Below, piece by piece: positions 1 through 64,000 of a stretch of 64,000 nt of DNA. The DNA is taken from assembly GCA_023653055.1 (NCBI GenBank), contig JAMNXR010000007.1, forward strand, positions 62,001 to 126,000. The letters are read 5' to 3'. The notes beneath the pieces are model-generated. The model made no database searches, was not told the origin of the DNA, and worked only from the letters and a program-made list of their open reading frames with translations. Each line of letters starts with the position of its first letter. The first letter of the stretch is position 1. The position numbers and the translations under genes are program-made. The DNA is from Burkholderiaceae bacterium. GTDB taxonomy: Bacteria; Pseudomonadota; Gammaproteobacteria; Burkholderiales; Burkholderiaceae_B.

Positions 1-78
1 CTCCCTCCAGGGAGTACACCTCGAAATGGTGCGCGCCCACCCGGGGCGTCTGGTGCGCCAGGCGCAGCAAGACCTTAG
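1..78 (+). CDS. Probable C-terminal tail of the RND membrane-fusion (adaptor) protein, partial
   Basis: Reading frame 1 is open from the window edge to a TAG at 76-78. It gives a short tail rich in Pro, Gly and Ala. A disordered tail of this kind is common at the end of MdtA-type periplasmic adaptor proteins, and the adaptor gene normally lies directly upstream of mdtB. The assignment rests on position and composition only. Frame 2 is also open and ends in a TGA overlapping the mdtB start codon (92-94), so it could be the true reading frame instead. Confidence 0.35.
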   Translation, partial: LPPGSTPRNGARPPGASGAPGAARP

Positions 79-90
79 GTCGTCGCGTCC

Positions 91-3000
91 ATGAACATCT
101 CACGCGCCTTTATTCTGCGACCCGTCGCGACAACGCTCGCAATGATCGCGATGCTGTTGTGTGGCTTGATTGCGTATCGGTGGTTACCTGTTTCTTCGCT
201 CCCAGAGGTTGATTACCCAACGATTCAAACGACAACGTTTTATCCGGGGGCGAGTCCTGAGGTGATGGCGGCATTAGTGACGTCACCTCTTGAGCGCCAA
301 TTTGGTCAAATGCCAGGACTGCGTCAGATGACGTCGAGCAGTACTTCGGGTGCCTCATCGATTACTTTGCAGTTTGCTTTGTCCTTGCCCCTTGATGTGG
401 CTGAACAGCAAGTGCAGGCCGCGATTAATGCCGCCTCTAATTTGTTACCAAAAGACTTACCCGTCCCGCCTATTTACAACAAGGTCAATCCCGCCGATGC
501 TGCGGTCATGACGCTTGCCATTACTTCGCCGACAGTACCTTTGCCGCAAGTGCGTGACTTAGTCGATACCCGCATGGCACAAAAAATATCGCAAGTGAAC
601 GGCGTCGGGTTAGTGACGATTGCGGGTGGGCAACGACCAGCGATGCGGATTCAGGCCAATCCCCAAGCGCTTGCAGCCTATGGTTTGACACTCGCTGATT
701 TAAGATTGGCCGTGGTGTCGGCCAACGTCAATCAGCCCAAGGGCACACTCGATGGACCGGTCCGTTCAACGACAATTGATGCGAATGATCAGCTCAGAAA
801 TCCATCTGATTATCGCGACCTCATTGTGGCCTACCGCAATGAGGCCCCATTGCGATTGGCTGATATCGCCAGTGTCGTGATGGATGCGGAAGACTCGCGG
901 TTAGCGGCCTGGGCAGATCAGCAGCCAGCGATCTTGCTCAATATCCAACGTCAGCCTGGCGCCAATGTTATCGAGGTGGTTGACCGGATACAGAAGATTT
1001 TGCCTCAGTTGCGGGCCGCTTTGCCGGGTAATCTCGACGTGACTGTGATGTCTGACCGTACGCAAACAATCCGCGCCTCGGTCAAGGATGTTCAGGTTGA
1101 AATGCTGATTGCGATTGGCTTGGTCGTGCTGGTGACCTTTGTATTTTTACGCACACTGACGGCTACCTTGATCCCAAGTGTTGTGGTGCCTCTCTCATTG
1201 ATTGGTACGTTTGGCATCATGTACCTGGTGGGGTTCAGTATCAACAACCTCACACTGATGGCGCTCACCATTGCCACTGGTTTTGTCGTCGATGATGCGA
1301 TTGTGATGATTGAAAATATCGCACGTTATCTCGAGCGTGGCGAAAAGCCCTTGCAGGCAGCCTTAAAAGGCGCAGCACAAATTGGTTTTACACTTGTCTC
1401 GCTCACGCTATCGCTGATCGCGGTGTTGATTCCCTTACTTTTTATGACAGAGGTCGTTGGACGGTTGTTCAGAGAGTTTGCAGTTACGCTAGCTGTTGCA
1501 ATTTTTCTCTCACTGATCATTTCATTGACCTTAACACCCATGATGTGCGCGCGTTTGCTGCGCGCGGGGGATGAGCAAAAGTACGGGTGGGTCGCTCGCA
1601 AAACACACCATTGGATTGAGTCTCTAATTGGTCAGTACGCGAGAGGATTGAAGTTTGTATTGCGCCACCAGACCATCACCTTGTTCGTCGCGTTGGGGAC
1701 TTTTGTCTTGACCGCTTTGTTATATCTTGCGATTCCTAAGGGATTTTTCCCTGCGCAGGACACAGGGTTGATTCAGGTGGTCACGCAGGCCCCACAAAAT
1801 TTATCTTTTAGTGCAATGTCAACGCGTCAACAAGAGGCGGTAGCACATATTTTGAAAGATTCGAGTGTGGCCAGTGTGGCCTCGTTTATCGGTATTGATG
1901 GCGTGAATGAAACAGTCAATACGGGTCGAATCCAGATTGCCTTGCGTGCGCAGAATCAGCGTCGTGACGGCGTGACACAGGTAATACAGCGCTTGCAAAC
2001 TGAATTGAACGACGTCGCGGGCTTACAGTTTTATTTTCAGCCAGTGCAGGATCTCACGGTTGAAGATCGTGTCAGCCGGACACAGTATCAACTCACGCTT
2101 GAAAGTGCCGATGCAGCCTTGCTGACGGAGTGGGTGCCTAAGCTGGTGGAACAGTTGCGTGCACAGCCTGAGCTTGCAGGGGTGGTGGACGATTTGCAAG
2201 AGTATGGTCTGAATACGTTCGTAGATATCGATCGTGATGCGGCCTCGCGCTTGGGCGTGTCAGCGGCCTCGATTGATGATGCGCTGTATGACGCTTTTGG
2301 TCAAAGGCAGATCTCGACTATTTTTACGCAGTCCAATCAGTATCGCGTGGTGATTGAAGTGCCGCCGCAGTTTCGTCGTGATCCTTCTGCGCTCAATTCT
2401 GTCTATGTAAAAAGTAATACCGGTAAACCCATTCCTTTGAGCGCTATTGTCAAGGTGACCGAAGGACAGACGCCCCTTGTCATCAATCGACTCGATCAGT
2501 TTCCTTCGGTCACGATCTCGTTTAATTTGACGCCCCGAACCTCTTTATCGAACGCCGTGAATGCCGTGACACGCTCGTCGCGTGATATTGCTTTACCGAT
2601 AGCGATTCAAACACGTTTTCAAGGTGCTGCGCGTGCATTCGAGGCTTCGCTCTCCAGCACCTTGCTGTTGATCTTGGCCGCCATCATCACGATGTATATC
2701 GTGCTGGGTGTGCTGTATGAGAGCTTTATCCATCCTGTGACGATCCTGTCGACTTTGCCTTCGGCTGCGATTGGCGCCTTGCTTGCCTTGTTACTGACAG
2801 GTCGGGATTTGGACATGATTGGTGTCATTGGGATCATCTTGTTAATCGGGATTGTCAAGAAAAACGCGATCATGATGATTGACTTTGCACTAGACGCCGA
2901 ACGCAAGCTCGGCATGACCGCACGCCAAGCCATCGAGCAGGCAGCGCTATTGCGCTTCAGACCTATTCTGATGACGACCCTGGCGGCTTTGTTTGGTGCG

Positions 3001-3183
3001 ATCCCCTTGATGCTTTCAGCGGGTACAGGTTCCGAATTACGCCAGCCACTCGGTCTTGTCATGGTGGGAGGGCTGTTAGTCAGTCAGGTGCTGACCTTAT
3101 TTACGACCCCTGTGATTTATTTATTTTTTGATCGTTTGCGCGCGCATCCTAAGCGCTCGCCGGTCGACAGTGTGACGCCATGA
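91..3183 (+). CDS. mdtB: MdtB-like RND multidrug efflux transporter
   Basis: Inner-membrane proton/drug antiporter of the HAE1 RND family, 1030 aa, the usual full length. The start [16 protein letters not shown] is the classic RND N-terminus leading into TM1. There are two large periplasmic loops, each followed by a bundle of membrane segments. TM4 carries the essential Asp pair (D401-D402, in [13 protein letters not shown]) and TM10 carries the Lys pair (K923-K924, in IVKKNAIMM) of the proton relay. It overlaps the next RND gene by 4 bases (ATGA). The B/C order of two RND pumps in tandem, followed by an outer membrane factor, matches MdtABC-type systems, in which B and C form a heteromeric trimer. 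Substrates cannot be read from sequence; bile salts, novobiocin and similar compounds are known for the family. MuxB is an equivalent name. Confidence 0.9.
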
Positions 3184-6100
3184 ATATTTCCGGCCCTTTC
3201 ATCGTCCGTCCAGTCGCGACGACGTTGATCTGGCTTGGCGTGGTATTGGCCGGATGGCTCGCGCATGGCTTGTTGCCCATCGCGCCACTACCGCAAATTG
3301 AATTGCCGGTTATTTCGGTACGTGCCAGTATGCCAGGTGCGAGTCCGGAGGTGATGGCAGCAACTGTGGCGACGCCTCTTGAGCGATCACTGGGGACAAT
3401 TGCCGGTGTGACGGAGATGACCTCGCGCAGCACAACAGGCCAGACACGTATCACTTTGCAGTTTGATTTGAGTCGCGATATTAATCGTGCCGCCACGGAC
3501 GTGCAGGGCGCGATCAATGCTGCGCGTGCAATGATGCCCAGTGGCTTGCAAGGCAATCCTTCCTATCGCAAGGCCAACCCTTCCGCAGCACCCATCATGA
3601 CGCTTGCGCTGACCTCGGCGACGTTATCACAGGGGCAACTCTATGACATTGCGTCTACGACCGTTCAACAAAAGCTTTCACAGGTACAAGGGGTGGGGGA
3701 GGTCCAGATCGGGGGCAGTTCATTACCCGCGGTGCGTGTTGAGCTTAATCCTGATGCCTTGACGCAATACGGTGTTTCACTTGATGCAGTGCGTACAGCC
3801 ATTGCTGCCGCTAACTCCACCAAACCGAAAGGCTTGTTGGAAAATGATGTGAATCGCTGGCTCATTACCGCGAATGACCAACTCTGGAAAGCCGAAGACT
3901 ACCGGCCGCTAATCGTGGCATGGCGTAACGATGCGCCGGTTCGTCTGTCAGATGTGGCTAAAGTCGAAGACTCTGTCGAAGACACTAACAACATTGGTTA
4001 CTTTAATAACCAACAAGCGATTTTGGTGTTGGTACGCAGTGAAGCGAAAGCCAATATCATTCGTACGGTCGATGAAATACGCGCCGATTTACCGATCTTG
4101 AGGGCGATGCTCCCCGCAGACGTCAATTTAAGCGTGGCGCAGGATCGCACACCCAGCATTCGTGCTTCGGTCAAAGAGGCGGAGCATACCCTGATCATCG
4201 CAATTGGTTTAGTGATGCTGGTTGTCCTACTGTTTTTACGCAATTGGCGTGCGGCACTTATTCCAACGGTTGCGGTGCCCGTTTCCTTGATTGGAACGTT
4301 TGGTGTGATGTACTTGCTAGGCTATTCACTCAATACGATGTCGCTGATGGCATTAATTGTGGCGACGGGTTTTGTGGTGGATGATGCGATCGTGGTGATG
4401 GAAAACATTATGCGGCACCTTGAACGAGGTGAATCGGTCAAGCGCGCGACCCTGCGAGGCACCCGTGAGGTGGGTTTTACGGTGCTGTCCATGAGTATTT
4501 CCCTGATCGCCGTGTTTATCCCTATTTTATTGATGGGTGGGTTACCTGGACGGTTATTTCGTGAGTTTGCAGTGACGCTATCTGTAGCAATCCTCATTTC
4601 AATGTTTGTGTCGCTCACCTTAACCCCCATGATGGCGGCATATTTACTCAAAAAGTCTCCTTCTGAAGCAAAAGAAAAGTTCCGTCGCGGCTTATTTGAA
4701 CGCATCGTTGGTCACAGTATGGAAGCGATGGTCAATGCGTATGCACGCTCTCTAAATTGGGCACTGGCGCACGGCCGCCTGATGATGTTGCTGTTGGCAG
4801 CGACAGTAGGCTTTAATTTTTATCTCTATGGTGTGGTGCCAAAAGGTTTTTTCCCACAACAAGATACGGGGATGATGCTCGGATTTTTTTCAACGGATGA
4901 CGGTACTTCGTTTGAGTCGATGAAGCCTAAGCTTGATCAGTTTCGACAAGTGTTGATGAAAGATCCCGCGATTAATACCGTGACAGCCTATGCCAGCGGT
5001 CGAGGCGGGAGCAACTCAAGCTTTCTGGCGGTACAGCTCAAGCCATTGAGTGAGCGCAAGATTCCTGTTCAACAAGTCATTTCGCGGTTGCGTCCGCAGC
5101 TGGCCAGCATCCCTGGCGCGCGACTATTTTTGATTCCTCAACAGGACATCAGAGTTGGGGGCAGGCAGTCGAGCTCTCAATTCCAATACACCTTGATGGC
5201 GAATGAATTGGCGGATTTGAAAGAATGGTTACCTAAAGTTCAGCAGGCTATCGCCGCGCTACCCGAACTGGTGGACGTCGATACGGATGTTGAAGATCGA
5301 GGCAGGCAGATATCGATTGAGATTGATCGTGATGCCGCGCAACGTCTTGGCGTATCGATGGAAAGTATTTCGGCGGTGTTAAATAACTCCTTTAGTCAGC
5401 GGCAAATTTCTGTGATGTACGGAGCCAGAAATCAGTACCGTGTTGTCATGGGGGTTGCGCCTCGTCATGCGCAAGGGTTGGAGTCTCTGAGCGACGTTTA
5501 TGTGTTGAGTAAAGCGGGTCAGCGTGTGCCGCTTTCTGCATTTGCGAAATTTGAAACGACGAATGCGCCCTTGAGTGTGCGCCACCAGGGGTTACTCGCG
5601 GCCGATACGATTTCCTTTGACTTGGCACCCGGGGTATCTCTTGGGCAAGCGAATGCTGCGATTGAGCAGGCCGTGGCAACGATCAGCTTACCCAGTGACC
5701 GAATTCAAGCAGGTTTTCAAGGAACGGCTGCAGCACTGCAGAGCGCGCTGTCGAATCAGCCTTGGCTAATTTTGGCTGCCTTGATTACGATGTATCTTGT
5801 ATTGGGGATGTTATACGAAAGTACGATTCATCCTCTGACCATTTTGTCGACACTGCCTTCTGCTGGTGTGGGCGCATTGCTGGCGTTACTGTTGCTCAAG
5901 ACGGAGTTTAGTTTGATCGCCTTGATTGGCGTATTTTTGTTGATTGGTATTGTCAAGAAAAATGCCATCATGATGGTAGATTTTGCTCTGGATGCGCAAC
6001 GCCGCTTGGGGATGTCTCCGCGTGATGCCATTCATCAGGCGTGTTTAACGCGCTTCAGACCTATTTTGATGACAACCTGTGCCGCTATTTTTGGTGCGAT

Positions 6101-6260
6101 GCCGCTGGTGTTTGCGACGGGGGCGGGCGTGGAGATGCGCCAGCCTTTAGGGATTACGATTCTTGGTGGTTTGTTAGTTAGCCAGCTCTTGACGCTCTAC
6201 ACTACGCCTGTGGTGTATTTATATCTGGATCGTTTCCGTTTGTGGTGTGCAAAGCGATGA
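3180..6260 (+). CDS. mdtC: MdtC-like RND multidrug efflux transporter
   Basis: Second RND pump subunit, 1026 aa, overlapping mdtB by 4 bases. It shares the N-terminal pattern of its neighbour ([16 protein letters not shown]) and clearly arose by duplication. The TM4 Asp pair is again at residues 401-402 ([14 protein letters not shown]), and the TM10 IVKKNAIMM motif is present, so both subunits look catalytically complete. In characterised MdtBC pumps the two subunits have unequal roles in proton translocation and drug binding. Coordinated translation is suggested by ATGA overlaps at both ends. Confidence 0.9.
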
Positions 6261-7756
6261 TGCTTGATCAGTTTAAAAAAATGAGCGGTACCGTGAGGCG
6301 GCTACGTACTCTCTCGGGTGCGCTCGTTTGTTGCGTCATGCTCGTTGGCTGTATGGTCGGTCCCGACTACGTGCGCCCCGTCATTGATGTGGGGACGCAG
6401 TTTAAGGAAACGCCAGGTTGGAAAGTGGCGCGTCCTGCCGCCAATGATCCACGCGGTCCTTGGTGGACGATGTATAACGATCCGGTGCTTAGTTCGCTGA
6501 TCGAGGTACTCAATCTTTCAAACCAAAACATTGCACAAGCTGAGGCACGATTCAGGCAAGCGGTTGCTGTGACGCAGGGCGCGCGCGCGCCGCTGCTACC
6601 CTCTGTCTCTGCCACGGCAAACACAACACGTAGCGGTGGCGGCGTGTCCGCTTCGAGCAGTGCTCCCGTCACCGGTTACGGCCTGAATGCGCAGGCAAGT
6701 TGGCAGTTAGATATCTGGGGGAGTGTTCGACGTAACATCGAATCCACCGATGCGACTGAGTTGGCCTTGGCAGCGGATGTCGCAGGTGCCAGGCTGACCG
6801 CTCAGACTGCGTTGACGCTTGCGTATTTGCAGGTGCGCGTGCTCGATGAGCAGCGGCGCTTGTTGGTGGCGACGGTCGGTGCCTATGAGCGTGCGCTCAA
6901 GCTGACACAGAATCGTTACAACGCCGGCATTTCTGGTCAGGGCGATGTCGCGGTGGCAAGTACGCAGCTTTCCAGTACGCGTGCGCAACTGATTGATCTG
7001 GAGCAGCAACGTGCGGTGTTTGAAAATGCGGCAGCGGTCTTAACGGGACAGCCGCCTTCGACGTTTGAGATTGCGCCTGCGCAAGTGCCACTTGTGCCTC
7101 CTGCCGTACCGGTTGGGTTGCCCTCTGAGCTCTTGGAGCGCAGACCCGACATCGCCGCAGCGGAACGGCGCACTGCTTCTGCAAATGCGCTGATTGGCGT
7201 GGCCACAGCCGCTTGGTTTCCAAATTTAACGCTGAACGCAAGTGCGGGCTATCGGAGCAACGACTTTACCCAGTGGTTCAGTGCGCCCGGACAAATCTGG
7301 GCATTGGGTCCGCAATTAGCGGCATTGATTTTTGATGGTGGTGCGCGACAGGCCCAGATTAATCAGGCACGTGCTCAGTTCGATGTGCAAGCGGCCGCCT
7401 ATCGTCAGACTGTATTGACTGCCTTGCAAGAGGTAGAAAATGCGATGGTGCAGATGCGCGTGTTTGAACAAGAAGAGATTGTGCAAAAGCAGGCCGTGTT
7501 GTCCGCACAGCAGTCCTTGCGATTGGCACGCAATCAGTATGATCAGGGCTTGATTGATTATTTGAGTGTTGCTGTGCTTGAAACAACGGCACTCAACAAT
7601 GAGCGTACCTACATCACGCTGGTCGGCAGTCGTTTTGCTGCGAGTGTACGGCTGGTGGCGGCGCTGGGGGGTGGATGGTCGGCAGAAGATCTCAAGAGTC
7701 TCGACGACTCAGGCAATCCAACCGCGAATCCCAGCAAAGCCGTGCCCACCAACTGA
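6257..7756 (+). CDS. NodT-family outer membrane efflux lipoprotein
   Basis: Outer membrane channel partner of the RND pump, 499 aa from the ATG at 6257, which forms an ATGA overlap with mdtC. A GTG 15 bases upstream (6242) is a less likely start. The N-terminus has basic residues, a hydrophobic stretch and a lipobox ending in Cys32 (LVGC), followed by the GPDYVRP segment typical of NodT/OprM-type factors. Two internal repeats of long helices are evident, as is the RPDIAAAERR motif of the family. Its last 48 bases overlap the 3' end of the convergent Nudix-ThiE gene. Known OprM-type proteins form TolC-like trimers. Confidence 0.88.
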   Translation: MMLDQFKKMSGTVRRLRTLSGALVCCVMLVGCMVGPDYVRPVIDVGTQFKETPGWKVARPAANDPRGPWWTMYNDPVLSSLIEVLNLSNQNIAQAEARFRQAVAVTQGARAPLLPSVSATANTTRSGGGVSASSSAPVTGYGLNAQASWQLDIWGSVRRNIESTDATELALAADVAGARLTAQTALTLAYLQVRVLDEQRRLLVATVGAYERALKLTQNRYNAGISGQGDVAVASTQLSSTRAQLIDLEQQRAVFENAAAVLTGQPPSTFEIAPAQVPLVPPAVPVGLPSELLERRPDIAAAERRTASANALIGVATAAWFPNLTLNASAGYRSNDFTQWFSAPGQIWALGPQLAALIFDGGARQAQINQARAQFDVQAAAYRQTVLTALQEVENAMVQMRVFEQEEIVQKQAVLSAQQSLRLARNQYDQGLIDYLSVAVLETTALNNERTYITLVGSRFAASVRLVAALGGGWSAEDLKSLDDSGNPTANPSKAVPTN

Positions 7757-8674
7757 TTGGGCCTGCGCAAGTGTGGAGGCGGACTGACCGCCTAGTGCAA
7801 ACACGGGCAACCCCGCTTGTGCATTGAGTTGCGCGAACATTTCCCAGCCAATGCCAGGGTGTCCAGGATGTGAGGCAGTGGGCAGAACGGGTCCGAGCAC
7901 TGCAAAATCAGCCTCGAGTACCCGTGCGTGTTCGAGTTCGGCGAGATTGTGCGTGGAGACACCTACCCGCTTCTCTTTGGCTAATATCGGCCGACTTGTG
8001 AGGCCTGCGGCGTCATGGGTGCGTAAATGTACGCCATCGGCTTCGTGCCACCACGCTTCAGGATGAACACTGTTGACCAATACTTTTGCGCCATACGCGT
8101 GACAACGTGTGAGCACGGTCTTGAGGGCTTGATGCAGGTCTGCTTGAGCGGGACCACCCGACCAGCCGGGTTCACGCCACTGAAACAGTTTGATGCCTGC
8201 TTCAAGACCCTGGTCGAGTCTCTTTAAAAATTGAGGCAGCTGTTCGGGCGAGCCGGCAGAGGAGAGGGCATAGGTGGTCGGTAACTGTAACCAGCGCAAG
8301 GGCGGGTATGTTGCGGGTAGGAGCTGAGGAACGTCTTGGGCGGAGTCAATGGGTACCCAGCGCAGCAGTTGTCCCTCAAGACTCTGCGGCTCTCCTGTCC
8401 AGCCTGTCACACGGCAAAAGGCGAGGCGAACAGTGGTGGTGGGGTAGGTGTGTACGTAGGTCACCCAAGGCGTAGCCTGGGTGACCGTGATGCCGATTTC
8501 TTCTTGAAGTTCGCGTGTGAGCGCTTGCATGACGGACTCGCCTGGTTCGAGCTTGCCACCGGGGAGCTCCCACCAGCCTGGCCAGGGTTTGTCGGCCGGC
8601 CGGTTACCTAACAATACTGTGCCATCGGGTCGCAGTAGGACGCCCACCGCGACATCAATGATTTTGTCAGGCAT
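7709..8674 (-). CDS. Nudix hydrolase fused to a thiamine-phosphate-synthase-like domain
   Basis: Two-domain protein of 321 aa. Residues 1-130 form a MutT-type Nudix domain with a complete Nudix box at about 40-62 (G-x5-E-x7-REL-x-EE-x-G). Residues about 140-321 resemble ThiE/TenI TIM barrels (GIKLFQWREPG, GVHLRTHD, FALGGQ). Fused proteins of this layout are common in Burkholderiales beside argJ and are usually annotated as 8-oxo-dGTP diphosphatase. The role of the ThiE-like half is not established. I chose the ATG at 8674 (MPDKIIDVAVG); the frame stays open another 40 codons upstream, but that part lies inside the ATPase gene. It overlaps the ATPase stop by 8 bases, implying coupled translation. 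A stand-alone thiE lies at 16.9 kb, so this domain is probably not the main ThiE. Confidence 0.85.
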   Translation of the reverse strand: MPDKIIDVAVGVLLRPDGTVLLGNRPADKPWPGWWELPGGKLEPGESVMQALTRELQEEIGITVTQATPWVTYVHTYPTTTVRLAFCRVTGWTGEPQSLEGQLLRWVPIDSAQDVPQLLPATYPPLRWLQLPTTYALSSAGSPEQLPQFLKRLDQGLEAGIKLFQWREPGWSGGPAQADLHQALKTVLTRCHAYGAKVLVNSVHPEAWWHEADGVHLRTHDAAGLTSRPILAKEKRVGVSTHNLAELEHARVLEADFAVLGPVLPTASHPGHPGIGWEMFAQLNAQAGLPVFALGGQSASTLAQAQSVGGHGFAGIRGWIA

Positions 8675-9554
8675 TGCGGGCGGCCCAGTCGCGTGCGAAC
8701 TGCCAGGCGACACGGCCTGAGCGAGAGCCGCGTGAGAGCGCCCACTGTAAGGCTTCCGTGCGCGACTCCAGGATGCTCGTCTCCGAGCAGCCAAGCGTGC
8801 GTAACCAGTGATAAACGATATCTAGGTAATCATCCTGACGGAAAGGATAAAAGGATAGCCACAAGCCAAAACGCTCTGAAAGGGAGATCTTTTCTTCGAC
8901 GGTTTCGCCTGGATGCACCTCGCCGTCCGCGCCGTGTTTGGCTTGGAGGTTTTCGCTCATGTATTCGGGCATTAAGTGACGACGGTTGGAGGTCGCGTAA
9001 ATCAATACGTTATTGCCAGACGACGCGGCTGACCCGTCCAAGACTGACTTGAGTGCCTTGTAGCCGGACTCGCCTTCTTCAAAAGAAAGGTCGTCACAAA
9101 AAACGATAAATTTCTCTGGGCGCTTGGCGACCATATCGACAATATCCGCAAGGTCACCCAAGTCGGACTTGTCGACTTCGATGAGTCGCAGACCACGCTC
9201 AGCGTAGGCGGCCAGCATCGCTTTGACGAGTGAGCTCTTGCCGGTGCCGCGTGCACCGGTCATCAGCACGTTGTTGGCCGGCTTGCCCTGAATAAAATGG
9301 TGCGTGTTGCGATCGATGATGTCTTTTTGACGTTCGATATGCTGCAGGTCTTCGGTGTGAATGAGTGAGACGTTGGCAATCGCATCGAGCCAACCATGCG
9401 AGGTGCCACGTTTACGCCAGCGAAAGGCGTGAGCGTCCCAGTTAGTGGCGGGTGGGGCAGGCGGAAGCCAGGCTTCGAGCTGTGCAAGCACGCGTGTGGC
9501 ACGCGCCAGGAGTTCGGCCATATCCTGGCTGTTGGGAGGTGTGGTGGTTGTCAT
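8667..9554 (-). CDS. DUF815-family AAA-type ATPase
   Basis: ATP-binding protein of 295 aa. The Walker A motif is GARGTGKSS at residues 100-108, and a Walker B-like FIVFCDDLSFE follows about 50 residues later. It matches the DUF815 family (predicted AAA+ ATPase), which in Burkholderiales sits between argJ and the Nudix-ThiE gene. Cellular role is unknown. The start codon overlaps the argJ stop (TAATG) by one base, and its stop lies inside the start region of the Nudix gene, so the three genes form a tight operon. Confidence 0.82.
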   Translation of the reverse strand: MTTTTPPNSQDMAELLARATRVLAQLEAWLPPAPPATNWDAHAFRWRKRGTSHGWLDAIANVSLIHTEDLQHIERQKDIIDRNTHHFIQGKPANNVLMTGARGTGKSSLVKAMLAAYAERGLRLIEVDKSDLGDLADIVDMVAKRPEKFIVFCDDLSFEEGESGYKALKSVLDGSAASSGNNVLIYATSNRRHLMPEYMSENLQAKHGADGEVHPGETVEEKISLSERFGLWLSFYPFRQDDYLDIVYHWLRTLGCSETSILESRTEALQWALSRGSRSGRVAWQFARDWAARNA

Positions 9555-10780
9555 TAGGATCTGTAATCTGCGTTGATGCTGACGTATTCGTGCGAAAAGT
9601 CGCAGGTGTAAACGGTGTCGGACACTTGACCACGACCCAGCGCGATGCGCACGAGGATTTCGGGTTCTTTCATGATGCGTTGGCCGTCGGCTTCTTGATA
9701 ATCAGGGTTGCGACCGCCTTTGGTTGCGACCAGGACATCGCCTAACCAGAGTTTGACACCACTGACGTCCAGATCGGTGATGCCGGCGTAGCCAATCGCG
9801 GCCAGAATACGTCCGAGGTTTGGATCGCTAGCAAAAAAGGCAGTTTTGACTAATGGCGAGTGCGCAACGGCATAGGCGACGAGCAACGCCTCTTCGGTAG
9901 TCTTGGCTTCTTGGACCTGGATGGTCATGAACTTGGTGGCGCCCTCGCCATCGCGCACAATCTTTTGAGCCAAGTCGGTTGCAGCTGCAGCCAATGAGGC
10001 TTTTAGTGCAGCGTATTGAGGATGCGCTGTACTGTCGATTATCAACCCGCTTTTACCTGTCGCAATCACAATAAAGGAGTCGTTCGTCGAGGTGTCACCA
10101 TCAATCGTGATGCGGTTGAAGGACACATCGGCGAGTTCTTTGGCCAGCTGGTTGAGCAAGGGCTGTGCAATGCCCGCATCCGTGGCCAGGTAGCTCAGCA
10201 TGGTCGCCATGTTGGGACGAATCATGCCGGCGCCTTTGCTAATGCCGGTGATCGTGATGGGATGGCCACCCAAGTTGACACGTTGCGAGTGAATTTTGGG
10301 CTGGGTGTCGGTCGTCATGATGCCGTGCGCGGCAGATACCCAGTTGTTTTCGCTGAGATTTTTAAGTGCGCCGGGTAGACCTGCCTTGATGCGATCAACT
10401 GGTAGGGGCTCAAGAATGACACCCGTGGAAAACGGCAAGATTTGCGTACTGTCGAGTTGCATGAGGGCCGCGAGTGCCTGACAGGTCTCGTGGGCGGCTT
10501 GCATACCAGGCTCGCCGGTACCCGCATTGGCGTTTCCAGTGTTGATGACGAGGGCGCGAATCGGGCCTGCGCCGGCCAAATGCGCCTGGCAGACCAGAAC
10601 GGGGGCTGCACAAAAACGGTTGCGGGTAAACACGCCGGCAACCGTTGAGCCGGGGCTCAGGCGAAAGACCGTCAAATCGCGACGATTTGCCTTGCGGATA
10701 CCCGCTTCGGTGACGCCGATTTCGACGCCGGCAACTGGGAAGACTGCATCGTCGGAGGGGATGTGCAAATTAACGGCCAT
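9554..10780 (-). CDS. argJ: Bifunctional ornithine acetyltransferase / N-acetylglutamate synthase ArgJ
   Basis: Arginine biosynthesis enzyme of 408 aa. It recycles the acetyl group from N-acetylornithine to glutamate and can also make N-acetylglutamate from acetyl-CoA. The precursor cleaves itself before a Thr nucleophile, here A192/T193 in the conserved [13 protein letters not shown] block. The start at 10780 ([18 protein letters not shown]) gives the family length; the frame is open further upstream, but that part has no homology I recognise and runs into the livK promoter region. First gene of argJ-ATPase-Nudix. The 166-bp divergent gap to the Liv gene must hold both promoters; I see no clear operator in it. 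argC is also in this window, at 50 kb. Confidence 0.93.
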
Positions 10781-10946
10781 GTTTGGTCTGCGATTAAAAG
10801 AGTTGAGCAATTCATTATTATCACCTGTTTTGGTCCGGTTTGAGGTGGGCGATATGGCGTCAGAACGGGGCTCACCTGCTACTATTTGCGCTGAAGTAGC
10901 CCCCCTTTTGCCCTGCGTTAGGCGATCGATCGCTCTGGAGACTTTT

Positions 10947-12113
10947 ATGCGTTTAATCAAACAACTTCTTGCCCTGGCCGCGCTCTTGCCCGGTTTGGCG
11001 TTCTCGCAAGCACCGATCAAGGTCGGTATTGCAAATGATTTATCCGGCCCTTTTGCCGCGCTGGGTGCAGAAGCGCGTGATGGTTTCAATCTGGCCATCA
11101 AGCAGCTCGGAGGCAAACTTGGTGGTAAGCCTGCCGAATTTTTACAGACCGATATGGGTGGCAATCCCGACCAGGCGCGTCAGCTCGTCAATCGTTATAT
11201 TCAACGCGACAAGATCGATTTCTTTACGGGTCCGATTGGGTCAAACGTCGCCTTAGCTGTCGGCCCGACGTTGTTTGCCGCCAAGATTCCTTATCTTTCC
11301 AACAATCCTGGTCCAAGCCAGTTTGCGGGCGCGCAGTGTAATGACTACTGGTTTGGCGTGTCCTATCAGAACGACGCTTTTCATGAGGCCGCGGGCAAGG
11401 TTGCAGCTGACCGTGGCTTTAAAAACATGGTGATCATTGCTCCCGACTATCCGGCTGGCAAGGACGCACTTAACGGTTTTAAACGCGGCTACAACGCAGC
11501 GGTTGCGCAAGAGGTTTACACCAAGCTAGGTCAGATTGATTATGCGGCCGAGTTAGCGCAGTTGCGGGACGCTAAACCTGAAGCGGTCTATATCTTTTTG
11601 CCAGGTGGCATGGGGATCAACTTTATCAAGCAGTTTGTTTCCGCGGGACTGAATAAAAATATCAAACTTGTCGGTCCTGGATTTTCGGCCGACGAGGATG
11701 TGATTCGTGCGGTGGGTGATCCGATGCTGGGAATTTTCAATACGGCGCAATGGGCTCATGATCTGGACAATGCGCAAAACAAGAAGTTCGTCGAGGCCTT
11801 CCGCAAGGAGTACAAGGATCGCATGCCATCGGTCTATGCCGCCCAAGCATATGACGTGATCATGGCGATTGATGCCGCGGTCAAAGCCACCAATGGCAAT
11901 GTGGCGAATCGCGAAGCGGTATTGGCTGCGCTTAAAAAAGCGGACTTTGCTTCCGTGCGTGGACCTTTTACTTACGGCATTAACAACTTTCCTATCCAGC
12001 CCTATTACGTACGCGTGATTGAAAAGAATGCAGCGGGCCAGATCACGAACAAGCTGGTGGGTAAAGTGTTTGACTCCTACCAGGACGTGTATGTGGGTCA
12101 ATGCAAAAAATAA
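10947..12113 (+). CDS. HAAT-family ABC transporter periplasmic substrate-binding protein
   Basis: Periplasmic binding protein of 388 aa, type I fold (Peripla_BP_6). The N-terminus has a clean Sec signal, [22 protein letters not shown], with cleavage likely around residue 20-21, then [19 protein letters not shown], typical of the family. The ATG at 10947 has a GGAG ribosome site 7 bases upstream; the frame is open for 140 codons upstream, but that part is antisense to argJ and has no signal peptide. It is the first gene of a complete five-gene importer. The substrate could be branched-chain amino acids, amides, urea or aromatic acids; sequence alone does not decide this. Confidence 0.88.
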
Positions 12114-12155
12114 CAGCGGCTAAACAACACCCACTAAAGAGTCCGTTCTGAACGT

Positions 12156-13076
12156 ATGAGTTCGACACTGATCGCTGAGCAATTGCTCAATGGGCTGCAG
12201 TTTGGCTTGATGTTGTTTTTGATTGCGGCGGGCCTGACGCTGGTGTTCGGGATTCTCGATATCCTGAATGTCGCTCACGGTTCGCTATATATGGCGGGCG
12301 CGTATGTGGCCGCTCAAACCATGCAGGTGACACAGTCCTTTGTTGCAGCCGTGGTGGTGGCGGCCGTTGTGACCGGGCTGGTGGGTCTGGTGCTTGAGTT
12401 AGTACTCATCAGAAGGCTGGTCATTCGCGATCACTTGGCGCAAGTGCTGGGGACCTTTGCGGTGATTTTGATCGCAAACGATGTCGTCAAAATGATCTGG
12501 GGACCCGCGCCGATGATGATGAGCATGTCACCGGCATTGTCGGGGCCCGTTCAACTCTTGCCGGACTTGCTGTATCCGGCCTATCGCCTGTTGATCATTG
12601 CGGTGGGTTTAGCCGCGGCCTTGGGTTTGTATTTTTTTGTCACGCGCACCAAGGCGGGTGTGCTGGTGCGCGCGGGCGCCTCAAACCGGCAGATGGCGAC
12701 ACTGATGGGCGTGCGTGTGCCGGTCTTGTTTCTGGGTGTCTTTGTACTGGGCGCGATGTTGGCGGCGCTTGCAGGTGCGTTACTGGGGCCGGTGACGGCG
12801 ATTCAGACGGGTATGGGTGAGCAGATCCTGATTCTAGTGCTGGTATGCATTGTGATCGGCGGTATTGGATCGATGCGCGGGGCGTTTGTGGGTGCGTTGC
12901 TTGTCGGCTTTGTGGATACTGCGGGCCGGGCATTTTTACCCTCTGTACTCAAACTATTTTTCTCTCCCGCCGTGGCTTCTAGTGTGGGTCCGACCTTGGC
13001 CGCATTGTCCATTTATATCTTGATGGCAGTTGTGTTGGTGTTCCGACCTTCGGGTCTTTTTCCGGCACGCGGTTGA
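12156..13076 (+). CDS. LivH-type ABC transporter permease
   Basis: Integral membrane permease of 306 aa for the HAAT (branched-chain amino acid type) importer. It starts with the family pattern (LLNGLQFGLMLFLIAAGLTLVFGILDILNVAHGSLYMAGAYVA) spread over TM1-TM2, and shows about eight hydrophobic segments. The conserved GGIGSMRGAFVGALLVG loop near residue 225-245 contacts the ATPase in this family. Lies 42 bases after the binding protein and is followed almost directly by the second permease. Confidence 0.88.
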   Translation: MSSTLIAEQLLNGLQFGLMLFLIAAGLTLVFGILDILNVAHGSLYMAGAYVAAQTMQVTQSFVAAVVVAAVVTGLVGLVLELVLIRRLVIRDHLAQVLGTFAVILIANDVVKMIWGPAPMMMSMSPALSGPVQLLPDLLYPAYRLLIIAVGLAAALGLYFFVTRTKAGVLVRAGASNRQMATLMGVRVPVLFLGVFVLGAMLAALAGALLGPVTAIQTGMGEQILILVLVCIVIGGIGSMRGAFVGALLVGFVDTAGRAFLPSVLKLFFSPAVASSVGPTLAALSIYILMAVVLVFRPSGLFPARG

Positions 13077-13078
13077 TC

Positions 13079-14020
13079 ATGCGTACGTTATTGACTGCGA
13101 AGCATTTGTCTGTACTGGGCCTCGTGTTGCTCCTGGTATTTCCTCTTGTGGCACCCGCACTCAATCTAGATTTTTATATCTCTTTTGTTCGACGCGTCTT
13201 GATTTTTGCGTTGGCTGCGACCAGTCTAAATTTTATTTTGGGCTATGGTGGCATGGTCGCGTTAGGTCATGCGGCATTTTTTGGCGCGGGTGCCTATGTT
13301 GTGGCCATCCTGTCCGTGCAAGGCGTCTCGCAGGCACTGATTGTCTGGCCTGCGGCGATGCTGGTGGCGGGCGCACTGGCGCTAATCATTGGAATGGTTT
13401 CCTTGCGAACGCGTGGCGTGTATTTCATCATGATCACGCTCGCCTTTGCTCAGATGGTGTTTTATCTCTTTATCTCTCTGCGGCAGTATGGCGGAGAGGA
13501 TGGCATCAATCTCGCAGGCCCCTCCTTGTTACCCGGACTCAATCTTGCAGACGACCGCACGTTTTATTACGTGGTGTTATGCGTGGTGCTAGCTTGTTTG
13601 TGGTGGCTCAATCGGCTGATTCAGGCGCGCTTTGGTCAGGCTTTGCAGGGCATCCGAGAAAACGAATCGCGTATGGAGGCCTTGGGCTATCCTGTTTTTC
13701 GGATTAAGTTGCTGGCCTTTGTCATCGCGGGCGTGATGGCTGGGCTCGCGGGCGCATTGCTTGCGAGTCATAATCAATTTGTTTCTCCAAGCCTCATGCA
13801 CTGGACGGCCTCGGCCAACTTGATCATTATGGTGATTGTGGGCGGCATTGGCTTACGCTATGGCGGGTTGGTGGGGGCTGCGGTGATGTTGTGGCTAGAA
13901 GAAGTCCTGCGCCTGTATACGGACTATTGGCACTTGCCCTTGGGTGTGCTGTTGCTTGTCATTGTGTTGTTTGCGCCGCACGGCCTTGCAGGGATGTTTA
14001 AAAAGGGCGCTGTGCGATGA
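13079..14020 (+). CDS. LivM-type ABC transporter permease
   Basis: Second permease of the Liv-type importer, 313 aa from the ATG at 13079; a TTG two codons earlier overlaps the livH stop and is a possible alternative. Contains the family segments LNFILGYGGMVALGHAAFFGAGAYVVA and GIRENESRMEALGYPV (split by membrane spans), the latter being the EAA-like coupling loop. About nine to ten membrane segments. Pairs with the LivH-type protein to form the translocation pore. Its stop overlaps the ATPase start (ATGA). Confidence 0.87.
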   Translation: MRTLLTAKHLSVLGLVLLLVFPLVAPALNLDFYISFVRRVLIFALAATSLNFILGYGGMVALGHAAFFGAGAYVVAILSVQGVSQALIVWPAAMLVAGALALIIGMVSLRTRGVYFIMITLAFAQMVFYLFISLRQYGGEDGINLAGPSLLPGLNLADDRTFYYVVLCVVLACLWWLNRLIQARFGQALQGIRENESRMEALGYPVFRIKLLAFVIAGVMAGLAGALLASHNQFVSPSLMHWTASANLIIMVIVGGIGLRYGGLVGAAVMLWLEEVLRLYTDYWHLPLGVLLLVIVLFAPHGLAGMFKKGAVR

Positions 14021-14784
14021 ATGCTCCCGTGCCAAATATCGCGCTCGCCGCGCAGCAACTCACTAAGCGCTATGGCGCGTTGGTGGCGTGCGACCAAGTG
14101 ACGCTTACGTTAACCACGGGCGAGATTCATGCCCTGATCGGACCGAACGGTGCGGGTAAGTCAACGTTGATTCATTTGCTGTCGGGTGCGGTTGCTGCAG
14201 ATAGCGGTCGACTCGCACTGAACGGGCAAGACCTCACGCATGTGGGCATGCATCAGCGTGTGGCGGCAGGTTTGTCGCGCTCGTATCAAATTACCAATGT
14301 GTTCAAGCAATTCAGCGTATTTGAAAATTTGTTGTTAGCGGTGCAAGCATGCTCTGGCAGTAGCTTTCGTTTTTGGCGCCCGCGAGCGCAGGACAAGGTT
14401 TTGTCTGAGGCGGCAGAGCGTCTGGCGGTGGACTGCGCTTTGGCTCCAGAGACCTGGAGTTTGGTTGCGGGTACGTTGCCGCACGGTGAACAGCGCAAGT
14501 TAGAGTTTGCCTTGGCCTTGGCGGCCAATCCTTCTGTACTACTGCTTGATGAGCCGATGGCAGGGATGGGGCCAGATGAAACGCTCAAATTAACCACGCT
14601 GATTGATTCAATGCGTGGACGCACAACGATGCTCCTTGTGGAGCATGACATGCAGGCTGTCTTTCGACTGGCAGATCGTATCTCTGTCTTAGTCTATGGC
14701 CGCATCATTGCGACGGGTACGCCAGAGGAGATTCGCAATCATGCGGGTGTTCGAGAAGCGTACCTGGGCGAGGAGCAAGCCTAA
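14017..14784 (+). CDS. LivG-type ABC transporter ATP-binding protein
   Basis: Cytoplasmic ATPase of 255 aa. Walker A is GPNGAGKST at residues 42-50, Walker B is VLLLDEPMAGMGPDE, and the switch His lies in LVEHDM. The ABC signature reads LPHGEQRKLEFA, the relaxed form normal for LivG-type proteins. The insertion between Walker A and signature (VFKQFSVFENLLLAVQ) is also typical. Overlaps the permease by 4 bases and livF by one base. Confidence 0.88.
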   Translation: MNAPVPNIALAAQQLTKRYGALVACDQVTLTLTTGEIHALIGPNGAGKSTLIHLLSGAVAADSGRLALNGQDLTHVGMHQRVAAGLSRSYQITNVFKQFSVFENLLLAVQACSGSSFRFWRPRAQDKVLSEAAERLAVDCALAPETWSLVAGTLPHGEQRKLEFALALAANPSVLLLDEPMAGMGPDETLKLTTLIDSMRGRTTMLLVEHDMQAVFRLADRISVLVYGRIIATGTPEEIRNHAGVREAYLGEEQA

Positions 14785-15488
14785 TGCTGCACGCCCACCA
14801 CATACAAAGCGGCTATGGCCTGAGTCAGGTGCTGTTCGATGTGACGGTTGAGATCCAGCGCGGCGAAGTCTTGGCTCTGCTGGGACGTAACGGCATGGGC
14901 AAAAGTACGCTGGTCCGCACGTTGTTCGGCCAGCTTCCACTGACTGCCGGCACGCTGACCTTTGAGGGACAAAATATTGCGGGCTGGGCGTCTGATCGTA
15001 TCGCGCGTTTGGGCTTGGCGATTGTGCCCGAAGGGCGGCAATGTTTTCCAAATCTTACGGTGAGAGAGCATCTCACGGCGTTCAGTGCCCAGCGCAATCC
15101 TGACATCAGACAGCCCTGGGATGTTGAGCGGGTGTTCGAGATGTTTCCGCGCTTGCGCGAGCGGGCGCGCAACATGGGCAATCAACTGTCGGGCGGCGAG
15201 CAGCAAATGTTGGCGATTGGGCGGGCGTTGGTGACGAATCCTAAGCTGCTCATCTTGGATGAGGCGACCGAAGGTCTTGCGCCTTTGGTGCGTGAAGAAA
15301 TCTGGCAGTGTCTTGCGCGCTTACGCGAGAGCGGTCAGACGATTCTCGTGATCGATAAGTATGTTGAACGCTTATTAACGCTCGCTGACCGTCATGTGAT
15401 TTTGGAGCGCGGCACTGTCGTGTGGCAGGGCAGTTCTGAGGAACTCGATGCAGATCGCAGTTTGTGGACGCGGTATTTAGGCGTTTAG
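14784..15488 (+). CDS. LivF-type ABC transporter ATP-binding protein
   Basis: Second ATPase of the importer, 234 aa. Walker A GRNGMGKST, signature LSGGEQQMLAIGRAL, Walker B KLLILDEATEGLAP. The start ATG overlaps the stop of livG (TAATG). The usual His of the H-loop region reads VIDKYVERLL, where many LivF proteins have VEQN; this is within family variation. Last gene of the five-gene Liv-type operon, followed at once by a strong hairpin. Confidence 0.88.
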   Translation: MLHAHHIQSGYGLSQVLFDVTVEIQRGEVLALLGRNGMGKSTLVRTLFGQLPLTAGTLTFEGQNIAGWASDRIARLGLAIVPEGRQCFPNLTVREHLTAFSAQRNPDIRQPWDVERVFEMFPRLRERARNMGNQLSGGEQQMLAIGRALVTNPKLLILDEATEGLAPLVREEIWQCLARLRESGQTILVIDKYVERLLTLADRHVILERGTVVWQGSSEELDADRSLWTRYLGV

Positions 15489-15493
15489 TTGTT

Positions 15494-15524
15494 GGCGTTT
15501 AAGCAAGGTGGTTGCTTAAACGCC
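15494..15524 (+). terminator. 13-bp perfect hairpin after the Liv operon
   Basis: Arms at 15494-15506 and 15512-15524 are exact reverse complements (GGCGTTTAAGCAA and its partner) with a 5-base GGTGG loop. It begins 6 bases after the livF stop and lies 35 bases before the end of the convergent hemL gene. There is no T-tract on either side, so it may be a U-less terminator or an mRNA 3'-end stabiliser shared by both convergent genes. Confidence 0.55.
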
Positions 15525-15558
15525 CGTCCACAAGCGTTGACTGAAGCATTCAGAAAAA

Positions 15559-16845
15559 TTAAACCTTTGCTAGCTTTGCAAAGACTTTGTCTGCTGCAGC
15601 AACTGTTGCGGCAATCACGCTGTCGTCATGTGTCGCAGAAACAAAGCCAGCCTCATACGCCGAGGGCGCAAAGTACACGCCTTCGTCCAACATGGCATGG
15701 AAAAACACCTTGAACATGTCGATATTGCTCGCGGAGACTTCGGCCAGCGTACTGGGGATGTCGTTCGAGAAATACAGACCAAACATACCGCCTTCGCTGT
15801 CTGCACTAAAGGGGATGCCATGCGCATGTGCGCGTTCAGTCAGTCCTTTGGTGAGGGCGCGGGTCTGTTTGTCCAAGGCTTCGTAAAAGCCTGGCTTAGA
15901 GAGTAGCTTGAGCGTAGTGATGCCCGCAGCGACCGCAACAGGATTGCCTGACAGCGTACCGGCTTGATAGACGCCGCCCAAGGGGGCGATATTTTTCATG
16001 ACTTCGGCACTGCCGCCAAACGCACCGATCGGCATCCCACCACCGATGACCTTGGCCAAGGTCGTGATGTCTGGTTTGATACCGCTTAGACCCTGCACGC
16101 CTTGAGGGCCTACGCGAAAGCCTGTCATCACTTCATCAAAAATGAGGAGCGCACCGTGCGCTGTGCACTCGGTGCGCAACACTTCAAGAAAGCCCGCGAT
16201 CGGTTTGATCATATTCATGTTGCCGGCAATCGGTTCGACGATGACACAGGCGATTTCTTTGCCGTGCAGGGCAAACGCAGCCTTGACACCCTCGATGTCG
16301 TTGTAGTCCAGCACGATGGTGTGGGCGACAAACTCAGGCGGCACGCCGGCAGAGGTTGGATTACCAAACGTCAAGAGTCCTGAACCTGCTTTGACCAACA
16401 AGCTGTCCGCATGGCCGTGGTAGCAACCTTCGAATTTGATGATTTTGTTGCGACCCGTCGCGCCACGCGCTAAGCGAATCGCGGTCATGGTGGCTTCGGT
16501 GCCAGAGCTCACCAAACGGACTTGCTCGAGCGAGGGCATACGTTCGATCAGCATTTCTGCGATGACGACTTCAGTCTCTGTCGGCGCGCCGTAGGACAAG
16601 CCGTGTACAGCAGCGTCTTGGACGGCTTTGACGACCTCAGGATGAGCGTGACCCAGAATCGCCGGTCCCCAGGAGCCGATGTAATCAATGTAGCGTTTGT
16701 CATCGGCATCCCAGAAGTAGGGGCCTTGTGCACGCGCGACAAAGCGTGGCGTACCGCCCACGGATCGGAAGGCGCGCACGGGAGAGTTCACGCCACCAGG
16801 AATGCTGCGACAGGCGCGTTCGAAAAGTTCTACGTTACGTGACAT
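15559..16845 (-). CDS. hemL: Glutamate-1-semialdehyde 2,1-aminomutase
   Basis: PLP enzyme of 428 aa that converts glutamate-1-semialdehyde to 5-aminolevulinate in the C5 route to heme. It starts with the canonical [24 protein letters not shown]. The PLP-binding Lys is K265 in [11 protein letters not shown], with FDEVMTGFR upstream, both at the family positions. Length is standard. Downstream of thiE with a 13-base gap, so probably co-transcribed with thiE and the ThiD homologue. Confidence 0.95.
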
Positions 16846-16858
16846 AAAAATATTCCGT

Positions 16859-17551
16859 TCAAACAGGAGAAGAGGATGTGGAAAAGGGTGTGGCCGTTGG
16901 CGCTTGCATAAATGGGGCAGATAAGGCGCGCGCCGCAGCTTCGATATCTGGAGAGAGAAACAGACTCCCCACCACTGCGATACTGTCTGCGCCAGTAGCA
17001 GCTAAGGTGGCTGCGTGAGAGATGCCAATTCCGCCGATGGCGACCACCGCGGGCCGTGGAGTCTCGATCGCCTGACAGAGTGCTTGCCCTGTGCGAAGCA
17101 CTTCAAGAGGTGCGGTGGGGGCGAGAGGTTTTGTTGAGGAGGCGTACATCGCACCAAAAGCGATGTAGGCGACTTGATGTTTGAGCATGCTTTGTGCACG
17201 TTGGGGGTCGGCATAGCAAGACACCCCAAGCAGCATCTCCGGGCCGATTGCTTGGCGGACGCTTGCAGGATCATCATCGTGCCGGCCAATATGCACGCCA
17301 TGTGCACCCAGTTCAAGGGCGAGTCGCCAGTCATCATTGATTAAAAAAACAATGCCGAGCGCGTTGCAGACGTCCAGAAGAGTCTGGGCTAAGTGGCGAC
17401 GCAGTTGTGGTGAAGCCGTTTTGTGGCGGAGTTGTAAGGCTTTCATCCCTCCGCGCGCAGCGGCACGAACAGCGTGCTCGAGGCGTGCGGCATCATCCCA
17501 GTCTGGGGTCACACCATAGAGGCCTGCAGGAAACTTGAGTGTGGGGCGCAT
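16859..17551 (-). CDS. thiE: Thiamine-phosphate synthase
   Basis: Joins the pyrimidine and thiazole halves of thiamine. 230 aa TIM barrel; motifs are present and look intact: QLRHK near residue 42, [33 protein letters not shown] for the phosphate site, and VAIGGIG. I chose the ATG at 17551; a TTG two codons upstream is possible. The C-terminal 20 residues are low-complexity Thr/Ser/Pro. Lies between the ThiD homologue and hemL. No TPP riboswitch motif was seen upstream. Confidence 0.88.
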
Positions 17552-17566
17552 TAGCAAAGTGGATAG

Positions 17567-18385
17567 TTAAGGTGCAATCGGAATGCGTCGGGCGATAAAG
17601 TTGCCCATGCCCGGCTGAAAGGACTGTAGCAGGGCAAGGCCGCCGTGTGTGCAGGCTTGTTCAGCGGCTTTGGGTACGCTGAGTCCCTTGGCCAGCAGGC
17701 AAGCCAACGCAGTGGCGATTAAGCCGCCTGCGTCCCGCGTCCGCTCGGGAGCCAGAGCACATGGCCACGCGAGGGTCTCACTCTCAGGTCCCGTCAGGAC
17801 ATTGGCCTGAAGACCGGGACGCTGTTGGACGCCGGTGATCAGCACCCATTGGGCACCTATGGCCTGCAGGGCTTGGGCGCCACCTGCATGACCCGAGGCT
17901 TCCATGACATCTTCAGTGATCCATTGGTTGAGTCGTCTCGCCTCAATCACCACAATATGGGCCTGTGGAACAAGGAGCTCAATCACCGCACCAATCAAGT
18001 CGTCGACCTCGTCCTCATCTTCGGCCGGCGTTTCGGTATCGATTTCTTGGGCACCGAGATGCAAAACAAGCGGAATCTGGCTGTAATCCGCCGCGATCTG
18101 GGCGACGGCGCTTACCGCGGCAACGGAGGATAGCGCACCGACTTTGATGGCCTGAACGGGAATGTCCTCTAGCAGGCAGCGTGCCTGATCGTCGATTTGC
18201 TCCGCTGAACAGGGCAGAACAGATTCGCTTTTGGCGCTATCCTGAATCGTGACGGCGGTGAGCGCGGAGATCGCGTGGCCACCTAAGGCCGCACAAGTAA
18301 TCGCATCCGCAGGCAGTCCATCCGAACCTGTTGGATCAAAAGGGCCAAAAATCAGAGTAATAGGCGTTGAAGTCGTTTTATTCAT
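17567..18385 (-). CDS. ThiD-family (HMP/HMP-P kinase-like) protein with eroded motifs
   Basis: 272 aa from the ATG at 18385. Overall it follows the ThiD ribokinase-like pattern: an N-terminal FDPTGSDGLPADAIT block (residues 16-30) in place of DPxGGAGIQAD, then ALTAVTIQDS, and a C-terminal SFQPGMGNFI. Several family motifs are missing. The LDPV loop reads VLHLGA (107-112). The TPN segment is replaced by an acidic stretch (about 116-130) and VVIEARRLN. The anion-hole motif H-G-T/S-G-C-T reads R-D-A-G-G-L (217-222), so the conserved Cys is gone. The frame is intact and the gene sits with thiE and hemL. It may be a diverged enzyme or a pseudoenzyme; I would not assume kinase activity. Confidence 0.75.
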   Translation of the reverse strand: MNKTTSTPITLIFGPFDPTGSDGLPADAITCAALGGHAISALTAVTIQDSAKSESVLPCSAEQIDDQARCLLEDIPVQAIKVGALSSVAAVSAVAQIAADYSQIPLVLHLGAQEIDTETPAEDEDEVDDLIGAVIELLVPQAHIVVIEARRLNQWITEDVMEASGHAGGAQALQAIGAQWVLITGVQQRPGLQANVLTGPESETLAWPCALAPERTRDAGGLIATALACLLAKGLSVPKAAEQACTHGGLALLQSFQPGMGNFIARRIPIAP

Positions 18386-18514
18386 GTCAAATCGACAAGC
18401 GATGTGTCGGCACGTATGTGTTGGTTTCGGTAAGATTGACCCCATTGTAAGAGATGACCCGTTTTCCCTGCCCTTTTCCTTGAGGACAGACGGGTTCTAC
18501 CAAAAGAGAGAATG

Positions 18515-18679
18515 ATGCGTACTTGGATGTGTTTGATTTGTGGTTGGATTTACGACGAAGAGACTGGTGTACCCGAAGAGGGGATTCCAGCCGGTACGCG
18601 CTGGGAAGATGTTCCTCCAAACTGGGTTTGCCCAGAGTGCGGTGCCCGTAAAGAAGATTTTGAGCTGATGGAGATCTAA
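18515..18679 (+). CDS. rubA: Rubredoxin
   Basis: Small iron protein of 54 aa carrying one Fe on four Cys: C6 and C9 in MCLICG, C39 and C42 in CPECG. The start MRTWMCLICGWIYDE matches Burkholderiales rubredoxins. ATG at 18515 is preferred over the ATG at 18512; a GAGAG ribosome site lies just upstream. Electron donor role; partner unknown. Followed 9 bases later by yqgE. Divergent from the ThiD homologue across a gap of about 130 bp that must contain both promoters. Confidence 0.93.
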   Translation: MRTWMCLICGWIYDEETGVPEEGIPAGTRWEDVPPNWVCPECGARKEDFELMEI

Positions 18680-18688
18680 AGTCCTCGT

Positions 18689-19294
18689 ATGGATCAATCC
18701 CAACGCACACCTGAAACGGTCACTGACCTCTCCAATCAGTTTTTGATGGCGATGCCAGGTATGGTTTCTGGGGATCTTGCTGGAACCGTCATTTATCTGT
18801 GCGAGCACACTGCAAAAGGCGCTCTAGGACTGGTGATTAACCGGCCGACTGACCTGAGCGTGGCCGGTTTACTTGAAAAAATCGACCTAAAGTCTGAGAG
18901 TGCGCCCGGGCAGAGTGCGGATCAACAGGCTGCAGAGAGCCCTGCGGTGTTTTTTGGCGGTCCCGTTCAGACAGATCGTGGTTTTGTATTGCATTTTCCT
19001 GCAGGTGATTACAGCTCAAGTATCAAGCTGGGCCGTTTAGCGCTGACAACCTCGCGCGACGTCCTGGAGGCTGTGGCGCATGGAAACGGCCCCGAGCAGC
19101 TGTTTGTGACGCTTGGTTATGCGGGTTGGGGTGCAGGCCAGCTCGAAAATGAGCTGGCGCAAAATGCCTGGTTGACCGTCGCAGCGCAAGAAAACATTAT
19201 TTTTGATCTTCCACCTCAAGACCGTTATCCCGCTGCGCTAAAGCTGCTGGGGATCGATCCGGTCATGCTGACCGGTGCAGCGGGCCATGCCTGA
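18689..19294 (+). CDS. YqgE/AlgH family protein (DUF179)
   Basis: Cytoplasmic protein of 201 aa. Family hallmarks: FLMAMPGMVSGDLAGTVIYLCEH, GALGLVINRPT, FFGGPVQTDRGFVLH and LGYAGWGAGQLENEL. Biochemical function is not established; the family is widely linked to ruvX, and here too it overlaps ruvX by 8 bases. Confidence 0.9.
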   Translation: MDQSQRTPETVTDLSNQFLMAMPGMVSGDLAGTVIYLCEHTAKGALGLVINRPTDLSVAGLLEKIDLKSESAPGQSADQQAAESPAVFFGGPVQTDRGFVLHFPAGDYSSSIKLGRLALTTSRDVLEAVAHGNGPEQLFVTLGYAGWGAGQLENELAQNAWLTVAAQENIIFDLPPQDRYPAALKLLGIDPVMLTGAAGHA

Positions 19295-19679
19295 AGAAAC
19301 ACTTCTGGCTTTTGATTATGGCGCCAAAAAACTAGGGGTCGCGCTGGGCAATACCTTGCTCAAACAGGCGCATCCGCTAGACATCATTTTGGAAGCCACG
19401 CGTGACGGTCGTTTTGCGCGGGTCGAGGCCTTGCTCAAACGCTGGCAGCCAGAACGATTGGTGGTGGGGTTGGCACTTGCGACGGATGGCAGTGAGCAAT
19501 ACGCGAGTCAACACTGCCGCCGGTTTGCCCGCCAACTCGAGGGGCGTTTTGGTTTACCCGTCGTCTTGGTTGATGAGCGAGGGTCGAGTGTCCAGGCCCA
19601 AAGAATCACGGGAAGCGCACCCGATGATGCGGTGGCGGCGGCTATCATTTTGCAGCGCTATTTTGATGCGTTGACCTAA
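19287..19679 (+). CDS. ruvX: Putative pre-16S rRNA nuclease / Holliday junction resolvase-like RuvX (YqgF)
   Basis: RNase H-fold nuclease of 130 aa from the ATG at 19287. Acidic catalytic residues are present in FDYGAKKLGVALG (N-terminus), DERGSSVQAQ and DDAVAAAIIL (C-terminus). It is needed for 16S rRNA 5'-end maturation in E. coli. A GTG four codons upstream is a less likely start. Overlaps yqgE. In many Burkholderiales pyrR lies between this gene and pyrB; here only 23 bases separate them. Confidence 0.88.
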   Translation: MPEETLLAFDYGAKKLGVALGNTLLKQAHPLDIILEATRDGRFARVEALLKRWQPERLVVGLALATDGSEQYASQHCRRFARQLEGRFGLPVVLVDERGSSVQAQRITGSAPDDAVAAAIILQRYFDALT

Positions 19680-19702
19680 ATGAATCTGGGCGAAATAAAC
19701 GC

Positions 19703-20590
19703 ATGCGCAACCCTCAACTAAACCTAAACGGCGCGCTCACACATCTGCTCACGACCGAAGGTCTGTCGCGTGCGATCTTGACGCGTATTCTCGACACGAC
19801 TGCGTTGTTTCTCACGCCAACGGAAGGTGCGTGCCAAAACACACCGCTGCTGCAAGGCAAAAAGGTGCTGAGTCTTGTAGACGCTTGCTTGGTTGATGAG
19901 GCGTCACCAGTTGTTAGGGACTTTGAACGTGCAGCCCAGCGGTTGTCCGCACAGTGGCAGGGGATCCAAACACTGGATTTTTCCGCATTTGCTGCGGGTA
20001 AAGGTCCGCAGGCCGATATCGTCGTGCTACGGACGGAGGTGAGCGGTGTGCCGCATTGGATGGCACAGCAACTTGATAGTCGTACACACATTATTAACGC
20101 GGGGGATGGGTGCCATGCGGAGCCGATATCTGCGTTATTGGACATGCACGCTATCCGCCGCGCAAAAGAAAATTTTGCCAATCTCACCGTGGTCTTGGTG
20201 GGCGATGTGTTGCATTCGCGCCGGGCGCGTTCCTGCATTCATGCACTCACCACGCTGTGTGTTGCCGAGGTACGTGCGGTAGGGCCGTTGACCTTATTGC
20301 CTGAAGGATTGGCGCAGTTAGGGGTGCGCGCATACACGGATATGGCTGAGGGCCTGCGAGAGGCTGACGTGATTATTATGCTGGATCTGGGGCATACGGC
20401 TATTGCGCGTGCGTGCGTGCCTTCAGCGCGAGAGTTCGTTAAGTGTTATGGGCTCACAGACGAAAAATTTTCCTATGCCAAACCTGATTGCCTGGTGCTC
20501 GGGACTGAAACTGATGGCGTGGTGCAAAAGCTTGCCAGTGAAGCGGTGCACATGGCTGTGATGAGCTTTGTTGCGGGGGCGTCGGTATGA
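19703..20590 (+). CDS. Aspartate carbamoyltransferase homologue lacking catalytic motifs (pseudo-PyrB)
   Basis: 295 aa, clearly a PyrB homologue over its whole length: NPQLN-GALTHLL at the N-terminus, INAGDG at 131-136, LVGDVLHSRRARS at 165-177, ADVIIML at 221-227. The carbamoyl-phosphate motif STRTR is replaced by SPVVR (68-72). The mobile loop that carries the catalytic Lys is about ten residues short (around 98-105). HPTQ reads EPIS (140-143). The aspartate-binding RxQxER segment reads DLGHTA (228-233). The HPxPxxRG segment reads GTETDG (267-272). R110 and the R near 174 remain. With these losses it should not catalyse carbamoyl transfer. The frame is intact with no stop or frameshift. It overlaps the pyrC' homologue by 4 bases, so it may still act as a structural or regulatory partner. 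Confidence 0.8.
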   Translation: MRNPQLNLNGALTHLLTTEGLSRAILTRILDTTALFLTPTEGACQNTPLLQGKKVLSLVDACLVDEASPVVRDFERAAQRLSAQWQGIQTLDFSAFAAGKGPQADIVVLRTEVSGVPHWMAQQLDSRTHIINAGDGCHAEPISALLDMHAIRRAKENFANLTVVLVGDVLHSRRARSCIHALTTLCVAEVRAVGPLTLLPEGLAQLGVRAYTDMAEGLREADVIIMLDLGHTAIARACVPSAREFVKCYGLTDEKFSYAKPDCLVLGTETDGVVQKLASEAVHMAVMSFVAGASV

Positions 20591-21825
20591 GGCTGTGTAT
20601 TCGACAGGGACGTGTCATTGACCCCACAAACGGAATGGATGCGCGAGCGGATATCTGCACTGCTGAGGGCAGAATTGTTGCGGTCGGAGCCGTTCCAGAG
20701 GGCTTTGTCGCGGACAAGGTGCTTGACGCTTCTGGCATGCTTGTGCTGCCCGGACTCGTTGACCTGTGCGCACGTGTAGCGACGTCTGGTGATGCTTTCG
20801 GCGCCGCCTTGGCCGGCGGTGTGACGAGTTTGGTGCAGCCGCCAGAGATGATGCGGGTGCCGATACCGACGCTCAGCCCGCAGGTCAATGTCTATCACTT
20901 GGGTGCGTTGACCGTGGACTTGAAGGGGCAGGCCTTGACTGAAATGGTCAGGCTGGCCGAAGCAGGCTGCGTGGCGTTCTCCCAAGGCAATTCGCCTGTG
21001 CAAGACACCGCGATGCTCTTGCGTGCCATGCAGTATGCAAAAACGTTTGATTATGCGGTGTGGTGTCGGCCGCAAGATGCGTGGCTCTCACGCGGTGGTG
21101 TGATTGCGAGCGGTGCGTATGCGTCTCGTCTAGGTTTGACCGAGATCCCGGTAGAAGCTGAGACGGTTGCGTGTCAGACCTTGCTTGCGTTGCAACGCGC
21201 CACGGGCGTGCGTCTGCATCTGTGTCGCTTGTCGAGTGCCGAGGCGGTTGATATGGTGCGCAAAGCCAAAAAACTAGGGCAAGCGATCTCGTGTGATGTG
21301 ACTGCAAATAATCTGCATCTCACGGATGTTGATATTGGTTTCTACGACAGTCATTTTCGTCTCGATCCGCCGTTGCGGGGTCAGCGAGATCGCGATGCGC
21401 TTCGACTTGGGCTGTTAGACGGTACGATTGATGCCGTGTGCTCGGATCACAGCGCGCTGACGGAGTCAGACAAAAACCGGCCCTTTGTCGATGCTGTGCC
21501 GGGGTCAACGGGTCTGGAGTTGTTGCTTTCACTCACGCTCAAGTGGGCACAAGATGCGCGGGTGCCGCTGAGTGAAGCGTTCAAACGGGTGACGTGTGGT
21601 CCAGGTCAAGTGCTCGCGCACACTGGATCCATCCCACAGCCAGGAACGCTCTCTGTGGGGGCTTCGGCGGATGTGTGCATCGTCGATCCAGAGGCGTATT
21701 GGTTCGTCAGTCGTGAAAATATTGTCAGTCAAAGTCAAAGTACGCCCTTTTTGGGTAGAGAGTTACCAGGTCGCGTGCGTGCAACGTTATTGCACGGGCA
21801 GGTGGTTTGGGAGCAGAGGTCGTGA
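20587..21825 (+). CDS. Dihydroorotase-like protein PyrC' (non-catalytic type)
   Basis: 412 aa amidohydrolase-fold protein. In active dihydroorotases the first metal site is DxHxH; here residues 59-62 read DLCA, so both His ligands are absent, and the later ATDHAPH motif reads CSDHSAL (from residue 285). Such inactive PyrC' (PyrX) subunits are known in Pseudomonas and beta-proteobacteria, where they assemble with PyrB into a dodecameric ATCase. What is odd is that the adjacent PyrB homologue also looks dead. Overlaps pyrB (ATGA) and the acyltransferase (GTGA). Confidence 0.85.
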   Translation: MRLCIRQGRVIDPTNGMDARADICTAEGRIVAVGAVPEGFVADKVLDASGMLVLPGLVDLCARVATSGDAFGAALAGGVTSLVQPPEMMRVPIPTLSPQVNVYHLGALTVDLKGQALTEMVRLAEAGCVAFSQGNSPVQDTAMLLRAMQYAKTFDYAVWCRPQDAWLSRGGVIASGAYASRLGLTEIPVEAETVACQTLLALQRATGVRLHLCRLSSAEAVDMVRKAKKLGQAISCDVTANNLHLTDVDIGFYDSHFRLDPPLRGQRDRDALRLGLLDGTIDAVCSDHSALTESDKNRPFVDAVPGSTGLELLLSLTLKWAQDARVPLSEAFKRVTCGPGQVLAHTGSIPQPGTLSVGASADVCIVDPEAYWFVSRENIVSQSQSTPFLGRELPGRVRATLLHGQVVWEQRS

Positions 21826-22568
21826 AGGCATTACGCTTTTCTTTGAGGGCATTGCTGGTCTTGTCGTGGGTCATGCTCGGCCTGAGCGTGATTGCCTTGA
21901 TCTTTCCGTTGTTAACGCGTTCAGGCCGTTTGCGGACCAAGCAATATTGGTCGGTGGTTTTACTGTGGCTCTCCGGCGTGCGGGTGTCGCATTCTGGTGA
22001 ACCGCTGCGCAATGGGCCCGTGTTGTGGGTCGTCAATCACGTGTCTTGGTTAGATATTTTTGCGGTGAATACCGTGCGCGCGGTGGTCTTTATCGCAAAA
22101 AGCGAAATTCGCCAATGGCCTTTGTTGGGTTGGCTCGCACGCGGTGCAGGCTCAATTTTTATCGAGCGAGCCTCGCGTCATGCTGTGCAAAAAGTTGGCC
22201 GCGAGATGCAAGAAATCTTTGAGCTTGAGCAAGTGGTCGGATTATTTCCTGAGGGCACGACGTCTCAAGGTTACGATTTGTTACCTTTTTACGCCAACCT
22301 GTTTGAGCCTGCCCGGCGTGCAAATGTCCCGATACAACCCGTCGCCTTATTATTTTTTCATCATGACAAAAGAAGTGATTTTGCAGCGTTTGTCGGCGAA
22401 GAAAATTTAATCCAAAATCTTTGGAAAGTCTTGGGCGGGACGGGTATCCGTATCGAGGTGGAGTTTTTAGCGCCGATTTGGGTGCCGGATGGGCAGCCCG
22501 CGCCGGCGCGCGCAGCGTTAGGCGCGCGTGCCCATCAAGTTCTAAGGGAAGTGGTATTGAGGCGCTAG
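21822..22568 (+). CDS. 1-acyl-sn-glycerol-3-phosphate acyltransferase (PlsC family)
   Basis: Membrane-bound lysophospholipid acyltransferase, 248 aa from the GTG at 21822 that overlaps the pyrC' stop (GTGA). An N-terminal hydrophobic anchor spans residues 8-32. Motif I, NHVSWLD (72-78), holds the catalytic HX4D; IFIERAS and LFPEGTTSQG are motifs II and III. Makes phosphatidic acid or acylates a related lysolipid. Burkholderiales often carry plsC after pyrC, so this is expected context. Confidence 0.87.
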   Translation: MKALRFSLRALLVLSWVMLGLSVIALIFPLLTRSGRLRTKQYWSVVLLWLSGVRVSHSGEPLRNGPVLWVVNHVSWLDIFAVNTVRAVVFIAKSEIRQWPLLGWLARGAGSIFIERASRHAVQKVGREMQEIFELEQVVGLFPEGTTSQGYDLLPFYANLFEPARRANVPIQPVALLFFHHDKRSDFAAFVGEENLIQNLWKVLGGTGIRIEVEFLAPIWVPDGQPAPARAALGARAHQVLREVVLRR

Positions 22569-22602
22569 AGCCTCAATACCTTGACGTCTGCGGCTATTTC
22601 GC

Positions 22603-23637
22603 TCAGCAGCTTTGGCAGCTGGGATGTGCACGTAGTCGTGAATACACGCCTAAGGCATTATTGGCAAAGATCTTTTTCTTTTGTGAGGCATCTGCCGACG
22701 GGGATGCGTCGATATAACGACGGGTGTCATCAAAGTAAAAATTGGTCAGAGGATCAATACCCTGAACAGCGCCGACGGTTTCTGACGCAAACAGAATGTT
22801 TTTATTGGGTACCACGCGCAGCAATAAATCGATGCCAGGCTGGTGGTAGACGCAGGTGTCAAAAAATACGTTGTTCAGGACCTTTTCCTCAAGCGAGGAA
22901 ATCCCCATGTCGAGCGCCATGCCGCGATAGCGACCCCAGTGGTAAGGGGCTGCGCCACCACCGTGTGGGATGATGAACTTGAGCGTCGGAAAATCTTTAA
23001 AGATATCCGAGGTCATAAACTGCACAAAGGCCGTCGTGTCACCGTTGATGTAGTGGGTCGCGACCGCATTGAAATGCGGATTGCATGAGCCGCTGACATG
23101 GATCATGGCCGGCACGTCAAGTTCAACCATTTTTTCGTAGAGGGGATACCACCATTTTTTATCCCAGAGTGGCGGATCGCTCCAATGCCCACCTGTGGGG
23201 TCCGGATTGATATTGGCGCCGATAAAACCAAACTCATTGACGCAACGCTCGAGCTCCTCGATGACGCGCTTGCCCGGTGCGACGCCAGCGGCCTGTGGCA
23301 GCTGGCAGACGCCGATGAAGTGCTCTGGGTAGAGTTTGCACACGCGGTTGATTAGCTCATTGTTGTAGCGCGCCCAGACCACATTGGTGTCTTCATTACC
23401 CATATGGTGGTCCATTGCGACCGCCTTGGGCGAGAAAATCGTCATGTCGATGCCGCGCTCTTTCATGATGCGCAACTGATTGTTATCGATGCCATGACGG
23501 ATTTCCTCGTCGGACACCGCAGGCGGTGGCGCGGTCGGTGCCTGACCGGTCCGCTGAAATTCAGCGATTTGGTCTGCACGAAATTTGGCAACCTGAGGTG
23601 GGGTCGTGGTGAAGTGGCCGTGGCAATCAATAATCAT
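22603..23637 (-). CDS. ligJ: 4-oxalomesaconate hydratase, LigJ-type amidohydrolase
   Basis: 344 aa amidohydrolase-2 family member. The N-terminus IIDCHGH (H6, H8) gives the metal-binding HxH. Several blocks match LigJ of the protocatechuate 4,5-cleavage pathway: NINPDPTGGHW, YEKMVELDVPAMIHVS, IPHGGGAAPYHWGR, FFDTCVYHQPGIDLL and ILFASE. LigJ hydrates 4-oxalomesaconate to carboxy-hydroxy-oxoadipate on the route from gallate, syringate or protocatechuate to pyruvate and oxaloacetate. No other ring-cleavage pathway gene is next to it in this window; the divergent alpha/beta hydrolase is the only candidate partner. A related decarboxylase-type activity cannot be excluded. Confidence 0.8.
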   Translation of the reverse strand: MIIDCHGHFTTTPPQVAKFRADQIAEFQRTGQAPTAPPPAVSDEEIRHGIDNNQLRIMKERGIDMTIFSPKAVAMDHHMGNEDTNVVWARYNNELINRVCKLYPEHFIGVCQLPQAAGVAPGKRVIEELERCVNEFGFIGANINPDPTGGHWSDPPLWDKKWWYPLYEKMVELDVPAMIHVSGSCNPHFNAVATHYINGDTTAFVQFMTSDIFKDFPTLKFIIPHGGGAAPYHWGRYRGMALDMGISSLEEKVLNNVFFDTCVYHQPGIDLLLRVVPNKNILFASETVGAVQGIDPLTNFYFDDTRRYIDASPSADASQKKKIFANNALGVYSRLRAHPSCQSC

Positions 23638-23657
23638 GTTTGAGCTCAGTCAACAAT

Positions 23658-23682
23658 CAAAATTGCACTTTACACAATTTTG
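23658..23682. promoter_or_regulatory. Inverted repeat between ligJ and the hydrolase gene, possible operator
   Basis: Eight-base arms CAAAATTG (23658-23665) and its exact reverse complement (23675-23682) are separated by 9 bases. It sits 21 bases before the ligJ start and just upstream of a good promoter for the divergent gene. Placement suits a regulator controlling both genes. No regulator gene is nearby. Confidence 0.4.
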
Positions 23683-23688
23683 CTGAGT

Positions 23689-23716
23689 TTGACGGGCTTG
23701 CCCATTGGGATACTAT
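23689..23716 (+). promoter_or_regulatory. Sigma70-like promoter for the alpha/beta hydrolase
   Basis: TTGACG at 23689-23694, then a 16-base spacer, then TACTAT at 23711-23716. The start codon follows 45 bases after the -10 element. A good match by eye; not scored. Confidence 0.5.
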
Positions 23717-23761
23717 CTTGCGAGCTTAATGTTTGTTTTTTGCCACAGAGGAACAGTTGCC

Positions 23762-24616
23762 ATGTCCAGCCCCGTTAATCAGCAAACTCTTGACTGGATC
23801 GCCGAGTTTGAGGCGTGCGCTACACGTCATGTTGTCACCGTAGGGGAGCACCAAGTAAGTTGGCGGCAGTTCGGAGAAGGACCTCCCCTCGTTCTGATTC
23901 ATGGGGGTCATGGCAGTTGGCTGCATTGGGCGCGCAATATTGAGGCGCTTTCCAAGGAGTTCTCTCTGTGGATTCCAAACCTGGCAGGCTACGGTGACTC
24001 TAGCGATCCCAGGTTTGATGATTTTTCAACGATGGTGGATGTCACGGCTGACTGTTTAACGCAGCTGTTCGGAGCAGACACGCCCTTTGATCTGGCGGGA
24101 TTTTCGTTCGGAGGGTTGGTGTCTGCCAATGTGGCGGCCAAGGGCTTACCGGTGCGTCGTTTGGCCTTGCTAGGGCCGGGTGGTCATGGTGGTCCGCGTC
24201 GTGAACGTGGCAAGCTCATCAACTGGAAGCGTGCCGAGTCGGACGAAGCACTGATCGAAGCAATGCGCTTTAATCTCTGGGCACATATGATTTATGCCGA
24301 TGCGCAAATCGATCCCTTTGCGATGGGGATTCACACTTACTCTTGCATCAATACGCGTTTTCGCAGCCGGGGTATTTCGGGTCGCGGCTTATTAGGCCCC
24401 GCACTGGATGACTACAGTGGAGAGACGCTGATCATCTGGGGGGAGCATGACATCACGTGCACGCCTGAGTATCTGATGACCCATATGATTGCCGGGCAGG
24501 CGAGGCGCCAGGGCGTGATTTTGCCGGAGGTCGGGCATTGGGTGAATTACGAGGCAGCAGAGCCCGTCAATGCGTTATTGAAAACCTGGTTCCTAGAGGG
24601 TCAGGTCGCTGCGTAA
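23762..24616 (+). CDS. Alpha/beta hydrolase
   Basis: 284 aa from the ATG at 23762. Oxyanion segment HGGHGSW (47-53), nucleophile elbow GFSFGG with Ser115, acid in WGEHD, and His in VGHWVN near the C-terminus form a complete triad. The shape resembles meta-cleavage-product hydrolases and related esterases, which would fit the divergent ligJ, but substrate is not determined. The frame is open 19 codons upstream of the chosen start, but that part covers the -10 region. No signal peptide. Confidence 0.75.
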   Translation: MSSPVNQQTLDWIAEFEACATRHVVTVGEHQVSWRQFGEGPPLVLIHGGHGSWLHWARNIEALSKEFSLWIPNLAGYGDSSDPRFDDFSTMVDVTADCLTQLFGADTPFDLAGFSFGGLVSANVAAKGLPVRRLALLGPGGHGGPRRERGKLINWKRAESDEALIEAMRFNLWAHMIYADAQIDPFAMGIHTYSCINTRFRSRGISGRGLLGPALDDYSGETLIIWGEHDITCTPEYLMTHMIAGQARRQGVILPEVGHWVNYEAAEPVNALLKTWFLEGQVAA

Positions 24617-24629
24617 TGCCTATGCGTAC

Positions 24630-25466
24630 TTAGTCATCGTGCGGATCGAGTGTCTGCGCGCAAGGGACTTGAACGACCGCGTGATCTTGCAGGCGAACGG
24701 CGGTGAGATGACCGCCCCATAAGCAACCACTGTCGAGACAAATCACATCATTGTCTAGCTTGAGACCTAGCGTTGACCAGTGTCCAAACACCACCGTCAC
24801 GTCCCGCGTCGCACGCTTGGGTAAATTGAACCAAGGTACGAGGGATTTATCGTCAGGTGTAGGTTCTGTTTTGACGTTCAGGAGCATGCGCCCTTGTTTG
24901 TCACAATAACGCACACGCGTCAGTGCATTGATGATGACGCGTAAACGGTCTGGCCCTTTGAGGCGATCATCCCATTGGTCAGGGGTGTTGCCATACATCA
25001 GCTGTAAATGTGATTTCCAGTTTGTGCTTTGGAGGACAGACTCGACTTCAGCGGCGAGTTCGACTGTTTCTTCGGCATCCCATTGCGGGAGCACACCTGC
25101 ATGCACCAGTAAATGCCCGTACTCGAAATGCGCCAGAGGTTGAAAGCGAAGCCAGTCGATGATGTCTTGTGCATCGTCTGCGGCAAGGACTTCGTCGAGC
25201 GTGTCTTTTTTGCCAGTCTTGCGCACGCCAGCCGCCATCGCCAACAAATGCAAATCGTGATTACCCAAGACGACCGTAGCACGTTCTCCTAGCGACATGA
25301 TGCGACGCAGTGTGGCGAGCGATTGGGGACCTCTATTCACCAGGTCACCTGCAAACCAAAAGTGTGCGTCGGGGTCTTCTTGGATATCAGGTTGTGACAA
25401 TAAAGTATCCAGAGAGCCGCAGCAGCCCTGAATATCACCGATCATCCAGATGCTAGGCATACTCAT
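24630..25466 (-). CDS. apaH: Symmetrical bis(5'-nucleosyl)-tetraphosphatase (diadenosine tetraphosphatase)
   Basis: Hydrolyses Ap4A to two ADP. 278 aa. Calcineurin-type metal motifs are all seen: [13 protein letters not shown] and GNHD, with further His ligands downstream. I chose the ATG at 25466, which overlaps the lptG stop by 4 bases; an ATG two codons later is possible. Last gene of the minus-strand run that begins with mpl. Confidence 0.93.
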
Positions 25467-26641
25467 ATCGGAGATTTTTTCCAAAAAGAGTGATCGCGCC
25501 GACGGTTGGCAATCGCATTACGATTTTCCATCGCAAAGACGGCAGAGAGCGCAAGAATCATGGCGCCGATATTTGGCAATAGTGCCGTGACAACCGGCGA
25601 CCAGTTGTAAAGCAAACTCACGTTCAAGGCGAGCTGGTTCACCATAAAGAAGCCTGTTCCGAGCAAAATACCCAGGAATACCTTGGCACCTACGCCGCCG
25701 CGCCTTGTTTGCATAAAACTGATGGGTGCTGCAATCGTTAGCATGACTAACAGTGTGAAGGGGTAGGCAAGTTTGCGCCAAATCGCCACGACTTGACGAT
25801 CCGCTTGAAGCTGATTGCGCGTGAGGTAGTCGATGTAGTCATGCAGCGCGAGGAGTGACATGCGCTCCGGCGTGAGAATCCTTGCAACCAAACGATCGGC
25901 TGACAGAGAGGTGTCAAAGCTGCGCTCGGCAGAGTGGGTGACGGTGACGGAAGGCGTGGTGGTGACCTTGGCGTCAGAAAGGGTTTTTTCGATTGAGGGA
26001 TCGATATGGTTTTCTGTGACCTTTTGCATCACGAGTTTGCCATCGATGAAACGACCGGCTTCGGATTGTGCGATGAGGGAGAGCGTCAGGCCATCTGGAA
26101 ACTCATAGACACGCACATTCGCAACGTTACCCGAGGCGAGTAAGTTGCCCACATTGATGATCCGGGTGCCGCCGTTCGCGGTGGGCTCTTTGAACCAGTG
26201 CCCACTGGCCAATCGTCCGCCTTCGACTCTTCCGCGCATCAGCAAGTTGGTTTCGCTACTTTTGATCTCCGCCATCGGCGTGAGAAATTCTGACAGGATC
26301 AGGGCGCCAAAAATAATAGGTAAAGATACCGTCCAGAGCATCCGGAGTAACCCAAAGCCGCTGACGCCCGACACCCTCAGGATGACGAGCTCATTGCGTT
26401 GGGCCAAGCTAGAGAGCGCCAGAATGGCACCAATCAATACACCAATGGGCAGCAGGTCGTAAAGACGCGTCGGAATGGAAAGTACCTGCAGATAAAAAAG
26501 TGCGGCGAGCGGAAACTTGTCCCCAACCGTGTCAAGTTCATCAACCAGGGTAAAAAAAGTAAACAGTCCAAGTAATGCAATCAACACCACTGCGGTAGAG
26601 CGGTAGATTTCTCGGGCGAGGTAACGTCGGGCAGTTCTCAT
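25463..26641 (-). CDS. lptG: LPS export ABC transporter permease LptG (YjgP/YjgQ family)
   Basis: Inner-membrane permease of the LptBFG complex that extracts lipopolysaccharide; 392 aa from the ATG at 26641. Three membrane segments lie at the N-terminus, a periplasmic jellyroll domain of about 170 residues follows, and three segments end the protein. The start [14 protein letters not shown] and the segment [11 protein letters not shown] are characteristic. LptF is usually the neighbour; here the upstream gene is aroE and no lptF is in the window, so it must be elsewhere. Confidence 0.87.
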
Positions 26642-26662
26642 AGCGTTAAGTGTAATCCCCAA

Positions 26663-27556
26663 TCATGTTTGATTGAGTTCTGCCCGTAAAGAAGCCAGCA
26701 CGGGGGCAACATCTGGACGTTTGCCATGCCAAAGATAGAAACTTTCGGCTGCTTGCCCAACCAGCATACCTAGGCCATCGCTCAGGTGTGCCGCGCCATC
26801 GGCGTTGGCCTGTGCCATAAACGCAGTAGGCTGTGCGGCATACATCATGTCATAGGCCCAGGCGCCCGGTGCATACAGACCAGTAGGGAGTGCTGGCGCT
26901 TCGCCGGCCAAGCTGCTTGCGCTCGCATTCACCACCACATCCCATTTTTCTGGATGTTCTGCATCGGTGAGGCTTCCGGCAGAGAGTGTCTTTTGTGTCG
27001 AGGGTTCTGTCGCGTGCCACTCTGATACTAATGCTTGCGCGCGATCGACAGTACGATTGACCACGTGAAGTTGCTTGCAACCTGTTTCGAGCAACGGTCC
27101 CAAGACGCCCCGGGCCGCGCCGCCCGCACCGATCATCAGAATCCGTGCCCCCTCACATCGTACGCCCAGACGCGTTAAATCCGCCACCAGTCCCACCCCG
27201 TCTGTATTGCAGCCGTGCAAAGCTCCGTTCTGTATCCAAAGGGTATTGACGGCTTGAGCGTGCCGCGCTCGTGGGCTGAGGTGCGCACGCGCCAACTCCC
27301 ATGCCTCAAGTTTAAAAGGGACGGTGACATTTAAACCTCGCCCGCCAGAGGAGAAAAACTGAGTCACAGTAAGTGCGAAGGCATCCAATGGGGCTTCGAG
27401 TCGCTCATAAGTCAGCGCAATGTGCAGCTGCGCGGCAAACTGCTGGTGAATCGACGGTGAGCGGCTGTGTTTGATCGGATGCCCAATGACGGCGAAGCGT
27501 TGTCCGGTCGCTTGGTTGGCTGAGAGCGTTGAGCTGGTGTTGACATGGAGTGTCAT
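26663..27556 (-). CDS. aroE: Shikimate dehydrogenase (NADP+)
   Basis: Reduces 3-dehydroshikimate to shikimate. 297 aa. Substrate-site motifs: HSRSPSIH near residue 30, NVTVPFK with the catalytic Lys, and NTDG with the catalytic Asp; the nucleotide loop is GAGGAARG. The first 20 residues before FAVIGHP are longer than usual, and the chosen start overlaps the TonB-like gene by 4 bases. aroQ, the preceding step, is at 32.5 kb. Confidence 0.92.
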   Translation of the reverse strand: MTLHVNTSSTLSANQATGQRFAVIGHPIKHSRSPSIHQQFAAQLHIALTYERLEAPLDAFALTVTQFFSSGGRGLNVTVPFKLEAWELARAHLSPRARHAQAVNTLWIQNGALHGCNTDGVGLVADLTRLGVRCEGARILMIGAGGAARGVLGPLLETGCKQLHVVNRTVDRAQALVSEWHATEPSTQKTLSAGSLTDAEHPEKWDVVVNASASSLAGEAPALPTGLYAPGAWAYDMMYAAQPTAFMAQANADGAAHLSDGLGMLVGQAAESFYLWHGKRPDVAPVLASLRAELNQT

Positions 27557-28455
27557 GGTTGTCTGGTCTCCAAAGCGCCGTTGACGAAATGCCAGGTTCG
27601 GGTGAGAACAAGCTGATCAATCTGTCGGGCCATGTCCGCGGGAAAAGGCGCAAACGGGGCGGATAGCTGCGCGATGCGTCGCACCGCTTGATTGAGTAAG
27701 GGTTTGTCGGAGGGCCGATTGATGGTGATGTCCGCAATCGAACCATCCGCACGTATGGTTAAGGTTGCTTGAACGCTGCCATAGGACTTTCCGTCCACGC
27801 CCGTTGGATAGTGTTCGGTCCCCACCTGTTCAATACGCTGGCGCCATTGATCAATGTAAGGCGCGTAAGCTGTTTTGCGAGCAGCAGCGGCATCAAAATG
27901 CTTGCGAGGGCGTGCATTGTCGCGTTTGATCCGCTCAGTCAGCACTGCAATCTGTCCATTCAGCACAATTCTGTCTTGGTCTGTTTCGTCTTCCCCGGCC
28001 ATCTCACTGGATTCTGCTGGATTGGACGCTGGTCGACCTTGCGATGTGTAGTCGCGCGCGCTCAGTTGCGTGAGGAGTTGCTGTTGTTGAACTTCGAGTT
28101 GTTGTCGCTGCCGAATCAGCGTTTCCAGCATGATGGGCTCGGTCGCGTCGCCGGTGTGGGGAATGAAGGTCGTCATGTAGCCTTGATCAGCCTGACCCCC
28201 TCCATCCAAGTTGCTTTGTGCGAGCAGCACGGCTTGGCTGGGTTCGCTCTCGGTAGTGGCATTGACCATGACGATTTCAAGCTCGGACGGCTTGGGAGCG
28301 AAGGCGGGCGGGGAGGCTTGTTGCCAAGCGAGCAAAGCGAGGTGACAGACGACAGACAACAATAGTCCCCAACGCAAAAAACGCTGTTGCGCAGTCAGCC
28401 AGCTTGCGCCGGTTAACGAAGATGCGTTGATGGAAGATAGACGACTGATGTTCAC
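27553..28455 (-). CDS. TonB-family energy transducer-like protein
   Basis: 300 aa. One membrane segment at about residues 28-45 anchors it; a long periplasmic linker follows, with a Gln-rich coiled-coil-like stretch (about 110-130). The C-terminus (about 215-300) is a TonB-like domain: YGSVQATLTIRADGSIADITI and the conserved NQAVRRIAQLSAPFAPFP. It lacks the usual Pro/Lys-rich TonB linker and has no exbB/exbD beside it, so a non-canonical role in envelope function is possible. Overlaps aroE and the ribonuclease gene by 4 bases each. Confidence 0.75.
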   Translation of the reverse strand: MNISRLSSINASSLTGASWLTAQQRFLRWGLLLSVVCHLALLAWQQASPPAFAPKPSELEIVMVNATTESEPSQAVLLAQSNLDGGGQADQGYMTTFIPHTGDATEPIMLETLIRQRQQLEVQQQQLLTQLSARDYTSQGRPASNPAESSEMAGEDETDQDRIVLNGQIAVLTERIKRDNARPRKHFDAAAARKTAYAPYIDQWRQRIEQVGTEHYPTGVDGKSYGSVQATLTIRADGSIADITINRPSDKPLLNQAVRRIAQLSAPFAPFPADMARQIDQLVLTRTWHFVNGALETRQP

Positions 28456-30368
28456 GTTGCTGGGTTGATGTCCTCAGGTTGTTCGCTTTCAACACTCGAT
28501 ATAAATCGGCAATCCATTTCAAGAGCAAGCTCATCAAATCCCGCGATTTGAAGTGTGATGCGCTGTCCTCTTTCGAGCGCTGGCAGTCCCGCTAAACGCA
28601 CGACCATCGGGGCGTGACTCAGACGCACCAAATCATCCTTGAGAACGGTCGCTTCACACTCAGTGATTTGCTGTTGTTGAAGCCATCGCAAACACCAGAA
28701 GCGCTCCATGCTGTTTTGAAAGTCATGCCATGCCACATATTGTGACTCAAACCCCCCAATGATGGCGAACAAATCTGCATCACGCGGTTTAAAAGGCGCG
28801 ACGAGTGGCGCTGACACACCATTTTCAATCGCAGCAATCAATTGCCATTGATTGACGAGGTCAACATAGCGACGCAAAGGTGAGGTGCACCAAGCATATT
28901 GCGGGACACCGATCGCCTCGTGGGGCAGAGCGTGGGTACTCATCCGCACGCGCCCGGTTTGTTGTGAGCGATAAATCCCCGGTAAGCCGTGGGTCGCCAG
29001 CACGCCACCCCAAGTGCTATTTGCCAGGATCATGTATTCGGCCACTAATCTGTCTAAGGGCGCATTCCGCAAACGCGGCACGAGGCTTACGGTCGAGCTC
29101 GGATCATCAGGATCACCCTCAACATAAAAACTGTATTCGACCCGATTGTTATTTTCAGGTTTGCCACGCACGATTTCACGTTGTTTACACAGCGCGAGCG
29201 CCAGTTGCCAGAGCGGACGGATCCAGTCGTTATGGGGAAGTTCGATGCTCGGATCTGCAAGCGACTCCTCGGTGATCAAGGCATCGAGTGCGTTGTGACG
29301 TAAGTTTGCGCGCACTGCCAAGCGTTCGAGACGACTTTCGTGGGAAATGATTTCTCCCGTTTCGGGATTGGCGGTCACGTAGAGCGATAGCACAGGAACG
29401 GGACGGCCTTCATCCAGCGAAAACGCGGCAATGACTTCATCGGGCTGCATCGGGATTTTGTCACCGGGCATGTAGACCGTAGACATTCTGGCGCGGGCGA
29501 GCTTGTCGAGCGCACTGTCTTTGGTCACCGCCAGACCAGGGGCGGCAATATGGATGCCTACACAGAGATTGCCATCCGCCAATCGCGTGACGGAAAGTGC
29601 ATCATCGATTTCTGTCGTACTCATGTCATCGACTGAATACGCTTCAACATTTGCGAGTGGGAGTTCGCGCCCGATATCGGGAACTTCGCAGGGCGCAAAG
29701 CCAGACCCCCGTGGAAAATGGTTTGCGAGAAAGCGTCCTTTGTGGAGGGCGAGTGCATGTGGCCAGGCGCCCGAGTCAAGCAAGAGGCGCTCCGGTGTGG
29801 TTTGTCTTAGCGTACACGCGGCATCTAGTGCCTTCCAGGCTTGAGAGTTTTTGTCTGGTTTTGTAATCAAACTCATGGCGGCCTGCGCCACTTCATCCGG
29901 GAGTTGTCCGGTGGCGATGGCTTGCGCCCATTCATCTGTTTGCTCAGCCGCCCGCTGTTTCTTTTCTTGTGCAGCGAGAGCCGCGCTTAAAATCTCTGCC
30001 GGTGCGGCACGATAGCGACCTCGGCCACGTCGATGGAAATAAATCGGCGCACTGTGCAGTCTGAGCAGCAAGGTGGTTTTTTCTAGCGTATCGGGCGGAT
30101 GCCCAAAGTACTCAGCGCCCATCGTGTCGATATCGAACTCATCGGCGGGGGCGCACTCCCAGAGAAAGGGCAGGTCGATCTCATTGGCGAGACGATCCGC
30201 CTGAGGCATCAGCACATCAGGAGCGGGACTGGTAAACGTAAAGATGCAATTTGCACGTTTAACCTTGCTGCGTTTGCCAGACTCAGACTCGACCTGGAGC
30301 GTTGCGTCGGCTTCCGCCATGATGTGGCCGGTTTTAAAGGCGCCATCTTCTTCGTATAAAACGTACAT
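28452..30368 (-). CDS. RNB-domain exoribonuclease (RNase II/R family)
   Basis: 638 aa. An RNB catalytic domain starts around residue 240, where DDMSTTEIDDALSV carries the cluster of Asp residues that bind Mg. The RNB domain continues through HIAAPG and the YAWCTSPLRRYVDLVNQWQL block, which marks the conserved tail of the fold. The N-terminal part is not a recognisable cold-shock pair, and the C-terminal S1 domain is short. Similar proteins are found in this position in Burkholderiales and are annotated as VacB/RNase II family. Exact substrates unknown. Confidence 0.82.
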   Translation of the reverse strand: MYVLYEEDGAFKTGHIMAEADATLQVESESGKRSKVKRANCIFTFTSPAPDVLMPQADRLANEIDLPFLWECAPADEFDIDTMGAEYFGHPPDTLEKTTLLLRLHSAPIYFHRRGRGRYRAAPAEILSAALAAQEKKQRAAEQTDEWAQAIATGQLPDEVAQAAMSLITKPDKNSQAWKALDAACTLRQTTPERLLLDSGAWPHALALHKGRFLANHFPRGSGFAPCEVPDIGRELPLANVEAYSVDDMSTTEIDDALSVTRLADGNLCVGIHIAAPGLAVTKDSALDKLARARMSTVYMPGDKIPMQPDEVIAAFSLDEGRPVPVLSLYVTANPETGEIISHESRLERLAVRANLRHNALDALITEESLADPSIELPHNDWIRPLWQLALALCKQREIVRGKPENNNRVEYSFYVEGDPDDPSSTVSLVPRLRNAPLDRLVAEYMILANSTWGGVLATHGLPGIYRSQQTGRVRMSTHALPHEAIGVPQYAWCTSPLRRYVDLVNQWQLIAAIENGVSAPLVAPFKPRDADLFAIIGGFESQYVAWHDFQNSMERFWCLRWLQQQQITECEATVLKDDLVRLSHAPMVVRLAGLPALERGQRITLQIAGFDELALEMDCRFISSVESEQPEDINPAT

Positions 30369-30404
30369 GAATGTTGGTGTTCCAGTGGATCTTTAGAGCG
30401 CCCT

Positions 30405-31775
30405 TTAGGCGGGCGAGGCGGCAAGCGCCTCTAGGAGTCGACCATGCACGCCGGCAAAGCCGCCATTACTCATGATGACGATGTGATCGCCGGGTTGCGC
30501 GGCGCGCTGAATGGCGTGAACCAATGTGTCGATTTCGTGGTGTGCCTGCATACGCGACCCGAGCGAAGCGAGGACCTCAGCGGGATCCCAGCCGAGTGCT
30601 TGCTTGCCCTCTCGTTGACCATAACAAAAGACGAGATCAGCCTCTGCGAGCGCTAAAGGAAGTCGAGCGGCCATTGTGCCGAGTTTCATCGTGTTGGAGC
30701 GTGGTTCAAGTACAGCCAGGATCCGTTGTTTACCTATTTGCGCACGCAAACCTGCCAGCGTTGTGGCGATGGCAGTTGGGTGGTGTGCAAAATCATCGTA
30801 GACCGTGATATTTCTGACCGTCCCGCGAAGTTCCATGCGCCGTTTGACGCCACTAAATGTGCAGAGCGCGGCGATACTGGTCGCTGGGACCACGCCGACA
30901 TGTTGAGCCGCTACGATTGCGGCGAGGGCATTATGCTGGTTGTGTGCACCCGTCAGCGACCATGCGACGGTACCAAGCGTTTGCGAGCCGTTCAGTACGT
31001 CAAAAGATACTGCGTCGCATGTTTGTGTGTGCCAGCCTTCTGCCACATTGATGGCAGTGTGTTCGGCCCAACATCCTCGGCCAATCACGCGGGCGAGCGC
31101 TTCGTCTTGGTGTGGTGTGATGACGAGCCCCGTGCGCGGAACGGTGCGTAACAAATGATGGAATTGCGTTTCGATCGCGGCAAGATCAGGAAAAATATCC
31201 GCGTGATCGTATTCCAGATTATTCAAAATTGCCGTGCGGGGACGGTAGTGAACAAATTTGGAGCGCTTGTCGAAAAAAGCGGTGTCGTACTCATCCGCTT
31301 CGATGACAAATAACGTGTGTGCGGCCTCAAACCGCGCTGAGACTTCGAGCCCGGGGGCGACACCGCCAATCAGAAAATTTGGCTTTTTGCCCGCGCAATG
31401 CAAAATCCAGGCCAGCATGGAGCTCGTGGTAGTTTTTCCATGTGTGCCCCCCACGGCCAACACATGCTGACCTTGCAAGATAAATTCACCGAGCCACTGG
31501 GGGCCTGAGGTGTAGGGCAAGCCTGCATCAAGGATGGCTTCCATCAGTGGGTTACCACGTGAAACCACATTGCCAATGACAAAGAGATCTGGCTTGAGGG
31601 CGAGCTGTTCAGGCCCAAACCCCTCAATCAACTCAATACCTTGTTCTTCGAGTTGCGTACTCATGGGGGGATAGACACCCATGTCACAACCTGTGACGCG
31701 ATGTCCTGCGGCGCGCGCGATGAGCGCTAAACCACCCATAAATGTGCCGCAAATTCCCAATATATGCAGATGCAT
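30405..31775 (-). CDS. mpl: UDP-N-acetylmuramate:L-alanyl-gamma-D-glutamyl-meso-diaminopimelate ligase
   Basis: Cell-wall recycling ligase that attaches the recovered tripeptide to UDP-MurNAc. 456 aa from the ATG at 31775 (MHLHILGICGTFMGG), which has a GGAG ribosome site upstream; the frame runs 6 codons further. Mur ligase ATP loop GGTHGKTTT at 109-117, EADEYDTAFFDKRSKF, and HNQHNALAA identify the family; the MHIHILGICGTFM start separates Mpl from MurC. Divergent from the tlpA-like gene. Confidence 0.93.
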   Translation of the reverse strand: MHLHILGICGTFMGGLALIARAAGHRVTGCDMGVYPPMSTQLEEQGIELIEGFGPEQLALKPDLFVIGNVVSRGNPLMEAILDAGLPYTSGPQWLGEFILQGQHVLAVGGTHGKTTTSSMLAWILHCAGKKPNFLIGGVAPGLEVSARFEAAHTLFVIEADEYDTAFFDKRSKFVHYRPRTAILNNLEYDHADIFPDLAAIETQFHHLLRTVPRTGLVITPHQDEALARVIGRGCWAEHTAINVAEGWHTQTCDAVSFDVLNGSQTLGTVAWSLTGAHNQHNALAAIVAAQHVGVVPATSIAALCTFSGVKRRMELRGTVRNITVYDDFAHHPTAIATTLAGLRAQIGKQRILAVLEPRSNTMKLGTMAARLPLALAEADLVFCYGQREGKQALGWDPAEVLASLGSRMQAHHEIDTLVHAIQRAAQPGDHIVIMSNGGFAGVHGRLLEALAASPA

Positions 31776-31873
31776 GAACAGTCTCCTCACCACATTGTAG
31801 AGGCAGATGTCCTCTGGTCTAGGCGTGTCTGAAACCCCATTGCGATTGGTGTATTGAGAACACGAGGGGCGCT

Positions 31874-32464
31874 ATGATACGAAGTATGAAGAGAAGAACC
31901 ATAATCTTTGGTGGAGCGGGCTTGTTGGCGATCACCGCGACTGCCTGGTTGGCCTGGCAGTCCACCTCGAGACGTGCCCCGGCGGCCAATCGTGCGGTGA
32001 GTCTCTCCGGTAGTGCTACGCCCAAAGTCACAGCGAATCCAGGCGCCTTGTACGCGGCATCATTGCCGGACTTGGCGGGTAACACCATTGCGCTCAGTCA
32101 GCTCAAAGGGCGTCCAGTCGTCGCTAATTTTTGGGCAACATGGTGCGCTCCCTGTGTCGAGGAGATGCCGCATCTCGATGCCCTGTCGAAATCTTTACCC
32201 AATATTCAATTTGTCGGCATTGGCATCGATACTGCTGCCAACATTGCTCAATTTGTGACTAAAATACCCGTTTCTTATCCTTTATATGTTGCGGGGCATG
32301 CTGGCATTGGGCTTGTGAGAGAGTTAGGCAATGCAGCGGGAGGGCTCCCTTTTACCGTCCTGTTGGATGCAGAAGGGCACATTTTCGACACAATACTCGG
32401 TCAGGTCTCTCTTGAAGATTTGCAAAAGCGCATTGATCGCTTAGTGGCGAAATCAAAGACGTAG
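31874..32464 (+). CDS. TlpA-like periplasmic thioredoxin
   Basis: Membrane-anchored thiol-disulfide protein of 196 aa. A signal anchor spans residues 8-28 and the redox site is WCAPC at 90-94. The cis-Pro region is GGLPFTVLLD. The start at 31874 has an AGGGG site 6 bases upstream; the ATG four codons in is also possible. Likely keeps periplasmic Cys residues reduced, for example during cytochrome c maturation, though no such genes are adjacent. Confidence 0.85.
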   Translation: MIRSMKRRTIIFGGAGLLAITATAWLAWQSTSRRAPAANRAVSLSGSATPKVTANPGALYAASLPDLAGNTIALSQLKGRPVVANFWATWCAPCVEEMPHLDALSKSLPNIQFVGIGIDTAANIAQFVTKIPVSYPLYVAGHAGIGLVRELGNAAGGLPFTVLLDAEGHIFDTILGQVSLEDLQKRIDRLVAKSKT

Positions 32465-32527
32465 ATAGACAAATGGCGTAAATTGGCGTAAAAATGCGTA
32501 CCTGATCATTGCTTTTGGCGATACGGC

Positions 32528-32971
32528 ATGGCACAAAAACTCCTTGTTCTAAATGGACCCAACCTGAATATGCTCGGGTTGAGAGAGCCGCATCTCTATG
32601 GGCATACGACATTGCCCCAGTTAGAGTCCGTCTTGGTGGCCTTAGCCCAGTCGCTTGGTGTCACGCTCTCGACCTTTCAGAGCAATCACGAAGGTGCATT
32701 GGTCGACCGGATTCAGCAAGCCCGAACGGACGGGACCGATTTCATCATTGTGAACGCAGGCGCTTACACCCACACGAGTGTTGCCATACGGGATGCCTTA
32801 GCCGGTGTCAGCATTGCGTTTGTAGAAGTGCATGTTTCTAACGTGTACAAACGCGAAGAATTTCGTCATCACTCTTACCTGTCAGACTTGGCGGTGGGTG
32901 TGGTGGCAGGCCTTGGCCCAGCTGGGTATGAGGCTGCAGTACGCTTTGCCGCTCAATACGCGCCTATCTAG
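32528..32971 (+). CDS. aroQ: Type II 3-dehydroquinate dehydratase
   Basis: Shikimate pathway dehydratase, 147 aa, forms dodecamers in the family. Motifs: [18 protein letters not shown] with the catalytic Arg and Tyr, [28 protein letters not shown], and [17 protein letters not shown] with the catalytic His. It starts an aroQ-accB-accC-prmA run; aroQ before accBC is a common gamma/beta-proteobacterial order. Confidence 0.95.
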
Positions 32972-32988
32972 AACTTTACGGAAATACT

Positions 32989-33441
32989 ATGGATCTGAGA
33001 AAACTGAAAACTTTGATTGACTTGGTGGCCGAGTCAGGCATCGCCGAACTGGAAATTACAGAGGGTGAGGGCAAGGTCCGCATTGTCAAGTTTTCCCAGG
33101 CTATTCAGCCGATGGCCTATGCCCCTGCGCCACAATATGCGCCTCAACCTAGTGCCGAAGTTGTGCCTGCGGCTGCGCCTGCTGCGCCAGTGCCTGCAGC
33201 GGTTGTCGGTCACACCGTCAAGGCGCCGATGGTCGGAACCTTTTATCGTGCACCGAACCCGAGCTCACCCTCATTTGTTGAAGTCGGACAGACCGTCAAA
33301 GAAGGCGAGCCACTGTGCATTATCGAAGCGATGAAGCTCCTCAATGAGATTGAGGCGGATAAATCCGGTGTGATCAAAGAAATTTTGGTTCAGAACGGTG
33401 AGCCGGTCGAATATGGCCAGCCACTTTTTGTGATCGTCTGA
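32989..33441 (+). CDS. accB: Biotin carboxyl carrier protein of acetyl-CoA carboxylase
   Basis: 150 aa. The biotinylated Lys is K116 in the EAMKL motif. A Pro/Ala-rich linker (about 43-72) joins the N-terminal part to the biotinyl domain, and the thumb region ([12 protein letters not shown]) is present. One base separates its stop from accC, so the pair is co-translated. Carries CO2 for fatty acid synthesis. Confidence 0.95.
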
Positions 33442-33442
33442 T

Positions 33443-34792
33443 ATGTTTGAAAAGATTCTGATCGCCAACCGAGGCGAAATTGCGCTACGTATTCAACGCG
33501 CTTGCCGCGAAATGGGTATCAAGACCGTTGTGGTCCATTCAGAAGCGGATCGTGACGCCAAGTATGTCCGTCTGGCTGACGAGTCTGTCTGCATTGGTCC
33601 ACCTGCGTCGCGTGATAGTTATCTCAATATGCCGGCGATTATTGCGGCAGCCGAAGTCACCGATGCCGAAGCGATTCACCCCGGATACGGCTTCTTGTCT
33701 GAAAATGCGGACTTTGCAGATCGCGTAGAAAAGAGCGGTTTTGTTTTTATCGGACCTCGACCCGAGTCGATTCGTCTGATGGGCGACAAGGTCAGTGCCA
33801 AACAAGCCATGATTGAGGCGGGTGTGCCTGTGGTGCCCGGCTCAGCGGGCGCCTTGCCCGATGACCCTGCAGAGATTCTGCGCACCGCACGCGAGGTGGG
33901 ATACCCCGTCATTATTAAAGCGGCAGGCGGTGGCGGTGGACGCGGTATGCGTGTTGTTCATACTGAAGCAGCCTTGCTCAATGCCGTCACGATGACAAAG
34001 TCGGAAGCTGGGGCCGCATTTAACAACCCCGAGGTTTACCTCGAAAAGTTTCTCGAAAATCCACGCCATATCGAAATCCAAGTGCTGGCGGATGGTGGCA
34101 AGCATGCCGTCTGGCTGGGTGAGCGCGATTGCTCGATGCAGCGCCGTCACCAAAAAGTGATCGAAGAGGCCCCTGCACCGGGTATTGATCGCAAGCTGAT
34201 TGAAAAAATCGGTGAGCGCTGTGCCGAGGCCTGCCGCAAGATTGAATATCGTGGTGCGGGGACCTTTGAGTTTCTGTATGAAAACGGCGAGTTTTATTTT
34301 ATTGAGATGAACACCCGTATCCAGGTTGAACATCCTGTGACGGAATTGATCACGGGCATTGACTTGGTGCAGCAGCAGATTCGCGTCGCTGCAGGAGAGA
34401 AATTTCTCTTGCGTCAAAAAGATATTACGTTCCGCGGTCACGCGGTCGAGTGTCGTATCAACGCAGAGGATCCTTTCAACTTTATGCCGAGCCCAGGCCG
34501 AATCACTAATTGGCACACGCCAGGTGGTCCCGGTGTGCGCATCGACTCGCATGTGTTCAATGGTTATTTTGTTCCACCAAACTATGATTCGATGATTGCC
34601 AAGGTCATTACGTATGGTGATACGCGTGCGCAGGCCGTTGCGCGCATGTCAATTGCCCTGTCAGAAATGGTGGTCGAAGGCATTAAAACCAATATCCCCC
34701 TGCATCGCGAACTGATGGCTGATTCAAAGTTCGTTGAGGGAGGCACGAGTATCCATTATCTCGAACACAAGCTTGCCGCACGAGCCGAATAA
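33443..34792 (+). CDS. accC: Biotin carboxylase subunit of acetyl-CoA carboxylase
   Basis: 449 aa, standard length. ATP-grasp enzyme: N-terminal [16 protein letters not shown], the glycine-rich loop [11 protein letters not shown], metal and catalytic residues in [27 protein letters not shown]. Carboxylates the biotin on AccB using bicarbonate and ATP. The start is fixed by the [10 protein letters not shown] motif right after accB. Confidence 0.96.
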
Positions 34793-34803
34793 CGGAAACC
34801 ACA

Positions 34804-35706
34804 ATGCGTGAATTGGTGCTGTTGTGCCCTGGCGCTCTCGCAGAGCCACTCTCTGACGGCCTACTTGAGTCCGGTGCGTTGTCTGTGTCTGTCGAAGACG
34901 CCGATCTCGACACTGACGAAGAGCAACCGTTGTTTGGGGAGCCTGGCAGCGAACCTAATACGCAAGCGTGGGCGCGTAATCGTCTGGTGGTGCTCTTGGC
35001 TGATGGTACGGACCCCGAGCAATTGTTGGCGAGCGCCCGCGAGAATCTCGATACGGAAACAGACTTGCCCTGGCATTTGCGTCAGGTGCCGGATGCGGAT
35101 TGGGTACGACTGACGCAGTCACAATTTGGTCCCATCTCGGTCGGCGAACATATTCTGATCGTGCCGAGTTGGCATGCAGATCAAATGCCCGCAACGCCCG
35201 AAGCCGGACGAATCGCGATTCAATTGGATCCAGGCTTGGCTTTTGGTACAGGCAGTCATCCTACAACGCATCTTTGTCTGGAATGGTTGGCCGAGGCACT
35301 CCCTGCCGGCGCCACGGTACTGGATTATGGTTGCGGCTCAGGCATTTTGGCGATTGCGGCCAAAATGTTGGGTGCTGCAAGCGTAACGGGTGTAGACATT
35401 GATGAGCAGGCAGTTCAGGCGACAGCAGCCAATGCGCTCGCCAATCAAACTGAAGTCAATGCGCAAATGACCGAGGGTCTCACGGATGGACAGTTTGATG
35501 TGGTCGTCGCAAACATCTTGTCCAATCCGCTCAAAGTGCTGGCACCCATGCTCTCGACGCGCGTGCGTTCCGGTGGCAGCTTAGTGTTGTCTGGTGTGCT
35601 TGAGCGACAGGCGTTAGAGGTAGCGGAGGCCTATGCGCACTGGCTGCCGTTGACCGTTTGGCAGGCCCGCGATGGCTGGGTGTGTCTGGCTGGTCGTAAG
35701 CCCTGA
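34804..35706 (+). CDS. prmA: Ribosomal protein L11 methyltransferase
   Basis: 300 aa SAM-dependent methyltransferase that modifies L11. The N-terminal domain binds L11, the linker holds FGTGSHPTTHLCLEWL, the SAM loop is LDYGCGSGILAIAA, and the catalytic-site segment VANILSNPL resembles the family NxLxxPL. 11 bases after accC. The accC-prmA link is widespread in proteobacteria. Confidence 0.93.
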   Translation: MRELVLLCPGALAEPLSDGLLESGALSVSVEDADLDTDEEQPLFGEPGSEPNTQAWARNRLVVLLADGTDPEQLLASARENLDTETDLPWHLRQVPDADWVRLTQSQFGPISVGEHILIVPSWHADQMPATPEAGRIAIQLDPGLAFGTGSHPTTHLCLEWLAEALPAGATVLDYGCGSGILAIAAKMLGAASVTGVDIDEQAVQATAANALANQTEVNAQMTEGLTDGQFDVVVANILSNPLKVLAPMLSTRVRSGGSLVLSGVLERQALEVAEAYAHWLPLTVWQARDGWVCLAGRKP

Positions 35707-35715
35707 GGTGCGCGT

Positions 35716-36732
35716 ATGAGTCTCGTCACGCGTTGTCCCAAGTGTCAAAGCGATTTTGTCGTCAAGCTTGAGCAGTTGCAAGCCCTTGATGGCTTAGTAC
35801 GTTGCGGTGCTTGTGCGCACATTTTCGATGGCTTTGCGACCTTGCAAAGTCAGTTGCCGACGCTGACACAGCGTCCGGGTGTTGGCGCCGGAGGGGGGAT
35901 CGCCTTTGCCGCACCGACCTTGACAGCAGCGCCTTCACGCCCAGGGGTACTCACCCCTGCGACAATCTCCACACCATCACCAGCGCCGACAGTGTTACGT
36001 CATCGCGCTGAGCGTTCTGAGCCACGCGCATTATCTGAGCCCGACTTACCTGCTGAACGCGTTGAGCCCGCGTCACCGAAGCCGACGCCACACTTTTCTT
36101 TTTCTGCCCAGTCAGCAGAGCAAGAGCAAGAACAAGTGCGAGCGGACGCAATGATCGTTGGCGAGTCACGTTTGCGGGGAGACGGAGCATCCGTTGGTCG
36201 GACCCAGCCAGAGTTTTTAGTCGATGAGGTCGACACCCCGAGGCTAAAGATGTTGCTATGGGGCCTAGGGAGTTTCTTGGCGCTCGTACTACTCGTGGTG
36301 CAGTTGACGTATGTGTATCGTAACGATCTGGCGAGCCTGGTGCCTGCCTGGCGTCCTGCGCTAGAGTCTCTTTGCGTCACGCTGCGCTGTGAAGTCAGTA
36401 TGCGCCGACATCTTGAGCGCATTTCTGTCTCAGTCATCGCGTTCGAGCGTCAGCCTTCAGCAGATTCAGCGTCTAAGTCAGCGGAAATGACGCTGAAGTT
36501 TTCATTACGCAATCGTTTTAACCAACCACAACCTTGGCCGTATCTTTCACTTGAGTTGACCGATGCATCGAGCACGGTCGTATTGAGAAAACGTCTGAGC
36601 CCCAATGAGTATCTGCCTGCAACCTTGGCGGATAAGCCCTTTGCCGCCAGTCAGGAAGTCAGTCTAATGTTGCCCGTTGCTGTGACAGGTTTACAGATCA
36701 ACGGCTATTCACTTAAACCATTTTTTCCTTGA
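35716..36732 (+). CDS. Zinc-ribbon and DUF3426 domain membrane protein
   Basis: 338 aa. The N-terminal MJ0042-type zinc finger holds two CxxC pairs (CPKC near residue 8, CGAC near residue 32). A long disordered Pro/Ser linker follows, then one membrane span (about 176-197), then a DUF3426 domain that would lie in the periplasm. The family is typical of beta-proteobacteria next to prmA. Function unknown. Confidence 0.85.
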   Translation: MSLVTRCPKCQSDFVVKLEQLQALDGLVRCGACAHIFDGFATLQSQLPTLTQRPGVGAGGGIAFAAPTLTAAPSRPGVLTPATISTPSPAPTVLRHRAERSEPRALSEPDLPAERVEPASPKPTPHFSFSAQSAEQEQEQVRADAMIVGESRLRGDGASVGRTQPEFLVDEVDTPRLKMLLWGLGSFLALVLLVVQLTYVYRNDLASLVPAWRPALESLCVTLRCEVSMRRHLERISVSVIAFERQPSADSASKSAEMTLKFSLRNRFNQPQPWPYLSLELTDASSTVVLRKRLSPNEYLPATLADKPFAASQEVSLMLPVAVTGLQINGYSLKPFFP

Positions 36733-36742
36733 GGCTTTTAGC

Positions 36743-37681
36743 ATGACAGCGTCAGTTTTAATTTGTGGTTCAGTCGCTTTCGATACGATCGCAGTGTTTG
36801 ATGGAAAGTTCAAAGAGCATATTTTGCCCGATCGGATTCACGCTTTAAGTGTGTCTTTTTTAGTGCCCCGTATGCGTCGAGAGTTTGGCGGCTGTGCGGG
36901 CAATATTGCCTATAACCTCAAACTCTTGGGGGGACACCCTATCCCAGTGGCAACCGTGGGTGATGACGCGTCAGATTATCTGCAACGCTTTAAACAGCTG
37001 GGGATCGAGGTCAACATGATCCGCAGCTTGCCTGATACTTTGACTGCGCAATGCTTTATTACAACCGATCTTGATGACAATCAAATCTCAGCATTTCATC
37101 CTGGCGCAATGGACCGCTCCTCTGAAAATGATTTGACCGGCCATCAGGCGGCCTGGGCGATTGTGGCACCCGACTCAAAAGCGGGCATGATTGCACATGC
37201 CAAGCGTTTGCATGCGCAAGGCACACCGTTTATCTTTGATCTCGGTCAGGCAATGCCACTGTTTGACGGTGAGGACATCAAACACATGATTAGCCTTGCA
37301 CAGGCGCTGACGGTGAATGATTACGAAGCAAGTGTGGTTGAGCAACGTACAGGCAAAAGTATCGCTGAATTAGCGCAGGGCTTGCGTGCAGTTGTCGTCA
37401 CACGCGGCGCTGAGGGGGCGACGCTTTATACCGAGGGACACGCGCATCACATTGACGCCGTCACCCCCCAAGGCCTTGTTGACCCAACCGGTTGTGGCGA
37501 TGCGCATCGCGCCGGCTTGTTGTATGGCCTCACACACGGCTGGACATGGATGGATGCCTGTAAACTCGGCAATCTGATGGGTTCGATCAAGATTGCGTCG
37601 CGCGGTCCTCAAAATCACGCACCTAGCCGAGCCGAAATGAGTGCCATGCTCAAAGCGCAGTTCAATTTGCAGCTGCCTTGA
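36743..37681 (+). CDS. PfkB-family carbohydrate/nucleoside kinase
   Basis: 312 aa ribokinase-fold kinase. N-terminal FGGCAGNIAYNLKLLGG is PfkB signature 1; the C-terminal DPTGCGDAHRAG holds the anion hole and catalytic Asp (GxGD). Substrate not certain; orthologues in Burkholderiales are often called adenosine kinase because of the N-terminal pattern. 10 bases after the DUF3426 gene. Confidence 0.82.
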   Translation: MTASVLICGSVAFDTIAVFDGKFKEHILPDRIHALSVSFLVPRMRREFGGCAGNIAYNLKLLGGHPIPVATVGDDASDYLQRFKQLGIEVNMIRSLPDTLTAQCFITTDLDDNQISAFHPGAMDRSSENDLTGHQAAWAIVAPDSKAGMIAHAKRLHAQGTPFIFDLGQAMPLFDGEDIKHMISLAQALTVNDYEASVVEQRTGKSIAELAQGLRAVVVTRGAEGATLYTEGHAHHIDAVTPQGLVDPTGCGDAHRAGLLYGLTHGWTWMDACKLGNLMGSIKIASRGPQNHAPSRAEMSAMLKAQFNLQLP

Positions 37682-37704
37682 GCGTATTTGAAGAGAGGCC
37701 TACG

Positions 37705-38205
37705 ATGAATAAAAGTTTCCCCATCACCTCAAGCACCCGACTGATTCTTGGGGCCTTTGCCCTGTCGGCAGTGGTGCTTGTCTCGGGTTGTGCAAAGCCC
37801 TCAGCTTCTGCAAATGTCTACAACTACAACCAAACGCAACGTGATCAGATTGTGCGTAATGGTACGGTCATTAATGTGCGACCGATTACGATCCAAAGTG
37901 ATCAGACGTCTGGTGGTGGCGCGATTGCGGGTGGCGCGGTTGGTGGCGTGGCGGGTAGTTCGATCGGGGGCGGAACAGGACGCACGCTGGCAGTTATTGG
38001 CGGTGCGATCTTGGGGGCGCTGGCGGGTAACGCAATCGAAGAAAAAATAGATAAAAAAGATGGACTGGAAATTTCAGTGCGTTTAGATAATGGTGAGACC
38101 CGAGTGATTGCGCAAGAGGCTGACTTGCCAATCCTGATGAACCAGCGTGTTCAGGTCATTAGTGGAGCGGGACCTACGCGTGTGGTGCCACTCACACAGA
38201 ACTAA
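37705..38205 (+). CDS. Glycine-zipper outer membrane lipoprotein (SlyB/Pcp-like)
   Basis: 166 aa from the ATG at 37705 with an AGAGAGG site before it. The signal peptide ends in a lipobox, VLVSGC. The middle part is a glycine-zipper 2TM segment (GGGAIAGGAVGGVAGSS then AVIGGAILGALAGNA), followed by a basic/acidic EEKIDKKDG stretch and a soluble C-terminal domain with NGETRVIAQE. Resembles SlyB/PcP lipoproteins of the outer membrane. Probably separately expressed from the kinase gene, 23 bases upstream. Confidence 0.85.
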   Translation: MNKSFPITSSTRLILGAFALSAVVLVSGCAKPSASANVYNYNQTQRDQIVRNGTVINVRPITIQSDQTSGGGAIAGGAVGGVAGSSIGGGTGRTLAVIGGAILGALAGNAIEEKIDKKDGLEISVRLDNGETRVIAQEADLPILMNQRVQVISGAGPTRVVPLTQN

Positions 38206-38228
38206 CCCCGCCAAGCGCGATGTAAGCG

Positions 38229-38801
38229 CTAGAGAATAAAGAGCGGGAAAAGTTGGTAGGTGATACGGCTGATCACCATGATGGCGATTTGAGCCAGGAT
38301 CAACAGCACAATGGGTGACAAGTCAAAGCCACCCAGATTTGGCATGATGCGCTGGATGGGCGCCAGCAAGGGGCTTGTCATGATGCGCAACACGGGCATG
38401 ATGGTGGCCATTGGGTTGACCCATGACAGCACAGCCTGAATCAAGGTCAGCCAAATAATCAGATTGAGTGCCCAACGCGCGACGGTCGTGAAACCTGCGC
38501 CAATGAGACCCGGTATGAGCTTGACTGGCAGCATGCTAGCGGTTGATACCAGCCACAACAAGAATAGATACAGCACCGCAACGAGGAGCGCGCCCAGCAG
38601 GCTTGCCCAGTCTGTGCCACCGCCTGTGGGTACAATTCGGCGCAGCGGAGTGACGAGCCAGTTGGTCGCTTGGATAATCGCTTGAGAAATCGGATTGAAG
38701 GGGTGCAGTTTGACGGCATGCAGCCACGCGCGTGCAAGCAGCACCGCGCCGATTAGCGTAAAGCCAATATCAAGAATAAAGCGGAGTATTTCGCCAATCA
38801 T
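38229..38801 (-). CDS. YggT family integral membrane protein
   Basis: 190 aa with two YggT repeats. Each has two membrane segments and a conserved Asn/Pro loop (HPFNPISQ near residue 33; VNPMATIMPVLRIMTSPLLAPIQRIMP in the second half). Role unclear; linked to osmotic stress and, in other bacteria, to cell division. Convergent with the glycine-zipper gene. Confidence 0.85.
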   Translation of the reverse strand: MIGEILRFILDIGFTLIGAVLLARAWLHAVKLHPFNPISQAIIQATNWLVTPLRRIVPTGGGTDWASLLGALLVAVLYLFLLWLVSTASMLPVKLIPGLIGAGFTTVARWALNLIIWLTLIQAVLSWVNPMATIMPVLRIMTSPLLAPIQRIMPNLGGFDLSPIVLLILAQIAIMVISRITYQLFPLFIL

Positions 38802-38887
38802 AAAGAATCTGTCCCGAGTGGTGAAACATGATCGTCATTGTCGCACGTGCGTCTATCCTCGTACCAGACCGAACGGCTAGATGCGGA

Positions 38888-38918
38888 TAAAAAAAGCCGC
38901 CTGGTGAACCAGGCGGCT
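38888..38918 (-). terminator. Rho-independent terminator of the H1-like histone gene
   Basis: Arms AGCCGCCTGG (38895-38904) and its exact complement (38909-38918) enclose a 4-base loop. Read on the minus strand the hairpin is followed by a run of seven T (38889-38895). It lies 27 bases past the stop of the shifted histone tail, not past the in-frame stop at 39067, which supports the tail being part of the gene. Confidence 0.82.
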
Positions 38919-38944
38919 AGGTCTAGCTTGCCTCAGCCAAAAGC

Positions 38945-39069
38945 TCAGGGACGGCCACCCGTAGGAAAGGGCCACGACGCAGCAGGATTCAGGGCAGTTT
39001 TTGCACCTGGAGCTGCAGCTGTCGAGGGGGCAGCGGCTGCCGGCTTTTTAGCAGCAGGTTTTTTAACTA
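38945..39069 (-). other. Out-of-frame C-terminal tail of the H1-like histone
   Basis: Beyond the in-frame stop at 39067-39069 the minus strand stays open in a shifted frame down to a TGA at 38945-38947. This frame continues with IVKKPAAKKPAAAAPS, then ends KTALNPAASWPFPTGGRP. The composition carries on the Lys/Ala repeat without a break and then gives a tail that resembles the end of Burkholderiales H1-like proteins. It is joined in frame only if the A-tract at 39070-39079 reads as 11 or 8 A instead of 10. Confidence 0.7.
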
Positions 39070-39411
39070 TTTTTTTTTTGCAGCTACTTTTGTAGCGGCT
39101 GGCTTTTTAGCAGCTACTTTTTTGACTGCAGGCTTCTTTGCTGCAACTTTCTTGACTGCTTTTTTAGCAACGACTTTCTTTGCTGCAGGCTTTTTAGCGG
39201 CGACTTTTTTAGCTGCAGGCTTTTTAGCTGCGGCTTTTTTCGCTACTTTTTTGACTGCTTTTTTAGCAACGACTTTCTTTGCTGCTGGCTTCTTAGCAGC
39301 GACTTTCTTTGCTGCTGGCTTCTTTGCCACTACTTTCTTAGCTGCAACGACTTTCTTTGCTGCTGGCTTCTTTGCTGCGGCTTTCTTTACTGCTTTTTTG
39401 GCTGTTGCCAT
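39067..39411 (-). CDS. Lys/Ala-rich histone H1-like DNA-binding protein, probably frameshifted near its C-terminus
   Basis: 114 aa as read, almost only Lys, Ala, Pro and Val in AAKKPAAKKV-type repeats, like the BpH1/HctA group of bacterial H1-like proteins that bind DNA non-specifically. A strong AAGGAG ribosome site precedes the ATG at 39411. The protein stops at TAG just after a run of ten A (39070-39079 on this strand). The natural C-terminus appears in another frame downstream, followed by the terminator. So this is either a sequencing or assembly slip in a homopolymer, a phase-variable or slippage site, or a true truncation. Repeats inside the gene also make copy-number change likely. 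Confidence 0.85.
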   Translation of the reverse strand: MATAKKAVKKAAAKKPAAKKVVAAKKVVAKKPAAKKVAAKKPAAKKVVAKKAVKKVAKKAAAKKPAAKKVAAKKPAAKKVVAKKAVKKVAAKKPAVKKVAAKKPAATKVAAKKK

Positions 39412-39607
39412 GGTAATACTCCTTAGTTCAGGGTCCCAAACATTAAAACCCGTGCTTGACTCCGCCCACCATGGGAGGATGTGTCGCCCGAGTTATTCAT
39501 CGTCACAAGCCGCTACCAACCATCAGTAGCATCGTGATTTGTGCTGATGAATCCGGCACAGCCATTTGAACTGCCTCCCGTGAGGACGCGAACCAATTCA
39601 AATGGCA

Positions 39608-39635
39608 CCAGATGGCGGGGTGAGCCGCCGTCTGG
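39608..39635. terminator. Hairpin between the H1-like gene and nrdB
   Basis: Eleven-base arms (39608-39618 and 39625-39635) pair with one G-T wobble around a 6-base loop. A second inverted repeat, CCATTTGAA (39562-39570) with its complement (39597-39605), lies beside it. No T-tract follows on either strand. Position after the nrdB stop suggests 3'-end formation of the nrdAB transcript, but the site could also belong to the histone promoter region. Confidence 0.35.
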
Positions 39636-39671
39636 CAAGTACAAAGTGAGACTGAGACTTCTGACTAGAGA

Positions 39672-39701
39672 CTTATTCCCAATTGGCTTATTCCCAATTG
39701 A
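39672..39701. repeat. 15-bp tandem duplication across the nrdB stop codon
   Basis: CTTATTCCCAATTGG at 39672-39686 is followed directly by the same sequence with one change at the last base (39687-39701). On the coding strand this repeats the last codons Asn-Trp-Glu-stop of nrdB in the same frame just after the real stop. Confidence 0.85.
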
Positions 39702-40893
39702 GGGCGCCTCCAGTCTGATACTCAATCACACGTGTTTCAAAGAAATTGCGTTCCTTCTTTAGGTCAATCATTTCTGCCATCCAAGGGAAGGGGTTTTCTT
39801 CTTGGGCGAACAGAGGTTCGATGCCGATCTGCTGGCAACGACGATTAGCAATAAAGCGCAGGTACGACTTGAACATGGGTGCATTCAGACCCAGCACGCC
39901 GCGTGGCATAGTGTCTTCGGCGTAGGCATATTCAAGATCGACCGCTTTGGCGAACAGCGCGCGAATTTCTTCACGGAACGCTGGCGTCCAGAGTTGTGGG
40001 TTTTCGAGCTTGATGGTGTTGATCAGGTCAATACCGAAATTGCAGTGCATGGATTCATCGCGCAGGATGTACATGTACTGTTCTGCGGCACCTGTCATTT
40101 TATTTTGGCGTCCCAGCGCAAGAATCTGGGTAAAACCAACGTAAAAGAACAGACCTTCCATCAGGCAGGCAAACACAATCAGGGACTTCAGCAGCGTCTG
40201 ATCCGTTTCGAGTGTGCCGGTTTTGAAGTTTGGGTCCGCGATGGCGTCAATAAATGGAATCAGGAACTGATCCTTGGCGCGAATCGAAGGCACTTCGTTG
40301 TATGCATTGAAAATTTCGGATTCGTCGAGATCCAGGCTTTCAACGATGTACTGATAGGCGTGTGTATGGATCGCCTCTTCGAAGGCTTGGCGCAGTAAAA
40401 ACTGACGGCATTCGGGAGCGGTGATATGACGATAGGTGCCCAACACGATGTTGTTAGCGGCCAAAGAGTCGGCCGTCACAAAGAAACCAAGGTTGCGCTT
40501 GATGATACGACGCTCATCTTCGGTCAAACCCGTTGGGTTTTTCCAAAGTGCGATATCGCGCGACATGTTGATCTCTTGCGGCATCCAGTGGTTGGCGCAG
40601 GTCGCGATGTATTTTTCCCAAGCCCATTTGTATTTGAAGGGCACGAGTTGGTTGACGTCGGTCTGGCCATTGATGATGCGTTTGTCGGCGACATTGACAC
40701 GTGTCGCGGGATTAGTCGCCACAGGTGTCTGAATCAGACCGGGTGTTGGTAAGGCAGTGTCGCCAAAGACGCCAGTGGCTGCACGCGCAGACATAGAGGC
40801 AGCGAGTGATGCGGGTTGTACTGAGGAAAGCGCTCCACCCAAGCCAGTAGGCGGGGCGGTTGTCGTTGTAGGTTCGTCGTTCCAGCTAAGCAT
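39688..40893 (-). CDS. nrdB: Ribonucleoside-diphosphate reductase beta subunit, class Ia
   Basis: 401 aa. Carries the diiron-tyrosyl cofactor: metal ligands in E173-x-x-H176, the radical Tyr at Y180 (EAIHTHAY), and [10 protein letters not shown] for the second metal set. The first 65 residues are a low-complexity extension that is common in beta-proteobacterial NrdB. Lies 21 bases after nrdA, so co-transcribed. The C-terminal tail, which docks to NrdA, ends LNWE. Confidence 0.94.
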
Positions 40894-40914
40894 GATATTT
40901 TTTTCCGGTGGCGG

Positions 40915-43833
40915 TTATTGGCAAGCTTCGCACTCTTCGAAACCTGGATCGCCAGGTCTCATGGTGCAGGCCGCTCCGAGAGTTTCGGGTTCGGGTAAGA
41001 CAGGGGCTGCTGCTGAAGCAAACGTGCCACTGGTCGAGCCAGCGCCTGCGACGTTGACCGCATTGAGTTCGCCGCCGCGTCCGGTTGATTTTTCAGCACT
41101 CGTGGCACCAAGCGTGCGCAGGTAGTAAGTGGTCTTGAGTCCACGCAGCCATGCGAGCTTGTAAGTGTCGTCCAGTTTCTTACCGGAAGCACCTGCCATA
41201 TAAATGTTGAGTGACTGCGCTTGATCGATCCACTTTTGACGGCGCGCCGCACATTCGACGATCCAATTAGGCTCGACTTCGAAAGCTGTGGCGTATAGGG
41301 TGCGTAAATCGGCCGGGACGCGATCTATGCGGGATAAGCTGCCGTCGAAATATTTAAGATCGGCGACCATTACTTCATCCCAGAGGCCAAGTTTTTTGAG
41401 GTCACGAACAAGGTGTTCGTTGACAACAATGAACTCGCCGGAGAGGTTCGATTTAACGTACAAGTTTTGATAAGTTGGCTCGATACACGCGGACACGCCA
41501 ATAATATTCGAAATTGTTGCTGTTGGGGCAATTGCAACACAATTTGAATTGCGCATACCTTGAAGTTTGATGCGTTCACGCAACGAATCCCAATCCAGCG
41601 TGCTGGATTCGTCGACTTCAACATAGCCGCCACGATGTTCACGCAGCAGTGCAATGGAGTCATGCGGCAAGATACCGCGTGACCACAACGAACCTTCGAA
41701 GCTGGCGTAACGACCGCGCTCTGCTGAGAGATCGCTAGAGGCGCTGTAGGCGTAATAGCAAACGGCTTCCATCGAGCGATCCGCAAATTCGATTGCCTCT
41801 TGTGACGCATAAGGAACGCGCATCAAATGCAAGCAATCTTGAAAGCCCATCATGCCCAAGCCGACTGGACGGTGACGTACGTTGGAGTTGCGTGCTTTCG
41901 CGACGGCGTAGTAGTTGATATCGATGACGTTATCAAGCATGCGCATCGCAATCTTGATGGTGCGCTGAAGCTTGTCGTGGTCGAGTGACAGCGTGCCGTC
42001 TGCATTTTGCTTCAAGTGCGCAGGCAAGTTGACCGAACCCAAGTTACACACTGCAATTTCTGTATCGTTTGTATTCAGTGTGATCTCTGTACACAGATTT
42101 GAGCTGTGCACGACGCCCACGTGTTGCTGTGGTGAGCGAATATTGCATGGATCTTTGAACGTGATCCATGGATGACCGGTTTCAAACAGCATCGACAGCA
42201 TTTTGCGCCAGAGATTGGTCGCAGGCATTGTTTTAAACAAGGTCAAATCGCCACGCGCGGCTTTTTTTTCGTAGCCAACGTATGCTTTTTCAAATTCGAC
42301 GCCCACTTTTTCGTGCAGATCTGGGCAATCGGATGGTGAGAACAATGTCCAGTTCCCACCTTCGATGACACGCTTCATGAACAAGTCAGGAATCCAATTT
42401 GCGGTGTTCATGTCGTGCGTACGACGACGCTCATCGCCTGTGTTTTTACGCAGGTCTAGAAATTCTTCGATGTCCAGGTGCCAGGACTCGAGGTAGCAAC
42501 ATACGGCGCCCTTGCGTTTTCCGCCTTGGTTGACCGCGACGGCCGTGTCGTTGACCACTTTTAGGAATGGCACAACGCCTTGACTTTCGCCGTTGGTGCC
42601 TTTGATGTGGCTGCGCATGGCGCGCACAGGTGTCCAGTCGTTGCCAAGGCCGCCTGCATATTTGGCCAATAACGCATTTTCTTTGATGGCTTCGTAGATG
42701 CCGTCCAGATTGTCAGACACGGTGGTGAGATAGCAAGACGACAGCTGTGAATGCAATGTGCCGGCATTGAACAGTGTGGGTGTGGAGCTCATGAAGTCAA
42801 AGGACGACAAGATTTGATAGAACTCAATCGCACGCGTCTCACGGTCCACTTCAGCAATCGCTAAACCCATCGCTACGCGCATGAAGAACACCTGTGGAAG
42901 CTCAATGCGCTCGCCACGGATGTGCAAGAAGTAACGGTCATACAGTGTTTGCAGGCCTAAGTAATCGAATTGCAGGTCGCGGCTGGCATCGAGCGCTGCA
43001 GCCAGGCGGGGCAGGTTATAGCGTGAGAGTTCGGTGTTGAGCAGGCCCGCTTCGACGCCGCGCTTGATGAATGTTGGGAAATACGTGGCATAGCGCGTCG
43101 CCATGTCTTCTTGTGAGGCTTCCTCCGACAATACTTCTTTGCGGATCGTGTGCAACAGCAGGCGAGCAGTCACTTTGCTGTAAGCAGGGTCGTTTTCGAC
43201 CATCGAGCGTGCAGCCAAGATTGCGGATTTGTAGACTTCCTCGACAGGAACGCCGTCGTAAATGTTCTTGAGTGTTTCGCGTTGAATCGCAGCAGTATCC
43301 ACAAACTCGCCCAGACCAAAGCCGGCCGACTCAATGGTGGCCTGAAGTTTGGCGAGATCGAGTGGCTTGCGCACGCCGCCATCCATCACATGCAGCGTGG
43401 TGGCCTCGGCGGGTGCGTGCTCGACGTTTGATTTCGCACGCTCTTGGGCGCGACGCTCGCGATACAGCACGTAGGATCTCGCGACATCATGCTCGCCGGA
43501 GCGCATCAGCGCCAGTTCGACGGCGTCTTGGATGTCTTCGATATGAAACGTGCCACCATTTGGGCGGCTGCGTACCAGCGCTTGAACGACGTGATGTGTG
43601 AGTGTGTCAACGAGTTCGCGGACGCGTGCCGAGGCGGCGCCTTGACCACCATTGACGGCCAAAAAAGCCTTGGTCATGGCGATGCCGATCTTGCTCGGCT
43701 CGAAGTTGACCACTGCGCCGTTGCGGCGAATGATGTGATATTGGTTCCACGCGGCCTCAGTAATAGGCGCGGCAGTTTGAGAAAACTGTGGCGTGGCTTC
43801 GCGGTGCGGCACGGTGCTGGTAGAAGTTTGCAT
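40915..43833 (-). CDS. nrdA: Ribonucleoside-diphosphate reductase alpha subunit, class Ia
   Basis: 972 aa from the ATG at 43833, which has an AGGAG site; the frame is open 17 codons further without support. Two ATP-cones are visible: residues about 30-130 (IIRRNGAVVNFEPSKIG to YVLYRERRAQ) and about 145-245 (VRKPLDLAKLQATIE to LLLHTIRKEVL). Active-site Cys residues are in SSCYLTTVSDN, NLCTEI and AVCNLGSVNL. The C-terminal shuttle pair is CEAC next to the stop. Reduces NDPs to dNDPs. Twin NrdR boxes lie upstream. Confidence 0.94.
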   Translation of the reverse strand: MQTSTSTVPHREATPQFSQTAAPITEAAWNQYHIIRRNGAVVNFEPSKIGIAMTKAFLAVNGGQGAASARVRELVDTLTHHVVQALVRSRPNGGTFHIEDIQDAVELALMRSGEHDVARSYVLYRERRAQERAKSNVEHAPAEATTLHVMDGGVRKPLDLAKLQATIESAGFGLGEFVDTAAIQRETLKNIYDGVPVEEVYKSAILAARSMVENDPAYSKVTARLLLHTIRKEVLSEEASQEDMATRYATYFPTFIKRGVEAGLLNTELSRYNLPRLAAALDASRDLQFDYLGLQTLYDRYFLHIRGERIELPQVFFMRVAMGLAIAEVDRETRAIEFYQILSSFDFMSSTPTLFNAGTLHSQLSSCYLTTVSDNLDGIYEAIKENALLAKYAGGLGNDWTPVRAMRSHIKGTNGESQGVVPFLKVVNDTAVAVNQGGKRKGAVCCYLESWHLDIEEFLDLRKNTGDERRRTHDMNTANWIPDLFMKRVIEGGNWTLFSPSDCPDLHEKVGVEFEKAYVGYEKKAARGDLTLFKTMPATNLWRKMLSMLFETGHPWITFKDPCNIRSPQQHVGVVHSSNLCTEITLNTNDTEIAVCNLGSVNLPAHLKQNADGTLSLDHDKLQRTIKIAMRMLDNVIDINYYAVAKARNSNVRHRPVGLGMMGFQDCLHLMRVPYASQEAIEFADRSMEAVCYYAYSASSDLSAERGRYASFEGSLWSRGILPHDSIALLREHRGGYVEVDESSTLDWDSLRERIKLQGMRNSNCVAIAPTATISNIIGVSACIEPTYQNLYVKSNLSGEFIVVNEHLVRDLKKLGLWDEVMVADLKYFDGSLSRIDRVPADLRTLYATAFEVEPNWIVECAARRQKWIDQAQSLNIYMAGASGKKLDDTYKLAWLRGLKTTYYLRTLGATSAEKSTGRGGELNAVNVAGAGSTSGTFASAAAPVLPEPETLGAACTMRPGDPGFEECEACQ

Positions 43834-43946
43834 TTGGGCTCCTGCAAGGTGAATGGGGCACACGCCCCACTCGAATTCGGTCATCGCTAATCATGTAGTC
43901 AATCAGGACGTATACGCTGAGCGCTGTATCACGCCTCGGCAAACGA

Positions 43947-43993
43947 CCACTACATGTAGTGTTTTAATGTCTGGTGGATACTAATTCTAGTGT
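43947..43993 (-). promoter_or_regulatory. Tandem NrdR boxes controlling nrdAB
   Basis: Box 1 is CCACTACATGTAGTGT (43947-43962), a near-perfect palindrome. Box 2 is ATACTAATTCTAGTGT (43978-43993). Centres are 31 bp apart, the three-turn spacing typical of NrdR sites, and both resemble the consensus ACACTATATATAGTGT. They lie 114-160 bases upstream of nrdA. The NrdR repressor is encoded at 57.7 kb. The rest of the 366-bp gap between nrdA and the divergent lipoprotein gene is AT-rich and holds a 7-base inverted repeat (44100-44106 with 44112-44118) of unknown role; I see no gene in it. Confidence 0.85.
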
Positions 43994-44199
43994 TTGTTCC
44001 AAAGCTAGGCAATATTTTTATTAATTATTTTTTACCTATCGCAAACCCTATGTTTTGAAAAAGTGTGGTGTAAAAGCCAATTCTGCCGCTTTCTCAAATG
44101 TGATTTTTGTTAAATCACCAAAGAGGTGACTGTTTCCTATCAAATATGTTGCACTATTCGACTTACGCATTCCAATTCTGAAATTGCTTTGAGGTATTG

Positions 44200-44703
44200 A
44201 TGTCCAATCACGGGTTATTGCGCTGGTCTGCAGCGGCGGTTTGTTTGGTGTTGGCTGGCTGTGGAATTCCGCGCCCCTCTGATTCGTTGCTATTGCTTGC
44301 ACCAGAAAACTTACCCGAACCTGTCTGCGTTGCACCCGCGGCTGGACAAGCGCTCATAGGCGTTTGGTATGTTGTGCGAAAACAAGCGGATGTGGCGGGA
44401 GAGGTTCAAACCCTACTGACATTGACAGCAGACGGCAAAATGCGACAGCAGATTCGTGTCAAACAGGGACGCAACATTCGTTCTGAGCTGCGCGAAACGG
44501 GTTGCTGGGAAGCACCACAAGGAAAACTTGTGTTGCGCATCAGCCGCTCAAACGGTGAAATGGTGGATTACCGCGACCCGATGTACACGTTGACCTACGT
44601 CATCGAGCGGAGCGATTCGCGCCGGGTTGTCTTGAGTGAGGACAAGCCTGGCAGCAAGCCCTTCACGGGACAGCGTGTTCAAGACAGCTTTAAGTTGATG
44701 TAA
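44200..44703 (+). CDS. Putative lipoprotein of unknown function
   Basis: 167 aa from the ATG at 44200 with a GAGG site 5 bases upstream. Signal peptide with a lipobox VLAGC, Cys at residue 21. Three further Cys lie in the mature protein (one near residue 43, one in ETGCWE). The body contains LLTLTADGKMRQQIRV, which looks like a beta-rich lipocalin-like or heat-shock lipoprotein fold, but I do not recognise the family. Divergent from nrdA, convergent with gltX. Confidence 0.75.
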   Translation: MSNHGLLRWSAAAVCLVLAGCGIPRPSDSLLLLAPENLPEPVCVAPAAGQALIGVWYVVRKQADVAGEVQTLLTLTADGKMRQQIRVKQGRNIRSELRETGCWEAPQGKLVLRISRSNGEMVDYRDPMYTLTYVIERSDSRRVVLSEDKPGSKPFTGQRVQDSFKLM

Positions 44704-44726
44704 GTCGTTCGCGCAAGGCGCGCGAC
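44704..44726. terminator. Hairpin between convergent lipoprotein and gltX genes
   Basis: GTCG-tt-CGCGC and GCGCGCGAC pair with a 2-base bulge around an AAG loop. It fills the 24 bases between the two convergent stop codons. No T-tract. Weak bidirectional terminator by position. Confidence 0.35.
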
Positions 44727-44727
44727 G

Positions 44728-46131
44728 TTAAGCCAGGGCGAGTCTTTCCAGCACCGTGCTTTTGCCAAGTATCTCTAGCACGGCATCAATCGCAGGTGTT
44801 TGTGTCGTGCCGGCGACCGCCACGCGCAAAGGAATCGCAAGTTGGGGCATTTTTAAGCCATGCGTCGCGAGGGTAGATTTAACCAACGCACTCAGCGCGG
44901 TCCGTGTCCATTCTATCGAGGCAGCCTGTGCCGCAAAGTCTTTTAAAACAAGACGTGCCGGTCCAGTGAGATGCTGCGCAACAAGTTCGGGCGTGGCCGG
45001 TTGAAAGGCGCCACAAAACAACATCGCGCTCTCGGCAAGTTGCTCAAGCGTCTCCGCCCGGTCTTTTAACAATGCCACGACTTGAGTCAGATCGACTTTT
45101 TGTGTGTCACCGCCGCGCACGGCAATACGTGGGGCGACGGCTTGGGCAAGCGCGGCATCCTCGCTCTGCTTAATATAGTGTGCATTGACCCAATTGAGTT
45201 TTTTGGGGTCCCATTGCGCTGCGGATTTGGATAAGTGCTGTGGATCGAACCACGCTACGAGTTGCTCGCGAGAGAACAGCTCGTCATCGCCGTGACTCCA
45301 ACCCAGGCGTGCTAAGTAATTGACCATCGCCTCGGGTAAGTAGCCGTCACGGTCATACTCCATCACACTGACTGCACCGTGGCGCTTGGAGAGTTTTTCG
45401 CCATCGGGTCCCAAAATCATTGGGACATGACCATACTCAGGCACGGGTGCACCCAGTGCACGCAAAATCGTAATCTGGCGTGGTGTGTTGTTGACATGGT
45501 CGTCGCCACGCAGCACGTGGGTAATGCGCATGTCCCAGTCATCGACGACCACGCAAAAGTTGTATGTCGGCGTGCCATCGGGACGTGCGATGACGAGATC
45601 GTCGAGTTCACTATTGTCGAAAGTGATCGGTCCTTTGACCATGTCAACCCAGCCGGTGGCGCCATCCTGCGGGCTTTTGAAGCGCACAACAGGCTTGCGA
45701 TCAGAGGGGATTGCGGGCAAGGTTTTGCCGGGTTCGGGACGCCACGTGCCGTCGTAACGCGGTTTTTGACCCAGGGCGCGGGCACGTTCGCGCATCTCGT
45801 CCACTTCGGCAGGCGAGCTGTAACAATGATAAGCCGTGCCTTGTGCGAGCATGTCGGCCACCACCGCGCGGTAACGGTCCATATGCTGCATTTGGTAAAA
45901 AGGGCCTTCGTCAGGCGTGAGCCCCAGCCAAGCCATGCCTTCTAAAATTGCTTGTACCGCCTCAGGGGTTGACCGTTCGAGGTCGGTGTCTTCGACGCGC
46001 AAAATAAAGGTGCCACCGAAATGTCTGGCGTATGCCCATGAAAACAAGGCCGTGCGGGCACCACCCAAATGCAAAAAGCCAGTGGGTGAGGGCGCAAAAC
46101 GTGTGCGAACGGGTATTGAAGCGGAAGACAT
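44728..46131 (-). CDS. gltX: Glutamyl-tRNA synthetase
   Basis: 467 aa class I synthetase. The HIGH-type motif appears as [16 protein letters not shown] at the N-terminus and the KMSKS-type loop as EKLSKRHG. C-terminal anticodon-binding domain present. It charges tRNA-Glu, the entry point to the HemL pathway. 9 bases after the esterase gene. Confidence 0.95.
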
Positions 46132-46140
46132 AAAAACCTT

Positions 46141-46815
46141 TTAAATCAGCACGCTTTGTAAAAAACGTGAAATATCGTGAATTTCTTGGGGGCACACGGA
46201 ATGCTGCATCGGATAGGTGTGCCACTGAACGGGGTAGCCTAAGGCCGCGAGTTTGGCACGCGAGGCTTCTGCGCGCTCAAGCGAGACAACAGGGTCCTGT
46301 GTGCCATGCGCTAAAAAGATCGGTGTGTCTGCATTGGCGCTATGACGTTCTGTATCCGCCATATCAATGAGCGGTAAGTAACCAGACAGTCCCATCAAAC
46401 CCGCAAGCTTGGTGGGGAAGCGTAAGCCGGTATGCAATGTCATGGCGCAGCCCTGCGAAAAGCCGGCTAACACGATGCGTTCAGTCGGAATGCCACGCGT
46501 ATTTTCACGTGCAATCAGGGCCTGAATCGCGCGCTCAGAAACGCGGATCCCTTGTTCATCCTCGCGCTTAACGAGGTTGGGCGTCAAAATGTCATACCAG
46601 GAGCGCATCGCCATGCCACCGTTGATGGTGACGGGCTGAATGGAGGCATGCGGAAAAACAAAGCGTACAGATAACGAAGCGGGTAAGCGCAGCTCAGGCA
46701 CGATCGGTGCAAAATCATGACCATCGGCACCCAAGCCATGTAACCATAGAACGCAATGCGTGGGGTTGGAACCTGTGTTGTGTTCAACACAGTCAAGCAA
46801 GGCATCTGTGGTCAT
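46141..46815 (-). CDS. Carboxylesterase / phospholipase family alpha/beta hydrolase
   Basis: 224 aa of the Abhydrolase_2 family. [12 protein letters not shown] forms the oxyanion site, GFSQG (Ser120) the nucleophile, HGTQDPVV the Asp, and a C-terminal His ([10 protein letters not shown]) the base. Similar to carboxylesterase YpfH and acyl-protein thioesterases; substrate unknown. Overlaps the darP start region by 4 bases. Confidence 0.85.
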
Positions 46816-47372
46816 GCTTCAGTATCCGAATCTTGAAGAGTTTTAATGGCTTGAAAAAGCGCACGATAATGTTTGCGCTGTGGATCCTGGCCTTGGCGCA
46901 GTGACTCATTCGCAGTGGCTTCTTTGCGCCCTTCGCGAATCAGTGTGCGAATGTGCTGGACATCTGCGTGTGGGTATTTTTGCAACAAAACGGTCAGCGC
47001 GGCATCGTCTTTTAGGAGGCGATCACGCAAAGCTTCGAGGCGATGCATGGCTTGTGTTTGCACGCGGGAGCCATTTTTCCAGGTATCCAGGAGTACGCGG
47101 ATCTCCTCTGCAGGCGCATCCCGCATGAGCTTGCCGACGTAGTGAATCTGCCTGCGCAGGCCTTCGCGGCTTGTGGTGCGTTGTGCGAGGCGAACTGCAT
47201 CGTAGAGCCGTTCAGCTAAAGGCAGTTGTTTAAGTCGTTCTGGGGACAGGTCCACCAGCTCGCGTCCAAGGTCAACCAAAGCGTGCATGTCGCGTTTTAA
47301 TTGCGACTTGCTTGGGCCGTCGTAAGGGGACTCATCGGTCCCGTCAGGTGTTTGAGGTAATTCTTGTGTCAT
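46812..47372 (-). CDS. darP: Ribosome-associated protein DarP (YjgA, DUF615)
   Basis: 186 aa from the ATG at 47372; the frame runs 7 codons upstream. Highly helical and charged. [20 protein letters not shown] at the N-terminus and [30 protein letters not shown] near the end are family signatures (given in parts). YjgA helps late 50S assembly. pmbA diverges 35 bases away, as in many proteobacteria where yjgA and pmbA are head to head. Confidence 0.9.
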
Positions 47373-47407
47373 AGCGCTATCATAAAGCCTCACGCTAACG
47401 GACTAAT

Positions 47408-48775
47408 ATGACTTCTTCAATTTCTTTTCTTCCTGTTGCTGAAAATCGACCGATTTTCGAAGATTTAGTGACTCAGGCGCTCAAGCATGCTCAAAGCTTG
47501 GGTGCGAGCGACGCTGCTGCCGAGGTTTCCGAAGGGCAAGGTCTGGCTGTTTCGGTCCGCAAGGGCCATGTTGAGACGGTCGAGCAGACTCGCGATCGTT
47601 CACTAGATGTGACGGTATTTGCCGGACAGCGCCGTGGTTCGGCCTCGACATCTGATTTCTCCACTAAAGCCTTGCGCGAAACGGTAGAAGCGGCTTGGCA
47701 TATTGCGCGCTATACCGCTGAGGATCCTGCTGCGGGACTGCCTGAGGCGGATCAGCTTGCAATTGGTGTCAAAAACAAATTACAACTGCATCACCCTTGG
47801 GCGCTTAGTGTCCAAGAAGCGACCCGGCTTGCTGTCGAGGCCGAGCGTGCTGCATTGGCTACGGATAAGCGCATTACAAATACAGAGGGTGCGGGTGTCG
47901 ATACCCACGAGGGCCATTTTGTCCTTGGCAATACCCGTGGATTTTTAGACGGTTATGCGTATTCAAGGCATGGTTTGTCGGTTTCGCCGATTGCGGGACG
48001 CGGTCAGTCCATGCAGCGAGACTACTGGTATACCAGCGATCGCCGCGCCGACCGTTTGGCCGATCCCGCCGCAGTAGGCCGTTATGCCGCCGAGCGTGCT
48101 CTGGCCCGCCTTTCCGCCCGCCGTATCCCAACGGGTCATTTTCCGGTGCTCTTCGAAGCGCCCCTCGCGCTGGGCTTACTGGGTGCCTTGACCCACGCCA
48201 CGAGTGGTGGCGCGTTGTACCGCCAGACGAGCTTTTTACTTAATTCGCTCGGTCGTCAACTATTTCCAACACACATTAGTGTGATGGAGGACCCCCATAT
48301 TAAGGGTGCCATGGGCAGCTCGCCCTTCGACGAAGAGGGCGTCAAAACGCAGGCCCGCGAAGTGATTAACGCGGGGGTGCTGCAGGGCTACTTTCTGTCC
48401 TCTTACACCGCCCGCAAACTCGGAATGGTGACGACAGGCAATGCAGGCGGCTCTCACAACCTCGTATTGCGTTCCTCACAGACGCGTAAAAAAGACGATT
48501 TTGAGGCGATGTTGCGCAAAATGGGGACGGGCTTGCTGGTAACCGAACTCATTGGGCAGGGCGTCAACTACGTGACAGGGGACTATTCACGGGGTGCTTT
48601 TGGTTATTGGGTTCAAAATGGTCAGATTCAGCACGCAGTCGAAGAAATCACGATTGCTGGCAACCTGAAGGATATGTTTGCCCAAATCGTTGCGGTCGGG
48701 GCTGACGCCATTACGCGCGGCAGCAAGACTACGGGCTCAATCCTGATCGAACGGATGTCGATTGCAGGTACCTAG
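47408..48775 (+). CDS. pmbA: Metalloprotease-related protein PmbA (TldE)
   Basis: 455 aa, TldD/TldE family partner subunit. Works with TldD in peptide processing and antitoxin turnover. Conserved segments: GQGLAVSVRKGHVETVEQTRDRSLDVTVFAG near residue 50-80 (in parts), FLLNSLGRQLFP, GNAGGSHNL and GTGLLVTELIGQGVNYVTGDYSRGAFG near the end. The subunit E lacks the HExxH-type site of TldD. Start ATG fits the divergent darP gene. Confidence 0.9.
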   Translation: MTSSISFLPVAENRPIFEDLVTQALKHAQSLGASDAAAEVSEGQGLAVSVRKGHVETVEQTRDRSLDVTVFAGQRRGSASTSDFSTKALRETVEAAWHIARYTAEDPAAGLPEADQLAIGVKNKLQLHHPWALSVQEATRLAVEAERAALATDKRITNTEGAGVDTHEGHFVLGNTRGFLDGYAYSRHGLSVSPIAGRGQSMQRDYWYTSDRRADRLADPAAVGRYAAERALARLSARRIPTGHFPVLFEAPLALGLLGALTHATSGGALYRQTSFLLNSLGRQLFPTHISVMEDPHIKGAMGSSPFDEEGVKTQAREVINAGVLQGYFLSSYTARKLGMVTTGNAGGSHNLVLRSSQTRKKDDFEAMLRKMGTGLLVTELIGQGVNYVTGDYSRGAFGYWVQNGQIQHAVEEITIAGNLKDMFAQIVAVGADAITRGSKTTGSILIERMSIAGT

Positions 48776-48966
48776 TTGGCTGCTTGAGTGATTTTGTTGT
48801 AGAATCAAAGGCTTTCCCCGAGCATTGGCATTTTTATTGATGTCCAGGCTTCGGTTTTTGTGAGTGTTTGCACGGGCGGGTAACAACGTTTTGGCAACAT
48901 GCTTTCTCAAAAATCAGGGGGAGTCTTTCCGGGATGGTCCCAGAGAGAATTTATTAGGATCCAATC
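48776..48966 (+). promoter_or_regulatory. rplM-rpsI promoter and leader region
   Basis: A TAGAAT -10-like element lies at 48800-48805; the matching -35 is poor (TTGGCT, 48776-48781, 18-base spacer). The remaining 160 bases form an untranslated leader with short complementary segments, including GGGA/TCCC pairs near 48917-48945. The long leader fits ribosomal protein autoregulation, but no known L13 leader fold could be confirmed. An AGGA site precedes the rplM start. Confidence 0.4.
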
Positions 48967-49395
48967 ATGAAGACATTTGTGGCCAAGCCGCATGAAGTCA
49001 AGCGTGACTGGTTCGTGATTGACGCGAAGGGCAAAGTCCTCGGTCGTGTGGCCAGCGAAGTCGCACGCCGTTTGCGCGGTAAACACAAACCAGAATTCAC
49101 GCCTCACGTTGATACTGGCGATTACATCGTCATTATTAACGCCGCTGAGATCGTCGTAACCGGTAATAAGTCGCAAGACAAAAAATATTTCCGTCACACG
49201 ACATACCCAGGTGGTATTCGCGAAACGAACTTTGCAAAAATGCAAGAACGTTTTCCGGGTCGTGCAGTCCAGAAGGCCGTCAAGGGCATGTTGCCCAAGG
49301 GTCCTTTGGGTTACGCGATGATCAAAAAGCTGAAGGTCTATGCTGGTGCTGAGCATCCGCACTCTGCCCAACAGCCACAGCCCCTCGAATTTTAA
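48967..49395 (+). CDS. rplM: 50S ribosomal protein L13
   Basis: 142 aa, standard length. Starts [20 protein letters not shown]; central [10 protein letters not shown] and [24 protein letters not shown] (in parts) are family hallmarks. Co-transcribed with rpsI, 9 bases downstream. Confidence 0.97.
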
Positions 49396-49404
49396 GGATA
49401 GGCC

Positions 49405-49797
49405 ATGATCGGTAATTGGAATTACGGAACCGGCCGCCGCAAGACTTCGGTGGCTCGCGTCTTCATGAAAAAAGGTGCAGGCAAGATCGTCGTGAACGGC
49501 AAGCCCGTTGACGAGTACTTTGCCCGTGAAACAGGTCGCATGGTGGTGCGTCAGCCTCTTGAGCTGACCGGTCACACTGCATCGTTTGACTTTCATATCA
49601 ATGTGCACGGTGGCGGCGAAAGCGGTCAAGCGGGCGCTGTGCGTCACGGTATTACCCGTGCGCTGATTGACTATGATGCAACGCTCAAGCCTTCGCTGTC
49701 GAAAGCTGGCTTTGTGACACGTGATGCACGTGAAGTCGAACGTAAGAAAGTCGGTTTCCACAAAGCACGTCGTCGGAAACAGTTCAGCAAGCGTTAA
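49405..49797 (+). CDS. rpsI: 30S ribosomal protein S9
   Basis: 130 aa. [13 protein letters not shown] at the N-terminus and the C-terminal tail ending QFSKR, which reaches the P-site tRNA, are both present. Second gene of the rplM-rpsI operon, followed by two hairpins. Confidence 0.97.
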
Positions 49798-49838
49798 TCG
49801 CGCATGCACGGATGACTCAAGCGCTTGTGACCCAAGCG

Positions 49839-49894
49839 CGAGATCTTTCGGGATCTCGAAACAAACAGGCCGCGCAAGCGGCCTGTTTGTTTTT
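49839..49894 (+). terminator. Rho-independent terminator after rpsI
   Basis: The main hairpin has 13-base exact arms (49861-49873 and 49878-49890) with a GCAA tetraloop and then TTTT (49891-49894). A smaller 7-base hairpin (49839-49845 with 49852-49858) lies just upstream. argC begins 59 bases later with its own expression signals. Confidence 0.88.
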
Positions 49895-49952
49895 AAACAT
49901 CTCTCATGTAAATTCGCATGGGATAATGTAGGCATTACTCAGGATCACTCTC

Positions 49953-51014
49953 ATGACACAAACATCATCAAAGCGTATCAAGGTTGGCATCGTGGGCGGC
50001 ACGGGATATACCGGGGTCGAACTGTTGCGTATTTTGTCTCAGCACCCCCAGGTGGATCTTCACGCGATCACGTCGCGCAAAGAAGATGGCATGCCTGTTT
50101 CTGATATGTTTCCAAACCTTAGGGGGCATGTGCGTCTGGCGTTTTCTTCACCCGATAAGGCGCCTCTGACAGGATGTGATGTGGTGTTCTTTGCAACGCC
50201 CCATGGTGTGGCAATGAGTCAGGCTAAAGAGTTGCTGGCCGCAGGCGTGCGCATCATTGACCTGGCTTCTGATTTTCGTCTCAAAGACATCCCAACGTTT
50301 GAGCACTGGTACAAGATCCCGCATTCGTGTCCTGAGATCCTTGACGAAGCGGTGTATGGTTTGGTTGAACTCAATCGCGAAGCGATTTCACGTGCGCGCG
50401 TCATCGGCAATCCGGGGTGCTATCCGACAACCGTGTTGCTAGGCCTCGCGCCGTTGCTGGGTGGCAAACCGCTCATCGATACCTCTGACATCATCTCTGA
50501 CTCCAAATCTGGTGTGAGCGGTGCGGGACGTAAGGCTGAGGTCGGCATGTTGTTTTCCGAGGCTGGCGATAATTTCAAAGCCTATGGTGTGGCCGGTCAT
50601 CGTCACCACCCCGAAATTAAGGCTCAGCTGGATCGCCTGGCAGGGACATCGGTCGGACTGACCTTTGTGCCGCATCTCGTGCCGATGATTCGCGGCATGC
50701 TCAGCACGATTTATGTTCGAATTTTGCCAGAGGCGCGTGAGACTGATTTTCAGGCATTGTTTGAAAAGCGTTATGCCAATGAGACGTTTGTGGACGTGAT
50801 GCCTGCGGGCAGCTTGCCCGATACGCGCTCTGTGCGGGCCTCTAACGCCTTGCGGATTGCGCTGCATCGTCCGGGCAATGGTGATCGACTCATTATTCTT
50901 GTCGTGCAAGACAATCTGGTCAAAGGTGCCGCAGGACAGGCGATTCAAAATATGAATCTGATGTTTGGTTTGCCTGATAGTGTTGGTTTGAACCAGGTTG
51001 CGATTTTGCCTTGA
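49953..51014 (+). CDS. argC: N-acetyl-gamma-glutamyl-phosphate reductase
   Basis: Third step of arginine synthesis. 353 aa, type 1 ArgC. NADP loop [15 protein letters not shown], catalytic Cys156 in GNPGCYPT, and His in AGHRHHPEI. Followed by the coiled-coil membrane protein gene, whose TTG start lies 10 bases past the stop. Confidence 0.95.
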
Positions 51015-51024
51015 GGAGTCCTGC

Positions 51025-51774
51025 TTGAGCGGATTTACAGGTGACACGTTCCCACTCAAGACCCTTGTGTTTTGGGTGCTCGGGGCCTTTGCTTTGATTG
51101 CTGCGGGCATGGGGGCTGGCGTGTTTTTGACTCAACATTCCGGTCCAGAGGCGCTTGAGTTGCAGTTACGGACGCAACAGGCCGCTCAAACTCAAATCCG
51201 TACAGAGTTTGAAGCGCTAATTGCTGCTGCAAATGCCCGCACCCAGCAAGTGCAACAAACGCTGACGATCGAGCAGGCCGCACGCGCAGAACTTGAAAAA
51301 AGTCTCACTGCGTTGCAAGAGGAACTTGGCCGCAGCAAAGACCATCTGGCGTTTTATGAACAACTGTTACCACCAGGGCCGCAGGGTGCGATCGCCTTGC
51401 GGGCCGTTGAGTTGGAGCGGCAAGATCGGACGCTCGTATTTAGGGCATTATTGATGCGCAGCGGTAAGCCAAATAAACCGGGTGAACGGTTTAATGGTCG
51501 CTTGCAGTTTGTGGCGACAGGCATCAAAGATGGCCAAGAGCTCACCGTCGTCTTGCAACCGTCTCAGCGCACGGCCAGTGCAGGGGGCTCAACGTCTCCC
51601 TTAAACACACTGGGCGCTGCGACCGAGGATCAAGATAGTTTGAAGCTAAGTTTTGATCAGTTTCAGCGTAGCCAGGGTGTACTTGCGCTCCCCAAGGATT
51701 TTGAGCCGAGCTCAGTGGTTGTGAGTATTTTGTCGGGTGAGATTGTCCTTGCTTCGCGCAAGGTTGATCTTTAA
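51025..51774 (+). CDS. Membrane-anchored coiled-coil protein, unknown function
   Basis: 249 aa. I chose a TTG start at 51025: it is the only start with a good ribosome site (GAGGAG, 6-base spacing) and it lies after the argC stop. One membrane segment at about residues 13-36, then a coiled coil (about 44-115) rich in Gln, Ala and Glu, then a beta-rich domain with RALLMRSGKPNKPGERFNGRLQFV. Similar proteins follow argC in Burkholderiales (DUF6776-like). Role unknown; likely envelope or cytoskeleton related. Confidence 0.75.
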   Translation: MSGFTGDTFPLKTLVFWVLGAFALIAAGMGAGVFLTQHSGPEALELQLRTQQAAQTQIRTEFEALIAAANARTQQVQQTLTIEQAARAELEKSLTALQEELGRSKDHLAFYEQLLPPGPQGAIALRAVELERQDRTLVFRALLMRSGKPNKPGERFNGRLQFVATGIKDGQELTVVLQPSQRTASAGGSTSPLNTLGAATEDQDSLKLSFDQFQRSQGVLALPKDFEPSSVVVSILSGEIVLASRKVDL

Positions 51775-51794
51775 TTCCACCGTGAGTTTGCGGT

Positions 51795-51819
51795 ATAGTT
51801 GAGCTAATTAGTCGGGTAT
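51795..51819 (+). promoter_or_regulatory. IscR type 1-like operator upstream of erpA
   Basis: Compared with the E. coli type 1 IscR consensus (ATASYYGACTRWWWYAGTCRRSTAT), this 25-base site agrees at 22 positions. The mismatches are three adjacent bases (positions 9-11). It ends 53 bases before the erpA start codon, a promoter position. IscR with its [2Fe-2S] cluster represses erpA through such a site in E. coli. No iscR gene is in this window. Confidence 0.65.
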
Positions 51820-51872
51820 CCCCGATATGGATTGATTGCGATAGTCGCCCTTAAGCAGGGCAGGAGCTAAAC

Positions 51873-52241
51873 ATGAGCACACTGAGCCAAACCGTCGATC
51901 TTCAGGCCCCCCCCACGCCCATTCTTTTTACTGACTCCGCTGCAGCAAAGGTCAAAGACTTGCTGATCGAAGAAGGCAATGCCAACCTCAAATTGCGCGT
52001 TTTCGTGCAGGGTGGCGGCTGTTCGGGTTTTCAATACGGATTTACGTTTGATGAAGACGTCAACGAAGATGACACTACGCTAGAAAAAAATGGCGTTGCT
52101 TTGCTGGTGGATCCAATGAGTTTTCAATACCTTGTTGGCGCTGAAATTGACTACAAAGAAGACATCGAAGGTTCACAGTTTGTGATTCGTAACCCAAATG
52201 CGACCACGACGTGTGGTTGTGGTTCTTCGTTCTCAGTCTAA
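51873..52241 (+). CDS. erpA: Iron-sulfur cluster insertion protein ErpA
   Basis: A-type Fe-S carrier, 122 aa. The three cluster-binding Cys are C50 ([11 protein letters not shown]), C114 and C116 (TTCGCGSSF). Delivers clusters to apo-enzymes, for instance in isoprenoid synthesis. AGGAG site upstream. Convergent with anmK, 15 bases apart. Confidence 0.93.
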
Positions 52242-52256
52242 ATTACGTAGGCCAGT

Positions 52257-53390
52257 TTACGCAGGCCAGTACGCGCCGAGGATACGCATCCCTCGCGCGC
52301 CCGTCACAGCGGGGTTGCCAGCAGGTATCCCCTGCTGGTGAGCCCAAGCAAGCCAGGCAAACGCCAGCGCTTCAACATCCTGAGTGCCAATCCCTTCACT
52401 GTCCGTTGTCCTTACATCGCAAGCGAGTGTGCGTTGCAGGTCGGCCATCAGTGCGGTGTTGCGCGCACCTCCCCCGCAGACAAGCACTTCTTTTGCATCC
52501 GCGGCATAGGTCTGTACCGCGCGTGCAACCGTTTCTACGGTCAGTCGTCTGAGCGTGGCTTGGACGTTTTGCGCGAATGCGTCGTTTTCAGCAGCTGTTT
52601 GCCCGTCACCTGTTTGAAAAGCATTTAATTTTCTTTCAAGCCAGTCCCGATTGAATAAATCGCGCCCCGTGGATTTTGGTGCGGGCAAGGCGAACCATGG
52701 CTCTGCGTCCAGCATCGCTGCCAGTAGGGCTGCGTCGGCTTGGCCGCTGGCACCCCAGGCCCCATCCTGATCAAAGGCGCGTCCTGTGTGACGTGTGCAC
52801 CACATATCCATCAACACATTGGCCGGTCCAGTATCAAATCCGATGGGGGGTTGATTGGGACGCAGGATGGTGATGTTGGCAATGCCACCGAGATTCAAAA
52901 TCACGCGGGTGTGTGGCGCTGGGAAAATCCCTGCATGAAAAATCGGGACAAGTGGGGCACCCTGACCTCCTGCCGCGACATCCCGGCTGCGAAAATCGGC
53001 AATGACGCTTATACCGGTGAGCTCAGCCAAGAGGGCGGGCGCGTTGAGCTGCACCGTAAAGCCACGATCAGGTCTGTGACGAACGGTTTGCCCGTGCGCA
53101 CCGAGTGCTGAGACTTGTTTTGGTGTTACCCCCGCTTGGCGTAAAACCTCTTGAACGACTTGGGCATATAGGCCGGCCAAACTGTTTGCAGCAAGCGCGG
53201 CGCGTTCGAGTTCATCAGGACCGCTCTGGTTAAGGGCGAGAAGCTCAGCTTGCAGTGCAGGAGGAAAAGCAGTGGCGGCACGTGCCAGCAATGTGGGGCG
53301 ACCGGCTGGATCAAAGCGCGCTAAGACCGCATCGATGCCGTCTAGGCTTGTGCCCGACATCAGTCCTACATATAGCGCGTGCTCAGCCAA
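52257..53390 (-). CDS. anmK: Anhydro-N-acetylmuramic acid kinase
   Basis: 377 aa. Phosphorylates 1,6-anhydroMurNAc during wall recycling. GLMSGTSLDGIDAVL at the N-terminus is the nucleotide loop; GFDTGPANVLMD, GAHGQTVRHRP and VCGGGARN are further family blocks. Functionally linked to mpl at 30.4 kb. Placed between erpA and the M23 peptidase gene, 14 bases from the latter. Confidence 0.94.
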   Translation of the reverse strand: MAEHALYVGLMSGTSLDGIDAVLARFDPAGRPTLLARAATAFPPALQAELLALNQSGPDELERAALAANSLAGLYAQVVQEVLRQAGVTPKQVSALGAHGQTVRHRPDRGFTVQLNAPALLAELTGISVIADFRSRDVAAGGQGAPLVPIFHAGIFPAPHTRVILNLGGIANITILRPNQPPIGFDTGPANVLMDMWCTRHTGRAFDQDGAWGASGQADAALLAAMLDAEPWFALPAPKSTGRDLFNRDWLERKLNAFQTGDGQTAAENDAFAQNVQATLRRLTVETVARAVQTYAADAKEVLVCGGGARNTALMADLQRTLACDVRTTDSEGIGTQDVEALAFAWLAWAHQQGIPAGNPAVTGARGMRILGAYWPA

Positions 53391-53404
53391 AAGAGCGTGC
53401 GCTT

Positions 53405-54856
53405 TTAGCGGCCAGCGACATTGCTCGTTTCGGGAACGGCTTCCTGAAACTTGGCAAGCACTTGTAATTGTTGCTTGAAGGGCGTGACGACTTCAGCGAA
53501 TTTTTCGCGATGCTCTGGCGCGAGAGGTTGAGACGTCGGCATGTTTGCGGTCGCGGTCAACGGATCAATCGGCTTATCGGCTACGCGGAATTCGTAATGC
53601 AGGTGCGGCCCCGTTGACCAGCCTGTGGAGCCGACATAGCCAATCAGGTCGCCTTGTGAAACTTTACTACCCACCTGAAGACCTGAGGCAAAGCGACTCT
53701 GATGGGCGTAGAGTGTGGTGATTCGGCTGTGGTGCTTGAGGATGACGGTGTTGCCGTAGCCATTTCGCCAACCCACAAACTCAACTGTACCGTCCGCCGT
53801 GGCGTGAATAGGGGTGCCTGTCGGGGCGGCATAATCAACCCCCGGATGATGGCCGGACCAGGCTTGCAAGCCAGGAATCCTGCGCATACCAAACGTTGAG
53901 CTGATGCGGGAAAATTTGAGTGCGCTGCGTAAAAATGCCCCTCGCAAGCTTTCGCCCTCGAGATCGTAGTACCCGCCGGTTTGACCATCTGGACTAAACC
54001 AGACGGCATTATGTGTTTTTTTGCCGTTGATAAACTCTAGGGCAAGCACACGGCCGTTACCTGCAGTGCGACCGCCGATCGTGCGTGTTTCGTAGACGAC
54101 ACGAAATTGATCATTGGGGCGCAAACCACGTAAAAAGTCGATTTTGCTGCTCAGGATCTCGGCCATTTGCGAAGTAATACCATCGGGCACACCCGCAATG
54201 TCAGTGGCGGCAAAGAGTGAGGAGCGAATGGTGCCGACGGCGACTTCGACGTGCGTCTCAAGAGGCTGCAGGAGTTCTTCGGCGACAAAACCAGCTTTTG
54301 TAGCGGTAATCTGGAGGGTCTTGGCTACACCAGCGCCGTTAGCATCAGCATTAGGGGTGTGGTAATAGCGTACCCACAATAACTCGCCATTGTCGTTCGT
54401 GGCCGCTTGGATGGAGCGGCCAACATTCAGTCTGTAGATTGAGCGTGCTTTGGACTCGCGCGCGATGAAAGCCAGCAGGTTGGCGTCGGAGACATCCACG
54501 CGCTTGAGCACCGTCGCGAGCGAGTCGCCAGAGCGAATCCGGGTCTCAACGATGTATGGGGTTTCTTCGGTTGCTTGTTCGGCGGGTGCTGCTTCAGTAG
54601 GCGCAGGCACGGGCACAACGTTGAGAACAAGCTTTTGCTCAGGCGCGGGTTCGTTGGACGCTTGGGGCTTGCCTTCGGCGGCATCCACCTGAGTGGGCTT
54701 AATCACCCCCAGTGCCACGGCACCCAAAGCCAACAACAATGCTGCACTCACCACCACACCGCGTACCATACCCGAACGGTCTTCTTGTTGACCGGACAGC
54801 GGCAAGGCTGTGGGGGCGAAGGCGGGCTTGGTTGTCGAGTGGCTTTTAAAACGCAT
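53405..54856 (-). CDS. M23-family murein endopeptidase (MepM-like)
   Basis: 483 aa. N-terminal membrane anchor at about residues 33-52, an OapA/LysM-like segment (RSGDSLATVLKRVDVS), and a C-terminal M23 lysostaphin-type domain from about residue 325. The zinc ligands are visible: HHPGVDYAAP (H and D) and HLHYEF near the end, plus LYAHQS. Cleaves peptide cross-links for wall growth. Divergent from tyrS across 219 bp. Gene order anmK-M23-tyrS is standard for Burkholderiales. Confidence 0.9.
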   Translation of the reverse strand: MRFKSHSTTKPAFAPTALPLSGQQEDRSGMVRGVVVSAALLLALGAVALGVIKPTQVDAAEGKPQASNEPAPEQKLVLNVVPVPAPTEAAPAEQATEETPYIVETRIRSGDSLATVLKRVDVSDANLLAFIARESKARSIYRLNVGRSIQAATNDNGELLWVRYYHTPNADANGAGVAKTLQITATKAGFVAEELLQPLETHVEVAVGTIRSSLFAATDIAGVPDGITSQMAEILSSKIDFLRGLRPNDQFRVVYETRTIGGRTAGNGRVLALEFINGKKTHNAVWFSPDGQTGGYYDLEGESLRGAFLRSALKFSRISSTFGMRRIPGLQAWSGHHPGVDYAAPTGTPIHATADGTVEFVGWRNGYGNTVILKHHSRITTLYAHQSRFASGLQVGSKVSQGDLIGYVGSTGWSTGPHLHYEFRVADKPIDPLTATANMPTSQPLAPEHREKFAEVVTPFKQQLQVLAKFQEAVPETSNVAGR

Positions 54857-55075
54857 TAGTGATTGATCCTATGTACAGCACACGGCATAACATCTGTTCG
54901 CATCAAGCTTTCGTGTAAAACGATGCTTAAACACCACACTCATGCCGGATTTTGCGTGGCAGAGCAAGATTAGTTTGCGTATGATGTCAGTCTTGTAAAA
55001 AAGTATGTTAGCCGATTTCTAGCGATCAAACAGCTTTTTTGTCACTTTCACCGATCAAATTGGCTTACTTCTTTT

Positions 55076-56302
55076 ATGTTGACGTCTAAATACGCGATTA
55101 CCCCAGAAGTTGAAGCTAACTTACGCATAGTTGAGCGCGGCTGCGATGAGCTGCTGGTCAAGACCGAGTTTGCTCAGAAAATGGCCCGGAGCCAGGCAAC
55201 AGGCATTCCGCTGAGAGTCAAGCTGGGCTTGGATCCTACGGCACCTGACATTCATCTTGGGCACACGGTCGTGCTCAATAAAATGCGCCAATTGCAGAAC
55301 CTCGGGCACACCGTTATTTTCCTTATTGGCGACTTTACTTCGATGATTGGCGATCCGTCGGGTCGCAACTCTACGCGTCCTCCCCTGACGCGCGAGCAGA
55401 TCGAGGAAAATGCTCAGACCTATTACGCCCAGGCAAGCTTGGTGCTCGATCCTGCGCGTACGGAGATTCGCTACAACTCGGAGTGGTGCGATCCGTTGGG
55501 CGCGCGCGGGATGATTCAGCTGGCCTCCCGCTACACGGTCGCGCGCATGATGGAGCGTGATGATTTCACCAAGCGCTTCAAGTCAGGTGTGCCGATTTCG
55601 GTGCATGAGTTTTTGTATCCACTGATGCAGGGCTATGACTCAGTCGCCTTGAAATCCGACCTGGAGTTGGGTGGAACAGACCAAAAGTTCAATCTATTGG
55701 TGGGCCGAGAGCTCCAAAAGGAATATGGTCAAGAGCCTCAGTGCATTTTGACGATGCCTTTGCTTGAGGGCACGGATGGCGTCGAAAAGATGTCTAAGTC
55801 CAAAAACAATTACATCGGAATCGGGGAGACGCCTGAGTCTATGTTTGGCAAAATCATGTCGATTTCCGACACGATGATGTGGAAATACTTTGATTTGCTG
55901 TCGTTTCGCAGCATCGAAGAGGTTGCCGCCCTGCGTGCCGAGACCGAAGCGGGCCGCAATCCTCGGGATGCGAAAGTCATGCTGGGCCAAGAAATTGTGG
56001 TCCGTTTTCACTCGCAATCTGCTGCCGAAGCTGCGTTGGCCGCGTTTGAGGCACGTTTCCGTGACGGTGCGGTGCCAGAAAATATGCCTGAAGTCACCGT
56101 TGCCGGGGCTCCGGTGGGAATCTTAAAGCTGCTGCGAGAAGCGGGGCTGGTGGCGTCTGGTGCCGAAGCGCAGCGCAACGTCGAGCAAGGGGGAGTGCGG
56201 GTGGATGGCGATCGGGTTGAGGACAAAGGCTTGCAGCTTGGTGCGGGTACGTATGTGATTCAGGTCGGCAAGCGTAAATTTGCCCGTGTGACGGTGGCTT
56301 AA
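55076..56302 (+). CDS. tyrS: Tyrosyl-tRNA synthetase
   Basis: 408 aa. Class I motifs HLGH ([10 protein letters not shown]) and KMSKS (EKMSKSKNN), and an S4 RNA-binding domain at the C-terminus (from about 345). The motif spacing points to the TyrZ-like subgroup common in beta-proteobacteria. Start chosen as the first ATG. Confidence 0.94.
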
Positions 56303-56313
56303 GCTATCCCTAA

Positions 56314-56344
56314 GCGCCTTGAGTCTTTAATAGAAGCAAGGCGC
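56314..56344 (+). terminator. Hairpin after tyrS
   Basis: GCGCCTTG (56314-56321) pairs exactly with CAAGGCGC (56337-56344) around a 15-base loop. No T-run. Lies between tyrS and glyA, so it may end tyrS transcription or lie in the glyA leader. Confidence 0.4.
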
Positions 56345-56394
56345 AGTACACTAGCAGCATTCAAAATTCGCAGTTTCATTTCGTCAGGATTCCT

Positions 56395-57639
56395 ATGTTT
56401 GATCGCAAACTCACTCTAGACCGCGTTGACCCCGAAGTTTGGTCCGCTATTCAGAAAGAAGACACACGGCAAGAGCAGCACATCGAGCTGATCGCCTCCG
56501 AAAACTATGCCAGCCCTGCCGTGATGCAGGCGCAGGGTACCCAGATGACTAACAAGTACGCCGAAGGGTATCCCGGCAAGCGTTACTACGGTGGTTGTGA
56601 GTATGTGGATATCGTTGAGCAGCTCGCGATCGATCGCCTCAAAACCTTGTTCGGCGCTGAGGCGGCAAACGTGCAGCCCAATTCAGGCTCGCAGGCCAAC
56701 CAAGCGGTTTATCTGGCTTTCTTGAAACCAGGTGACTCCGTGCTGGGCATGAGCTTGGCGGAGGGCGGTCACTTGACGCACGGTGCTTCAGTCAATGCTT
56801 CGGGCAAGCTTTACAACTTTCATCAGTACGGCTTGGATGCGAATGAGGTGTTGGACTACGACAAGGTCGAAGAGCTCGCCAAGACCCAAAAACCAAAGAT
56901 GATCGTCGCAGGTGCCTCGGCTTACTCTTTACACATTGACTTTGAGCGCCTTGCGCGCATTGCTAAAGATAGTGGCGCCTTGTTATTGGTCGACGTTGCG
57001 CACTATTCGGGTCTGGTCGCGGGTGGTGCTTATCCCAACCCAGTTCCCCATGCTGATTTTGTCACCTCCACCACGCACAAGTCTTTACGTGGCCCTCGTG
57101 GCGGCGTGATTATGATGAAAGCCGAATACGAAAAAGCAATCAACTCTGCCATTTTCCCGGGCATTCAAGGTGGTCCGTTGATGCACGTGATCGCAGCCAA
57201 GGCCGTGGCATTTCGCGAAGCTGCAACGCCTGAGTTCAAGGCCTATGCTGCGCAAGTGGTAAAAAATGCGCAAGTGTTAGCCGAAACATTGGTCAAGCGT
57301 GGTTTGCGTATTGTCTCTGGTCGCACCGAAAGCCATGTCATGCTGGTGGATCTGCGCGCCAAGGGCATTACAGGTAAAGAAGCCGAAGCTGTATTGGGCG
57401 AGGCACACATCACCGTCAACAAAAATGCGATTCCGAACGATCCAGAAAAGCCATTTGTGACAAGCGGTATCCGTCTGGGTACGCCTGCGATGACGACGCG
57501 TGGCTTTAAAGAAACTGAGGCTCAACTGACTGGCAATCTGATTGCGGACGTGTTTGACAACCCCCGTGACCCTGCGAATATCAAATCGGTGCGTGATCGC
57601 GTGAATGCGTTGACGGCATCGTTTCCGGTCTACCGTTAA
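56395..57639 (+). CDS. glyA: Serine hydroxymethyltransferase
   Basis: 414 aa PLP enzyme linking serine, glycine and folate one-carbon units. The PLP Lys is K229 in [12 protein letters not shown], and the substrate block SENYASPAV is at the N-terminus. Full length, no oddities. Leads into nrdR. Confidence 0.96.
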
Positions 57640-57643
57640 TCAG

Positions 57644-57666
57644 AGGGCAGCGCAGCGCGTTGCCCT
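57644..57666 (+). terminator. Hairpin between glyA and nrdR
   Basis: Ten-base arms (57644-57653 and 57657-57666, one G-T pair) enclose an AGC loop. It begins 5 bases after the glyA stop. No T-tract, so an attenuator or partial terminator is more likely than a full stop. Confidence 0.45.
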
Positions 57667-57690
57667 GGGTTCTTTGATCAAGGCGACCTC

Positions 57691-58161
57691 ATGAAGTGTC
57701 CCTTTTGTGGGCATGCCGATACACAAGTTGTTGACTCACGCGGCTCGGATGAAGGAGACTTTATCCGTCGTCGCAGGAGATGTCCTTCTTGTGATCAACG
57801 CTTTACAACTTACGAGCGTGCTGAGCTTGCGATGCCGACGATCGTCAAGCGTAATGGTAGCCGTCACGATTATGAGGCTTCCAAGCTACGGGCGAGTTTG
57901 TCGCTGGCCTTGCGTAAGCGTCCCGTGAGCACTGAAGAGGTCGATGCCGTGGTGGCGCGCATTGAAGAGCGCTTGCTGACCAGTGGGCAGCGTGAGGTTT
58001 CGACCGAGTACTTAGGTGAGCTGGTCATGAATGAATTAAAAAAGCTCGACAAGGTGGCCTACGTGCGCTTTGCCTCCGTTTACAAAAGTTTCGAAGACAT
58101 CGGTGAGTTTGTCGAAGCAATTCGCGAGATGCAGGGTCCGCCCGCGCAGCGCAAAACATAA
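57691..58161 (+). CDS. nrdR: Transcriptional repressor NrdR
   Basis: 156 aa. N-terminal zinc ribbon with C3, C6, C31 and C34, then an ATP-cone (about 49-139) that senses ATP/dATP. Represses ribonucleotide reductase genes when dATP is high. The likely target nrdAB is in this window with twin boxes. Three bases before ribD. Confidence 0.95.
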
Positions 58162-58163
58162 AT

Positions 58164-59369
58164 ATGAAATCTTCTCAGTCCCTCGATGTGCGCAATCCCG
58201 ATCAAGACGTGTTCTTTATGCGTCAGGCGCTCGCACTTGCTGAAGAAGCTCTGTACGTACCATCCCCCAATCCACGGGTGGGTTGTGTCATTGTGCGTGA
58301 CGCGCAGGTGATTGGTCGCGGCGCCACGCAGGCCGTTGGTTCCCACCACGCTGAGGTGATGGCGTTGCAGGACATGCACGCGCGTGGCTTAACTGCTGAA
58401 CGCGCAACCGTGTACATCACACTCGAACCCTGTAGCCATCACGGTCGTACGCCACCGTGTGTGGATGCACTGATCTCCGCCAAGCCTGAGCGCGTGGTGT
58501 TTGCGCATTTTGATCCAAACCCCAATGTTGCGGGTCGCGGGATGCGCTTGCTGCGTGAGGCAGGTATTGAGGTTAATGTCGGTGTGTGTGCAGACCTCGC
58601 ACTCGCCATTAATCCAGGTTTTGTCTCGCGTATGACGCGTGGTGTACCTTACGTCTGGATGAAAATGGCTGCCTCTTTAGATGGCCGTACTGCCCTGACG
58701 AACGGTGTGTCGCAGTGGATCACTGGCTCAGAGGCTCGTGCAGACGGACATCACTGGCGTGCGCGCAGTTGCGTGGTGCTCACAGGAATTGGAACAGTCC
58801 GCGCAGATGATCCGCAAATGAATGTGCGGCATGTGGCAACGGCGCGCCAGCCTCGTCGTGCTGTGATTGATCCGGGTTTTGAGATCAACGAAGACGCCGC
58901 CATCTTGAAGGGTGAGGGGGCGATTGTTTTTACGGGTGATCAAAACGCCGATAAGTTTGCGCGTCTGACAGACAGGGGTGTGCAGGTGGTGTATGTACCC
59001 GAAGACGACGCCCCATCAAATGGTCGCGTGCGTCGACGTGTGGATATGCGCGCCATGATGAAATGGCTGGGTGAGCACGACGCAAACGAAGTGCACATCG
59101 AGGCGGGTTCGGGTTTGAATGGTGCGCTGCTTAACGCGGATTGTGTCGACGAGTTGTTGATTTATCTCGCCCCGATGCTGCTGGGAGAGGGCATGGGGAT
59201 GGCGCAATTGCCGACGTTGACCAAGCTTGAGGGCGTGCAACGTTTTGAATTTACGGAGCTCAAACAGCTTGGCGCGGATGTGCGTTTGCGTGCGCGATTG
59301 CCAGAGCATTGGCGCGAGCTGATGCAGAAAATTCATTTGACTGAATACAGCACAGGACAGGCACTCTAA
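58164..59369 (+). CDS. ribD: Bifunctional riboflavin deaminase/reductase RibD
   Basis: 401 aa. N-terminal deaminase domain: zinc ligands H62 in HAE (62-64), C90 and C99 (TLEPCSHHGRTPPC). C-terminal reductase domain from about residue 160 (PYVWMKMAASLDGRTA). Carries out steps two and three of riboflavin synthesis. Somewhat longer than usual at both ends. Stop overlaps ribE by one base. No FMN riboswitch seen before it. Confidence 0.93.
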   Translation: MKSSQSLDVRNPDQDVFFMRQALALAEEALYVPSPNPRVGCVIVRDAQVIGRGATQAVGSHHAEVMALQDMHARGLTAERATVYITLEPCSHHGRTPPCVDALISAKPERVVFAHFDPNPNVAGRGMRLLREAGIEVNVGVCADLALAINPGFVSRMTRGVPYVWMKMAASLDGRTALTNGVSQWITGSEARADGHHWRARSCVVLTGIGTVRADDPQMNVRHVATARQPRRAVIDPGFEINEDAAILKGEGAIVFTGDQNADKFARLTDRGVQVVYVPEDDAPSNGRVRRRVDMRAMMKWLGEHDANEVHIEAGSGLNGALLNADCVDELLIYLAPMLLGEGMGMAQLPTLTKLEGVQRFEFTELKQLGADVRLRARLPEHWRELMQKIHLTEYSTGQAL

Positions 59370-59986
59370 TGTTTACTGGAATCGTCGCGGCCGTGGGCCG
59401 CATTGAAAAAATAGAACCACTCGCAGGCGGTCAGGCTGATGCAGGTGTACATATTTCTATTCATGCGGGTGGTTTGGATCTGAGTGATGTGGGTCTAGGT
59501 GATTCGATTGCGATTCAGGGTGCGTGCATGACCGTGGTGTCTAAGCACGCTGAGGGGTTTGCCGTCGATGTATCCCGTGAAAGCTTGCGACTGACGATGG
59601 GGCTGGACGCCCAAGGCGCCGTCAATCTTGAAAAGTCCTTGCGTGTCGGTGATCAGATTGGCGGTCATATCGTTTCGGGTCACGTGGACGGCCTGGGCGA
59701 GGTGATTAAGTATGAGCCTGTCGGCGAGTCTTGGGAATTGATTGTGCAAGCGCCAGCATCCTTAGGGCCTTTTTTGGCCTACAAGGGCTCGATTACGGTG
59801 AACGGCGTCAGTTTGACGGTCAACCGCGTCGAGGATTTGGCCGGTGGGACGCAGTTCAGTATTAATCTGATTCCTCATACGATTGCCGTCACAACCTTGC
59901 AGCACCTTAAGGTCGGTCAACGGGTCAACCTTGAAGTTGATACGATTGCCCGATATGTCCAACGGATGCTGTCTTTGGCTCGTTAA
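59369..59986 (+). CDS. ribE: Riboflavin synthase alpha subunit
   Basis: 205 aa with two lumazine-binding repeats. MFTGIVAAVG opens repeat 1, with VSRESL and GHIVSGHVDG; repeat 2 holds GSITVNGVSLTV. Starts in a TAATG overlap with ribD. Often called ribC in other naming schemes. Confidence 0.95.
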   Translation: MFTGIVAAVGRIEKIEPLAGGQADAGVHISIHAGGLDLSDVGLGDSIAIQGACMTVVSKHAEGFAVDVSRESLRLTMGLDAQGAVNLEKSLRVGDQIGGHIVSGHVDGLGEVIKYEPVGESWELIVQAPASLGPFLAYKGSITVNGVSLTVNRVEDLAGGTQFSINLIPHTIAVTTLQHLKVGQRVNLEVDTIARYVQRMLSLAR

Positions 59987-60014
59987 TGCTAGAATAGCGG
60001 GCTGTAGTGAAAAC

Positions 60015-60105
60015 GGACAGGTGGCCGAGCGGTTGAAGGCGCACGCCTGGAAAGCGTGTATACGTTCAAAGCGTATCGGGGGTTCGAATCCCCCTCTGTC
60101 CGCCA
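60015..60105 (+). tRNA. tRNA-Ser (anticodon GGA)
   Basis: 91 bases including an encoded CCA end. Acceptor GGACAGG pairs with TCTGTCC; anticodon loop CTGGAAA with GGA at 60049-60051; a long extra arm of the serine type (GTATACGTTCAAAGCGTATC region); T arm GGGGGTTCGAATCCCCC. Reads UCC and UCU codons. Starts 28 bases after ribE. The DNA downstream is accessory, which fits tRNA-Ser genes as integration sites. Confidence 0.95.
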
Positions 60106-60150
60106 AAACTTAAGTTTCGAACCTGCTATGCATTGATTCGATCTGCCACG

Positions 60151-60173
60151 AGCCCCGCACAGTGCGGGGCTTT
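60151..60173 (+). terminator. Terminator after tRNA-Ser
   Basis: AGCCCCGCA (60151-60159) pairs exactly with TGCGGGGCT (60163-60171) around a CAG loop, followed by TT. Short T-tract, but the strong GC stem and position fit a tRNA terminator. Confidence 0.7.
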
Positions 60174-60365
60174 GCGCTCCTGCCTCTTGACTGCGACCTG
60201 CCGCAGTTAACCGTAAAAGGCGTCTCAAACCCCGTTTGTCTCAAAACCTCATGACTTTTTGGGTGTGGGTTCAGAGGTTCATCGTTGGTCATTTTGGCGA
60301 GAAAGCTGTGAACTTTGGTGAACGGAAGTTGGTGGTGCGGTGTGGTTTGTGGAGAAGTCGCGTAA

Positions 60366-60581
60366 TTCCACGAACGGTCCTTATTGATTCTAACCGGCTG
60401 CGCGAGCCCAACGCAGCCATATCGACCGCCAATTCCAGCCAATCTCGCGAGTCCTTGCCCGGCGGTCGATAGCCTTACGTCACCGTCCTGGGATGATTTG
60501 ATGAAAAGCTATCTGAAGCTGGTGATTCAATATACAGAGTGTGCTGGCAAACATGCTGCGGTAAGCGATGTCAATAAATAG
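60366..60581 (+). pseudogene. Phage Rz1-like spanin lipoprotein remnant
   Basis: The frame is open from 60366 to TAG at 60579-60581. It reads RSLLILTGCASP, the end of a signal peptide with lipobox LTGC, then a Pro-rich part (PYRPPIPANLASPCPAV), then a short helix with LVIQYTECAGKHAAV, close to the YxxCAxRHxAL pattern of phage Rz1-like proteins. A stop codon sits eight codons before the lipobox and no proper ATG exists (only TTG at 60384), so the signal peptide is truncated. No holin, endolysin or Rz gene is nearby. Confidence 0.6.
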
Positions 60582-60647
60582 GATTTAGTACTTTGGCCGC
60601 CGCGATAGTATCTGAAAGTCTGCGCTGTGGATATGGGTCGAAGTCCG

Positions 60648-60711
60648 CGAGCGGTTTTTACTAAACTTATAAAAATCGATGGGTAACTTGCGGACTGATC
60701 GAGCGGTTTTT
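60648..60711. repeat. 12-bp direct repeat in the accessory segment
   Basis: CGAGCGGTTTTT occurs at 60648-60659 and at 60700-60711. The flanking AGTCCGC (60642-60648) and GCGGACT (60690-60696) are reverse complements, so the two repeats lie beside an inverted pair. May be tandem terminators or a recombination scar. Confidence 0.5.
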
Positions 60712-60759
60712 TATCTGGCATTGGCAGGCTAATACCCTTTAATTGGGCAATAAAAGTAA

Positions 60760-61821
60760 TTAGCTGTGCGAATGCCGATGATGAACGTCTGGGAAATGTG
60801 CATGCTTGTGTTTGAGTTTTGTATGCAGGTGATCATGTGTGTGAGGCTCAACGCCATCCCATTCAACATCGTGGAGATGCTGGTGGTGCTCGTCATGATG
60901 GTGACCGTGTCCATGAGAAAGTTCCTCATGGGTATGCTCATGCGCATGACGCTCGGTCAGATGCAACCAAACGCCAACCGACATCAAACCAGTAGCAATC
61001 CAAAAGGCCGTGCTGGTGGATTCACCAAACACGGCAATAGCGATGGCAGCTCCTACAAATGGTGCCGTTGAAAAATAAGCGCCGGTTCGCGCGGTTCCCA
61101 GTTCGCGCAGTGCCAGCACAAATAAAACCAAGCTCAAGCCGTAGCCGAAGAACCCGATTAGCAATGCCGACGAGAGCAGCGGCAAAGCGGGCCAGCTTGC
61201 CCCGAGCGCAAACCCGAGGCCCGTATTGACACATCCTGCAACCATGCCTTTGCTCCCTGCTATGAACAAGGCATCAGAGGCTGAAACTTTGCGCGTTAAG
61301 TTATTGTCTATCGCCCAAGCAAGGCAAGCGCCGGCCAATGCAAGCGGCCCGATGCCAGAGACAACAGCTTCACCACTGGGCCATGCTAAGACGGCTCCAC
61401 CCAAGACAATCAACGCCATACCCAAAACGATTCGGCGGTCGGTACTTTCTCTAAACACCAGCCAAGCCAGAACGGCTGTCAGTACTGATTCCAGATTCAA
61501 AAAAAGTGAAGCAGTGGAAGCTGTTGTGTGAGAGAGCCCTACCATTAGCAGCAGCGGGCCCAAAACCCCACCGAAAGTAATCGCACCCAACAACCAAGGC
61601 CACTCTTGGCGTGCAATGCCTGAGGGCTTCCAGCCTCGATCACGAATCAGCCGGATCAACGCCAAGCCCAAGCCGCTGCCCAAGTAAAGTAAGCCCGCCA
61701 GCAAAAATGGAAGGGATGGGCTCTGCCCTTCCCCCAGAAGTTGTTTCGCAAAGGGCGTGCTGGCTCCGAACAAGATGGCCGCCCCCAAGGCTGGCAGTGC
61801 AGCACGGTGTAGGCCGCTCAT
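60760..61821 (-). CDS. DMT/EamA-family transporter with a His-rich C-terminal tail
   Basis: 353 aa from the ATG at 61821, which overlaps the methyltransferase stop by 4 bases. Ten membrane segments with two EamA repeats (LFGASTPFAKQ and ACLAWAIDNNLTRKVS are typical) fill residues 1-280. The last 70 or so residues are soluble and contain 24 His, mostly as HxH and HHxH groups with Asp and Glu, which should bind divalent metal. Membership of a cadR-led operon and this tail suggest metal export or sensing. No characterised homologue is known to me. Last gene of the operon. Confidence 0.78.
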   Translation of the reverse strand: MSGLHRAALPALGAAILFGASTPFAKQLLGEGQSPSLPFLLAGLLYLGSGLGLALIRLIRDRGWKPSGIARQEWPWLLGAITFGGVLGPLLLMVGLSHTTASTASLFLNLESVLTAVLAWLVFRESTDRRIVLGMALIVLGGAVLAWPSGEAVVSGIGPLALAGACLAWAIDNNLTRKVSASDALFIAGSKGMVAGCVNTGLGFALGASWPALPLLSSALLIGFFGYGLSLVLFVLALRELGTARTGAYFSTAPFVGAAIAIAVFGESTSTAFWIATGLMSVGVWLHLTERHAHEHTHEELSHGHGHHHDEHHQHLHDVEWDGVEPHTHDHLHTKLKHKHAHFPDVHHRHSHS

Positions 61822-62438
61822 GCAGAAGCCTTTCGACACATACAGTAAATAAATTGCTGGTCGGTGCCAAAGGGTGTGTGGTGGAGCTGCTCTTCGTGCT
61901 TGAGCAAGACAAATTCATTTCCGAATTCGGCATGCAATGCTTCGGGTGCATAGCGCATGACGGGTAAACCACTGCATTGGGTCGGCCCATTGGCACCAAA
62001 GGTGGCCATGATGACATGGCCTCCGGGCTTAAGAGCGCGGAGTACTTGTTTGACATACTTTTCTCGAGCTTCGTCAGTCGTTAAAAAGTGAAAGACGGCA
62101 CGGTCATGCCAAATATCAAAGCTGTGGGGTTCAAAGACCGCGAGGGTTATGTCAGCCACCATCCATTGAATACTGCTGCCGCGCGAGCCAAGACGGTATT
62201 CGCTTTCAGCCAGAGCCGCAGCAGATAAATCCAGCAAAGTGATATGGTGATAGCCATCGTCTAAAAGATCATCTACCAGGGTGGATGCACCTGCACCGAC
62301 ATCAATGATGGCTACGTCGCGACTCAATCCGGTTTCACGAATCAGTCGCATTGACGTTTCTGCATGCGGCTCAAACCAACTGACGCTATCTGCAGCTTTG
62401 GTTGAGTAAACCTGCTCCCAATGATCTTTGCTTTTCAT
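61818..62438 (-). CDS. Class I SAM-dependent methyltransferase
   Basis: 206 aa from the ATG at 62438, which has a very strong AAGGAGG site. The SAM loop is IIDVGAGASTLVDDLL (45-60), with the acidic LLDLS at the end of strand 2 and VADIT at strand 3. Small Methyltransf_25-type enzyme. Substrate unknown; within a CadR-led operon, methylation of a metal(loid) or of a small molecule is possible. Overlaps the transporter gene by 4 bases and lies 20 bases after cadR. Confidence 0.78.
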   Translation of the reverse strand: MKSKDHWEQVYSTKAADSVSWFEPHAETSMRLIRETGLSRDVAIIDVGAGASTLVDDLLDDGYHHITLLDLSAAALAESEYRLGSRGSSIQWMVADITLAVFEPHSFDIWHDRAVFHFLTTDEAREKYVKQVLRALKPGGHVIMATFGANGPTQCSGLPVMRYAPEALHAEFGNEFVLLKHEEQLHHTPFGTDQQFIYCMCRKASA

Positions 62439-62458
62439 GCTGACCTCCTTCACGGGCT

Positions 62459-62890
62459 TCAACCCAAGTGGGTATGACGTTCCGGTTTTTGTGACGTTTC
62501 CATGGCTGCTAGCCCCTGCAAAATGCCGCAATCATCCACCGCTTGTTCGGTCTGGCACCGTTGGCGTAATCCGGCCAGTTGTTCCTTCAGGTGCAAAAGT
62601 TCCCGGATGCGCTCATCTACATGGGCTATGTGCTGGTCAAAGACTGTGTTGATGGCACCGCATCCTTTGGCAGGTTGATCGGATAAGTCCAACAAGGTGT
62701 GTATTTCCTCATGACTCATGTCGAGCGCCCGGCAGTTTCGAATGAAACGCAAGCGCTCCAGATGGGCTGGCCCATAAACACGAAAGTTGCCAGTAGTACG
62801 CACGGCTTCAGGTAGCAAACCCTTCTTCTCGTAGTAGCGTACTGTTTCCACCGTGGTCTGAGCAACCTGGGCTAATTCGCCGATTTTCAT
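62459..62890 (-). CDS. cadR: Cd(II)/Pb(II)-responsive MerR-family regulator (CadR/PbrR type)
   Basis: 143 aa from MKIGELAQ at 62890. N-terminal winged helix (TVETVRYYEKKGLLPEA), dimerisation helix, and the three metal Cys of CadR/PbrR: C77 (KGCGAIN), C112 and C121 (DDCGIL). A short His tail (ERHTHLG) ends the protein, as in some Cd-responsive members. Divergent from the P-type ATPase gene. Confidence 0.88.
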   Translation of the reverse strand: MKIGELAQVAQTTVETVRYYEKKGLLPEAVRTTGNFRVYGPAHLERLRFIRNCRALDMSHEEIHTLLDLSDQPAKGCGAINTVFDQHIAHVDERIRELLHLKEQLAGLRQRCQTEQAVDDCGILQGLAAMETSQKPERHTHLG

Positions 62891-62909
62891 GGCATGTTCC
62901 AAATAGTTC

Positions 62910-62940
62910 TTGACTCTATAGTAACTTCAGGTTGCATGAT
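62910..62940 (+). promoter_or_regulatory. MerR-type promoter/operator of the CadA-like ATPase gene
   Basis: TTGACT (62910-62915), a 19-base spacer carrying the CTATAGTAACTTCAG motif, then CATGAT (62935-62940). The over-long spacer with a central dyad is the hallmark of MerR-family targets, and the spacer sequence resembles known ZntR, PbrR and CadR operators. It lies between cadR and the ATPase gene. Basal promoter for cadR on the other strand probably overlaps it. Confidence 0.75.
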
Positions 62941-62967
62941 AGGACAAATTTAAATGAAAGGTCCATC

Positions 62968-64000
62968 ATGACTAAGCATCGCAATCACAATCACGAACAC
63001 GCCGCAGATGCCTGCTGCAGTGCGTCGAATATGAATATTGCCTCACAACGCCGACCAGTACACGAAAAAAATGAGAGCGTCAGCTCGGGTGTCCAGACAC
63101 TCATACGGATTATGCAGATGGACTGTCCGACGGAGGAGGCGCTATTACGCAAGAAGCTAGACGGCATGGCAGCCGTCACAAGGATGGAGTTCAACCTCAT
63201 GCAACGGGTGCTTACCGTCACCCATGCCCCGCAGGCGACAAAGTCAATTCTGGAAGCCGTTAGGTCCTTGGGTTTCACGCCAGAGATTGTGGACGGTGAA
63301 CATGAAGAACCCAAACAGGAGCCAGTCAAGCCATGGTGGCCGCTAGCCTTGGCTTGTCTTGCCGCCATCGGTTCGGAACTCGTGCATTGGCTCGAGTTTC
63401 CTGTTGTAGTGGCAGCTGCGCTTGCATTGATTGCCGTTTTGATGTGCGGTATCAGCACTTACAAGAAAGGCTGGATAGCCATCCGCAACGGCAATCTGAA
63501 CATCAACGCTTTGATGAGTATTGCTGTCACAGGCGCCTTAGTATTGGGGCAATGGCCTGAGGCCGCCATGGTGATGGTCTTATTTACGATCGCCGAGTTG
63601 ATTGAAGCGAAGTCTTTGGACCGGGCGCGCAATGCGATTCGTGACCTGATGCAACTCACACCGGAGACTGCCACCGTCCTGCAGAAAAATGGTGTCTGGC
63701 AGGAGGTACCAGCAAAATCTGTTTCCGTGAATGAGCGGGTAAGGATCAAACCGGGAGAACGCATCGCCTTGGATGGCACGATCGTTAGCGGACACTCGTC
63801 AGTGAATCAAGCACCCATCACAGGGGAGAGCCTACCGATAGACAAGCAGTCGGGCGACCCGGTTTTTGCCGGGACCATCAACACATCCGGCTCTTTCGAG
63901 TACCAAGTAACGGCCGCCGCAGGCGACAGCACTTTGGCACGCATTATCCACGCAGTGGAAGCAGCTCAAAGTACGAAGGCACCCACTCAACGGTTCGTAG
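62968..64000 (+). CDS. cadA: CadA/ZntA-like heavy-metal P1B-type ATPase, partial
   Basis: The first 344 residues; the gene runs past the window end. His-rich N-terminus (KHRNHNHEH), a CC pair, then a heavy-metal-associated domain with MDCPTEE (51-57). Membrane segments start at about residue 116. The actuator domain holds the PITGES motif near residue 285. The CPC metal site, DKTGT and HP motifs lie outside the window. Exports Cd, Zn or Pb. Start ATG at 62968 follows the MerR-type promoter by 27 bases. Confidence 0.9.
   Translation, partial: MTKHRNHNHEHAADACCSASNMNIASQRRPVHEKNESVSSGVQTLIRIMQMDCPTEEALLRKKLDGMAAVTRMEFNLMQRVLTVTHAPQATKSILEAVRSLGFTPEIVDGEHEEPKQEPVKPWWPLALACLAAIGSELVHWLEFPVVVAAALALIAVLMCGISTYKKGWIAIRNGNLNINALMSIAVTGALVLGQWPEAAMVMVLFTIAELIEAKSLDRARNAIRDLMQLTPETATVLQKNGVWQEVPAKSVSVNERVRIKPGERIALDGTIVSGHSSVNQAPITGESLPIDKQSGDPVFAGTINTSGSFEYQVTAAAGDSTLARIIHAVEAAQSTKAPTQRFV

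Follow-up and report, generated by a model that had tools for sequence, protein, structure and literature searches.

The window, a stretch of 64,000 nucleotides on contig C17 of genome G000 (2.84 Mb), carries a pyrB-pyrC' gene pair whose products are probably, though by no means certainly, what remains of a class A2 aspartate carbamoyltransferase (ATCase) heteromer that lost catalysis once this had become redundant and that has been kept for a non-catalytic task. ATCase is a textbook enzyme. The PyrB chain encoded in the window lacks its catalytic motifs (such chains are called dead below), its frame is open and under purifying selection, and open PyrB frames without these motifs recur in 55 other genomes of the family.

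The pair is part of a conserved gene cluster on the plus strand with the order yqgE, ruvX, pyrB, pyrC', plsC. The cluster opens with a yqgE homologue (18689..19294), orthologues of which (54-95% identical) occupy this position in the relatives read, and continues with a ruvX (yqgF) homologue (19275..19679), which is separated by a 23-base gap from pyrB (19703..20590; 295 amino acids). The pyrC' gene (20587..21825; 412 amino acids) overlaps pyrB by four bases (ATGA), and a plsC-like acyltransferase gene (21807..22568; alternative GTG start at 21822) closes the neighbourhood. Of the two named relatives that we compared, an Acidiferrobacter MAG and Pseudomonas oryzihabitans, both of them distant, the latter has pyrB and pyrC' adjacent and in the same order (L037). 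Next to plsC, positions 22603-24616 of the window hold an amidohydrolase-type gene, which we take to resemble 4-oxalomesaconate hydratase, and an alpha/beta hydrolase gene; both appear to belong to an aromatic degradation set.

Pfam recognises both PyrB and PyrC' faintly. The nearest NCBIfam model for PyrB is NF002032, the ATCase catalytic subunit; the window protein scores 152.9 bits against a cut-off of 263 bits and hence falls outside this equivalog. As the first-pass annotation had reported, the catalytic motifs have vanished from an intact frame: none of the five motifs STRTR, KGE, HPTQ, RxQxER and HPGP is present in the 295 codons. With E. coli PyrB as the residue ruler, the equivalents of S52-T55, S80, K84, H134, Q137, R229, Q231 and 266-269 are changed or lost, while those of R105 and R167 are retained, as are the N-terminal block, the R105 region, NAGDG, VGD..HS..ARS..H..TTL and LLP.GL..LGVR. 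The loss of the STRTR region stands, but its replacement by SPVVR, as originally proposed, is one of several possible pairings, since the pairing of residues within this region depends on the alignment and the SPVVR pairing would retain the serine.

All 12 long ATCases and all 28 intact PyrBs that served as controls keep S52-T55, K84, H134, Q137, R229 and Q231. Of the 56 dead PyrBs that we found, 48 entered the alignment; the remaining eight, including two truncated at a contig start, were checked by motif only. The equivalents of K84, H134, Q137 and R229 are absent from each of the 48 aligned chains, and few of them retain S52 (3), T53 (4), R54 (4), T55 (1) or Q231 (8); R167 is kept in 24 and R105 in 43. 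The arginine of the ARS motif is present in 48 of 48, and R167 aligns instead with the arginine of HSR. The phosphate loop is gone, with length and sequence of what replaces it varying among the dead PyrBs. In g4 (n = 34), 38 alignment columns are occupied to at least 97% by a single residue unlike that of intact PyrB (for example, H134 is replaced by D and R229 by P in all 34 chains) and 77 columns retain the intact residue; the replacement residues differ from clade to clade. The chains of a five-species dead clade within the genus of the window (g1) are shortened to 247-299 amino acids. The stop codons or frameshifts of a pseudogene are absent from the window pair, and none were seen in the 56 dead pairs read; a contig start truncates PyrB in two of these and a contig end truncates PyrC' in one. 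Two objections that the first-pass annotation had named as fatal to its reading, a sequencing error and a displacement of the motifs, can both be dismissed, the former by the absence of these motifs from the 55 other genomes (two partly readable because of a contig start) and the latter by the alignments.

PyrC' scores 543.2 bits against NF005791 (cut-off 442) and is thus a member of that family, but it lacks the metal ligands: HxH and the second histidine of DHxPH are missing. The same residues are missing from the PyrC' proteins of lineages with an intact PyrB. While the absence of HxH and DHAPH noted at first inspection was correct as regards HxH and the second histidine, it is not special to the dead pair but ancestral. 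Of the attributes of class A2, a dodecamer of six PyrB and six PyrC' chains, a pyrB gene followed by a pyrC' without metal ligands is found here; the active PyrB chain is not, as far as its motifs tell. Shortened forms of PyrC' occur in G014 and G145. Both genes are traps for annotation: PyrC' passes a model named dihydroorotase despite its absent metal ligands, and the dead PyrB could be mistaken for the ATCase of the pathway.

The possibility that the genome has no second ATCase was ruled out by the search for further pyrB and pyrC genes that the first-pass annotation had recommended. Contig C23 encodes a long ATCase that exceeds the cut-off of NF008853 and has all five motifs, and contig C13 encodes a stand-alone PyrC (TIGR00856 type) that is above cut-off, open and equipped with HxH. 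The presence of both in the same genome indicates that the pyrimidine pathway has moved away from the pair, as had been suspected.

Across the 268 genomes of our family set, a long ATCase above cut-off was detected in 172, and 174 have a match at 1e-60. Among the 32 genomes of g1, six possess the long enzyme (G000, G012, G014, G021, G022, G029), each together with a dead PyrB; of the remaining 26, 25 have a PyrB in which all five motifs are present, and in G020 (65% complete) the PyrB frame contains a TAG. In the other genera, PyrB exceeds the NF002032 cut-off in 60 of the 68 genomes without a long ATCase, motifs not being checked individually. The other eight comprise two genes split in two (G106, G207), one at a contig end (G208), one dead PyrB (G093; 57% complete), three genomes with weak matches only (G150, G222, G241; 77-88% complete) and one with no match (G230; 95% complete). 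Long ATCase and intact PyrB are therefore near-mutually exclusive in the family, G142 and G245 being the exceptions seen. The split PyrB of G106 (99% complete; C1:1069533-1070428) occurs without a long-ATCase match, and this genome would be devoid of ATCase unless the split is an assembly error.

PyrC' was searched for at 1e-60 in 162 of the 174 genomes with a long ATCase; it is kept in 60 and was not found at this threshold in 102. The 60 keepers comprise 55 genomes with an open dead PyrB, one with a broken PyrB (G141), two with an intact PyrB (G142, G245) and two without an adjacent PyrB (G249, G250). In the four PyrC'-less loci that we read (G032, G033, G035, G036), plsC directly follows ruvX, and no PyrB was found in any of these four genomes. 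The pair is thus kept in some lineages with a long ATCase and gone from others. The 56 dead pairs read, which include that of G093, a genome without a long-ATCase match, are distributed over g1 (6), g4 (41), g35 (7) and g63 (2); another ATCase accompanies the open dead PyrB in 55 of the 56 genomes, the exception being G093. In g4, 41 of 43 genomes have PyrC', and in all 41 PyrB is dead and open, with truncation by a contig start in two; the PyrC' search gave no match in G071 (complete) and G087 (78% complete).

A few loci deviate from this pattern. G249 and G250 (L176, L132, L209) have a PyrC' of the intact lineage and a long ATCase, with no PyrB at its side; the frame beside PyrC' in G249 we take to be that of an FAD-type monooxygenase-like protein. 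In G141 (L201), PyrB is spread over two frames and yqgE over three, and PyrC' contains one stop, reflecting either real decay or assembly errors. In G142 (L169), a long ATCase accompanies an intact PyrB without an adjacent pyrR and a PyrC' that has a stop codon close to its end; this looks like the onset of the same process.

Genomes with an intact PyrB carry a pyrR-like gene between ruvX and pyrB in 27 of 28 cases, G142 being the exception. This gene encodes a phosphoribosyltransferase domain (PF00156; checked in G005), and from its place and motif we take it to be pyrR. Of the 64 further genomes inspected, only G020 has it at the locus; G069 and G079, which are cut before this point, and G249 and G250, which have no ruvX beside PyrC', are uninformative. 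As far as the locus itself is concerned, this suggests that the dead pair has left pyrimidine control.

A species tree built from YqgE, RuvX and PlsC of 47 genomes places the dead clade of five g1 species within intact g1 as sister to the intact G004 (support 100; several deeper genus nodes have 30-82). In the PyrB tree, this clade likewise emerges from intact g1 PyrBs, and the dead PyrBs of g4, g35 and g63 group with the intact PyrB of G142. From the two placements, it is likely that catalysis was lost at least two times independently. The placement of G014 differs between PyrB and PyrC', and it may represent a third loss. Since the intact G142 lies inside g35 in the species tree, catalysis may have been lost several times in g4, g35 and g63, or once and then regained in G142; the tree pattern could also stem from long-branch effects or transfer. 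In a tree of 12 sequences, the long ATCases of the dead g1 genomes and of G014 form one group, consistent with vertical descent and subsequent reciprocal loss.

We estimated selection with codon models (GY+F3X4, gap-free columns) for sets from g1, g4 and g35, leaving out G014 and g63. From g4, 22 of 41 pairs were used (G084 and G085 are divergent, ten loci are short and seven were fetched later or cut), and from g35 four of seven open pairs. Omega of the dead PyrB is 0.174 in g1 (n = 5), 0.240 in the closest three of these, 0.136 in g4 (n = 22) and 0.109 in g35 (n = 4); the corresponding values for PyrC' are 0.134, 0.166, 0.088 and 0.116. For comparison, six g1 genomes gave 0.017 for intact PyrB and 0.055 for its PyrC', and yqgE, ruvX and plsC range from 0.026 to 0.10. 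An omega of 1 was rejected in every gene and set, with 2*dlnL values for the dead PyrB of 301 (g1), 141 (closest three), 1600 (g4) and 295 (g35), the null value being confirmed as fixed at 1.000 for three of the dead-PyrB runs. Eight close g4 pairs, all of which diverged after the loss, have dN/dS values of 0.08-0.31 at dS of 0.12-0.49. Constraint is unevenly distributed along the chain: region 171-230 ranks among the parts under strongest constraint in each of the three clades (0.046-0.092), and constraint on the C-terminal helix is weak (0.16-0.44), in g35 indistinguishable from neutral (2*dlnL 2.3). Constraint on the dead PyrB is therefore relaxed six- to fourteenfold relative to intact PyrB, yet far from gone.

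With omega at 0.11-0.24 in three dead clades, the dead PyrBs do not evolve in the neutral manner (omega near 1) of a pseudogene. The dN/dS comparison of related PyrBs proposed in the first-pass annotation consequently speaks against the neutral decay that it had considered, although the relaxation is real and the relocation of the pathway, the other element of that option, is upheld. Its alternative, a scaffold or regulatory role, would seem the better of the two that it had offered.

The long ATCase and the separate PyrC make the ATCase step of the pair redundant; in lineages with the long enzyme, PyrB has usually lost its substrate-binding loops and the operon its pyrR, and the pair has either vanished or stays open. 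Where it is kept, purifying selection acts on the amino-acid sequences of both proteins (three clades). We envisage that PyrB and PyrC' would still fold and assemble together, and that the heteromer would be retained for a job other than catalysis, one possibly already held by the active complex. Our best guess, by analogy, is that this job is that of a nucleotide-responsive scaffold or regulator; we favour it because the parent complex is nucleotide-sensitive. The absence of the pair from most of the long-ATCase genomes tested (102 of 162) implies that the job is dispensable. If selection does keep both chains after catalysis has gone, the complex has another role, which can now be examined free of interference from the essential reaction. 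More speculatively, and with rather less than even confidence, class A2 complexes in general might carry a second, non-pyrimidine function in the assembled PyrB-PyrC', visible here after at least two catalytic losses with the heteromer still under selection; if true, this would help to explain why a dead PyrC' stands beside an active PyrB. The rates of PyrB and PyrC' covary in g4 (partial r 0.62), but PyrC' and plsC, for which no contact is expected, reach 0.53, so that this covariation is no proof of contact.

Slow decay, in which the pair became useless after the long ATCase took over and its open frames merely reflect a lag, is an unlikely reading, even if it would account for the lost active site, the shortened PyrBs of g1, the elevated omega, the many genomes without PyrC' and the broken locus of G141. 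It sits poorly with the dead but uninterrupted PyrB shared by all 41 g4 genomes that have PyrC' (truncated by a contig start in two), with the omega and likelihood difference of the 22 g4 genomes, and with the close g4 pairs that are still constrained after the loss; in its purely neutral form it is rejected by the codon models and these pairs. It is improbable, too, that the pocket was remodelled to take another anion or carry out another reaction, giving a protein with a new ligand or a new catalytic activity: the frequent retention of R105 and R167 and the residues newly fixed in g4 would fit, but the phosphate loop is lost and variable, and the new residues are not the same across clades. 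Polarity, by which pyrB and pyrC' would need translation solely to bring ribosomes to plsC, appeals to the overlapping genes of one conserved cluster; it bars stops and frameshifts but not amino-acid changes, a stop-free model with omega of 1 is already rejected by the codon test, and plsC simply follows ruvX in the four pair-less loci, which leaves polarity alone rejected and any such account very improbable. That the pair is still an ATCase through other residues deserves almost no credence given the four equivalents missing in 48 of 48 chains and the other ATCase in 55 of 56 genomes, for all that the modelled fold of PyrB matches ATCases.

What we favour, a heteromer retained without catalysis, can be set against systems already described. 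We came across no account of a dead PyrB together with a dead PyrC' in the open-access literature searched, outside of which most subscription papers lie. Burkholderia has two ATCase types in one genome, short with HPGP and long with HPLP (PMC4581275). Both kinds of gene likewise co-occur in the genomes studied here, and the short type is intact in G042 and G245; in the lineage of the window, by contrast, it is dead. In fungal CAD-like proteins, a pseudo-dihydroorotase domain is kept beside ATCase, similar to the situation here, but its ATCase partner is active (PMC7053772). The chains of the class A1 ATCase-dihydroorotase of Aquifex aeolicus (3d6n) are the best solved relatives of both PyrB and PyrC' by sequence, and 3d6n_B is the best fold match of our PyrB structure model (pLDDT 62.5, from a three-row alignment); the PyrC' model is worse (pLDDT 47.3), and neither is good enough for mapping an interface. 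Both Aquifex chains are active according to PMC7053772, and neither would be so here, by motif. The closest parallel is the class A2 ATCase of Pseudomonas, with homologous PyrB and PyrC' encoded by adjacent genes in the same order and a PyrC' without metal ligands. According to PMC7053772, both chains are required for assembly of the active P. aeruginosa complex, the PyrB chain alone being a monomer; PyrC' is given the role of keeping the active PyrB trimer intact, and the complex is destabilised by nucleotides. The pair in the window differs from it in that PyrB lacks the catalytic motifs and ATCase is provided by another gene.
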